From a virus, in the IMG/VR virus record IMGVR_UViG_3300037847_006271, positions 1 to 40,666 of that record: DNA of 40,666 bases; one strand, written 5' to 3'. Positions 1-40,666 of this stretch are shown here, piece by piece (the first letter of the stretch is position 1; every line of letters starts with the position of its first letter). The notes below the pieces were generated by a model. The model made no database searches. It was not told the DNA's origin and worked only from the letters and a program-made list of their open reading frames with translations. Made by a program: the position numbers and the translations under genes.

Positions 1-2263
1 CAGTGACATACCGCTTCTCAACCCTGCGAATACCGTCAAGCATCAGGACCCCAAGGTCCCGGTTTTCAGGAGTGAGCCTTCGTGCAGCCTCACCGAAAAG
101 ACCGTCGCTGTTCGTCCGCAAAGCCTCGATCAAAGCCTCTTGGAGATCGTAGCCCTGTTTCACTTTCGGCATGCCAACTTGCTGAGTCAGCTCCGTAGTC
201 AAAATATCCGCAGGATCGTTTGCCTTCACCTTGTCGATAGCCGCTCTTTGCTCCGCGGTCATCGTGTCGTCAGTGGGGAACAGCTTCAAGGTTCTTTCGT
301 ACTTGCCCTCGCCGCCATGCTCAAACTTAATGGTGAACCCGCGACCCGGTAGATTAAGCTTCTGGTTGATCTCCTGATCAATCAAATCAAAGTGAAAGTT
401 TTCTGCTGCTTCAATTAAAGCTTGCCTGCGGTTGCTAATACTAGGCCGTGATTCACGATTTCTAGGATCAAGAACGCCTGCCTTACGACCAAGCTCTTCA
501 AGCGCCGATAGACCTTCATTACCATGCTTCGCGGTCCACGCTGCCCGGAACTCGGGGCTCTCCAAACCCTTCAAAATCTTCGGACCGAGGGCCTCCACGA
601 ACTTGTCACGAGTCAAATTTAGGACCAAAGGGCTTTCTGCCTCCATCGTGCCTAAAATGACTATTTCTTGCTCCAGCTCTTTTACTCCGCCGGTGACGAG
701 CTGGGGGTTTCCAAAACCCGCAGTGCTGTAGCCCAAACGGTCTGGCCCAGTGAGGTTTGTGAAAGCGGAGCCCTCGTCGTTCAAACTTCTTATTGTTTGA
801 AGGTTTCTTCTTTGAATGGCAATTCGATTGCTATAACGAACCAAATCTTCCTTTTCACGGGCGGTCAAGTTACGGACTATCGACCCGACAGGGGTTGCAA
901 AGCCCTGGCCCGAGCCCAGATGAAGCTCATCTTCCTTGAATTCTGTGTTTGGCTTCAGTTGGATAGATTTGTCGGAGTCATACGCTTTCAACAAATACTG
1001 TGAGGGGGACAGATTCTCTAAATCTGACTCTAAAATGTCCCCCGCCGAAAAGCTCTCAACATCGTCTCTTGCAAGACGATTACCAAAATAATCTTCTCGA
1101 CGTAGTTGAACGCTAGGAATAACAATCACAGTGTCTTCCAAAGAAGACACGTTGAAGGTGTCGGTCGCGTCGCCTTGGTCTGTGAATCCTCTTACAGAAA
1201 TGTATGGATCACGAGAAATAGAAAATCCTGGTCGCTGGCCCTCTGCGGAAGCAGCGGTTTCTGATTGTCCTAAAATTTTTCTTGATCGTTGGCCTAAGCC
1301 GCCACTTAAAATCAAGTCTTTGATTGTAGTATCTAAGACGGCACCTGGGCCAAGTGTTGGGAAACCCTGAACGTCAAATGGACCCCCATAAAGGGACAGT
1401 TCTTCAGGGAAGATGGCAGGCATACCTGTCATATTGTAGCCAGCAGCGCCCTTGTAAGCCGGATCCAAAAAGTTTTCGACCTCGTCCTGACCAATATAAA
1501 CCTTGCTTTTTGCACCGCGTATACCGTGAAGAAGCCCACGAGCCCCACCTTTTCCAGCACGCATCGCACGAAGCATGTTCAGCTCACTGACGGTCAAAGG
1601 AGTGTTCGTGCGCCGCGGTCCGGGTTTGTATCCTTCACGAAACGCGGCCTGTAATTCATCAGCTTCTTTTTGACGTCTTTGTGCGGCGGCGGTCAAAAAG
1701 GCGTCCAGGTCGGTTGGTAGGACCCGTGGATCGTCCGGGTCTATGCGAGGTCGATCAAACAAATCGCCTTGAGCTGGGGCGTCGCCACCTTCGTCGGCCA
1801 TCTGCATTACAGAAGCGTCTGGTAAATCCACCGCTTCATCTGGCAAGACCATCGGAACACCTTCCGGTGTTACTCCAACAATAGCACCGTCGGTATCACG
1901 AAAGACCTTCGACAAGGCACGGCCGGTGAAGTTGGCCGCTTTCATGGTCAGCGCTTCGCCTAAACCAACAACGCCACCGACCAAGCGAGCATCATCACGA
2001 ATACGCTGTAAATCTTCTGTCGGGGCTTGACCAAAAAAGTAATCCCCCAAAGCCTCAGAGCCAAACTTTGCGACAACCTCGTCTGCGGCATCCGGCATAA
2101 TAGATGCAGCAGTAGGCGATAGAAGATATTGAGCATAGGGAATGAGATCAACCAGACCACCAACAAGGTCCGTTGTCGCGCCTTGAATTAATCCAGTGAA
2201 GGTTTCGCGAGCACTGCCCGGTTGATTAACATCAAAACCACGAGGGTTGTTGGGGTCATCCAT
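1..2263 (-). CDS. Large phage protein, C-terminus outside window (probable virion protein)
   Basis: An open frame runs from an ATG at 2263 to the left edge with no stop, so about 754 residues are visible and the C-terminus is missing. The start overlaps the terminase stop by 8 nt and follows an AAGAG-type ribosome site. The N-terminus (about residues 20-50) is rich in small and hydrophobic residues and is followed by an acidic, proline-rich linker; the rest is mixed alpha/beta with no motif I can name. Position directly after the large terminase gene would suit a portal, but the sequence does not look like one to me. Size and N-terminal style resemble the very large internal or ejected virion proteins elsewhere in this window. 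Function is inferred only; the reading frame is certain. Confidence 0.75.
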   Translation of the reverse strand, partial: MDDPNNPRGFDVNQPGSARETFTGLIQGATTDLVGGLVDLIPYAQYLLSPTAASIMPDAADEVVAKFGSEALGDYFFGQAPTEDLQRIRDDARLVGGVVGLGEALTMKAANFTGRALSKVFRDTDGAIVGVTPEGVPMVLPDEAVDLPDASVMQMADEGGDAPAQGDLFDRPRIDPDDPRVLPTDLDAFLTAAAQRRQKEADELQAAFREGYKPGPRRTNTPLTVSELNMLRAMRAGKGGARGLLHGIRGAKSKVYIGQDEVENFLDPAYKGAAGYNMTGMPAIFPEELSLYGGPFDVQGFPTLGPGAVLDTTIKDLILSGGLGQRSRKILGQSETAASAEGQRPGFSISRDPYISVRGFTDQGDATDTFNVSSLEDTVIVIPSVQLRREDYFGNRLARDDVESFSAGDILESDLENLSPSQYLLKAYDSDKSIQLKPNTEFKEDELHLGSGQGFATPVGSIVRNLTAREKEDLVRYSNRIAIQRRNLQTIRSLNDEGSAFTNLTGPDRLGYSTAGFGNPQLVTGGVKELEQEIVILGTMEAESPLVLNLTRDKFVEALGPKILKGLESPEFRAAWTAKHGNEGLSALEELGRKAGVLDPRNRESRPSISNRRQALIEAAENFHFDLIDQEINQKLNLPGRGFTIKFEHGGEGKYERTLKLFPTDDTMTAEQRAAIDKVKANDPADILTTELTQQVGMPKVKQGYDLQEALIEALRTNSDGLFGEAARRLTPENRDLGVLMLDGIRRVEKRYVT

Positions 2264-3713
2264 AATACGCTCTTACCCGCGAACTGCGTACATCGTCATC
2301 CTCCCAATCGTCAGAAGGCAGCGATACAAAGTTGCCTTGACGATACCGCATGAGCGCTTGGGTCATGCTATCGACCAGGTCATCATACTCACCATTCGGA
2401 AATGCCGCAACTTCCTCAATCAACTCGTCAGCAAACACCTCATCTGGAGCATAGATCATACCAGCTTCAAACAAAGGGCTGACCGCATGCACCCGAGAAA
2501 CCTTGTCGTTACCCTTCGATGGCGTGAAGTTTACAACCGGGATACCTGTGTTACGCATTTCATGCGTCAGCGGCATTCCAGAGGCTTTTGCTTCAACGAT
2601 GACAGTATCGGGGTCCCAGTACTGGTATTGCTCATAGGCAACGTTTTTCAGCTCTGGGAAGTCCCAACGCCCCTTTTTGCTATCCAAAAGAATGATTGCA
2701 GGGGTCCCAGCCTCGTCGGGATAAAATACGCCCCAAGTGGTGATTGCACTGAAGTCAGAGCTCTCCCGTTTGGTGAAAGCCGTGTCATAGCTTTGAATGA
2801 CGTATTGCAGATTCGGAACCTGCTTCTTGTCCCAACGCTTCCACCACTCTCTTGGAATTATCGCGTTGTCTTCACCCGTTGGGTTTTGCTGATACTGAGC
2901 ATTCCACTTTGATGGTGGTATCGAAGCCTTGACTTGTTCAAGGTCTTCAAGAGACCAATACTCCGGCCAGCAAGGGTTACCGCTTTCAAATATGGCCGGA
3001 AGCTCCACTACCTCCCACTGGTCGGCACGTTCATCTTTAGCCATTGCACGAATCAACTGGCCGGTCATGTCTTTTTCAGACCAACGAGTCTGGACCAGGA
3101 CGATAGCCCCACCGGGTTGAAGACGTTGTCGAGGGCCCCCGGTGTACCATTCCCAAGCATCGTCAAAACCATTCGTTGACATAGCCGTTTGCTCAGAATG
3201 AGGATCGTCAATGATTACCAGGTCGCCACCACGCCCGGCAAGGTTGGATCCCACGCCCACGGCGTAGTACATCCCGCCAGAAGCAGTGTCCCAACGACCA
3301 GAAGCTTTACTATCAGCAGCCAGTTTGACATCAGGAAAAACCTCTTTGTAGTCTTCGCGCTCCAAAAGATTTTTAACTTTACGACCGAAGGATACTGCAA
3401 GTTCTGTTGTATGCGTAGCCTGAATGATTTTCATATTCGGGTTCCGCCCCATCATCCATGCGGGAAACAAGTAACTAGCAAATTCAGATTTTGTGTGACG
3501 CGGCGGCATATTCACAATTAAGCGCTTCAGGTCTCCACTAGCGATGCGTTCAAGCTTCTCACCAATGAGTCTGTGATGGGCCCCTGCAATGAACTCCGGC
3601 CAAACGGTTTGAACAAATGTCAAAAAAGAGTTCTGACATTTTTCCAGCTTAGCTATCTGAGCGAGCCTCAGTTTTAAACGAAGCTCTTTGTCCTGCACTT
3701 CCTGCGTTTTCAT
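2256..3713 (-). CDS. terL: Terminase large subunit (packaging ATPase/nuclease)
   Basis: Motor of DNA packaging: an N-terminal ATPase pumps DNA into the prohead and a C-terminal RNase H-like nuclease cuts concatemers. 485 aa, a normal TerL length. The Walker A equivalent is the variant PPRHTKSE (residues 70-77), Walker B is LVIIDDPHSE (165-174). The nuclease triad is visible as D310 (QSYD), E374 (VIVEAK) and D444/D445/D448 (YDDLVDSM). The start has GGAG five bases upstream. It is the first gene after a 470-bp non-coding tract and its stop overlaps the next gene. Unusually, the small subunit gene is not adjacent but about 4.4 kb upstream (8112-8714), with an accessory island between. Confidence 0.95.
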   Translation of the reverse strand: MKTQEVQDKELRLKLRLAQIAKLEKCQNSFLTFVQTVWPEFIAGAHHRLIGEKLERIASGDLKRLIVNMPPRHTKSEFASYLFPAWMMGRNPNMKIIQATHTTELAVSFGRKVKNLLEREDYKEVFPDVKLAADSKASGRWDTASGGMYYAVGVGSNLAGRGGDLVIIDDPHSEQTAMSTNGFDDAWEWYTGGPRQRLQPGGAIVLVQTRWSEKDMTGQLIRAMAKDERADQWEVVELPAIFESGNPCWPEYWSLEDLEQVKASIPPSKWNAQYQQNPTGEDNAIIPREWWKRWDKKQVPNLQYVIQSYDTAFTKRESSDFSAITTWGVFYPDEAGTPAIILLDSKKGRWDFPELKNVAYEQYQYWDPDTVIVEAKASGMPLTHEMRNTGIPVVNFTPSKGNDKVSRVHAVSPLFEAGMIYAPDEVFADELIEEVAAFPNGEYDDLVDSMTQALMRYRQGNFVSLPSDDWEDDDVRSSRVRAYYG

Positions 3714-3782
3714 GCGATCTCCGTATATTAGGAATCTTATATAGGGTTTTCGTAGAAAAATATACCGTATTGTTTGTGAAAA
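3714..3782 (-). promoter_or_regulatory. Candidate promoter and leader of terL
   Basis: The AT-rich stretch directly before terL has two -10-like hexamers on the minus strand: TATATA inside CCCTATATAAG (about 3736-3746) and TATATT about 20 bp further upstream. The first shares the CTATAT core seen before other genes here. No convincing -35 element was found, so the exact promoter is uncertain. The ribosome site is GGAG, 5 nt before ATG. Confidence 0.4.
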
Positions 3783-4120
3783 ACTTGGCTCTTGACCTCG
3801 CCAGCGACGACGCCGGCCGCGGATCTCGCGCCGGATCCGGGCGCGCCTGGACGTGATCGATCGCCTGCAACCGCCGGGCCCCGGACAGCTGCACGCGGCT
3901 CACGGGCCAGCTGCACGGGCACGGGCCAGCTGCACCAGCTGCCGGCCAGCTGCACCAGCTGCACGGGCACTGGAGCGCGGTACACGGGCCAGCTGCGACC
4001 AGGTCGTCAGTTGACCAGGCTAAAATCGACCAGGCCATGCCTCGCGCTGCTCGGCTCGCGGTGCCCGGTACGTTTTGCCTGGTGATTGATCGGCTGCCTG
4101 GACCAGGTCTTAATCGTTTA
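3783..4120. repeat. GC-rich non-coding tract with CAGCTG and CCAGG repeats
   Basis: No convincing gene is present between terL and the terminator at 4129. The tract is far more GC-rich than the window and is packed with palindromes: CGGCCG, CCGCGG, GGATCC, GGCGCGCC, ATCGAT, CGATCG, GGGCCC, and seven CAGCTG copies at 3886, 3908, 3927, 3936, 3947, 3956 and 3990. A unit CACGGGCCAGCTGC recurs three times. Further right, GACCAGG recurs at about 4000-4040 and 4100. Direct repeats next to terL would suit a packaging (pac/cos) recognition site or a replication origin; the sequence alone does not choose between them. Confidence 0.6.
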
Positions 4121-4128
4121 AAGCCACA

Positions 4129-4161
4129 TAAAAAGCCCGCCAGGCGCTAAGCATGGCGGGC
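4129..4161 (-). terminator. Intrinsic terminator after the 4186-6494 gene group
   Basis: On the minus strand GCCCGCCA pairs with TGGCGGGC (4161-4135), an 8-bp perfect stem with an 11-nt loop, followed by TTTTT. It closes the unit that ends at 4186. Confidence 0.85.
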
Positions 4162-4185
4162 GGGTAGGTTACCAGCTGACCAGGT

Positions 4186-4428
4186 TTAAACCGGTTCCAG
4201 CGTCGTTATACGGCCATTCTCCACCGTGAAAATATGCGGTTGTCCGATAAGGCGACCGACGTCCTGCGAAAACTGGACTGCGTGCAAAAACACGTCACCA
4301 GCTGGGATTTCATAGGTGAGCGTGAAATCCGGATTTCGGCGGAGCTGATTATCAGCTCGCCGAACGCCTTCGAAGGTAATCGATCGCCCGTCCAGGCTTT
4401 TCGGCGTTGCCATGAATCGCGCGTTCAT
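4186..4428 (-). CDS. Small protein of unknown function
   Basis: 80 aa. I chose the ATG at 4428, which overlaps the stop of the upstream DUF932-like gene as ATGA, so translation is probably coupled; a longer form from 4470 would overlap that gene more. The protein has a beta-rich look (segments around DGRSITFEGV, DFTLTYEIP, HIFTVENGRITTLEPV) and no cysteine cluster or membrane segment. The intrinsic terminator follows 25 bp after its stop. Family not recognised. Codon use and the many CCAGG and CAGCTG words match the two genes upstream, so all three probably arrived together. Confidence 0.7.
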   Translation of the reverse strand: MNARFMATPKSLDGRSITFEGVRRADNQLRRNPDFTLTYEIPAGDVFLHAVQFSQDVGRLIGQPHIFTVENGRITTLEPV

Positions 4429-5600
4429 GCCGCCACCATTGCCGGGCCAGCTGTCGCAATCGAAGCCCATTGGTTTTTAGCCATTGTCAGGACTGCGTCC
4501 CCGCGCTGCTGCCAGGTGGTCACGTCGTCGGGCTGCGCCTTGTGAGCTGCGGCCGTAACCGCGTTAACCAGGGTGGCACGGCTGACGGGCTCGCCGGCAT
4601 AACCAGGCTGACCCATTGTCGAAAACAAGCCGGACATAACCGCGCCCGTTTCCGCCTTCGTCAGTTTGAGAATGGTGCCCAGCTGCTCAACCGCCTTTTG
4701 TGGATCGGTGTCCTGGTCCAGCTGGTCGCCGGCTGCGGCCGTCATTTCCTCTAGGATTTCGTCAAACGCCTCCCGGCTGGAATAGGCACGGGCCAAGTCG
4801 CGCAACATCAGGGAAAGGCGCTTGTTGTCTGCGTCTTTCGTTTCCTGGGTGAGCTTCGACCAGACGTCGCCATCGCTTTTAGCGCTGCCCAGGTGAGCAA
4901 AGCGCTTTTGATTTTGGCGCTCCATTCCATTCAGGCAGGCGAGCGTCCAGGCAATGTTGCCAATGGCAACCGATCCGTCTCCGGTCTCGCTGTTCCGAAG
5001 AAACATGCCAAGCGCCATGACGTCACCGACGCGGCGCCCGTCCGGGCTCGGGCGCTCCGCCTGGATATCGCGAGACATTACGCGCAGGTAAAGCTTGCGG
5101 TCCGTCATTACTCCGTCTTTCAGCTCCCAGTTCACCGGGCTATCGGCAAGCGGGGGCAAAACTGATTCAATCAGGTTGACGTGGTCAAAAACTTTGAATC
5201 GATCCGACAAAATAGACCGGGCGGTGCCCAGGCTGTCCGGCAACACACTGTCAAAGGTCCTGACAAGGCGGGTCGAATCATCATCCCGCAGGATGCGATT
5301 TGCCAGCTGGTCAAATTCCTGGCCGTAGTTATCGCGCAACCGACGGGCTGTCCTGGTCTCAATGCCGATGTGCTTCGCCATTTGATCGAAGCAATGCCCG
5401 TTCATTATAAAAGTTTGCGTAGGCACGCCTCCGCTGCCTTCCATTGTCAACGCGGTATTCTCATCGCTATGAATTGACATAGAAGCGGTAGGCACCAGGT
5501 AATCGTTCTTTCTAGCGTGATCGTCTCCAAGATTTCGGATAAATTGCCCGAAGCTGCCGGAGGGATTGTCTAGCTTGTCGATCATGTTTTGATAGTTCAT
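4425..5600 (-). CDS. DUF932-like phage/plasmid protein
   Basis: 391 aa from the ATG at 5600. This start has AAGGA 8-9 nt upstream; the frame stays open to 5675, but that stretch overlaps the promoter and leader. The pattern (N-terminal SIHSDENTALTM, FIMNGHCFDQMAKHIGI at about residues 60-80, ARSILSDRFKVFDHVNLIES in the middle) matches DUF932, a family common on plasmids and phages whose biochemical role is unknown. It overlaps the next gene by 4 nt. The gene lies in an island with unusually frequent CCAGG/CCTGG and CAGCTG words, suggesting acquisition from another replicon. Function unknown; family assignment fairly safe. Confidence 0.8.
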   Translation of the reverse strand: MNYQNMIDKLDNPSGSFGQFIRNLGDDHARKNDYLVPTASMSIHSDENTALTMEGSGGVPTQTFIMNGHCFDQMAKHIGIETRTARRLRDNYGQEFDQLANRILRDDDSTRLVRTFDSVLPDSLGTARSILSDRFKVFDHVNLIESVLPPLADSPVNWELKDGVMTDRKLYLRVMSRDIQAERPSPDGRRVGDVMALGMFLRNSETGDGSVAIGNIAWTLACLNGMERQNQKRFAHLGSAKSDGDVWSKLTQETKDADNKRLSLMLRDLARAYSSREAFDEILEEMTAAAGDQLDQDTDPQKAVEQLGTILKLTKAETGAVMSGLFSTMGQPGYAGEPVSRATLVNAVTAAAHKAQPDDVTTWQQRGDAVLTMAKNQWASIATAGPAMVAA

Positions 5601-5685
5601 TTTTTCCATTCCTTTTTTGATGGTTGAAAGAGCACGTTTTAAACGCACCAGGCCACAATATAAAATTTTTAACATAGGCGCAAAT
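5601..5685 (-). promoter_or_regulatory. Promoter and TTCAACCATC leader of the DUF932-like gene
   Basis: A sigma70-like pair on the minus strand: TTGCGC (5683-5678), 17 bp, TATTGT (5660-5655). The leader carries the shared motif TTCAACCATCAAAAAAGGA (5628-5610), in which the Shine-Dalgarno AAGGA directly follows the CAACCATC element. A small palindrome around GTTTTAAACG lies between. Confidence 0.55.
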
Positions 5686-5716
5686 AAAAACGGGCCAGCT
5701 GCGGGCCCGTTCTTTT
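5685..5716 (-). terminator. Intrinsic terminator, probably bidirectional
   Basis: ACGGGCC pairs with GGCCCGT (5690-5710), with TTTTTA following on the minus strand and TTCTTTTT following on the plus strand. It separates the cysteine-rich gene from the DUF932-like gene. The loop contains CAGCTG. Confidence 0.8.
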
Positions 5717-5735
5717 TGCCTGGTTGTTTTTTGTT

Positions 5736-6494
5736 TTAGCCGCGTTTTGAATCCAGGCCAATATCACCGGCGACGTGATGCCGGATAATCGCGCGAGCTG
5801 GTAAAGACTCAACAAAGGAAACAAGCTTTTCCCCGTCGGGCTGCGTCTGCTCTTTTTCTGCAAGCTTTGACCAGTGAAGATTCACATTGCCGCCGGCTGC
5901 GTAGCAACCGCCTTGCGTTCCAGGATCAGCTGCCGCGGCTTTGCTGCGGCCATGCGCAGAAAAACCGATTATGAAATCACGGTGCAGCCTGGCACAAAGC
6001 GGGCCATCTTTGCCGCCGCAATCAGCGCAACCGCCTACCGCGCCATATTCTTCGGGGCATCGAACAATTCGAACACCATTAACAAAACGATATTTATTCA
6101 GCCCGGCGACGCCCAGCTCATATTCATACACTGGCGCAGTAATCCAATAATCAGGACTAACAACGGTGACGGCCGGCGCTTGCTCGTGAAAATGTGCAGC
6201 GGCTTGGGGACTGTGGGCGCTGTAATTGATGACGGTTTTATCGCTGTTCAATTTGTGCGACCACAAAACAGGGTTAAAATGTGAGTAGGTAAATGAAAAA
6301 CCGTGCCGAGGCTTTGCATCAAGTAAAGCGTCGAGATATTCATAATCAACCTGATCAAGCTTGCAGCCTTTCCCGCTAGGATTCAGCTCGCAAGTTTTAG
6401 GGCACGTTCCAAATTTTTCACCAGCTCCGGCACGGTATGTCACGGCGCAGCCGCGTGTTTTTTTGGCTGTGCTTGTCTCAACTGTCTGCAACAT
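5736..6494 (-). CDS. Cysteine-rich protein of unknown function found on mobile elements
   Basis: 252 aa from the ATG at 6494, which has GAGGAAT about 7 nt upstream (an ATG at 6509 lies inside the leader motif and is less likely). Two cysteine clusters suggest metal binding: GTCPKTCELNPSGKGC near residue 30 and CADCGGKDGPLC near residue 160, followed by R-D-F-x-I-x-F-x-A-H-G. The N-terminal pattern TxxTSTAKKTRGCAVTYR is one I associate with phage and plasmid proteins of unknown function (possibly the DUF7227 group; I am not certain of the number). Its own promoter and terminator flank it. No catalytic assignment can be made. Confidence 0.75.
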   Translation of the reverse strand: MLQTVETSTAKKTRGCAVTYRAGAGEKFGTCPKTCELNPSGKGCKLDQVDYEYLDALLDAKPRHGFSFTYSHFNPVLWSHKLNSDKTVINYSAHSPQAAAHFHEQAPAVTVVSPDYWITAPVYEYELGVAGLNKYRFVNGVRIVRCPEEYGAVGGCADCGGKDGPLCARLHRDFIIGFSAHGRSKAAAADPGTQGGCYAAGGNVNLHWSKLAEKEQTQPDGEKLVSFVESLPARAIIRHHVAGDIGLDSKRG

Positions 6495-6560
6495 CGTTTT
6501 ATTCCTCAATGGTTGAATATCGAAAAACTAATATAGCAGATAAAAAAACCGGCTCAAGGC
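6495..6560 (-). promoter_or_regulatory. Promoter and TTCAACCAT leader of the cysteine-rich gene
   Basis: Minus-strand TTGAGC (6557-6552), 16 bp, TATATT (6535-6530), with the shared CTATAT core. The -35 lies in the loop of the preceding terminator. The leader reads TTCAACCATTGAGGAATAA (6517-6499), so motif and Shine-Dalgarno are fused. Confidence 0.6.
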
Positions 6561-6570
6561 CGGTTTTCTT
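6542..6570 (-). terminator. Intrinsic terminator after gene 6675-6908
   Basis: AAAACCGGC / GCCGGTTTT stem (6545-6567) with a 5-nt loop and a T tract on both strands, so it may work in both directions. The roughly 100 bp between it and the stop at 6675 holds a further small hairpin (CGGCAAT/ATTGCCG) and no gene. Confidence 0.85.
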
Positions 6571-6674
6571 TTTTCTTTTTTGTTTTGTTGAGTGGCGTGT
6601 AACGCGGCAATTTTGGATCATTGCCGCCCCAGCTGCCAAACCACAACCTGGAAAACAAACGCAACAACAGCACG

Positions 6675-6908
6675 TCACCGAGCCTTTTTTGGCAGTGGGC
6701 CGTGGATTGTTGAGACGCCCTGCAAAACGAACTGATCCTCAGAATGGATGACTGTTGTTCCGATTGCAGAAACATTGCAAGGCTTCTTCATGCTTTCCCA
6801 GGTTTCCCGCGCCTTCTTCCGCGCAGCTCGTTCAGAAAAACCCCTGGGCATGAGCACTGAATGTTCATAGACCTTACACTCAGTTATTTTGAACGTTACT
6901 TTTTGCAT
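6675..6908 (-). CDS. Small protein, paralogue of the next gene upstream
   Basis: 77 aa, start at 6908 with a strong GGAGG 7 nt upstream. The N-terminal half follows the pattern VTFKIT-x10-MP-x-x-FSE-x-x-A, which aligns without gaps with VKFKVT-x10-VP-x-x-FTD-x-x-A in the adjacent gene 6896-7099. The second half is basic. Last gene of the unit beginning at 7753; overlaps its upstream neighbour by 13 nt. Function unknown. Confidence 0.75.
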   Translation of the reverse strand: MQKVTFKITECKVYEHSVLMPRGFSERAARKKARETWESMKKPCNVSAIGTTVIHSEDQFVLQGVSTIHGPLPKKAR

Positions 6909-7099
6909 GAGTACACCTCCACGCTCATAGATGAATCGTATGTGTATTTATTCAAGTATTCGTCATACACATCATCGGGCTGCGTCGATTCGATGAGATT
7001 TAATGCCTCCTCGTCTGTGAAGTCAGCTGGCACATCGAACTCAGGAAACCATTCTTCTTCACGGGTTACCTTGAATTTTACCGTCCTTGTTGGAATCAT
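6896..7099 (-). CDS. Small acidic protein, paralogue of 6675-6908
   Basis: 67 aa, ATG at 7099 (a GTG one codon earlier is possible) with GGAG about 12 nt upstream. The start overlaps the preceding stop as TGATG. The N-terminus VKFKVT and the downstream VP-x-x-FTDEEA match the neighbouring gene. It is acidic where its neighbour is basic, so the pair probably arose by tandem duplication and diverged. Function unknown. Confidence 0.72.
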   Translation of the reverse strand: MIPTRTVKFKVTREEEWFPEFDVPADFTDEEALNLIESTQPDDVYDEYLNKYTYDSSMSVEVYSCKK

Positions 7100-7341
7100 C
7101 ACATCAACTCCAATCCACGCTTCTTCAAAAACTTGGCGTTTTCGTCGTAGTAAGACAGCATTTCGCTATCAACCTCGTCTGGCCTACACTTTTCAATCTT
7201 GGCAATCTTGCGACGATATTCGAGCAGCAGCCGACGATGTTCGCGGACGGCCTCTTTGTTTCCAGAAAAATTGACGCTGTTCAAAGCTACCCAGAGCACG
7301 CCAACGCGGGCGTCTTCCTCTGGAACAACAACCTGTTTCAT
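7099..7341 (-). CDS. Small helical protein of unknown function
   Basis: 80 aa from the ATG at 7341, preceded by GAGG at 6-7 nt; a longer form using a GTG at 7353 is less likely. Residues 30-80 are highly charged and predicted helical (EHRRLLLEYRRKIAKIEK). Stop overlaps the next start as TGATG. Family not recognised. Confidence 0.7.
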   Translation of the reverse strand: MKQVVVPEEDARVGVLWVALNSVNFSGNKEAVREHRRLLLEYRRKIAKIEKCRPDEVDSEMLSYYDENAKFLKKRGLELM

Positions 7342-7349
7342 CTCACACC

Positions 7350-7583
7350 TCACACAAGTTCATTTGATTGGTTTTGAATGGTGAGCTGATAACCGCGAAA
7401 GATTTTGCGGATTGCGGTATCAAGATCACTTGGGTTTGTAAGCTCCCCCCGTTTCATGTCGTATTGCGCCATGAGGTTTTGCAGCTGATCATTTGCATCA
7501 ACCAGGGCAATCGCTTCACCAAGCGTGAGCCGGATGTCGAAGTACCGGCTATCGCCGGTCTGTTTGAGCATGATGTCTTTCAT
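7350..7583 (-). CDS. Small protein of unknown function
   Basis: 77 aa, start ATG at 7583 overlapping the preceding stop (ATGA), with AGGGG upstream. Contains a helical stretch LTLGEAIALVDANDQLQNLM and no cysteine or membrane segment. Member of the compact unit 7753-6675. Function unknown. Confidence 0.7.
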   Translation of the reverse strand: MKDIMLKQTGDSRYFDIRLTLGEAIALVDANDQLQNLMAQYDMKRGELTNPSDLDTAIRKIFRGYQLTIQNQSNELV

Positions 7584-7753
7584 TGGTTAATCCCCTTATG
7601 GACGGAGATGCGAGGCTTTGGACCACCAAGAGCGGAATAAGCCTCTAAAGACTTCTCCAGATGAACACACCATTTGAAGGGCACGCCCTCCGAATACATG
7701 ACCTGCAAGAAATCGCCGATGGCTTGCAGGTTTTTTCTTTCTTTCTTTGTCAT
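7580..7753 (-). CDS. Small protein, first gene of the 7753-6675 unit
   Basis: 57 aa, short but well supported: ATG at 7753 with a perfect AAGGAGG 6 nt upstream, directly behind the CTCAACCATC leader and a good promoter, and a stop that overlaps the next start as ATGA. N-terminus MTKKERKNLQAIGDFLQ is basic and helical. Function unknown. Confidence 0.7.
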   Translation of the reverse strand: MTKKERKNLQAIGDFLQVMYSEGVPFKWCVHLEKSLEAYSALGGPKPRISVHKGINQ

Positions 7754-7815
7754 TGAGTCCTCCTTTTGGATGGTTGAGGTTCCATATATAAAAACTTACA
7801 TAGGCGCAATCAAGT
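7754..7815 (-). promoter_or_regulatory. Promoter and CTCAACCATC leader of the 7753-6675 unit
   Basis: Minus-strand TTGATT (7813-7808), 17 bp, TATATA (7790-7785). A start about 7 nt below the -10 would fall on 7778, the first base of CTCAACCATC (7778-7769). The leader then runs straight into AAAAGGAGGA. It overlaps the end of the nuclease gene. Confidence 0.65.
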
Positions 7816-8227
7816 CAAAAAGTGTGTGCCACTCTTTTTTGTTCTCAACATATCTTCGCGCAGCTGTGTCTAGCCCGCGTTCTTTTAATGACATGGCTTG
7901 TTTTGCATGATACAAACTCAAGCGCTCATCGCCCTTGTGGCGATGGCGCACGATAATCCAAGCACTGGCATGATTATGATTGGTAAGCCAAGCAATCTGA
8001 TGAGGCGACAAATTAACTTTGCGCCCCTTGCTTACCTTTAGCTCTATAAAATGGAAACGACCGTGGTGATCACAGACAAGAAGGTCTGGGACGCCGGGCT
8101 GCGCCCACGTTTCAAGCCGGGTCAGTCGGAGTTCGCTCCGCTTCGAGATCAATGATTTCCGCAGATCTTGATAAGTCCTCGATTCCGAGGGGAGGGGTGT
8201 CTGTGTCTTTTTCGGTGGGGGTAACAT
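7796..8227 (-). CDS. PD-(D/E)XK nuclease of the VRR-NUC/resolvase type
   Basis: Up to 143 aa. The core W-x-QPGVPDLLVCD followed by HFIELKV is the PD...(E/D)xK active-site pattern of VRR-NUC and Holliday-resolvase-like nucleases, and LSPHQIAWLTNHNHASAWIIV is the usual helix-strand that follows. Small stand-alone versions occur in phages, where they probably resolve branched DNA before packaging. The annotated ATG at 8227 overlaps terS by 116 nt and has a weak ribosome site. A later non-ATG start (for example TTG at 8152) would shorten the overlap but cut the helix TYQDLRKSL that family members usually have, so the start is uncertain. Confidence 0.75.
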   Translation of the reverse strand: MLPPPKKTQTPLPSESRTYQDLRKSLISKRSELRLTRLETWAQPGVPDLLVCDHHGRFHFIELKVSKGRKVNLSPHQIAWLTNHNHASAWIIVRHRHKGDERLSLYHAKQAMSLKERGLDTAARRYVENKKEWHTLFDLIAPM

Positions 8228-8714
8228 CTATCACGTCATTCCCGTAAGCTTTTCGAATAGCTTGCAGCTCCCTCTCGACCTCCTCACGCGACATCGAATC
8301 AATCGAGCCGTGACGGATTTCGGATTTATTGACGTAGATGTTTCCCTGTGCCTGCCCTCTGCGATACTCCGCTTGAACGGCCGCTGAAAAAGCACCGTTT
8401 TCTAGGGCTAAGTCTCTTATTCTTTGTAAATCTCTGACATGACGGGCAAAGCTAATCCCATACTTTTGATCAAGCTCGGCTTGATAGCGTTGTATTGCAG
8501 CACACACGTTTGGATGCAAATCTGCGTTAGTCAAAGCTGCCGCTTTTTGTGCTGCGGTCTTTTCAGAGAAGCCTGCCCTTACAGCAGCCTCTTTCTTTGT
8601 GATCATGCCGTCATTAGAAACCATTTCTTTGACGAATTTTTCCTGACGACGAGTAAGCGGAGTGTCAGCTGTAAGAGGGGGCCGACCTCGACCACGCTTA
8701 ATAACATTAGTCAT
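8112..8714 (-). CDS. terS: Terminase small subunit (DNA recognition)
   Basis: 200 aa. After a basic AT-hook-like tail (KRGRGRPPLT) comes RRQEKFVKEMVSNDGMITKKEAAVRAGFSEKTA..., the helix-turn-helix pattern of Terminase_2-type small subunits, followed by a long helical oligomerisation segment (about 70-150) and an acidic tail. TerS rings bind the packaging site and recruit TerL. The start at 8714 overlaps the stop of the small basic gene upstream (TAATG) and has AAAGGA about 9 nt upstream. The 3' end overlaps the nuclease gene in another frame. It lies about 4.4 kb from terL. Confidence 0.88.
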   Translation of the reverse strand: MTNVIKRGRGRPPLTADTPLTRRQEKFVKEMVSNDGMITKKEAAVRAGFSEKTAAQKAAALTNADLHPNVCAAIQRYQAELDQKYGISFARHVRDLQRIRDLALENGAFSAAVQAEYRRGQAQGNIYVNKSEIRHGSIDSMSREEVERELQAIRKAYGNDVIDVTPTEKDTDTPPLGIEDLSRSAEIIDLEAERTPTDPA

Positions 8715-8878
8715 TACAGGATTCCTTTGAATGTCCCGCCTCGACCAGCCATTACAGCACCGCCCTTTTTGTACGTCTTTGCAAGACGGGGGCTGATCTT
8801 CCTTTGCACCTTTTCCGGTAACTTTGAAAAGCCTTTATACTTTTTCGGAACTGGGCCTTTGGATTTATTTTTACTCAC
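8714..8878 (-). CDS. Small basic protein upstream of terS
   Basis: 54 aa starting with GTG at 8878 after a perfect AAGGAGG (5 nt spacing). Composition is strongly basic with a glycine-rich end (KKYKGFSKLPEKVQRKIS, then KKGGAVMAGRGGTFKG). Its stop overlaps the terS start as TAATG, so the two are coupled. Such a peptide could bind nucleic acid or help packaging, but that is a guess. Confidence 0.65.
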   Translation of the reverse strand: MSKNKSKGPVPKKYKGFSKLPEKVQRKISPRLAKTYKKGGAVMAGRGGTFKGIL

Positions 8879-8935
8879 GAGGACCTCCTTGTGTGTGGAG
8901 CTTCATTAGATACAAGATATAGTACCGCGTAAACC
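8879..8935 (-). promoter_or_regulatory. Candidate promoter of the terS unit
   Basis: Minus-strand TACTATATCTTGTATC at about 8924-8909 is nearly identical to the sequence before the gene at 12880 (TACTATATCTTGTGTC). The -10 is TACTAT or TATATC; no clear -35. The unusual shared downstream part CTTGTRTC suggests a common regulatory site. Confidence 0.5.
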
Positions 8936-9110
8936 GTAAAACCTTTGTTAACTTGATTCTTGTTAATATGTTTCGTCTCCACACAAATGGCGAAACACGA
9001 AAAACGTAACATAATAGTCTTTGCTTTATAGAGGGTTAGTCACTGTGTTACGTCTGTTACGTCTGTTACGGCAATCTGACAGAAAAAAAATATTTTTTTG
9101 TTCAGACACA
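8936..9110. repeat. TGTTACG repeat array with AT-rich flank (origin or operator candidate)
   Basis: Non-coding. Three direct TGTTACG copies at 9046, 9055 and 9064 with an exact 9-bp period, plus inverted copies (CGTAACA) at 9005 and, in the next terminator, at 9127. To the left is an inverted repeat GTTTCG...CGAAAC (about 8970-8996), to the right an A8/T7 run (about 9083-9099). Iterons beside an AT-rich stretch are typical of replication origins or cooperative operators. Confidence 0.5.
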
Positions 9111-9115
9111 ATAAA

Positions 9116-9149
9116 GGGGGCGCTGCCGTAACAACGCCCCTGTTTTTAC
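9116..9149 (-). terminator. Terminator-like hairpin after gene 9146-9496
   Basis: GGGGCG/CGCCCC stem (9117-9140) with a 12-nt loop. On the minus strand it is followed by CTTTATT, a weak T tract; on the plus strand by TGTTTTT. It lies immediately after the stop at 9146. Confidence 0.6.
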
Positions 9150-9496
9150 TTTGCGTTCCCGAAAGGCGTAAACTGTTCACGCAGATAAGTCAGACAATCT
9201 GCAAACAGCTTGGTGCTTTTGGTTCGATGCGTTGTATGAAACTGTAACAACGCATGATCCCACGGGTCTTTGCCATCTTCGACTAGACAGTACGTTAGGT
9301 AGCCCTCTGAGCGAGACGTCAAATGAAACACAAGCTTCACTTTTGATTCCGGTTGCCACTCATTAAATCGGACAATAAACGTAGCGTCATGCGAGAGACC
9401 GTCCCAACGTAGGACGATCTCTTTTGCATAGCCGATGTTTTTCTGCCGGACTAACTCTTCATACTCCAGCATTCCAATCTTCCGCTCTTCACGCAT
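9146..9496 (-). CDS. Small protein of unknown function
   Basis: 116 aa from ATG 9496, chosen because GGAGG lies 9 nt upstream; the longer frame to 9583 lacks a ribosome site. It overlaps the preceding gene by 8 nt. The sequence is mixed alpha/beta with aromatic strands (ATFIVRFNEWQ, KLVFHLTSRSEGYLTYCLVE). Family not recognised. Confidence 0.65.
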   Translation of the reverse strand: MREERKIGMLEYEELVRQKNIGYAKEIVLRWDGLSHDATFIVRFNEWQPESKVKLVFHLTSRSEGYLTYCLVEDGKDPWDHALLQFHTTHRTKSTKLFADCLTYLREQFTPFGNAK

Positions 9497-9872
9497 CTTG
9501 CAGCTCCTCCATGTGAGCTTCGTGTGATATCCGAAGCTGATTGCACCAGTCCTTTTGGAATGTCTCATGCGTGAGCCGTTCATCGTTGGACGGGACCATT
9601 GTGCTGCGGGTTAGCTTGAAGAAGCCTATAGGTATGACCCTGTCAGCGTCTTCTGAGTGCCATGATAGGCACCCCATTCCCGTGATGCTGGTTCGATCAG
9701 TCGGGCAGTACCAGACTTGAACGAACTGCGGATACGACGAGCCGTATGCCTTGGCAGCTTTGCGGGCCGCGGTCACCGGATCGGTGGCTTTGGCCCAGGT
9801 GCCGTGGATACCGGCTGTCGAGGCGAGAAAGGTGCCGCCGTTTGGCAACACCCAGTCTTTGGTGTTTGTCAT
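9489..9872 (-). CDS. Small protein of unknown function
   Basis: 127 aa, start at 9872 with GGAGG 6 nt upstream. An upstream ATG (9884) lies within the Shine-Dalgarno region and is less likely. Features: WAKATDPVTAARKAAKAYG (helical), then strands with VQVWYCPTDRTSI and IPIGFFKLTRSTM. It has four cysteines but no paired motif. First gene of a two-gene unit. Function unknown. Confidence 0.68.
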   Translation of the reverse strand: MTNTKDWVLPNGGTFLASTAGIHGTWAKATDPVTAARKAAKAYGSSYPQFVQVWYCPTDRTSITGMGCLSWHSEDADRVIPIGFFKLTRSTMVPSNDERLTHETFQKDWCNQLRISHEAHMEELQDA

Positions 9873-9979
9873 GTTTTCCTCCATGACGGTTGAGTTAACG
9901 ATATCAAATAGCGGGTGCGGTTAAGCTCGCACTCTTTTATTGTTCTATATAGTATATCATACTATTAACATAAAGTAAA
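9873..9979 (-). promoter_or_regulatory. Promoter and CTCAACCGTC leader of gene 9872
   Basis: Minus-strand TTACTT (9978-9973), 16 bp, TATACT (9956-9951), directly followed by TATATAGAACA. The leader is long (about 70 nt), has a hairpin GTGCG...CGCAC near 9915-9933, and ends with ACTCAACCGTCATGGAGGA (9895-9877), the shared motif fused to the Shine-Dalgarno. Confidence 0.55.
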
Positions 9980-9997
9980 TGCGACATGGTGTCGCAC
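9970..9997 (-). terminator. Terminator-like hairpin after gene 9998-10228
   Basis: TGCGAC/GTCGCA stem (9980-9996) with a 5-nt loop, followed on the minus strand by TTTACTTT. It begins one base after the stop codon. Confidence 0.6.
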
Positions 9998-10228
9998 CTA
10001 ATTACAGGCGAACGGTTGACCGAGGTGCACGAAGATCGGCGTTTGGTCCCCGAGCCACGCTCCGGTGACATTGAAGTCCATGTATTCGACGGCTTCTTCG
10101 GGCTCCATACCGTCGCGTTCAATTAGGATTTTAACGCACTTGTCGAAGTCGTAGGCGACGACGGGGTTCCCCGGTCCGCGGTCTGCGATACCCAGGATTG
10201 CATCATCGAATCCATCAGCTGTTAACAT
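9998..10228 (-). CDS. Conserved small phage protein of unknown function
   Basis: 76 aa, ATG at 10228 with AGAGG about 7 nt upstream. The pattern DGFDDAILGIADR, then YDFDKCVKILIERDGM and EEAVEYMDFNVTGAWLG, is one I recognise from many phages as a short protein of unknown function. Single-gene unit with its own promoter and terminator, divergent from the plus-strand unit at 10309. Confidence 0.78.
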   Translation of the reverse strand: MLTADGFDDAILGIADRGPGNPVVAYDFDKCVKILIERDGMEPEEAVEYMDFNVTGAWLGDQTPIFVHLGQPFACN

Positions 10229-10308
10229 TTTTTTACCTCTTGGGGTTGATTTATATTAATAACACGATAATGTTCTATATCTCAACACTTCAAAAAGGAG
10301 GGCAAGTT
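10229..10308. promoter_or_regulatory. Divergent promoters and two CTCAAC-type leaders
   Basis: Minus: TTGAGA (10285-10280), 17 bp, TTATTA (10262-10257), giving a transcript that would begin near ATCAACC (10250-10244) before AAGAGG. Plus: TTGATT (10246-10251), 16 bp, TAATGT (10268-10273), giving a transcript that would begin near TCTCAACAC (10280) before AAAAAGGAGG. The two promoters interleave, so polymerase can probably occupy only one at a time. The -10 hexamers are imperfect. Confidence 0.45.
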
Positions 10309-10560
10309 ATGCCGATATTCAAAACCGGGGTTGAAATCCCACCAGTGCAAAGCTGCATTCGCCCGAAGGGCACTCGTAAACATACTTGGATCGATGACTG
10401 GAAGATAGGTGATATGATCGAGCTCGACACGGAAAAAGAGATGGCGTCTATCGACGCTGCCGTCCGTAAGCACGGTATCAACGGTCAGCCTGCAAAGTTG
10501 ACCCGTCGTAAGATCGAAGAGAACGGTCAGACCTACTATCGCCTATGGAGGATTTCTTGA
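10309..10560 (+). CDS. Small protein, first gene of plus-strand early unit
   Basis: 83 aa. ATG at 10309 with AAGGAGG about 8 nt upstream. Pattern W-x-x-x-W-K-I-G-D-M-I-E-L-D-T, then RKHGI...AKLTRRKIEENGQTYYRLWRI: a beta-rich fold with the RLWRI-type ending seen in a common group of small phage proteins of unknown role. Its stop overlaps the next start (TGATG). Confidence 0.75.
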   Translation: MPIFKTGVEIPPVQSCIRPKGTRKHTWIDDWKIGDMIELDTEKEMASIDAAVRKHGINGQPAKLTRRKIEENGQTYYRLWRIS

Positions 10561-10883
10561 TGGCTCCGGCAAAGAAACGTGGGCCCGGACGTCCCCGCAA
10601 GACAAAACCGCAAATTAAGGCTGCGGATAACGTCAAGGTAACAGTAGAGATTGATATCAGTGATCTGCCGTTTCTGCATCATGTAATCGAGGACTTTCAT
10701 TATATGATGGCTGAGACGTTTCGTGGTCGTCCGATCTTCCACAACGAGATGCTGCATACGATAAGGCTCTTGGAAAACTATCGCAATTCGGATTTGCTGA
10801 AGAGGCTTCATCCAAATGCGCAAGAAAGGGCGGAATACCTTGCTCGGTTGGATAAGATCGATCTTGATGCGGCGGTCAGCTGA
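10560..10883 (+). CDS. Small protein with AT-hook-like N-terminus
   Basis: 107 aa from ATG 10560, overlapping the previous stop (TGATG) with GGAGG 9 nt upstream. Residues 5-14 (KKRGPGRPRK) have the GRP core of an AT-hook, suggesting minor-groove DNA binding; a similar tail begins TerS. The rest is helical (DISDLPFLHHVIEDFHYMM...). Could be a DNA-binding regulator or nucleoid factor; not tested by anything else in the sequence. Confidence 0.7.
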   Translation: MAPAKKRGPGRPRKTKPQIKAADNVKVTVEIDISDLPFLHHVIEDFHYMMAETFRGRPIFHNEMLHTIRLLENYRNSDLLKRLHPNAQERAEYLARLDKIDLDAAVS

Positions 10884-11052
10884 TGACCCCAACCTGGTGT
10901 CGGTGGCGCAAGAGCGCCGCCGGCTCTACCAGCATTGGGTTGAGCTGCACTTTAGTGGGGAGGAGCCCGCGAAGTGCGATGCGGTGTACGCGGAATATAT
11001 GCGTATGAACAAATTATTAGAGGAGGGCGTGGAATACACGCCTCGTTTTTAG
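10867..11052 (+). CDS. Small protein of unknown function
   Basis: 61 aa if the ATG at 10867 is used (17-nt overlap with the previous gene). An earlier in-frame ATG at 10816 has AGAGG upstream and would give 78 aa with a 68-nt overlap; the choice is open. Charged helical protein (QERRRLYQHWVELHF, KCDAVYAEYMRMNKLLEEG). The next gene starts directly after its stop. Confidence 0.6.
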   Translation: MRRSADDPNLVSVAQERRRLYQHWVELHFSGEEPAKCDAVYAEYMRMNKLLEEGVEYTPRF

Positions 11053-11379
11053 ATGTCAGGTAACTCAGATTTTCGAGCTGCAATGGAAACTGTTTTTGCA
11101 GCCGCTGAAATAACAGGTGATTTGTTGCAAGAAATGAAGGACGATCTTTGGAGAGAGGAAGGGAAGTTCAGCAAGCCGGAAACAAGGGATTCTATTGTGG
11201 AGGCTGAAGAAGCGCTCACAGAGCTCCTGGATGCTCTTTACGTTGTCGAAGGGACCATGCGTTTGATTACCAGCGGAGACAGTTTCCATGCAGTTAAGGA
11301 ATACTTTTCTAAGGAGACCGATCAACCGGGAGCTGCAATATCCGGTGAGAGAGGTAGACATTCTTCAACGTCGGATTGA
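11053..11379 (+). CDS. Small helical protein of unknown function
   Basis: 108 aa, ATG directly after the preceding TAG, so expression probably depends on re-initiation. Acidic, mostly helical (AAAEITGDLLQEMKDDL, EAEEALTELLDALYVVEG). No motif recognised. Confidence 0.62.
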   Translation: MSGNSDFRAAMETVFAAAEITGDLLQEMKDDLWREEGKFSKPETRDSIVEAEEALTELLDALYVVEGTMRLITSGDSFHAVKEYFSKETDQPGAAISGERGRHSSTSD

Positions 11380-11482
11380 TTTGGGGTGCTGCCCCAAATG
11401 TTTTACCAAGCAGACGCCAGATAAGTCTGGCAGGGTTGTGTGCAAGTCTTGCAATCTTACTTTTGATGCGACGCGCTCTTAA
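11288..11482 (+). CDS. Small zinc-ribbon protein
   Basis: 64 aa in another frame over the end of the previous gene (92-nt overlap). The ATG at 11288 has GGAG 9 nt upstream. The C-terminal half has CPKC, then 15 residues, then CKSC, a typical zinc ribbon. Such ribbons bind nucleic acid or stabilise small regulators. Its last 26 nt overlap the convergent gene 11457-11714. Confidence 0.62.
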   Translation: MQLRNTFLRRPINRELQYPVREVDILQRRIDLGCCPKCFTKQTPDKSGRVVCKSCNLTFDATRS

Positions 11483-11714
11483 CTAAATCTACTAGAGACA
11501 AGAGCTCACGCCCCTCTCCTTGCATTAGATTCGATGCAGCCACACCAAGATTATACAAAGCCTCCTGCATTGGGTTGTCGGAGGCTTTACCTCTTTGAGA
11601 AAGGAACACTTCGATGGGCTCCATCGTTTCTGGATGAAAACTGACGGTGACGCTTATTCCCATGCCAATTTCCTCTGTCACACAAGGGCGTCTATTGGGC
11701 AATTTTTCAGTCAT
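11457..11714 (-). CDS. Small TSCPD-like protein
   Basis: 85 aa from ATG 11714 (AGGAAA upstream; the frame stays open further but through the promoter). The pattern G-x-x-VTVSFHPETMEPIEVFLS-x-RGK, then a helix with EALYNLGVAASNLMQ, resembles the TSCPD domain found at the end of some ribonucleotide reductases and as stand-alone phage proteins. The resemblance is by eye. The cysteine of the TSCPD signature is not obvious, so the assignment is tentative. Monocistronic, divergent from 11764. Confidence 0.6.
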   Translation of the reverse strand: MTEKLPNRRPCVTEEIGMGISVTVSFHPETMEPIEVFLSQRGKASDNPMQEALYNLGVAASNLMQGEGRELLSLVDLVKSASHQK

Positions 11715-11763
11715 TTTGTAAATTTTCCTGTTTTCATATATAGTTGCCGCATGAGGTGCGGTA
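11715..11763. promoter_or_regulatory. Divergent promoter region around TATATA
   Basis: Minus: TTACCG (11764-11759), 16 bp, TATATA (11742-11737), within AACTATATATG. The same TATATA could serve the plus-strand gene at 11764, whose -35 (TTTTGT at 17 bp) is poor. The minus-strand -35 overlaps the start of the plus gene. Confidence 0.45.
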
Positions 11764-12474
11764 ATGGATCCAGTTACGATAGGCGCGGCTGTTAGCGCAG
11801 CCAGTAGCGCATTTAATTTGCTCAAACAAGGCTTCCAAGTAGGTCGCGACATTGAACAAATGTCAGGCGACTTATCGAGGTGGATGTCCGCTGTGAGCGA
11901 CGTTGACCACTACGAAAAATCAGCCAAGAACCCTAGTTTATTTTTGAAGATGACGAAGGGCAAGTCCGTTGAATCACTCGCTCTTCAGGCGTTCACGGCC
12001 AAGAAAAAATTAGAACAGCAACGATACGAATTGAAACAGTACATCACCCTGACGATGGGCATGAAGGCTTGGGATGATTTGATCCGGATGGAAGGTCAGA
12101 TAAGAAAGCAAAGGCAAGAAGCGATTTATGCGGCGCAGCAACGTCGGCAGAAGATCATTGAATACATTGCGTGGACCGTGGTCGTTGGTGCGGGGTTGGC
12201 GGCCCTGGGAGGCTTTGTCTTGCTCTTGAAGGCCCATTCAGCGAATGCATCATCATTAGCCAACAACCTTACAACCTGTCGCCTGGTGGCATGTGAGGTG
12301 ATAGGCGTTGAGCGAGTCTGTATTTATCGAGGTCAAAACAATACCCAGGAGCTTCTGCATTTTCAAAAAAATGAGTGGTTTCCCAGAGAATTTCTTTGCG
12401 AGTACAATCCAAACGCAGAGAGGCCCCCGACAATCAGGGAAACGCTAGAAGCAATTCGCGATGCCATGAAATGA
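11764..12474 (+). CDS. Membrane-anchored coiled-coil phage protein
   Basis: 236 aa, ATG 11764 with AGGTG upstream. N-terminus is alanine-rich (IGAAVSAASSAFNLLKQGF), the middle is a long charged helix (about 70-130) and a single membrane span lies at about 131-156 (IIEYIAWTVVVGAGLAALGG...LL). A cysteine-containing, probably external, domain follows. Proteins of this layout are common in marine phages next to a short secreted protein, as here; function is unknown. A role at the host envelope, including lysis, is possible but not shown. Confidence 0.75.
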   Translation: MDPVTIGAAVSAASSAFNLLKQGFQVGRDIEQMSGDLSRWMSAVSDVDHYEKSAKNPSLFLKMTKGKSVESLALQAFTAKKKLEQQRYELKQYITLTMGMKAWDDLIRMEGQIRKQRQEAIYAAQQRRQKIIEYIAWTVVVGAGLAALGGFVLLLKAHSANASSLANNLTTCRLVACEVIGVERVCIYRGQNNTQELLHFQKNEWFPREFLCEYNPNAERPPTIRETLEAIRDAMK

Positions 12475-12701
12475 TGCACGTCTTTTTATTGATGGTGTAT
12501 TTAGGAGTCGGGGATGACCGGAAACTGGTCAGCGGCGACATGTATTTCAAATCAATCGTGCGCTGTAACTACTTTGCGAAAGAGCTTTCTAAGCGTTACG
12601 GGAACTTTGGCGGGGCCCGAGGACTCAATAAGAAAGATCGGGCTACGGCGTACTGCGTTCCAAAATTTATAAAGATTGGATCGGTCGAGGTCTACGACTG
12701 A
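12471..12701 (+). CDS. Small protein with signal-like N-terminus
   Basis: 76 aa from ATG 12471 (overlapping the previous stop as ATGATG). The first 14 residues (MMHVFLLMVYLGVG) are hydrophobic and could be a signal or anchor; the rest contains two cysteines and a basic segment (RGLNKKDRATAYC). Probably acts with the membrane protein encoded just upstream. Its end overlaps the convergent RHH gene by 10 nt. Confidence 0.65.
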   Translation: MMHVFLLMVYLGVGDDRKLVSGDMYFKSIVRCNYFAKELSKRYGNFGGARGLNKKDRATAYCVPKFIKIGSVEVYD

Positions 12702-12880
12702 GGGGCGGCTTCTTCCTTGTCATCGTCGTGTTTTAGCTCAATGCCTTCCATTTCCAGATACCTGTGAAACATGTGCCGTAGTTGCCCGGAAATCTTTCGT
12801 TGTTCCAAAGCAGCAACAGCTTTGATGCCTTTGTAGACATCAACGGGCACTAAAATCGATCTCCATTTCTTTTGGTTCAT
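12692..12880 (-). CDS. Ribbon-helix-helix type DNA-binding protein
   Basis: 62 aa, ATG 12880 with AAGGCGAG upstream. The segment RSILVPVDVYKGIKAVAALE followed by KISGQLRHMFHRYLE fits the strand-helix-helix pattern of Arc/CopG repressors, which dimerise and read operators with the N-terminal strand; the tail is acidic. Likely a phage regulator. Its leader has a GGGTCCG/CGGACCC hairpin and its promoter overlaps the terminator of the predicted small RNA. Confidence 0.7.
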   Translation of the reverse strand: MNQKKWRSILVPVDVYKGIKAVAALEQRKISGQLRHMFHRYLEMEGIELKHDDDKEEAAPQS

Positions 12881-12978
12881 GGTTCTCGCCTTAAATTTGG
12901 TGGGTCCGCGGTCGGTGCGGGTTGAACCACGGACCCTTGAGACACAAGATATAGTAATCTATGGAACTTATCAACAAA
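12881..12978 (-). promoter_or_regulatory. Promoter and hairpin leader of the RHH gene
   Basis: Minus-strand TTGTTG (12977-12972), 18 bp, TATATC (12953-12948) in TACTATATCTTGTGTC, almost the same sequence as before the terS unit. The leader holds an inverted repeat GGGTCCG...CGGACCC (12902-12936) with TTCAACC in the loop. Confidence 0.5.
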
Positions 12979-13054
12979 AAAGAGGGGTGTCGTAACATAT
13001 ACAACACCCCTCAAGACTCAACCATCAATCTCCGGGAGGAATAATCGGAGTGAT
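12976..13054 (-). ncRNA. Predicted small regulatory RNA, about 79 nt
   Basis: On the minus strand a near-consensus promoter (TTGCCA 13089-13084, 17 bp, TATATT 13066-13061) would start RNA near 13054. An intrinsic terminator follows: GAGGGGTGT/ACACCCCTC, 9 bp (13012-12982), then TTTTTT. Between them the RNA forms CTCCG-loop-CGGAG (13050-13030) with the loop ATTATTCCTCC, which is anti-Shine-Dalgarno in sequence. A single-stranded linker GATTGATGGTTGAGTC follows. Linker and loop are complementary to the two parts of the leaders at 5600, 6494, 7753, 9872 and others. No reading frame with a ribosome site lies inside. Alternative: the plus strand here is a relic of the same leader, followed only by tiny frames. 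Confidence 0.6.
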
Positions 13055-13060
13055 GCGGTG

Positions 13061-13089
13061 AATATAGTGATGTTTATATACGTTGGCAA
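13061..13089 (-). promoter_or_regulatory. Sigma70-like promoter of the predicted small RNA
   Basis: TTGCCA, 17 bp, TATATT on the minus strand, with the CTATAT core shared by other promoters here. It is insulated from the polymerase operon by the terminator at 13126-13101. Confidence 0.65.
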
Positions 13090-13100
13090 GCTGAAAACGT

Positions 13101-13126
13101 AAAAAAGGCCCCGCCGAAGCGGGGCC
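13101..13126 (-). terminator. Intrinsic terminator of the replication operon
   Basis: GGCCCCGC, loop TTCG, GCGGGGCC, then TTTTTT on the minus strand: a perfect 8-bp stem with a stable tetraloop, about 50 bp after the polymerase stop. Confidence 0.93.
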
Positions 13127-13176
13127 AGTTCTCTTAGGGAGGAAAACACGCCAATGAGACAGTGCATTTAAAAATT

Positions 13177-15069
13177 TTACATGGAATCGCCCCAGCTGTC
13201 ACCCATTTCAATATCGGTCTTCATCGGGACCTCCAGCTCAATAGATTTCTCCATGATTTCTGCAATTTTTTCTGCTTCTTCCTTGGTTTTTACGCTGAAG
13301 GCCAGTTCATCATGTATCTGAAGCAGCGGAAGGAAGCCTGCGTCGGCCAGGTCCACCATAGCCTGTTTCGTCATATCGGCCGCAGAAGCCTGTATGAGGC
13401 GATTGAGCGCCTTGTAGGTCATCGCCCGCTGTAACTTGGTGGTCGGCCCGTAGTGTGCCCGTGCCTCGTCCAACGGCATGGCCTTATGCATACCGAAACC
13501 CTCGGGCTCGTACAGATTGAAACGGCACCGTCGGCCGCGAAGCGAGAAGATTTGTCCGCGAGCCGCGGGATCATTCAAACGCATCTGCACACCTTTAGTT
13601 AGCTTTTTAACAAAAGGCACGCGGTCATGGTACTTGTCGGTCAGTTCCTTGGCTTCTTCATCAGAGATATCTAGCTGTGCAGCAAGCTTTGCGCGTCCCA
13701 TGCCATACATCATAGCCAGGTTAATGACCTTAGCCTGCTTTCTCGGTATGTCGGCCATCTCGGCCACCATGCTATGGAAGTCCATGTCTGGATTATCGCG
13801 GTAACCGTCTACAAACTCGCTGACTCCAGGCATGCTTATGTTCTTGGCGCGTCGGAACACTTCAGCGTAATGAACCAGGATTCGAGGCTCCTGCTGCGAA
13901 TAGTCGATACTGGCCCACTTCTCGCCTTCTTCTGGCACAAAGACGCTCCTGATCATCGGTCCGAGTTCCGGGTGCCGTGCAGGAAGCTGCTGCATGTTTG
14001 GGTTGTTCATCGAGATTCTACCGGACACGGTGCCGCCATCGTCAGAGCGGATCTGGTTGATGTGACCGTGTATCCGCCCGTCGGGTGCCACATAGCGCAG
14101 AATGGAGTCTATGAACGTGCCGTTGATCTTGTTGTACTCACGCGCCTGCACAATCAATTGCGGCAGCGGGTGCTCATGTTCTGCGAGAAACGCCTTAGTG
14201 AAGCTTGGAGCACCTCTTTCGGTCTTTGGAAACGCAATGCTTTGTTTTTCAAACGCGCGAGCAAGAGAGTTGCCGGCCCATATCTCAATGTCCTCGCCAA
14301 CCATGTCGCGAATCTGCTTATTGATATCTTTTTCCTTCTTGAGGATGTGCTGCTTGATCCGCTCAACGCGGTCCAAGTCCACACGGACGCCGCGCAACGT
14401 CATGCCTACCAAGATCGGTAGCAGCTTCATTTCTAGGTCAAAGATGGTTTTCAGGTTCTCACCAGGAATTCTAGCGGCAAAATACTGCCATAGCTCCAAT
14501 GCGAGCTCTGCATCGGTCGTGGCATATGGCCCGACATGCATGGCTGGCAGCTTCCACATCTCGCCTTTTGGATCAACGCCAAAGCTTTTGGCGGCTTCTA
14601 CCAGCGCCTTCTCAGACTTGGTTTTGCCGAGTAGGTCGTAGCAAAGCGCGTTCAAAGAGTAACTGAAACGGTTCTCATCAAACAAGGACGCCACAACCAT
14701 CGTGTCGATGACGCGCCCGTTGATTGTAAAGCCTTCGGCTTTCAGCCAGCCAATATCATATTGCGCGTTGTGCATGATTTTGTCGGCAGGCGTGGCAAGC
14801 ACCTTCTGCATCCACTTGCGGACGATGCGATCATCTAAGTTGCCGCCGCCCCAATGTTTGACTGGTACATATCCACTCCACCATTCGGTAGCTACAGCAT
14901 ACCCTACAATTTCCCCATCTTGACGTGCCCAGCCAGGGCCCATCGTTTTTATTTTTGGGTCGCGTGTTTCAACGTCCACTGCGATCTGCTTAGCTTCAGA
15001 AAGATCAGGGAGCTCCGTCGGGGGTGTCCACTCGCTCGTCGGTGTGAACATTGCCATCTGTAGTTCCAT
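13177..15069 (-). CDS. Family A DNA polymerase with 3'-5' exonuclease
   Basis: 630 aa; replicates the phage genome. Exonuclease motifs: VDVET (D32, E34), HNAQYD (100-105), Y182/D186. Polymerase motif A SIDYSQQEPR with D389; motif B R443..K447...L451..Y455-G456; motif C QIHDEL with H586, D587, E588. The residue matching E. coli Pol I Phe762 is Leu451, and the next, normally Gly, is Ala. No 5'-nuclease domain, as in T7. Start at 15069 has GGAG 7 nt upstream; it overlaps the previous small gene by 65 nt. Last gene of the operon before the terminator. Confidence 0.95.
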   Translation of the reverse strand: MELQMAMFTPTSEWTPPTELPDLSEAKQIAVDVETRDPKIKTMGPGWARQDGEIVGYAVATEWWSGYVPVKHWGGGNLDDRIVRKWMQKVLATPADKIMHNAQYDIGWLKAEGFTINGRVIDTMVVASLFDENRFSYSLNALCYDLLGKTKSEKALVEAAKSFGVDPKGEMWKLPAMHVGPYATTDAELALELWQYFAARIPGENLKTIFDLEMKLLPILVGMTLRGVRVDLDRVERIKQHILKKEKDINKQIRDMVGEDIEIWAGNSLARAFEKQSIAFPKTERGAPSFTKAFLAEHEHPLPQLIVQAREYNKINGTFIDSILRYVAPDGRIHGHINQIRSDDGGTVSGRISMNNPNMQQLPARHPELGPMIRSVFVPEEGEKWASIDYSQQEPRILVHYAEVFRRAKNISMPGVSEFVDGYRDNPDMDFHSMVAEMADIPRKQAKVINLAMMYGMGRAKLAAQLDISDEEAKELTDKYHDRVPFVKKLTKGVQMRLNDPAARGQIFSLRGRRCRFNLYEPEGFGMHKAMPLDEARAHYGPTTKLQRAMTYKALNRLIQASAADMTKQAMVDLADAGFLPLLQIHDELAFSVKTKEEAEKIAEIMEKSIELEVPMKTDIEMGDSWGDSM

Positions 15070-15286
15070 CAGGAATCTCCATATTTTTTTGGTGAGAGTC
15101 AGTTAAGTAATGACCGAGTAATGCATAAGCCAGCCGAACAGCTTGCTCCGGCCCAAGGTCGAAGGCAAACATTTCGTCGGCATCTTTGGATAAAGTGGCG
15201 CTGCTGTGTCTGCGACGCCACAGGTGCAGCTTGACCGGCCTCTTGCCGGAGGTATGAGTCGCCCAGCAGAAAATTTCATCCCTCAT
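15005..15286 (-). CDS. Small protein between helicase and polymerase
   Basis: 93 aa. ATG 15286 overlaps the helicase stop (ATGA). Basic N-terminus (KRPVKLHLWRRRH), helical middle (GPEQAVRLAYALLGHYL) and an acidic, disordered tail in the part that overlaps the polymerase gene. Function unknown; placement suggests a replisome accessory role. Confidence 0.65.
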   Translation of the reverse strand: MRDEIFCWATHTSGKRPVKLHLWRRRHSSATLSKDADEMFAFDLGPEQAVRLAYALLGHYLTDSHQKNMEIPDGTTDGNVHTDERVDTPDGAP

Positions 15287-16815
15287 ATCGTGTAACTCCT
15301 CAACGCATCTTCTGGTTCTACCAGAAATAAGTTTTGTTTTGTTCTAGTGACGCCGACATAAAACAGGCGGTGCAAATCATCTTGTTGCTTCAAACCTTCT
15401 TCATCAAGGGTAAGGCGTGAGCGGTCCGACGCAGCGGAAAGGTCCGTGAACAGCGCGACGTTGTCCGCCTCACCGCCTTTTGCACCGTGTATGGTCGATA
15501 CCTTCACGCGAGCCTCCTGGTCGAGTCTCTCACCGCGTCTCAGGGCCGCGGATATGTATGTGCGGTCCATCAGGGGCAGTCGATTGAGCGCTTCATCCCA
15601 CGGCATGGTTTGTTCTGCCAGCAACCCCATCTGATCGCGCAACTCTTCAAAAGAGAACATGTCGTGTATCTGTAGATGGTTGAGCTGTTTGAAGCCTCTG
15701 CGGACTCGCGAGCCGGTGCTCATGTAGGCATACATCTGTTTCAGTGTACCTGCGTCTATCTTCTCGCCTTGGCGCACGCGCTCCCAGCCCTGCACGGCCT
15801 GCGCAACCTTGTGCGATATGGACCGCGAGCCGCGGTTGTCGAAGATCACGCCTTGGCTACGCAGCATGTCACATATGTTGTTCAGCATGTAATTGCACTG
15901 CGCGAGCACCAGCCATGATCCATCTTCGAACTGTAGCGAAGCAGGGTTCACGATTCGGCGGACGTTGCCCATCGTGCCGTTAGCCAGATACTGCTTTGTA
16001 CGACGGTTCTTGATGCGTGTGACGATGCGCTGCGCGTGTTCATGCACAGTTTGCGGTACACGGTAGGACTGCGAGAGAACCTCTGAACCGCCATCCAGAT
16101 CAATGAACTGAGACACATCAGCCCCTGCCCAACGATAGATGGCTTGATCATCGTCCCCTGCGAGATACATGCGCTCGGACTTGCTGTTGATTATGTGGGC
16201 CATCTGCCATTGCAGCGGAGAGAGGTCCTGCGCTTCATCGAGGAATGAGATCGAAAAGCGAGGACAGAACTTGTCGCCCTTCTCTACGAAGTATTCAAGG
16301 ATATCGGTGTAGTCGAACAGCTTATGCTGCGCTTTGTACTTCTTGTAACAATTTGAAACATATTCAATCTCAGCAAAAGAATACGGCGAGTTAGAGGTGT
16401 CGTATGTTTTTTTCAGCGGTTGAACCATGAGCCGCGACATTTGAATGACGCGCAGTATAGGGTTCTCGTTGAACTTGCTGCCTATGTCATCTTCCGGGTT
16501 CTGTGAGGTCCCTGACAATCTGAAGCCTATCTGTGCACCAAGCTCAATCAAATGTTCGTTTTGCATAAGCTGATCAGAGTTGATGTCGGACAGCTGAAAA
16601 GCGAAGCTATGCAGGGTCCGAAAGAAATGAAGGTCTTTCTCGACGTCCAGCTCAAAGCGCCGCGCAGCGCGTTCCTTGGCCTCTCGTGCAGCTTTGCGCG
16701 TGAAGGCAAGGAAACATATTTGGTTAGGCAGCACGCCTTCTTCCAAGTGTTTATCGACAAGGTTGAGAAGTGTCGTGGTTTTGCCCGTGCCTGGGGGCCC
16801 GAAAATCCTGAACAT
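15283..16815 (-). CDS. UvrD/Rep-type superfamily 1 helicase
   Basis: 510 aa, shorter than UvrD (about 720), so accessory domains are reduced. Motif I GPPGTGKTT (6-14), Ia FTRKAAREAKER (38-49), II DEAQD (193-197), III AGDDDQAIYRWAGA (219-232), IV QSYR (249-252), V VSTIHGAKG (439-447), VI YVGVTRT (486-492). These define an SF1A 3'-5' DNA helicase, here probably unwinding DNA for the phage polymerase. The start overlaps the primase stop as TAATG. Confidence 0.92.
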   Translation of the reverse strand: MFRIFGPPGTGKTTTLLNLVDKHLEEGVLPNQICFLAFTRKAAREAKERAARRFELDVEKDLHFFRTLHSFAFQLSDINSDQLMQNEHLIELGAQIGFRLSGTSQNPEDDIGSKFNENPILRVIQMSRLMVQPLKKTYDTSNSPYSFAEIEYVSNCYKKYKAQHKLFDYTDILEYFVEKGDKFCPRFSISFLDEAQDLSPLQWQMAHIINSKSERMYLAGDDDQAIYRWAGADVSQFIDLDGGSEVLSQSYRVPQTVHEHAQRIVTRIKNRRTKQYLANGTMGNVRRIVNPASLQFEDGSWLVLAQCNYMLNNICDMLRSQGVIFDNRGSRSISHKVAQAVQGWERVRQGEKIDAGTLKQMYAYMSTGSRVRRGFKQLNHLQIHDMFSFEELRDQMGLLAEQTMPWDEALNRLPLMDRTYISAALRRGERLDQEARVKVSTIHGAKGGEADNVALFTDLSAASDRSRLTLDEEGLKQQDDLHRLFYVGVTRTKQNLFLVEPEDALRSYTI

Positions 16816-18353
16816 TAGAACGGTATATCCTCCTCGTTTACTGCGAAGTCTGGAGTCCTGACATCTGCCCCAGATGCTTCAAGAGCGGGTATCTTCCACA
16901 CGCGCACGGTTCTTTCTTTGATGCGCAGGGTAGTGGGCTCGCCATTGATGTCCCGCAGGCGTTGCGCGATTTTGTGCGTCTTGAAGTCAAAGAACCGATT
17001 ACGCTTGAGGTAATTTTCAAAGTCGCGCAGACGAAAGAAGGTCTGGCTGGTGTCTTCATCGGTCCACGGACGGCGAAGCAGGATTTCTTCTTTGTCCTGC
17101 GCGGTCTGCATGTTGCGGCAGAAGTCCTCCAGATAATCGTAAAACGCGCCTTCAAGAGAAGCGTCTTGGCTTGTTTCGATGACGCCACCTTCCGTCTCGG
17201 TCATGTCACGCAGTAGCGCGTTGATGCGAGACTCCCATATCGGTTTTGAAGATGTGGGCGGCATGAAGTTGAGCTGTTCAACGCATGCCTTCTGGAAAGC
17301 GGCCTGGTTGAGCAAAGCGTCAGTGTCCAACTCCAAGGGCTCACCATTTACGTCCATGAACCAGACCGGCGGTGTCGATGCATACTTGCGAAGATTTGCT
17401 ACAGCAGCATTGTTGCCAGCGGAACCCACACCAAACTTACGAGTCAGGCACAGCTCTTTGTTGCAGTAGTCGTTTATCGGCGCATCGTTGCACTTGTAAA
17501 CGTAGTCTTTGCGGTTGAGCTGCTTGACGATGATGTTGACCTCTGCCAGAGGCAGCGGCGGATTCATGTATTGGTGGTTGTACTTTGCCACCTCATCTTC
17601 CCAAGTGTCTGGGTGACTCTTGCGCAGATAGACGCCAACGTTGAACAGACCGTTGTTGCGAGTCCCCTCTGGGAATCCTTGGGTGCACAATAACTGCAAG
17701 CAAGGCGGGCCATCGGGCACAGGGAGATTGTCTTCCTTCTGCACTTGTAAGGCCAGAATTTGCTCTGGTGTTTGGACGTAAGCTTTGTGCAGCTCAAAGA
17801 ATTCTTCGAGCGTAGCAGCGGAGCCGTCATCTTTGAAAGCGTAGCGGAGGCCGTCTTCCGCATTGTAATACGGCATGTTCAGAAAGTTACCCACGTCACC
17901 GCGATCAAGCTGAAGCTTGATTTGCTTTGGGAAAATTTCAGAGCCGCTGTACCCCAGAGCTGAAGCTATGTGACGCAAAACCTCCTGCATATCTTTTGCA
18001 GGCATCCAATCATCCGCAAACAGAAACACATGGGCCCCGCCGCTTTTTGACCGGCAAACCACCAAAGGCAGCTTCTTCTTACGGATTTTATCGATAAGCT
18101 CTTTGTGATTAAAATTGTATTGATCGATGTCAACGCAGCCCCAAACACAGTTATTATCTGCGTTGATGGGTATGATGCCAACGGACGCACCTTTGCCAGA
18201 CAGATGCCCTTCCCAATGGGCCTCGGTCCGAGATTCGCGGACAATCTTTGCTTGCCCCGTTTGTTTTCCGTTCGCTTTGGTTGAGTTGATTTCGTATGTG
18301 CCAAAGGCTTCTTCTAGGCCACGGAAGATCGTGGCAAATGTTTTTGCAGACAT
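16815..18353 (-). CDS. Archaeo-eukaryotic-type primase with PriCT-like domain
   Basis: 512 aa. The N-terminal half has AEP primase motifs: VDIDQY with D75 and D77, SKSGGAH with H108, and a later GNFLNMPYY (155-163). The sequence flavour is that of the TOTE-type AEP group. Residues 230-280 look like a PriCT helical domain. A cysteine group follows (C288, C297, C302). It makes primers for the polymerase encoded downstream. The extreme C-terminus is EEDIPF, resembling the SSB tail. Start 18353 has GGGAG 7 nt upstream. Confidence 0.85.
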   Translation of the reverse strand: MSAKTFATIFRGLEEAFGTYEINSTKANGKQTGQAKIVRESRTEAHWEGHLSGKGASVGIIPINADNNCVWGCVDIDQYNFNHKELIDKIRKKKLPLVVCRSKSGGAHVFLFADDWMPAKDMQEVLRHIASALGYSGSEIFPKQIKLQLDRGDVGNFLNMPYYNAEDGLRYAFKDDGSAATLEEFFELHKAYVQTPEQILALQVQKEDNLPVPDGPPCLQLLCTQGFPEGTRNNGLFNVGVYLRKSHPDTWEDEVAKYNHQYMNPPLPLAEVNIIVKQLNRKDYVYKCNDAPINDYCNKELCLTRKFGVGSAGNNAAVANLRKYASTPPVWFMDVNGEPLELDTDALLNQAAFQKACVEQLNFMPPTSSKPIWESRINALLRDMTETEGGVIETSQDASLEGAFYDYLEDFCRNMQTAQDKEEILLRRPWTDEDTSQTFFRLRDFENYLKRNRFFDFKTHKIAQRLRDINGEPTTLRIKERTVRVWKIPALEASGADVRTPDFAVNEEDIPF

Positions 18354-18415
18354 GCTTCACTCCCGGATGGTTAGGACGACGGCAGGACTGACCGTTAACC
18401 TGCCGCCGCCCTAGC
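18354..18415 (-). promoter_or_regulatory. Intra-operon hairpin and AACCATC leader before the primase gene
   Basis: On the minus strand GGCGGCAGG pairs with CCTGCCGTC (about 18376-18406), with no T tract. It is followed by CTAACCATCCGGGAG (18375-18361), a copy of the leader motif fused to the ribosome site. It may tune primase translation or mark an RNA processing point. Confidence 0.45.
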
Positions 18416-18418
18416 TAG

Positions 18419-19228
18419 TTAGAACGGTACGTCATCCGGATTGATGTCGTCGTTCTTATTTGAAGCGTCGTCTTGCGAGTGTGCGACTTTCACGTCCCCT
18501 GCCTCAACGGAGGTATGGAAAGCCTTGGCTGAGTTATAAACGCCTGCATCTGGCACTTGACCATGCAGGGAGATTTCCCAACCGTGCCATTTGCCTTTGC
18601 TGTTCTCTTCAGATTGCGAGGTCAGCTTGTAAATGTGGCTGTACATTGCAGGCGTGAATGGACCGTTTGGCCCTTTAAGCTCTCGTGACATGATCATACT
18701 CATCCACTTTTTCGACTTCTTAAGCTGAGTCGATTTCATGGCAATCATGGCATTTGTTGTGGCACCTGTGTCAGGATCATAAACCTTTACATACCACTGA
18801 GCTGTGCGCTCGATATAATCGCCAGTTTCGTCCTGGACGTACTCACGATTATCTTCTTTGCTGCGGATCACTTTCGGGCATTCCGCCTCAGTGTCGTAAA
18901 TCGCAACAGGTGCACCCGTCCCAGAGCCTCTCTGAGCCCATCGAATGAATTTACGCTGGTATGCACAAGGGATTACAAGAACCCCCTTCTCCGGCTTCCA
19001 CACGTCCAGGGTGACGGTGTTGACAATGTCACCCTTGCGGATGTGTTCATGGTCATCCAAGAGAGGATCGAGACCAGATACGATCTTCAAAAAGGGAAGA
19101 GCGAGGTCCTCATGGTCGATGTTTTTCATGCCCGCAGAAGCGTCTGCAAACATTTCCTCCATCGTAAGACCAGATACTACTGCCGTGTTTTTGGCCTCGG
19201 CGGGCACGTTCTTTTGCTGTCTAGGCAT
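18419..19228 (-). CDS. Single-stranded DNA-binding-like replication protein
   Basis: 269 aa. A disordered N-terminus leads to DLALPFLKIVSGLDPLLDDH, then strands KGDIVNTVTLDVWKPEKGVL and VIPCAYQRKFIRWAQRG, matching a phage family commonly annotated as ssDNA-binding or recombination-associated. The tail is acidic and ends DDVPF, close to the bacterial SSB tip DDDIPF that recruits partner proteins. Start overlaps the upstream stop (TAATG). Would coat single strands exposed by the helicases. Confidence 0.68.
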   Translation of the reverse strand: MPRQQKNVPAEAKNTAVVSGLTMEEMFADASAGMKNIDHEDLALPFLKIVSGLDPLLDDHEHIRKGDIVNTVTLDVWKPEKGVLVIPCAYQRKFIRWAQRGSGTGAPVAIYDTEAECPKVIRSKEDNREYVQDETGDYIERTAQWYVKVYDPDTGATTNAMIAMKSTQLKKSKKWMSMIMSRELKGPNGPFTPAMYSHIYKLTSQSEENSKGKWHGWEISLHGQVPDAGVYNSAKAFHTSVEAGDVKVAHSQDDASNKNDDINPDDVPF

Positions 19229-19806
19229 TATTTTGCTCCCTTAATCACAGCTTTTTGGCCGACATAAGCGCCAAACAGTTCCATAGGAAACTCTTTGCCG
19301 TCTTCCACCATTTCTTTTACCCATGACCGGAGTGATGAGTGATGGATGCCTTCTTTTTGTTTTGGCATGTGACCTTGTGATTGCACCCAGTTTTTGAACT
19401 GTTGTGCAGTTTCATCTTCCCCCATTCCAAAGTCTACGGAAACAGTATTTTTCACGATCCCGCCATGACCATTCGACCGCAGCCATTCAAAAGCCTGTGG
19501 TTCGTTGTCTTTGAGGATGGTGGCTCCGTAAAGCTTCTTTATCTCTACTGCGCTACCGTCGTCCATTTTAAAAGAAGACAGGCCAAGCTCCATCATTTTT
19601 GACGGCAACTCTTCTTCCTGAAGGGTACGAAGACTTCTCTTCATGTCCCTCAGTGCCTCCTCCCGTGACTCGATTTCTTTTTCGAGCAACCGGATGCTGG
19701 TAGCAATTTCAGATATAGATGAGAGAGAATTGGCACCAATTGATTCTACTGCTGTGCCCGCAGATTGAGCCGCATCATCGGCCATAAGTGATGAGAGATC
19801 ACTCAT
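19228..19806 (-). CDS. Coiled-coil protein heading the replication operon
   Basis: 192 aa, ATG 19806 with GAGGTG about 5 nt upstream. Residues 35-70 form a charged coiled coil (IRLLEKEIESREEALRDMKR), followed by ELPSKMMELGLSSFKMDDGS and a domain with NGHGGIVKNTVSVDFGMGEDE. I recognise this as a phage family that regularly sits beside the SSB-like gene; its activity is unknown. First gene after a strong promoter. Confidence 0.72.
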   Translation of the reverse strand: MSDLSSLMADDAAQSAGTAVESIGANSLSSISEIATSIRLLEKEIESREEALRDMKRSLRTLQEEELPSKMMELGLSSFKMDDGSAVEIKKLYGATILKDNEPQAFEWLRSNGHGGIVKNTVSVDFGMGEDETAQQFKNWVQSQGHMPKQKEGIHHSSLRSWVKEMVEDGKEFPMELFGAYVGQKAVIKGAK

Positions 19807-19857
19807 TTTGTCACCTCGTTCCGTGCTTCGTGTGTCGTGTTTAGTAGCTTTTGGCTA

Positions 19858-19905
19858 CTTGATAAGTAACATATAGTTCTATATACATGGGGGTGTCAAG
19901 GAGGA
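19858..19905. promoter_or_regulatory. Interleaved divergent sigma70 promoters
   Basis: Minus (replication operon): TTGACA (19899-19894), 18 bp, TATATG (19875-19870). Plus (helicase gene): TTGATA (19859-19864), 17 bp, TATACA (19882-19887). The footprints lie on top of each other, so the promoters should exclude each other. The core ATATAGTTCTATAT is nearly palindromic. Confidence 0.7.
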
Positions 19906-19909
19906 TCTT

Positions 19910-21382
19910 ATGAAAAGTTACAAGATGGCTGTGGAACACAAAAAATATAACTTCAAAACGAAGCCGTTTGAGCACCAGAGAAAGATTTTTGAAGAGACTT
20001 GGCGCAAGCCATACCACGCCTTTTTCATGGAGATGGGCACGGGCAAATCCAAGATCGCTATCGATACAATGGGAGCTCTGTATTTGGCCGGTAAGATTGA
20101 GAACGTTTTGATTGTTGCCCCCAAGGGCGTCATGGACAACTGGGCTTATAAAGAGATTGGGACGCATCTTTCTGATCAGGTGCCCGCGTCGATCCTTCGC
20201 TGGCAAGCGGCTATCGGTAAGAAACTGCGTGAAGAGTTTTTGAGTGTTATGAAGCTGACGGACCGGCTGCGTATCATGGTGATGAACGTAGAAGCTCTCA
20301 GCACAAGCAAGGGTGCAAGTGCTGCGGAATGGTTTGTCCGTCATCCCGGCGGCACGATGATGATCGTGGACGAAAGCACCACTATCAAAAACCGCACTGC
20401 AAAAAGAACGAAGACAATCATCAAGATTGGCAGGCATTGCCAATATCGTCGTATCCTTACAGGCTCACCCGTCACAAAAAGCCCTCTGGATCTTTTTACT
20501 CAGGCAGAGTTTCTTCAACCAAATTGTCTTGGGTTCAACAGCTTTTTTGCTTTTAGAGCGAGATACGCAGTGCTTGCTCAACGGGCGATGGGGCATCGTA
20601 GCTTCCAACAACTTGTGGGATACAAGCGTCTCGATGAGCTGAATGAGAAAATTCAAGAATTTTCAAGCCGAGTGTTGAAAAAGGAGTGCTTAGATCTGCC
20701 AGAAAAAATCTACTTGCGTAGGACGGTCACTCTCACAAAAGAGCAACAAAAAGCCTACAATCAAATGAAAAGCATGGCTTTGGCTATGCTTGAAGACGGG
20801 TCAATGGCGACCACTACTAACGTCCTTACACAAATAATGCGCCTCCAACAGATATGTTGCGGCCATTTTAAAGATGATGAGGGCCACGTCATTGACCTTG
20901 ATAACAATCGTATAGACGAGCTGTTGAACATTTGTGAAGAAACAGATGGCAAAGTAATTATTTGGGCCAACTGGGTTCACGATATTGTGAAAATTTCAGA
21001 GGCCCTTGCAATTAGATACGGGCAAAAGGCTGTGCAGTCTTACTATGGCAGCACAGAACAATCTACTAGGCAGAACGTGGTAGAAGAGTTTCAGAAGCCC
21101 GACTCACCATTACGGTTCTTTATCGGTAACACCCAGACAGGGGGCTACGGCCTGACGCTGACCGAGGCAAAAACAGTCATTTATTACAGCAATTCGTATG
21201 ATTTGGAGAAGCGGATGCAGTCCGAGGACCGCGCTCACCGCATTGGTCAGTTCTCACCGGTGACCTATGTTGATCTAGTGGTGCCTAAGAGTATAGATGA
21301 AAAGATCCTCGTTGCCCTAAGAGACAAGATCGACATCGCTAGCCAGGTTCTCGGCGAGGACAGCAAGAAATGGTTTGATTAA
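19910..21382 (+). CDS. SNF2-type superfamily 2 helicase/ATPase
   Basis: 490 aa, start with AAGGAGG 6 nt upstream. Motif Q-like KPFEHQ (18-23), I MEMGTGKSKIA (40-50), II VDEST (variant of DEAH), III LTGSPV, V TGGYGLTLT, VI QSEDRAHRIGQ: SNF2-family order. Phage members probably remodel DNA or displace protein during replication or recombination. It is the only gene of its unit, divergent from the replication operon, and ends against the late operon with stops overlapping in TTAA. Confidence 0.9.
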   Translation: MKSYKMAVEHKKYNFKTKPFEHQRKIFEETWRKPYHAFFMEMGTGKSKIAIDTMGALYLAGKIENVLIVAPKGVMDNWAYKEIGTHLSDQVPASILRWQAAIGKKLREEFLSVMKLTDRLRIMVMNVEALSTSKGASAAEWFVRHPGGTMMIVDESTTIKNRTAKRTKTIIKIGRHCQYRRILTGSPVTKSPLDLFTQAEFLQPNCLGFNSFFAFRARYAVLAQRAMGHRSFQQLVGYKRLDELNEKIQEFSSRVLKKECLDLPEKIYLRRTVTLTKEQQKAYNQMKSMALAMLEDGSMATTTNVLTQIMRLQQICCGHFKDDEGHVIDLDNNRIDELLNICEETDGKVIIWANWVHDIVKISEALAIRYGQKAVQSYYGSTEQSTRQNVVEEFQKPDSPLRFFIGNTQTGGYGLTLTEAKTVIYYSNSYDLEKRMQSEDRAHRIGQFSPVTYVDLVVPKSIDEKILVALRDKIDIASQVLGEDSKKWFD

Positions 21383-22236
21383 AAGAGCGGCATTTCGAAT
21401 TCTGGGATGCCGGTCACGGGGTCTTTTTTCTTTTCCGTGGTCTCTGCGACAATCGGAGTACAGACCCCATCCTTTAAAATAAACCCCGGCGGACAAGGGT
21501 TAAACGGAGGGTTGTCTATATCTAAAGGGTCTTTTTTCATGTTTGTGATGAAGTTCAAGCTTTCGTCACCGGTGAAGACCATTGGTTTGTTTTGGATACC
21601 AGAACCACCAAAAGCCTGCATAAGGAACCCTGCTAGACCCACACCAGGAGCCTCAGATTCAAAAGCAAGAATTTTTTCGGCTTCCGGGTCGTAGACAAAC
21701 CGTCTTACGCTACGCTCCCCGTCATCTTTGAATAGCCCGGAAACCCCTGCACCAAGTTTTTGTGCGAAACCGGAGTTTTCCAACATACGCTCAAACAGCT
21801 CTCTGTCGTCCGCGTAATTCCCAAATTTCAAACCCTTGGCTTGTATCTCGCGGATTTTATCAAGCTGCATGTTCCGTGCAGGGCGTATGCCGCCTGGGAA
21901 TCTTTTAGCACCGCTTCTCAATCGTAAGTTTTTCAGCTGCTCAAGACTCAACGGCGTCGGAACAGGCTTAGATCTTAAAGGAACCATCGCCGTTTGATTA
22001 GGGTCTGAACCCGCTGGCAGGGTGTCGGAGTCGTCAGAGCCGGTGTTTGCTGTGTTTATATTAGTGCGTTGAAAATTTGGGTTGTTGACTGTATTCGCTG
22101 CCGTATTGCGACGGCCTCGATTCTCCATCAACTGCTCTGTGTAATCTCGGCCGCGAGCCGCTTGACCGCCAAACCTCATTTTGACAGGCTCGGACCTGGC
22201 GATCAGATCATCAAAAATTTTTTGATAGTTGGTCAT
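21379..22236 (-). CDS. Probable virion protein with Cys-rich C-terminus
   Basis: 285 aa. The N-terminus has NYQKIFDDL; a closely similar YQKIFPDDL lies near the end of the 1220-aa virion protein. The middle is disordered and Asn/Thr-rich. Near the end is CPPGFILKDGVC, a short two-cysteine motif I have seen at the ends of marine phage proteins. The gene is the last in the late operon and overlaps the lysozyme gene (ATGA). Virion role inferred. Confidence 0.65.
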   Translation of the reverse strand: MTNYQKIFDDLIARSEPVKMRFGGQAARGRDYTEQLMENRGRRNTAANTVNNPNFQRTNINTANTGSDDSDTLPAGSDPNQTAMVPLRSKPVPTPLSLEQLKNLRLRSGAKRFPGGIRPARNMQLDKIREIQAKGLKFGNYADDRELFERMLENSGFAQKLGAGVSGLFKDDGERSVRRFVYDPEAEKILAFESEAPGVGLAGFLMQAFGGSGIQNKPMVFTGDESLNFITNMKKDPLDIDNPPFNPCPPGFILKDGVCTPIVAETTEKKKDPVTGIPEFEMPLF

Positions 22237-22772
22237 TGTTTCATAGCCAAGAGCTTGGACGCATCCGCTGTCTCATCGTTTCGGCGAAGCCAGCCTTTTC
22301 CAAAGGTATCAAAGGTTTTCAAGGAGCGATAGAAGGCTTCTCGCTCCTCGGTAATCTTTTCGATGGTTTCAAGCACATTGCACTGTGCCACCTTCTCCAA
22401 CGTCTTTGGGCCTATGGCCCCATCAGGGTCCGCACCGACCGCTCTCTGCAAAGCTTTTGCCGCCCGTCCTGGGCCGCTGTTCACACTCCAATCAAATACA
22501 CAAACGTCCAGCCCAGAGGGCAAGTGATCACACTTGCACTTGTTCCAGTAGTTTTCGAGATAGATCGCGTCGATATGATCTTGAGGGATCGACTTCATAA
22601 ACTCTTCTGTTATCTCTACCTCTTCAAAAGGGTGCTTTCTTTTGAGCCACTGAGTGTAAGTGTTTCCTGTGATGCCTTTGAAAGTTTTGCCACCCGGATC
22701 ATCTGGGTGATCGATATAACCACCCTCATGCTCCAAGACCATGTCCAACGCTTGGTGAAAATTAAAATTCAT
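22233..22772 (-). CDS. GH108-type endolysin (muramidase)
   Basis: 179 aa. Cleaves peptidoglycan for host lysis or, given its place among virion genes, possibly during entry. N-terminal VLEHEGGY holds the catalytic Glu16 of the EGGY motif; DDPGGKTFKGIT is the conserved follow-up. VFDWSVNSGPGRAAKALQ and DGAIGPKTL belong to the C-terminal peptidoglycan-binding part. No signal peptide. No holin is recognisable beside it. Confidence 0.9.
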   Translation of the reverse strand: MNFNFHQALDMVLEHEGGYIDHPDDPGGKTFKGITGNTYTQWLKRKHPFEEVEITEEFMKSIPQDHIDAIYLENYWNKCKCDHLPSGLDVCVFDWSVNSGPGRAAKALQRAVGADPDGAIGPKTLEKVAQCNVLETIEKITEEREAFYRSLKTFDTFGKGWLRRNDETADASKLLAMKQ

Positions 22773-25700
22773 CCCATCCTCGTAGGTAGAGCTGCCATTA
22801 TCCCACTAGCCAAATCATCGGGGAATATTTTCTGATACTGACTCCGCACATTTGGTTGTGCCGCGGGCCGCGGTTGGGCGCTAGCGACAGTAGAAACTTG
22901 GGTCGGGGGCGCGGCAGGTGAGGTCGGTATCGGCGGCGGTGCAACAGGTGCGGGGGCCATTGAAACAGGGCCCACGGGCTCTGTGGGCTCAAAGTCACCC
23001 TCCTCTGTTGAGCTGACGTCATCGTCTGCAAACCGTAGCCCGGCTTGTATTAAATACGCATTGAGATTGCGAACAGCAGCTTGTGCCGATTCCGCGTCTC
23101 CGGTGTTCCTTAGTAAAGCAATGAGATAGTCCGGTTCAAGGATTGCTTTTTCTAGAATAGAAAGGCTGTGCGATTGCGCTTGGTCTGAGAAAAAGTTTTT
23201 AAACAATTTTGCACCGACATTTGCTTCAACTATGCCTTGTGGGCGAAGACCTCCAGCTCTGGACAAGGTGGTTGCCGCACTTGAGCCCGCAATCGACAAA
23301 AGCGCTTCTGCTAACATTCCAACGTCATCGGTTAAAACTTCACTGAGAGTACCCGCGGACTCAGCGGCCTGGAACTTTGCCCCTTGCTCAACAATAAATT
23401 TCAACCGATCAACTTCTGCTTGGGTGAAAATACCTTCTTCCTGCATGAAATCAATCAGGCTGAGCCGTCGTTTTTGCCCGGCAGTGCCGGGGCGATCAGC
23501 AAAAACACGCCTGCCGGTTTTTTTCATCGGATCAAAAAGTATTTTGCCCATTTCCGCGTACTTAGCTTTACCGCCTGTCCCCCCTGCTGCGGTCCATGCG
23601 GCATCCAGAACAGCGCTTTTCAATCCTGCTTTGAGGTCATCCGTATCAATGCCTGCTTTATCTAATTCAAGACGAGCCAGTTTTGACGGTTTTAAAACTC
23701 TTGAGGTAATTACTCGCAAGCCTTCTTCTGGCTTGTTGCCTTTTGAAATCGCTAAAATTTCTCCAGCCAGATTATCTGAAGCGGAAAGCTGTGAAAGGAT
23801 ACGAGTGACCGGACCATCTTTCTTATTCACATTGTTTTTGCGTGTCTCAGAAATACGGTACGCATTTACAAAACGGGCACCGTCGGTCATGTCAGCTTCT
23901 ATTTCAGGGAAAATATCCAACAGTCTTTGGTTGCCGGGGTCCTCTTTGAATTTACGCACCTTATCAGGATCAACTCTCATCGTTTCGGTATCCAGCACAT
24001 TTTTTGCCACATACAAAACAGCGTCATCCAAATTTTGTTGTAAGTCAGCTTCTTGCAAAGTTGTTTTTGCGAGCCTGCCGCCAGCTTCCCCAGCTGGTAT
24101 AGTCGGGTCCACCAGACCCTCGGCCTCAAGCTCATTCATTTTTGTACGGGCAAAGGTGGCTGCATTTTGAATTTGTGCCAAGCGGAGCGCCGCAGAAGAC
24201 GTATTTCCAGAAAAAATTTCTGGAACAATCAATTCAGGAATTATTCTTGGCCCTCCCGCCCTCGTCTCGTCTGTAGCTTCACCAACAAATGTACGGCGAA
24301 CGGCATCGTTAAAACCAAAGGAATAAGCCCTCGCGGCGTCATAAGCTGCATTTTCACCCACGCCCAGCGCGGCATCCAGATCTCTTAAAGCTGCTTGAGC
24401 CAACTCACCATAAATTTTTGCTTCTATCCTTCTAGGCGGCACTGAGCCTGCTGCTTGTCTCGCTGCATCCAGCATGTCTCTTCTAAATTTTTGAATTTCA
24501 ACAGCATTGTCAAAAATATCTTCTTTTTCAGGCACATCTTCTAAAGCAATACTTAACTTTCTGTTTGCCGCAGCCACTCTTTTAATGGCCTCCAAATCAG
24601 CTTTCAGAGACGCACCAACACCGGATCTCCTGCCAAGAGCGTCTGCGGCAGCTAGTATCATGTCATTAGAAGGGTCAGCTGCCGTCGGATCAGCCCCTGC
24701 CTGGATGATGGCGTCAATTTGATCTTGGGGCACATTCCGGAAGCGTAAATATGCGGTCATCCCCTGTTCAGAGATGAACTCTTTGCGAAATTTTTGATAG
24801 GTGTTTCTGTCAAGCGGCGATAAATCGCGCACTGCATTTTGTGCGTTAGTAACAGCCGGTGGGACATCTTCCGGTATAAGACCTGCTGCGAGTTTACGAC
24901 GTTTTACAAACGCCGTAATATCGGCAGGCATTGCTACCTCATCTCTAAGAAATTCAGTTCTTACATAATCGTAAGTTTCAATGATATTTGTAGTAGGAAC
25001 CTCTATTGAACGATCAATGGCGCTCCATAAAAGATCCTCTTGATTTCTGTTGTCCTCAACAACCTCATCGAAACGGCTTCTTAAATTTCGTCCAACAACC
25101 TCAAAGTTCACGTTTTTGTTAAGTTTTTCGAAAGCAACTTTCTGCGCTGTTATAGCAGCCGCCATTTGCCCACTTAAAATATCCGAAATAGCCTCTCGTT
25201 GTAATTGCACACCCAATTGCACAAGTTCTTGATCACCACTTTGGATAAAAGCGTTGCTGATTGCGGACAAAGCTTTGTAGCCTTGTTCCGCGCGTTGCAT
25301 GACTTCTTGCGAAACAATAGACGGTTGCCCGTCCACTGTTTTCAAAACACCTTTGTCCGCAACCTGTCTTTGGAAGGCCGCAAGTATGGGTGATCCGGTA
25401 ATTTGAGCTGGGGTTAATTTCAAATCGTCAACGTCGGCACCCAAATCGCGTGCGATTTGTATTAATTGTGCTGGGTTTTCTTCAAGCTGCGCTATCAAAG
25501 CGTCAGGGTCTTCGCCATGCGCGATGATCAGTTCTCTGAATTTCTGACCAACTTTAGCCTCTCGGGCTTCAAGCCCTCCCATGCCAGTTAATTTTTTACC
25601 GCCGCGTAAAATCCTTGTCATGTTACGGAAGAGAAGCGCTCTTGGTTCAAAAAAACCGCCTAAAGTTTCACCAGCTAGTTGTGTGACATCACCCTCATCA

Positions 25701-26431
25701 ACCAACGCTGCGCCCATCAGACTAGATCCCAGAGCGCTGAAACCCTCCGCAGTTCGTCCGGTTTTTGTCAAAGCTTGTCTGCGGACATCGCTAGGCAAAG
25801 TTTCGAGGAGATTGATGACCTTGCCCGTGCCTGTAACTACTTTGCCTTTCAAACCTGTCATTTGATCGGCTTTTTCAAAAATAAATTGCGCCCCATAATT
25901 TGCGCTCTTTGTAGGAAGCATGTAAGGCGCAAGCAGGGCTGTGGTCATGGCGTCAGTGAAAACTTCTGCGCCGCGAGCAAAAGGTCGGTCTGAAGGAAAT
26001 ACAGGCCGTGTTTCTAAGATGTCATAATCTTTGAGAACCCCAACGCCAGCTTCGCCCACTTCGGAACCACCTTTAAATCCCGCAAGCAAGCCAAGCACGC
26101 CTCCCACTAGTCGGGCTTGAGGTGGTAGAGGTAATAGCGCCACGCCTTTAGCTCCAAGACGCGCTCCACCTGCCGCACCAGCCGTTTCTGGAACCACGGT
26201 AGTGAACGATCGGATTATCGAATCCGTCATGGCGCTCAAAGCGCCTTCTGGAGCGACTGTCGAGTAAACATACAAGAAATCTTCTTGAGTGCCGCCGTCC
26301 TCCAAGAATTTCTGATAATCAGCGTCGAACTCTCGTGCTAAAGACCGATTGATTTGATCAATGGTAATACCAGCGTCACCTAAAGCTTCGAAATTGAGGT
26401 CCAGTGCATTTGGATGTTTCTCAAAAATCAT
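22769..26431 (-). CDS. Very large virion (probably ejected internal) protein
   Basis: 1220 aa. Residues 70-135 are Gly/Ala-rich and hydrophobic, able to associate with membrane. A long helical body (about 200-1100) follows, then a Pro/Ala-rich linker (about 1120-1190) and a short end with QYQKIFPDDL. Size, composition and place beside other large proteins and the lysozyme resemble the internal ejection proteins of short-tailed phages (T7 gp15/gp16-like in role, not clearly in sequence). No enzymatic motif seen. Confidence 0.7.
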   Translation of the reverse strand: MIFEKHPNALDLNFEALGDAGITIDQINRSLAREFDADYQKFLEDGGTQEDFLYVYSTVAPEGALSAMTDSIIRSFTTVVPETAGAAGGARLGAKGVALLPLPPQARLVGGVLGLLAGFKGGSEVGEAGVGVLKDYDILETRPVFPSDRPFARGAEVFTDAMTTALLAPYMLPTKSANYGAQFIFEKADQMTGLKGKVVTGTGKVINLLETLPSDVRRQALTKTGRTAEGFSALGSSLMGAALVDEGDVTQLAGETLGGFFEPRALLFRNMTRILRGGKKLTGMGGLEAREAKVGQKFRELIIAHGEDPDALIAQLEENPAQLIQIARDLGADVDDLKLTPAQITGSPILAAFQRQVADKGVLKTVDGQPSIVSQEVMQRAEQGYKALSAISNAFIQSGDQELVQLGVQLQREAISDILSGQMAAAITAQKVAFEKLNKNVNFEVVGRNLRSRFDEVVEDNRNQEDLLWSAIDRSIEVPTTNIIETYDYVRTEFLRDEVAMPADITAFVKRRKLAAGLIPEDVPPAVTNAQNAVRDLSPLDRNTYQKFRKEFISEQGMTAYLRFRNVPQDQIDAIIQAGADPTAADPSNDMILAAADALGRRSGVGASLKADLEAIKRVAAANRKLSIALEDVPEKEDIFDNAVEIQKFRRDMLDAARQAAGSVPPRRIEAKIYGELAQAALRDLDAALGVGENAAYDAARAYSFGFNDAVRRTFVGEATDETRAGGPRIIPELIVPEIFSGNTSSAALRLAQIQNAATFARTKMNELEAEGLVDPTIPAGEAGGRLAKTTLQEADLQQNLDDAVLYVAKNVLDTETMRVDPDKVRKFKEDPGNQRLLDIFPEIEADMTDGARFVNAYRISETRKNNVNKKDGPVTRILSQLSASDNLAGEILAISKGNKPEEGLRVITSRVLKPSKLARLELDKAGIDTDDLKAGLKSAVLDAAWTAAGGTGGKAKYAEMGKILFDPMKKTGRRVFADRPGTAGQKRRLSLIDFMQEEGIFTQAEVDRLKFIVEQGAKFQAAESAGTLSEVLTDDVGMLAEALLSIAGSSAATTLSRAGGLRPQGIVEANVGAKLFKNFFSDQAQSHSLSILEKAILEPDYLIALLRNTGDAESAQAAVRNLNAYLIQAGLRFADDDVSSTEEGDFEPTEPVGPVSMAPAPVAPPPIPTSPAAPPTQVSTVASAQPRPAAQPNVRSQYQKIFPDDLASGIMAALPTRMG

Positions 26432-26436
26432 CGCGG

Positions 26437-29409
26437 TTACCTAATATAATCTTTCGGATCTATAAGCCCGCCCTTGACCTGCAATCCGCTGGCAAGCTCT
26501 CTGTATTGGCTGATCAGGAATTCGATGTCAGCAACATCTTCCGCCGCCTGAGTCCTTTGAGTCTGCGTATAAGCCGAACCACTTTGAATTTTTTTACTGG
26601 ACTCAACGACAGCCTCAAGTTGGACGATCATGTTTTCAACTTTGGATTTAGCGCCGGCCGGGTCCGTGAAGAAAGCATACGGATCTGGTTGTAAGGCTTC
26701 GATTCGCGCAATTAAAGTCGCATTTTCTTTGCCTGCAATACTACCTAGAGAACGTGTGATGGTAATTGTGTTGAGGCTAAATATGTCATCAGCCGCTGCA
26801 CGAGTATCTCTTTGTGTCAGAATACTGCTAAGTGCTGCGGGAGTCTTACTTGAAATAAAGTCAGGGGTAAAGGTTGCAAGGAAATCAGCGGTTCTACCAA
26901 TGACTTGCTTGAACCTTCCAGATCCACCAAGCGCCTCCGCATAATCCACGCCCGGCTGGATCAGTGTCGGGAAGTCAGGCGTGTATTCTACTGCCGGTTC
27001 TGCAAGCAAGCCCATGTCGTCAAAGGTTGGGTCTTTCGCTTTTGCGGACCTTACAGCATCTATCACAGTAGGCGGAATGGCTCCCCCGACAGCTTTGAAT
27101 TCTTTGCCGTCATAAATAAGCCTTGGATTTCCTTGAATGACCGAGATCGCCATTTGGAATTCAGAAATTTGTTCTGGAGACGCTGTGCCGTCACTAATTG
27201 GTTTCTGTAATGTCAGCAAGGTGCGACGAGAGCTTGCAGGCGTAATCTTACCTGGTTCTGGCTTTTCAGTAAGGTAGAATCCTTTCGCCATGTTGTCGCC
27301 AAATTCTTGCAGCGTCCTGGATACAACTTTTTCACCAGCGTCATTAAAACGAGTTTCGGGTTTGAATTCGCCAGGACGATCCGGATTAGAGTAGATAAAT
27401 CCGTTTTCAATCGCGGCTCTTCTTTGCAACTCGTTGTCATAAGGCATCGGATTGTTGTCGTTGTCGTAATTCACACCTTTGACAACTGGTGGTGCAATAT
27501 TCGTAAAGCCCTGATTTTTGACCATGTCCACAAAATCTTCCGCGGTCCGAGCTACATCAGCTTTACCGGTCGCAACATTGTAAAGAATTTTCGGATCAAA
27601 GGTTGGCGCAGACGTTAAGGTAAATCCGCCGCTGATTGCCGTTTCGAGAGCGCCAGGCTTCTTGGTGTCAAAGACTGTAGCTTCACCATTTGGCTTGAAT
27701 CTTACGTCATTTTGCGGTGTGTACTTCTCTGTCGTAAAGCCGTCTGCAACCGCTGTCTTGACCTCTTTCGGATTCATCGTAGGACGAACCTCATTGGTCT
27801 GACCGTCCCACTTGTAGAGGTATTGTGGTGTGGAGAACCGCTTGTTCTGGTTGTCTTTAGTGAAATTACCAGAGGCAATAGCTGTTTCGTAAGCTGCACG
27901 ATCTGGGAATATGCTAATCGTGCCGTCCTTGTCGTAAAGAAGATTGTCTTCAGGGACGAAGGCTTTAAGAGTTTTAGCCTTTTCAACCAACTGAAGAGAG
28001 CCAACAGGGACGCTTGCGGCTTGCGCAGCGGTCAGCATCACTTCATCGCCTGACGCTATGGTGCGGCCGTCAATGTTCACGCCATTCGGCGCAAGTACGC
28101 GGTAGTTTTCTTGCTTCTGACCAGGGCCCACCTTTTGCGTGTCGATAGCGCCAGCCGCAGCAAGGCGGCCCTCAAACAGGTTTGCAGTTTTTGGCAACAA
28201 CGCCACTGTGTCACCTTGCTTGTAGGACTTACCGTTAATAGTAATACCTTCAGGGTCAATGACCTGATAGTTTGTTTGTGTGTCGGTCTTCAGCAATGCG
28301 TTCAAAGCATCAGACCCATCAATCAGAGGGGCACCTACAAGCTTTTCAATCTCAGGTATATCCGAAATATCTACCTGATATGGCGTTCCCGGTTGATACT
28401 CCAATCCATTAAAGGTGACCGCTTTCGGGAACAGCACCGTGCGCTGTCCTAGCAAGTTTTCTTTTTGCTTATCGGTCGCGGATACCAAAGACTGAGCCAA
28501 AGACGGATAATTAGCTTTTAGCTTTGCATAATCCGCAGGCGTGAACGACAGCATGGTCCGCATAGGCACAAGGGTGGGCTTGGTGGTGCCGTCAGCCTGT
28601 GGAACATTAATCGTCACGTCTTTCGTGACAATGTACGAATTAGGGGTCTGTTCAGCGAGCTTGCGCTGATTTTCCAAGTTTTTGGCAATAAGCTCACCAG
28701 AAAGCTTTCGGTCAGCAGCACGGTCCGTGCCCGCTTGTTGCAAGGCCGCAGCTTTTATCGCTTGCTCAGCTTTTGAAACGCCCGCAGCTTGCTGCGCAAG
28801 GTCTTGACCAATTCCTGCAAAAGCTTCCGCAGGGCTTTGACCTGCCGCGAGACGAAGCCCACGATCCGCAATACCAAAGAGCGCAGCGCCTCTAGCCATG
28901 TCTCTAGCATCAGAGCCTCCATAAATAGCCTGAATGGCAGGCAATGTTTCGTCGTAATATTCTTTCAACGTCTTCAACTCAGGGAGTTGAGCTGACGTAG
29001 CCTGTTTGACTGCGCCTGCCTCTTGGAATTTTTGAACTGGCATGTCCATGATGCCACCGGCCATCGGCCCACTGACCTCACCTTGCATTTGCTGTTGGGC
29101 GAGCTGACCAATGCCTTGATCTACTGTGGACATTTCTACAACAGGCTGCACAAGCGTCAAAACAGACTCTGGCGTTTGCATGGCATCATCTCGACCAACA
29201 ATGCCTGCAAGCTCCGCACGACGTTCCGGCACACTTGCCTCATCGCCGCGGATGGCATTCATTACTTGTTCGTAGTTTTGCGCGCCATCAATCTCATTGT
29301 TCAAGCTTTGCATGACATCGTTGATGCCCTGCTTCGCTTGAGCTGTAGCTTGCGCGGCTTGCTGCGGAGAAGCAGCCCTACGAAACATAGGCCGGTCAGT
29401 AATAGCCAT
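26437..29409 (-). CDS. Large virion protein with internal repeats
   Basis: 990 aa. Residues 1-250 are helical and Gln/Ala-rich. Between about 330 and 465 are three beta units of the form NG-x-x-Y-x-x-GD-x-V. From about 489 to 715 come about six repeats of roughly 39 residues, pattern (Y/F)-x-x-x-G-x-x-x-V ... A-x-x-x-GF. The C-terminus is helical. Probably an internal or tail-associated structural protein; function unknown. The start overlaps the previous stop (TAATG). Confidence 0.7.
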   Translation of the reverse strand: MAITDRPMFRRAASPQQAAQATAQAKQGINDVMQSLNNEIDGAQNYEQVMNAIRGDEASVPERRAELAGIVGRDDAMQTPESVLTLVQPVVEMSTVDQGIGQLAQQQMQGEVSGPMAGGIMDMPVQKFQEAGAVKQATSAQLPELKTLKEYYDETLPAIQAIYGGSDARDMARGAALFGIADRGLRLAAGQSPAEAFAGIGQDLAQQAAGVSKAEQAIKAAALQQAGTDRAADRKLSGELIAKNLENQRKLAEQTPNSYIVTKDVTINVPQADGTTKPTLVPMRTMLSFTPADYAKLKANYPSLAQSLVSATDKQKENLLGQRTVLFPKAVTFNGLEYQPGTPYQVDISDIPEIEKLVGAPLIDGSDALNALLKTDTQTNYQVIDPEGITINGKSYKQGDTVALLPKTANLFEGRLAAAGAIDTQKVGPGQKQENYRVLAPNGVNIDGRTIASGDEVMLTAAQAASVPVGSLQLVEKAKTLKAFVPEDNLLYDKDGTISIFPDRAAYETAIASGNFTKDNQNKRFSTPQYLYKWDGQTNEVRPTMNPKEVKTAVADGFTTEKYTPQNDVRFKPNGEATVFDTKKPGALETAISGGFTLTSAPTFDPKILYNVATGKADVARTAEDFVDMVKNQGFTNIAPPVVKGVNYDNDNNPMPYDNELQRRAAIENGFIYSNPDRPGEFKPETRFNDAGEKVVSRTLQEFGDNMAKGFYLTEKPEPGKITPASSRRTLLTLQKPISDGTASPEQISEFQMAISVIQGNPRLIYDGKEFKAVGGAIPPTVIDAVRSAKAKDPTFDDMGLLAEPAVEYTPDFPTLIQPGVDYAEALGGSGRFKQVIGRTADFLATFTPDFISSKTPAALSSILTQRDTRAAADDIFSLNTITITRSLGSIAGKENATLIARIEALQPDPYAFFTDPAGAKSKVENMIVQLEAVVESSKKIQSGSAYTQTQRTQAAEDVADIEFLISQYRELASGLQVKGGLIDPKDYIR

Positions 29410-30308
29410 TAGCCAAACAATCCTAGCTGTTTAGCACCTGCGGCAGCGCTGAGACCCGCAATACCGTAGCCTGCTATTTGTTGGAAGGGGCTCGCCCCAG
29501 GCGAGGTAGCTGTCGTAAGCTGCTGTGAACTCGAAGGTGCACCTGAATAAATATCGCCTAAAAACGCAAGCCTTTGCTCTGGTTCAAATTCTTGCTGTAG
29601 CCTGCTTTGACGCTCAGCATCCAAAACATTTTGCCGTTGCTGTTGCTCTAATTGACCGAGACCAAACCGACCCTCGATGTCCCGGAATCTCAAAGCTTGA
29701 TCGACCTCTGCCGCGCCGAGCCTTTGCCCACCTAGTGCAGCCAAACCTGCCGCCAGGGCTTGCTGACGCGCTTGTTGAGCCTCGAAGGATGCACGAGCCC
29801 GTTCTGCGGCGCTCTCAAAACCTGCCGCTCTCATCTGAGCCGCGGTCCGCGCTTGCTGATCCATGACATTACGGCCGAGCTCACCTTGAGCAATCGCGGC
29901 CCGAGAGCCACCGAATGCACCTGCACCCACAGCTTGCGCATCAAGATTTGTTTGTGCGATCTCACCTTCGCGGCGAATATCAGACAAGGCTTGAGCTACA
30001 GCCTGGTCCTCAAATGGATTCATAAAGTCGCTTATAGAGGCAGGGTCAAAAGCCGCGCCTGTTCCTGCATACGCATCTACTGCGTCAGAAAGAGTGCCAG
30101 TCCCGGCCGTCAACAAATCTTCGAATGCTCCCAGACCGGAGGCCGCAAGGGCGTCTCTCTGAGCTTGGTTAAATCCAGCTACCTGATATTGAGGCAGAGT
30201 TTTTGCTTGCTTACTTCTTTCGAGAGCCTGCTGCATCAAAGCAAGTTTCATTGCTTCGACTTCAGGGGCCTCCCGACTTATTACACTTTGGGTAACTGTT
30301 TCAGCCAT
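29409..30308 (-). CDS. Helical virion protein of marine phage type
   Basis: 299 aa, rich in Ala, Gln and Arg. Patterns LPQYQVAGFNQAQRDAL, SDFMNPFEDQAVAQAL and AVGAGAFGGSRAAIAQGEL are ones I recognise in structural proteins of many marine phages. A long amphipathic helical region (about 140-240) and a Gly/Ala C-terminus follow. Likely an internal or ejected protein; acts with its large neighbours. Confidence 0.72.
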   Translation of the reverse strand: MAETVTQSVISREAPEVEAMKLALMQQALERSKQAKTLPQYQVAGFNQAQRDALAASGLGAFEDLLTAGTGTLSDAVDAYAGTGAAFDPASISDFMNPFEDQAVAQALSDIRREGEIAQTNLDAQAVGAGAFGGSRAAIAQGELGRNVMDQQARTAAQMRAAGFESAAERARASFEAQQARQQALAAGLAALGGQRLGAAEVDQALRFRDIEGRFGLGQLEQQQRQNVLDAERQSRLQQEFEPEQRLAFLGDIYSGAPSSSQQLTTATSPGASPFQQIAGYGIAGLSAAAGAKQLGLFG

Positions 30309-31633
30309 TATGCCATCGCCTCAAAGTTTCGCATCAGATCATACATTCTCTGCATGCCTTTGTTCTCATCGCCGCCGCCGAGTCCGTTGACCGCTTTTTT
30401 TGTAAAGACGAACTCTCCATCCATCAACATAGCAGGAACATCATCTTTTGTCCCGCTGCCGATACCGGGGCCGATTGCGCCAGTTCTTCGTGGGAAGAAG
30501 GACGGATCACCGCCCTCGGCACCAAACCCTACACCACCTGGCGGCACTTCAAAGGGCCCTTGAGGCGTGCGTGTTTGCAAATCCATGTCAAAATAATCGG
30601 CCGGATAATTGGTATTTATGAAGTCTTGAATAGATTGTTGCTCTTCCTCTTCGACCTCCTCTTCAGGTAGAAATGCCAAAGCGCCTATGCCCAACATGGG
30701 CAAGCCGTATTGGTCAAAGAAGGTAGGTGTATACTTACTTGTCAAATCAGTTAGAGCTGCTTCCGCAGCTTCTTTAGGGGAATAATCCAACCCAGAGGCT
30801 AAATACCTCTGTTTTGCCTCTGCAAACTCCTTTGTGCCAGTTAAATCGAGCTTTTCAGGGGCACCTTGATTGAAAACGGATTTGAAGAAACTAGGCTCTT
30901 CAGGGCTTGGTGTGTAGGCGTAATTTGCTAAATTGTAATCTTTGACGGCGTTTTCAAAAGCTATTTGGTTTTCGGGACTAGAATAAAATTCAACCGGATC
31001 CATTCCTTCTAAAGCTGACGCAAGTTCACCACCCCTAGGGCCTTGAAAAGCTCTTTCAAAATTTATGGAATCCGGAGAAATCCCTTGCTGCGGCAAACCG
31101 GCCTGACCCTCTGCTGGGGTTAAACCACCAAAAGCTTCAGGAGCATACGCAGCCTGTGCCGCACCAATTCCACCAGCAAGTAAAGCGTTTTTCAAAGCGT
31201 CTTCTGTCTCCGCACCAGTCAGAAGAGAAGTTAAACCGCTTACCGCAGCAGATTGTAAAAATCGCCCGCCAACCGTGGTAGCTCCTCCAGGAAGGGCCGC
31301 GTTTATCGCGAGAGGAATGATAATCGGCGCAGCTTCTTTTAAAACATCTTTAACGCCGTTGAAAACTTTTTTGAGAAAGAACTCCGGCTGTCCTGTCTGC
31401 GGATTGATGGAGTTGAGCTCATTACCTACGATGTAACGCTCCGGCTCGATGCCCATGCTTTTCATTTGAGAAAACAGCATGTTACGCATCTCAGGATTGG
31501 CGTCGAAGATTTCCATCGGAACGACGGTTTCGCCTTCAGCGAGGTGCGCAATATATACGTCCCCATTACGACCAAGGCCCGCAAGTCTGCGGGCTTCACT
31601 CTCAAATTGTCCGAGTCCTTGGTTCATGTACAT
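30308..31633 (-). CDS. Virion protein, possibly neck/tail-associated
   Basis: 441 aa; start at 31633, or two codons later. N-terminus GRNGDVYIAHLAEGETVVP and INPQTGQPEFFLKKVFNGVK, then a hydrophobic Ala/Gly segment (about 100-160), then a C-terminal domain with GIGSGTKDDVPAMLMDGEFV and RMYDLMRNFE. This end-pattern is common in marine phage structural proteins. Role unknown. Confidence 0.7.
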   Translation of the reverse strand: MYMNQGLGQFESEARRLAGLGRNGDVYIAHLAEGETVVPMEIFDANPEMRNMLFSQMKSMGIEPERYIVGNELNSINPQTGQPEFFLKKVFNGVKDVLKEAAPIIIPLAINAALPGGATTVGGRFLQSAAVSGLTSLLTGAETEDALKNALLAGGIGAAQAAYAPEAFGGLTPAEGQAGLPQQGISPDSINFERAFQGPRGGELASALEGMDPVEFYSSPENQIAFENAVKDYNLANYAYTPSPEEPSFFKSVFNQGAPEKLDLTGTKEFAEAKQRYLASGLDYSPKEAAEAALTDLTSKYTPTFFDQYGLPMLGIGALAFLPEEEVEEEEQQSIQDFINTNYPADYFDMDLQTRTPQGPFEVPPGGVGFGAEGGDPSFFPRRTGAIGPGIGSGTKDDVPAMLMDGEFVFTKKAVNGLGGGDENKGMQRMYDLMRNFEAMA

Positions 31634-31641
31634 GGCAAGCT

Positions 31642-31872
31642 CTATGTTACTATTTTTACTGTGCCTGAGTCATTATACAATGCTCCGGTCTCAAGTCCAG
31701 ATGCGCTGGTCGGCAGATCAGTCAGTGTGATTTTGGTTGCCCGCAGCTCTCCGGGTGTTCTTTCTTGGGCTATGAAAATCTCTAGGGCTCGTATCAAGTC
31801 TGCCAGATACTGTTGTGTGTACTCAATCGGCGGCTCTGGTAATCTCGGTGGTGGTATCTGAACCTGTGCCAT
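31642..31872 (-). CDS. Small virion-operon protein
   Basis: 76 aa, Pro-rich N-terminus (IPPPRLPEPP), helix (QYLADLIRALEIFI) and a C-terminal strand pair (LPTSASGLETGALYNDSGTV) seen in short proteins next to marine phage tail genes. Start overlaps the upstream stop (TAATG). Function unknown. Confidence 0.68.
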   Translation of the reverse strand: MAQVQIPPPRLPEPPIEYTQQYLADLIRALEIFIAQERTPGELRATKITLTDLPTSASGLETGALYNDSGTVKIVT

Positions 31873-33749
31873 TACCTGCGCCCATCTTCACGGATGTCGA
31901 TGCGTGGACTGCCGAGCTTCCACTTTGCACCAATTGCTGCGGATTCTATGCGAAGAGCAAAAGAACGACCGCGGGTCCGTAAGTGTAGCTGTTCCGTGAA
32001 GGTTTCAACCGGAGATGACGCTGTCCTGGTGGTGATACCCGCTGCCGTATTACCGAAGTCTGCACCAGGAAAGTTTCTTGATTTTAGAGTAAACGTCGCC
32101 TGTGGACTGCTAAGATTTGTAGACCCATTGAAAGTGAGATCTGGTACGACTCGACGGATGTAAGTGAACTTGTCGCCATCACCAATGTCGATAGCCGCGG
32201 ACTCGATGAAAGAATTCATCGCAGAGCCGTCGTCATCGTAACCAAATTCATGGTTGTAGATATATGAGTTTGCCGCAGCTATCGGGTATGTACGAACGCC
32301 GCGATCAATCCAGGCTGTCCTAGACAGTGACCCAAAATACCAAACCTTTTCGCCGTAGTTGTACACGACATACTTATCGTTGTCGGTGCTGCTGGCGGAC
32401 GGGTAGAACCAGAACACCTCAGAAAACTCAGAGTTGACGCCAGACACAACCTTGTCGGCCTGCTCCAGATTGAAGTCGAGAAACACCTTGTCTTTAACAG
32501 TGCATGGAAGCTGCTGTGTCTGACCAGCGTAGACATAGAAATTGTCGATGCCCATCCAATATACCACATCCTCTGTAGCCACTGCCGCGTTTGGACCCAT
32601 AATGGTGATGTTGGAGGCAAGTTGTTGCAAACCAAAGGTAAACGGCGGTCCGATAAAACGCATAGAGTTTAGCGCAGTGTCCGTCCATACCAGAATCTCA
32701 CGCTTGGTTTCTACCGCTTGCACGAAGGTAGATCCCGCGCCTAATCGTAAATCACCTGCCGTATTTGTAGCGGCAGGAAACCAGATTAGTGGGTCTTCTT
32801 GATCAGAAAATCTAATCAGAAGCGGGTCTTGTGTGCCGTTCCCCTGATTTGCACTTGAACTTGAATTCAGACCGTCACATCCAAAGGCGATAACATGACG
32901 ATCCTGGTCAGATACCAGCACCTGTTTGGCAATTGTTGGAATACTGGTTCGTGTACCCGACCGCGTGGATACTTCTACAGCACGAGTGGATAGGTTGTTT
33001 GTTCTGTCCCAATAATAAATGCCACCGTCACGAGGATTGATAAGCAAATCTTCACCAAAGTTGTCGTGCGACCAAAGACGAATCTGATTGGTCGTTGTCA
33101 AACCTCCAGATGCAGCATCGCCCCAACCGTCTCGGCCCCAAGTGCCTGCGCCCCAACCGGTGCCGCCAACAGAGGTGTCCAGACCGACGTTGATCTGATA
33201 TGTACCAACCGTGCTGCCACCACCGTTGCCTGAGTCAGATGAATTAGCGGTAGCGCCTACAACAATTGTGTATGTGTTTGCGTCAGTCACTGTAACGACT
33301 TGGTGTTCTGCATTCAGCACCGCCGCTGTGATATTGCCGCCAAGTGAAGCTGCGCCGGAGAACGTAACAAAATCATTTTCAAACGCACCATGCGAGGCGT
33401 CAGTCACCGTGATGGTGGTGCTACCGTTAGAAGCAGCAAAGGTTACATCACCCGCACCCGTCGTCAGGCGGATGGGCGTGATGTCGTTCATGCTGCCACC
33501 CTCTTCAATGTAGTATTTTAAGTGTGTCCCAATGCCGAGGTAGTTCGAGCCGTCGAGCGCAATCCAGTTGTGCAGCGCACGGGCAGATCCCTGATAGGTG
33601 CTGCTGGTGTACTTTTCCCAACCGCCTAATTTTTCTGGATACCCAAAACGGAATCTGATTTTGTCACAGTCACGCCAGCCACCTTCGTTAGAATATGAAG
33701 TGACCTCTTGGTTAACACCCGGCCTAAATTGAATTTTAGTCAAAGGCAT
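31872..33749 (-). CDS. Beta-rich tail/neck structural protein
   Basis: 625 aa. N-terminus KIQFRPGVNQEVTSYSNEGG followed by W-x-D-x-D-K-I-R-F-R; the rest is strand-rich with repeated aromatic units (WGAGTWGRDGWG, DVVYWMGIDNFYVYAG). This is a frequent marine phage protein. It recalls the beta-propeller head-closure or tail-needle-hub proteins of P22-like phages, but that link is by general look only. Confidence 0.7.
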   Translation of the reverse strand: MPLTKIQFRPGVNQEVTSYSNEGGWRDCDKIRFRFGYPEKLGGWEKYTSSTYQGSARALHNWIALDGSNYLGIGTHLKYYIEEGGSMNDITPIRLTTGAGDVTFAASNGSTTITVTDASHGAFENDFVTFSGAASLGGNITAAVLNAEHQVVTVTDANTYTIVVGATANSSDSGNGGGSTVGTYQINVGLDTSVGGTGWGAGTWGRDGWGDAASGGLTTTNQIRLWSHDNFGEDLLINPRDGGIYYWDRTNNLSTRAVEVSTRSGTRTSIPTIAKQVLVSDQDRHVIAFGCDGLNSSSSANQGNGTQDPLLIRFSDQEDPLIWFPAATNTAGDLRLGAGSTFVQAVETKREILVWTDTALNSMRFIGPPFTFGLQQLASNITIMGPNAAVATEDVVYWMGIDNFYVYAGQTQQLPCTVKDKVFLDFNLEQADKVVSGVNSEFSEVFWFYPSASSTDNDKYVVYNYGEKVWYFGSLSRTAWIDRGVRTYPIAAANSYIYNHEFGYDDDGSAMNSFIESAAIDIGDGDKFTYIRRVVPDLTFNGSTNLSSPQATFTLKSRNFPGADFGNTAAGITTRTASSPVETFTEQLHLRTRGRSFALRIESAAIGAKWKLGSPRIDIREDGRR

Positions 33750-34801
33750 CAGTTGTCCGTCCCTGAAAAACCAGATGTGTCAAAATTTCCCTCGCGTCGA
33801 GTGCCGCTTACCGACTGAATCACACTACTACGTTGAGAGTTACTTGTGGTCAGCGTTGTTTGGGTGTGCCCATACTGAATATAACGGTCATTGGCGACCT
33901 CCATATAAGTCGTTTTATTGTTTGATCCAAACCAGTAGTACATGACTCCGCTAACAACTTCTCTACCGACTGCTACCGAGCGAGTATCTCGACCATACGC
34001 AGAAACTTGATTGTTGTTGTTTTGAGCGCTTGTGACTGTGTAATCGTAGGTGCTTCCGCTCATTGGAAATATGGTGGTTATGCTTACGCTGCCAGCCCCA
34101 AGATTGGCGTAGTCATTCTCATTGTAGGTCCAAGACAATGTAAATGAATTACCGCTGCGAGTAAGCTTAGCATTAAAACCACTTCCATAATCTGAGTGAT
34201 AGATATCAGCGCCACTGGCACCGCCAAATCCGCCAATGAAGTTTATTTGAACGCTCCCATCGCTTTGCAACGCAGAAACAAAATCATCCCTAGTGCCCGC
34301 TGTGAACGTGCCATTGCCTGTCACGGTTATTGTAAGGCTGCTGTTGTTGTCTACGCCCTTTGATCCATTAGCGTCGATAGTGCCGTTGTTGATCAGCTCT
34401 AGCTCCCCACCAGCGCTTGAAGCATAGGAAAGAGCATCGTTCAGTAAACCTGTGGCACTAATGGTTACACCGTTATTGATTGTAATACGTTTTTTGTAGT
34501 CCCCGGTATAATCGTCGCCAAACACGTCACTGTTAACGCTTTGATTGTTTGCATTTGATGAGTAAACATACGCAAAAGCTCGTTCAGCACCATAAAAATT
34601 GCTTAAAGTGATAGCACCAGAAGACGGAACATTTGGTGCTAAGTCCGTGCCTGCGTTGTTGGAAGCTTTGGCCCTTACTATGGAGTTACCTCCAGCAGAG
34701 CCTTTGAGAAGATCTTGTAAAGATATTGAGGAGCTACCGCCGACAAACTCTGCGCGAATGTCACTTAATGATATGGCTCCAGAGCTTTGTAATGCGCCCA
34801 T
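33749..34801 (-). CDS. Tail-fibre-like protein
   Basis: 350 aa. The N-terminal 75 residues hold two copies of a short unit, SGAISLSDIRAEFVG and SGAITLSNFYGAER, typical of marine phage fibre proteins. A beta-rich, Asn/Ser-rich body follows, with glycine turns. Likely a receptor-facing fibre part. Start and stop overlap neighbours (TAATG, TGATG). Confidence 0.72.
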   Translation of the reverse strand: MGALQSSGAISLSDIRAEFVGGSSSISLQDLLKGSAGGNSIVRAKASNNAGTDLAPNVPSSGAITLSNFYGAERAFAYVYSSNANNQSVNSDVFGDDYTGDYKKRITINNGVTISATGLLNDALSYASSAGGELELINNGTIDANGSKGVDNNSSLTITVTGNGTFTAGTRDDFVSALQSDGSVQINFIGGFGGASGADIYHSDYGSGFNAKLTRSGNSFTLSWTYNENDYANLGAGSVSITTIFPMSGSTYDYTVTSAQNNNNQVSAYGRDTRSVAVGREVVSGVMYYWFGSNNKTTYMEVANDRYIQYGHTQTTLTTSNSQRSSVIQSVSGTRREGNFDTSGFSGTDN

Positions 34802-35544
34802 TAAATCGTTCCATACGCTGTCACGTTACCCGTTACTTTTAGATTGCCGCTGGTATCAAGCTCCATTTTGGCTGTGCCAGAGTAACTGATAATTAGCTTG
34901 TTCGATGACACAGTAAACGTCCAATCATCAGACGAATTATCCAAAGTAAATTGACCACCTTGCACGGTGCCAGTGCTTGTTATGTTAGCAGAGCCGGTGC
35001 TAATCGCTCCAGAAGACACAGCACCTGACACAGTCAGCGTGCCGGTAGTGTTGATGTTGCCAGTTCCAGTTATATTGTTGGAATTCAAATCAAGGTTGCC
35101 ACCAAGTTGCGGAGATGTATCCCCCACCACGTCTGATGGCAACTGCCGCACTTGTGCGCCAGAGCCTGCGCCATCAGCGTAAATCCAAGCTGCTGCGCCT
35201 GCCGCGATAGTAACGTTACCACCGGAGCCTTGCGTGAATGTAGCACTCTGACTGGTTGTGTTATTAACCAGATACAGCTTGTCTTGATCATTGGGACTAA
35301 TGGTGACCGTGTTTGTGCCCGACGGTGAACCAGCCAAAATCAAAACTTTATAATGACCGTCGGACAGGGAACCGTCACTGGTGGTCAGCGTGTGCGTTGT
35401 ACCAGACAGCGTAATTGTACCGACGCCGTTTAGTACGCGATCAATGATGTCGAAGTTGGTATTAGTGGTCGTACCCCAAGTGCCAGATTGTTCGCCGGAG
35501 CCGGGTTTTTCTATGCCGCTATTAACTGTGTAGGTGGATGCCAT
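34801..35544 (-). CDS. Tail-fibre-like protein
   Basis: 247 aa. N-terminus YTVNSGIEKPGSGEQSGTWG followed by T-x-N-x-N-F-D-I-I-D-R is a conserved phage fibre start. The middle is a beta domain and the C-terminal half has shaft-like repeats (NITGTGNINTTGTLTVSG). Directly abuts its upstream neighbour (stop and ATG adjacent). Confidence 0.78.
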   Translation of the reverse strand: MASTYTVNSGIEKPGSGEQSGTWGTTTNTNFDIIDRVLNGVGTITLSGTTHTLTTSDGSLSDGHYKVLILAGSPSGTNTVTISPNDQDKLYLVNNTTSQSATFTQGSGGNVTIAAGAAAWIYADGAGSGAQVRQLPSDVVGDTSPQLGGNLDLNSNNITGTGNINTTGTLTVSGAVSSGAISTGSANITSTGTVQGGQFTLDNSSDDWTFTVSSNKLIISYSGTAKMELDTSGNLKVTGNVTAYGTI

Positions 35545-36567
35545 TTAATTCACCACTTCTGTCCATGTTTCTGCCGTGCCGCCAGCGTTGATCTCAGTCC
35601 AGGTATCACCCGTATGCGTGATTTGCGTCCATGTCTCAGCGGTTTCCCCGGCGTTAATCTCCACGAACTTTAACTCACCGTTTGTGGATTGTACCACCAA
35701 GAACTCAATATCTGAAGTCCCTGCAATTATAAGGCCACCAAAAGCATCCTGTGTGAATGCAAACTCTTGGTCAGACGAGGCTGTTTGTATTCGGGTGCCT
35801 TGACTTGTTTGCTCGAACAGCGCGGAAAGATCGGCATCGGCGGTGCGAAGACGAGTGCCCTGGCTGGTTTGTGTTGCGTTGAAGTCTTGTGTTGAAACTC
35901 CAGAAAGAACACGGACCGCAGCGCTGCTTTGCGTAAAGTTAGACGATACTGCGGACACCCCGACAAGAATTCCGACACCCGCAGACAAAGCGCTTGATAT
36001 GGCAGAAAGGTCAGCACTATCGCTAAGTATCAAAACTCCAGCGCTTGTTTGATTAAGCAGCGCCGACATTGTGGCAGAGTCAATCTGTATGCGAGTGCCT
36101 GCACTTGTTTGCTCAAGCACTGATGACATAGTCGCTGAATCCACCAGCGTAGCAAACGCCGTGGAGGTCTGAGTAAAGTTTGCAGACTTGGTTGCCGACG
36201 CTGTTTGTATGCGCGTGCCTGCTGACGTTTCAATAAAATTAAAGGATTGAGTTGAGTCTCCAAGCCGCAACCGCGTGCCTGCTGACGTTTTAGTGAAGTT
36301 GGCCTGCTGCGAAGATATCCCACTCAACAAGCGGACAGCAGCGGCAGACTCGGTAAAGTTGGACGATACGGACGAAGTGCCTACAAGAATGCCAACGCCT
36401 ACACTTACCGTGCTGGCAGTACCGATCATATTTGATGAGGCAGAACCTAGAGTAAGCGCTTGACTTGTTTGTGTAAAATCACCGGATAGAGAAGCTGAAG
36501 CAGCTATCGGCCCAAGGCCGTACTGGAAACCAAACGGCTCCTCGGAAAAACTGCCTGCGGCAAACAT
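35545..36567 (-). CDS. Fibre protein made of thirteen 20-residue repeats
   Basis: 340 aa: a 30-residue head, 13 tandem repeats of exactly 20 residues (31-290) and a 50-residue tail with two INAG-x-TAETWT units. The repeat pattern is F-T-Q-T-S-A-G-T-R-(I/L)-x-x-x-S-A-x-x-S-x-N, strand-turn-strand in look, suggesting a beta-solenoid or fibrous shaft. Start overlaps the upstream stop (TGATG). Acts as part of the tail or fibre; exact role unknown. Confidence 0.75.
   Translation of the reverse strand: MFAAGSFSEEPFGFQYGLGPIAASASLSGDFTQTSQALTLGSASSNMIGTASTVSVGVGILVGTSSVSSNFTESAAAVRLLSGISSQQANFTKTSAGTRLRLGDSTQSFNFIETSAGTRIQTASATKSANFTQTSTAFATLVDSATMSSVLEQTSAGTRIQIDSATMSALLNQTSAGVLILSDSADLSAISSALSAGVGILVGVSAVSSNFTQSSAAVRVLSGVSTQDFNATQTSQGTRLRTADADLSALFEQTSQGTRIQTASSDQEFAFTQDAFGGLIIAGTSDIEFLVVQSTNGELKFVEINAGETAETWTQITHTGDTWTEINAGGTAETWTEVVN
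35698..36477 (-). repeat. Coding repeat array, 13 x 60 bp
   Basis: DNA encoding repeats 1-13 of the fibre protein. At protein level repeats 2-5 resemble 9-12 more than their neighbours (14, 13, 10 and 11 of 20 identical), so a block of seven repeats (420 bp) appears duplicated. Confidence 0.8.
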
Positions 36568-36755
36568 CAGTCAGCGTCCGCAATCGTCAGCGTACCGGCA
36601 GCAACTTGTCGCATGATTTCGTCGTAGTGGCGGTTGCCAGCTTTCTGAGGCACAGTAAACGTTTCACCGTCTATGACGACAGTTAGGCGTCGTAGTGTGC
36701 CGCCATTGATTTCGTCATTTTCGTATTTGACTGAAGTGATGTTGATATTATTCAT
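36567..36755 (-). CDS. Small phage protein of the tail-fibre cluster
   Basis: 62 aa, begins MNNINITSVKYEND, then RLTVVIDGETFTVPQK and DEIMRQVAAGTLTIADAD. A compact beta-alpha protein seen in phage fibre clusters; function unknown. It lies 2 bp after the preceding stop and overlaps the next start. Confidence 0.68.
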   Translation of the reverse strand: MNNINITSVKYENDEINGGTLRRLTVVIDGETFTVPQKAGNRHYDEIMRQVAAGTLTIADAD

Positions 36756-36757
36756 AA

Positions 36758-37753
36758 TTACAACTCCGCATCTGCTTTCGCTGACGTGACGCTAACTTGT
36801 TGTGCGTTTCCGTACCACCTAAAGCAGTGCTCGTTAGAATAATCAGCCTGCAATCCACCGCTACCAAAAGTAGTGGTTACTGTTGGGTCTGTTCTCATTT
36901 GCACATGAAAGGCTTGCGTACAAACACTTCTGTTAGAAGAATAGTAAGCACCTAACGGCTCTTCACCCGCATCAAAGTCAATCTCAAAATAGTATCTCTG
37001 ACACAGAAGCAACTCATCCGCGAATGACCGATGCTCAAACGCTGTGGCCTGTTCGCCAAGTTCAAACTGAACGCCGGTGATATGAAAATCATCGCTTGTG
37101 CTTGCACCGATTGCAACATTCAACCCTGCTGCTCTGTCAGCTTCAGTCGAGGCTTCCCAAGCTGTTGGCACTGCCCCACTGTTGTAAGTTGATCCGGCAG
37201 CAAGCCACCACTCAATATCTAAAGAAGCACCGTTATCATTATTAAAAGCACCTGTGGTATCTCCAGCAAAAGTAATACTTTTAAATTCCCAAGTATTTGC
37301 AGCACTGATTGTGTATGTTGCTCCGATTATGCGGCTATTATCTAAATCTCTCAAATTGACCTGATATGTGCCTGTTTTACTCGACCTTACATAAAAAGAT
37401 AAAGTTGTAGATTCAGCAGCAGATGTTCCCTTTTTGAGGTGTTGTAAGTTTTGTCCCTCTAAGCACTGCATAAGAACTAAGTAGTTAGGCGATGCGTCTG
37501 CTGACGTACAATCTAGCTTTAAGCTATTAGAAAAACCGCTAGGCGCAGTAGTTGATTGACTTTCAGTAAAGGTTCCGCTGCTGCCATATTGAACCTCCCA
37601 CCTATCACAAGTTGAATAAGTGGCCGTACTCGAAAGACTAGCCACGCTCGTAGCCCGTTGCGCCACTTGCATCGCACCATTGATAATGATGTTCCTGTTC
37701 GACAACGCCGACTGCGAACCAATCAGTGCGGCGAGTTCTGCTGCCTTACTCAT
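36758..37753 (-). CDS. Tail-fibre receptor-binding-type protein
   Basis: 331 aa from ATG 37753, with GGGAG 7 nt upstream (a 6-codon longer form overlaps the previous gene more). N-terminal ALSNRNIIINGAMQVAQRAT and T-x-D-R-W-E-V, then a carbohydrate-binding-like beta sandwich with LSFYVRSSKTGTYQVNLRD and FHITGVQFELGEQATAFEHR. This architecture is common in marine phage fibres that bind cell-surface glycans. Confidence 0.8.
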   Translation of the reverse strand: MSKAAELAALIGSQSALSNRNIIINGAMQVAQRATSVASLSSTATYSTCDRWEVQYGSSGTFTESQSTTAPSGFSNSLKLDCTSADASPNYLVLMQCLEGQNLQHLKKGTSAAESTTLSFYVRSSKTGTYQVNLRDLDNSRIIGATYTISAANTWEFKSITFAGDTTGAFNNDNGASLDIEWWLAAGSTYNSGAVPTAWEASTEADRAAGLNVAIGASTSDDFHITGVQFELGEQATAFEHRSFADELLLCQRYYFEIDFDAGEEPLGAYYSSNRSVCTQAFHVQMRTDPTVTTTFGSGGLQADYSNEHCFRWYGNAQQVSVTSAKADAEL

Positions 37754-38151
37754 AAGAGGTCTCCCGTGCATGTCACGGACATATGCTCAGAGTCAAACAA
37801 ATTTCCAGCGCCATTGTTGGTGGATTCTGTTACATAAGTTCTAACTGAAGTTGTTAAGGTGTTGTTCTGATCATACACCGGCGCACTTGCCGGATTAGAC
37901 GAATCGCCGCTCTGACAATTCATCTGACATGAGTATCCCACGTTTGCAAAAGTAACGGTGTAGTTTACCCGATGATCACCTGTGCCATTATCGAATATTG
38001 AATCACAGTTAAGACTATCGCGGATAACGCTAGTGTCATCACCGTTCCAGCTTACCCACACTTTTGAAACCCCGTTGGCAACATACGTCATGGCAATGCT
38101 GTTGTTCCCGCTGGCATCCTTCAGGGTGTTTACTCTGAGTTCACTAGCCAT
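37750..38151 (-). CDS. Tail-fibre module, paralogue 3 of 3
   Basis: 133 aa. N-terminus MASELRVNTLKDASGNNSI, centre RDSLNCDSIFDNGTGDHRVN, end TGDLL. Same layout as the next two genes upstream; this copy has extra cysteines. Its final codons GGA-GAC-CTC provide the ribosome site of the next gene. Likely a trimeric fibre-tip or accessory module. Confidence 0.7.
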   Translation of the reverse strand: MASELRVNTLKDASGNNSIAMTYVANGVSKVWVSWNGDDTSVIRDSLNCDSIFDNGTGDHRVNYTVTFANVGYSCQMNCQSGDSSNPASAPVYDQNNTLTTSVRTYVTESTNNGAGNLFDSEHMSVTCTGDLL

Positions 38152-38531
38152 TATGCGAGGTCTCCTGCGGCCATTGTTCCTTGACCCATGTCATCGTAAG
38201 CCCCATCAAAACTATAGACAATCCAGTTACTAGCGTTGGTTGTTGAATACACTCTGTCATTACCCACAGTGTCGCCTGTTGTTACACAAACATAATTACC
38301 TGATGAAAAGGGGTTTTGATAATTACAGGTCTGTTGTCCTTCTGCTGTGTCCAACAGACCAGAAATATTAAAGCTGTCCCGTAGTGTTTCTCCGTTAGCA
38401 CTTGTTTCAGCCCACGCCTTCACCAACCCCTGCTGCAAATTCGTTGTGGTCGAATTGCCCTCGCCGGTGACCGCGATAATGCCTGCCGTTGAGTTCCCTT
38501 TAAGTTCATCAACTTTAAGTACGCTTGCCAT
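38151..38531 (-). CDS. Tail-fibre module, paralogue 2 of 3
   Basis: 126 aa. MASVLKVDELKGNSTAGI, then LRDSFNISGLLDTAEGQQTC and the end AGDLA. Overlaps both neighbours as TAATG. Homologous by pattern to the genes on each side, implying tandem duplication and divergence. Confidence 0.7.
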   Translation of the reverse strand: MASVLKVDELKGNSTAGIIAVTGEGNSTTTNLQQGLVKAWAETSANGETLRDSFNISGLLDTAEGQQTCNYQNPFSSGNYVCVTTGDTVGNDRVYSTTNASNWIVYSFDGAYDDMGQGTMAAGDLA

Positions 38532-38908
38532 TATGCGAGGTCTCCATGTGACACTATATCCACTGTGTCCGTATCCTGTTCACTACCATCATATTGAACG
38601 CCTCTAAAACGTGTACCGCTTGGAGTTTTTGCGGCGGCGTCCGTAGTAATGTAAGTGAACGCCTCGTCATTTCCTACAGTAGCACCCGTAAGAGCAAAAT
38701 GAAGATTTGTGAAGGCATTTGTAAAAGTTACTTGATATTGCCCTGTTCCATTATCTAAAAGGACGGAGTTGTTGAAAGACGCATCAACAGCCACAGTGCC
38801 TGTTCCATCAAAAACACAAAAATGTTTTGCGGCTGTTTGCTTAGTCAGACCTACCGGCCCCGTACCTGCCTTATCCGCAATCGTGTCTACATTCAATACG
38901 CTGGTCAT
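38531..38908 (-). CDS. Tail-fibre module, paralogue 1 of 3
   Basis: 125 aa from ATG 38908 (GGAG 6 nt upstream). MTSVLNVDTIADKAGTGPVG, centre DASFNNSVLLDNGTGQYQVT, end HGDLA. The start lies inside the end of the upstream gene. Members of this type carry N-terminal anchoring strands and a small beta domain. Confidence 0.7.
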   Translation of the reverse strand: MTSVLNVDTIADKAGTGPVGLTKQTAAKHFCVFDGTGTVAVDASFNNSVLLDNGTGQYQVTFTNAFTNLHFALTGATVGNDEAFTYITTDAAAKTPSGTRFRGVQYDGSEQDTDTVDIVSHGDLA

Positions 38909-39363
38909 ACGATGCTCCAATATCCGTTAACAGTGACGGTGGCACTCTGCGTAATCGGGCCTGCCGACACACCGTTCTCGTCGCTGTCAATTGTGATGTC
39001 TGCGCTGATCGTCTGACCGTTCAAACGGATAATGGAGTTATTGCCCTTGAAGGGGTAGCGCGTGTCGGACTCGGACTTGGTGTAGCTGTCGGCGACGGAG
39101 AACGCATCGTACACCACCATCTCGACAACATCGTTCAGGGACGCCGCCGTGACCAGCACAACAGTTGTGCCGGTCGTCGCCGCGTAGTCAGTGCCGGGCT
39201 TCAGCAATACACCGTTCTGATACACATCCATGTACATGCTGTCGGAGTATGTCAGCACCAGCGAGTCGGAGTCTGAGCCGCTGAAGCTGGTCTGCCCTGC
39301 CGTGGCTTGATAGACGAAGCGGTTACGGACGCCGAACTCTGGAGATTTACCTATGTATGGCAT
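38905..39363 (-). CDS. Tail-fibre protein
   Basis: 152 aa from ATG 39363 (TAATG overlap, GGAG inside the previous gene). N-terminus PYIGKSPEFGVRNRFVYQAT then AGQTSFSGSD, centre MDVYQNGVLLKPGTDY, a widespread phage fibre module, followed by DSYTKSESDTRYPFKG and a short tail. Confidence 0.78.
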   Translation of the reverse strand: MPYIGKSPEFGVRNRFVYQATAGQTSFSGSDSDSLVLTYSDSMYMDVYQNGVLLKPGTDYAATTGTTVVLVTAASLNDVVEMVVYDAFSVADSYTKSESDTRYPFKGNNSIIRLNGQTISADITIDSDENGVSAGPITQSATVTVNGYWSIV

Positions 39364-39674
39364 TATGGTTTCTCCGGCCAAGTCACATCATCAAGGGACG
39401 TAGCACTTTTTGTAATGTCACGCAGAGCTTGACGATAGGTTGACATGTCTGATGTCATTGTCTGATCAGACAAACCGTAATGATCAGTTTCAACTAAACG
39501 TCTGTCACGTTCAGTGCGAAGTTGTTTTAACTTGTATGCGTTTTCAAGTTCAGTTTCTTTTGTTGCAACAGCATCTGCATTCCAAGCTACTACATTGCCG
39601 TTTGCGTCATAAGCAATGTCACCAGTGATATTAACCACAGACGGATGGAGCGCAAAAATAGCTTCATGTTTCAT
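39363..39674 (-). CDS. Tail assembly chaperone-like protein
   Basis: 103 aa. C-terminal half LRTERDRRLVETDHYGLSDQ, TYRQALRDIT and VTWPEKP match the phage tail assembly chaperone family that folds or attaches fibres. Start overlaps the upstream stop (ATGA). Confidence 0.82.
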   Translation of the reverse strand: MKHEAIFALHPSVVNITGDIAYDANGNVVAWNADAVATKETELENAYKLKQLRTERDRRLVETDHYGLSDQTMTSDMSTYRQALRDITKSATSLDDVTWPEKP

Positions 39675-40201
39675 CCCGCAACCTCCATGACTGTAAAACT
39701 ACTTGTAGCGGTGTATACCGTAGCGTTATTGGCGTTAGTTGCGCTTTTGTTGATAAGTAAGTTAGAAGATGAAGATTCAACGTTACCTTGTATTTTATAT
39801 GTAACCGCACTTGCTGTTGCTGGACTATCTAAAAATATCATTGAAATATTTCTGTCTATTGCATTTGAATCAGAACCTGTTCCAGCAGCCGCCACGGGTG
39901 TTCTGCTTACTACAGTGTCTGAATTTCCAATAAGCGTGCTGCCTCGAAGAAATCTAAAACCGAATCTTGAGCCGCCGTTATCCGCAGAAGCATTAATCAT
40001 CATGTACAAAAGAAATTTACTAGATGAAGCTGTGGGTGTAATTGAAATACTTAAAGCGTTTGTGCCATCTGTAATATCTGTAAAAGTTGTCCCAGCAAAA
40101 GATTGAGAACCTGTCATTGTCACGGACTTTACTTGCAGTACAGCCCCTGTTGGCAACCCGCTTGTTGCCAGACCGTCACCTGTAACTTGAGTTAAAGCCA
40201 T
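39671..40201 (-). CDS. Tail-fibre module
   Basis: 176 aa, ATG 40201 with AGGAG about 9 nt upstream. GLPTGAVLQVKSVTMTGSQS, then ISITPTASSSKFLLYMMINA, then strands with RFGFRFLRGSTLIG: a common marine phage fibre head domain. Confidence 0.75.
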   Translation of the reverse strand: MALTQVTGDGLATSGLPTGAVLQVKSVTMTGSQSFAGTTFTDITDGTNALSISITPTASSSKFLLYMMINASADNGGSRFGFRFLRGSTLIGNSDTVVSRTPVAAAGTGSDSNAIDRNISMIFLDSPATASAVTYKIQGNVESSSSNLLINKSATNANNATVYTATSSFTVMEVAG

Positions 40202-40225
40202 CTATCTGTCTCCTAGACAGGGATA

Positions 40226-40252
40226 ACCCTTACGCTTATGCGTAAGGGCTAT
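40226..40252 (-). promoter_or_regulatory. Hairpin overlapping a stop codon inside the late operon
   Basis: CCCTTACGC pairs with GCGTAAGGG around the stop at 40236, a 9-bp stem with a 4-nt loop and no T tract. It may be an RNA processing or stability element rather than a terminator. Confidence 0.5.
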
Positions 40253-40607
40253 CACCCAGCACAGACGTATCCCAAGCTGCCTTGAGCTTTGCAATTGTGT
40301 CTGCGTTAGTGATCGCAGATGCCGCCGGGGCGTCACGCAAAGCCTTCTTCTTAGCTACAGAAGCAGTCTTGGCAGACGCATCGTCAGCCTCAAGTGCCTT
40401 CATATACGCAACATCCTCTGCCTCAAGCAGAGGTGCACGAACCTCACGGATCTTGTCTTTGAAGATCTCCTTGGCCTTTGCCAGGTCTTCACTGATGACG
40501 TTGCCACTCAGGGACCATGCACCGCGAAAGTGACGGTCAGAAGGAACGGTAGCCTTGGAAGCCTCGATCTGGTTCCCGTCCTTGTCTACGATGTATGTTG
40601 TCGGCAT
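40236..40607 (-). CDS. Tail-cluster protein, chaperone-like
   Basis: 123 aa, ATG 40607 with AAGGAGC 5-6 nt upstream. Pattern VPSDRHFRGAWSLSGN, then DLAKAKEIFKDKIREVRAPL and an Ala-rich helix. A frequent phage protein next to fibre genes; related in look to assembly chaperones. Role inferred. Confidence 0.72.
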   Translation of the reverse strand: MPTTYIVDKDGNQIEASKATVPSDRHFRGAWSLSGNVISEDLAKAKEIFKDKIREVRAPLLEAEDVAYMKALEADDASAKTASVAKKKALRDAPAASAITNADTIAKLKAAWDTSVLGDSPYA

Positions 40608-40618
40608 TTTTTGCTCCT

Positions 40619-40666
40619 TTAAGCTGCCAGGTCATCAGAGATACGCCATGCGTTTCTCCATTCGCG
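40619..40666 (-). CDS. C-terminal end of an upstream tail-cluster gene
   Basis: Only the last 15 codons are inside the window: REWRNAWRISDDLAA then TAA. The W-R-x-A-W-R pattern resembles DRHFRGAWSL of the next gene, hinting at relatedness. The rest lies beyond the right edge. Confidence 0.6.
   Translation of the reverse strand, partial: REWRNAWRISDDLAA

Follow-up and report, generated by a model that had tools for sequence, protein, structure and literature searches.

A candidate free-standing small RNA near polA of a phage, complementary to leaders of several of its own genes

The window, by which we mean the whole 40,666-nt stretch of DNA analysed (IMG/VR record IMGVR_UViG_3300037847_006271), has on its minus strand a gap between polA and a small gene that resembles CopG/Arc-like (RHH-type) proteins by sequence only, is without a Pfam match, and is kept beside polA in relatives (Table 1). 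No ORF of at least 60 aa fills this gap on either strand, and no Rfam family was found at the gathering cut-off anywhere in the window. The minus strand from 13054 to 12976 looks like a free-standing RNA gene of ~79 nt, with the promoter-like TTGCCA-17-TATATT, the length and the T6 tract that a first-pass annotation of this DNA had described; the terminator which that annotation had given a 9-bp stem is present with a stem of 13 bp. The hairpin CTCCG/CGGAG that it had drawn with CCTCC in the loop was borne out by our fold prediction, in which the 11-nt loop (13045-13035, also written AUUAUUCCUCC) contains UUCCUCC and thus an anti-Shine-Dalgarno CCTCC, and in which the linker (RNA form GAUGGUUGAG) is open between the hairpin and the terminator. 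The predicted energy of the fold was -34.7 kcal/mol versus -17.5 kcal/mol for shuffles (z -5.7). Promoter-like sites are as frequent in the region as chance expects (13 found versus 12.3 expected), and taken by itself the promoter therefore says little for the sRNA.

Table 1. Positions of the predicted sRNA gene, its neighbours and its putative target sites in the window
Feature	Position	Strand	Remarks
Promoter-like TTGCCA-17-TATATT of the sRNA	13061..13089	-	TTGCCA starts at 13089, TATATT ends at 13061; 10/12 consensus matches
Candidate sRNA, ~79 nt	12976..13054	-	5' end inferred 6-7 nt past the -10 box
5' hairpin CTCCG/CGGAG, 11-nt loop ATTATTCCTCC	13030..13050	-	fold prediction
Single-stranded linker GATGGTTGAG	13017..13026	-	complementary to leader motif CTCAACCATC; fold and leader matching
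sRNA intrinsic terminator, 13-pair stem and T6	12976..13012	-	stem at 13012-12982
polA	13177-15069	-	upstream of the sRNA
polA terminator	13107..13126	-	separates polA from the sRNA gene; terminator prediction
Small gene, resembles CopG/Arc-like (RHH-type) protein	12692-12880	-	downstream neighbour of the sRNA
Target site, leader of gene 5600 (391 aa, phrog_1362 type)	5617..5628	-	TTCAACCATCAA, 5' of the ribosome-binding site; kept in relative L202
Target site, leader of gene 6494 (252 aa, DUF7227)	6499..6517	-	TTCAACCATTGAGGAATAA; L202 counterpart CCCGACCATCGAGGAG
Target site, leader of gene 7753 (57 aa)	7758..7778	-	CTCAACCATCCAAAAGGAGGA; identical in L202, before another gene
Target site, leader of gene 9872 (127 aa)	9878..9895	-	ACTCAACCGTCATGGAGG, one G-U; matching and cofolding
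Possible target site, primase leader	18360..18372	-	AACCATCCGGGAG; cofolding rank 3/48, z -3.0
Second candidate sRNA, polA 3' end	13101-13167	-	promoter-like GTGACA-17-TAAAAT and polA terminator bracket TTTTCCTCCCTAAG

The element complementary to the linker lies 5' of the Shine-Dalgarno (SD) sequence of genes 7753, 5600, 9872 and 6494. The two-part matches counted in the first-pass annotation are real: the leader of gene 7753 offers 10 nt to the linker and a second match of 6 nt, and that of gene 6494 offers 8 nt to the linker and 9 nt to the loop. To these we added the leader of gene 5600 (11 contiguous nt to the linker through TCAACCATCAA), that of gene 9872 (GGAGG and, through ACTCAACCGTC, an 11-nt match that includes one G-U) and perhaps that of the primase at 18353 (AACCATC and CGGGAG, 7 + 6 nt). 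All departures from the element in leaders 5600, 6494 and 9872 are C-to-T or A-to-G, so that pairing with the sRNA is kept through G-U. Two further early leaders, at 10228 (minus strand, AATCAACCCCAAGAGG) and 10309 (plus strand, CTCAACACTTCAAAAAGGAGGG), are motif-like and pair weakly with the sRNA.

Comparison with dinucleotide-shuffled sRNAs, the control proposed in the first-pass annotation, showed that as many leaders with contiguous matches as observed were reached in 19 of 5000 shuffles for 8-mers, 30 of 5000 for 9-mers and 12 of 5000 for 10-mers. When the sRNA was cofolded with 48 leaders, those of genes 9872 and 5600, the primase and gene 7753 ranked first to fourth, respectively, while leader 6494 came only 15th, a weak result explained by the division of its pairing between two parts. 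Simple duplex energies, computed for the sRNA against every gene start, gave no discrimination, and the linker 10-mer with two mismatches was not enriched genome-wide (43 found versus 35.5 expected); the signal of the linker motif is its placement in leaders, not its genome-wide frequency.

A close relative, L202, is an 11.5-kb fragment with a TerL 95% identical in amino acids and aligned DNA 76-83% identical in nucleotides (~80% identical to the window). It ends before the sRNA locus, so that the comparison concerns the leaders alone. L202 keeps the motif in three of them, as TCAACCATC for genes 5600 and 7753 and as CCCGACCATC for gene 6494, and its leader 7753 is identical through CCTCAACCATCCAAAAGGAGGA although the gene that follows differs. 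The window sRNA is a single sequence among the records compared: no such RNA was seen in the gap between polA and the RHH-type gene of the next relatives (polA at most 70%) or in polA relatives from bacterial genome contigs, an exact-match query of IMG/VR with the sRNA core returned nothing, and BLAST of phage records returned nothing useful. The pattern CCTCC..GATGGTTGA..T6 matched 76 stretches, of which the majority were chance hits or copies of a single prophage sequence; a leader-pattern search gave mostly unrelated contigs, and a tighter promoter-plus-leader pattern just L202 and unrelated contigs.

TerL groups this marine/aquatic phage with the Pelagibacter phages HTVC027P and HTVC023P, phage DSL-LC04 and 023Pt_psg01, and many IMG/VR contigs also belong to the group. 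Leader motifs found de novo differed from genome to genome. We listed non-coding terminator-ended RNAs independently of these motifs and then compared the two, and found that a terminator-ended RNA carries the reverse complement of the leader motif of its own genome (pairs CUCCCAAAGUG/CACUUUGGGAG, CUCCGUGU/ACACGGAG, CCUUGUGUG/CACACAAGG and others). The RNA of G004 carries CTCCCAAAG against CTTTGGGAG in seven leaders, and CTCCCAAAG is also that of G008; G005-G007 have CTCCAAAG against CTTTGGAG, G010 CTCCGTGT against ACACGGAG, G014 CTCCGTGGTT against AACCACGGAG and HTVC023P TTTGTTAGT against ACTAACAAA, while in G003 two RNAs face leaders with CACACAAGGAGTCA. An insertion or deletion in the sRNA (CCC or CC) is followed by GGG or GG in the leaders (9:1 versus 1:12 in long genome records, Fisher p 1e-4). 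sRNA and leaders covary across the phage group, which supports the core inference of the first-pass annotation.

A scan of every terminator outside ORFs gave 17 cases in the reverse-complement mode, while the sense mode gave 5, the reversed mode 4 and the complemented mode 8; with at least three leaders, before filtering, the count was 7 against 0 in the controls. Removal of low-GC matches and opposite-strand leaders left 13 reverse-complement cases complementary to at least two distant leaders, two of them from one phage (L229 is G003), versus 1, 0 and 0 in the three control modes; HTVC023P was lost from this set because its motif is AT-rich. The genomes share ancestry and these counts are not independent. 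The most robust test is a permutation across clades: with seven sRNA clades, the true matching of sRNAs to genomes came first among the 5040 possible ones at each K used (8, 9 and 10), 1/5040 being the floor of the test and the leader calling being crude.

The position of the RNA and part of the targets are also conserved. In 9 of 10 genomes the RNA is on the polA strand, 0.1-2.4 kb downstream of that gene, HTVC023P being the exception (4 kb from polA, opposite strand); the second RNA of G003 is farther from polA. Targets are mostly found between polA and terL. A 377-391 aa gene of the phrog_1362 type (gene 5600 of the window) is a predicted target in six genomes, the DUF7227-type gene 6494 is homologous to a G003 target, and gene 9872 is homologous to a G010 target (123-127 aa). 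The 21 distinct RNAs of the largest type in the group could be aligned and have a near-invariant anti-SD core, CTCCCAAAGTGA, in a stem loop, with compensatory changes in 9 of 17 predicted pairs and no Rfam family at cut-off. A covariance model built here from this type, R1, recovers the RNAs of G004-G008 at 71-86 bits. The window RNA is not recognised by R1 (3.9 bits at 13070-12976, filters off); it appears to be the same as the largest type in functional class and position, and R1 gives no support for common descent.

No convincing pair of RNA and leaders was found in G001, G002, G009, G015, G017, DSL-LC04 or HTVC027P; the G009 matches were rejected, their leaders being on the opposite strand. 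An RNA of L001/L002 with its own promoter and terminator was set aside for want of a convincing leader partner, and no leader partner was found for terminator-ended RNAs with a TATAAT-like box at ~7334 of L001 and ~9959 of L375. GC-rich hairpins of the GCGGCAATTCGCCGC type stand directly 5' of the CACTTTGGGAG motif in G004 (47933-52255) and G005-G008, in most target leaders. At G007 43710 (minus strand) and G006 11074 (plus strand), a 3'-end terminator is preceded by CTCCAAAG, a second anti-leader copy near the 377-aa gene.

The anatomy of the locus, its complementarity to the leaders, the covariation, the conserved position and the partly conserved target genes point to a free-standing phage sRNA that would act in trans, by antisense pairing, to repress several mRNAs of the phage itself, a reading to which we give a probability of about 0.78. 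The sRNA would be made early, from its own promoter; the linker would pair with the shared leader element (as RNA, CUCAACCAUC) just 5' of the ribosome-binding site, and the CCUCC of the loop with the SD sequence itself. Blocking of 30S binding would lower translation of genes 5600, 6494, 7753, 9872 and perhaps the primase, and early genes between polA and terL would be shut off once the replication genes are on; a chaperone such as Hfq may be needed. Because the polarity of the effect is not readable from the letters, pairing could instead activate or protect the mRNAs, or the leaders could soak up the RNA as a sponge. None of the tools gave a result in favour of activation, and the SD itself lies under the RNA in every clade, with the possible exception of HTVC023P, where the motif is beside it, which makes this alternative unlikely.

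The shared element might also be a DNA operator, for example of the RHH-type protein encoded beside the sRNA, the copy in the sRNA gene being another operator. Leaders 6494 and 7753 have a -10-like box directly 5' of the motif, and the adjoining gene has the resemblance and the constant place described above. In the relatives, however, the motif and the SD overlap, the spacing to the start codon hardly varies, and this also holds where a hairpin, not a promoter, stands in front; it is the antisense copy that is consistently found in a terminator-ended RNA, not sense, reversed or complemented copies, and deviations of the motif keep G-U pairs. We consider an operator improbable.

Similarly improbable, in our judgement, is an RNA of the cuckoo/CcsR or SorX/MmgR kind, aimed at host mRNAs through CCUCC and matching phage leaders as a by-product of leader repeats. 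The CCUCC loop would suit it, and a neighbouring candidate in the polA 3'-UTR resembles SorX/MmgR below cut-off, whereas the pairing of the window sRNA reaches past the SD into phage-specific leader sequence and covaries in seven clades. Cuckoo/CcsR RNAs have CCUCCUCCC in stem-loops. The comparison with them made in the first-pass annotation is an analogy only, since the window sRNA has no Rfam match (neither SorX, RF02784, nor MmgR, RF00519, at 13054-12976), one CCTCC instead of CCUCCUCCC loops, and a specific second pairing element. Of the two possibilities named in that annotation, own early mRNAs or host mRNAs, the covariation supports a phage-encoded trans-acting RNA whose main targets would be ribosome-binding sites of the phage itself. 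It is hardly credible that the locus is what remains of the leader of a decayed plus-strand gene, which would make the reverse complement trivial: A2-type loci do read CACTTTGGAGAAAACTATG and then a few codons on the opposite strand, and opposite-strand leaders did give the false positives of G009, but the filter against opposite-strand starts drops these and leaves 13 versus 1, and the RNA side has a promoter, a terminator, a conserved position and compensatory stems.

The antisense repressor proposed here is best explained as one member of a functional class found in many lineages of the phage group, and it falls in the class that we define as polA-linked anti-leader sRNA (terminator-ended, near polA, complementary to at least two distant leaders of its own genome). 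In each such lineage both the RNA, mostly encoded just past polA, and the leader motif would be peculiar to that lineage and would have changed together; cultured HTVC023P may have a version with a weaker, AT-rich motif. We somewhat favour a broader proposal, that this group of ~58-kb aquatic phages has a post-transcriptional regulon with one (sometimes two) sRNAs per phage that recognise a leader motif common to as many as seven or more mRNAs; from lineage to lineage RNA and motif would be exchanged as a pair, with the locus and some targets staying constant, and this lock and key may also separate related phages in co-infected cells. If so, gene timing in abundant aquatic phages, of a group related to Pelagibacter phages, would depend in part on RNA pairing, and one could read from the genomes directly what such RNAs target. 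The finding points to particular sites that compensate each other.

Most phage antisense RNAs known so far control a single gene, in temperate phages. We found no description of such a system in the open-access literature, and a virus-wide system that switches gene groups by RNA pairing appears to be previously undescribed. The nearest relatives in mechanism are c4 antisense RNA (P1/P7) and sar RNA (P22), presented in PMC12197685 as phage-encoded RNAs in which a loop-exposed sequence pairs with the ribosome-binding site of a phage mRNA, as predicted for the window RNA. They act on one mRNA (ant) in temperate phages, whereas the window RNA would be a free-standing gene reaching at least four mRNAs through a leader element that they share, and no match to an Rfam model at gathering places it in the P1/P7-like c4 family. 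VpdS of Vibrio phage VP882 is a phage sRNA that acts in trans, reportedly on mRNAs of both phage and host; it is Hfq-bound and from a temperate phage, and the passages on it in that source describe no shared-leader regulon, unlike the present class with its shared leader motif (PMC12197685). An anti-SD signature is part of a 10-mer that the Caulobacter RNAs SisA-D have in common (PMC12559287). An exposed anti-SD motif is common to the window sRNA and to cuckoo/CcsR, SorX, MmgR and SisA-D, but these are host-encoded with host targets, and the window sRNA adds a separate leader-specific pairing element.

The neighbouring candidate RNA at the polA 3' end, absent from the first-pass annotation, has TTTTCCTCCC before its terminator and scored (13160-13101) 28.1 bits for SorX (RF02784; cut-off 46.6) and 23.5 bits for MmgR (RF00519; cut-off 41). 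A CCTCCC at the matching place is conserved in L001, L011 and L384. The candidate's GTTTTCCTCC is reverse-complementary to GGAGGAAAAC of leader 9872. The Rfam Mu-gpT-DE RNA (RF03012) was found above cut-off in two relatives, at L401:3536-3588 and L378:3888-3941.
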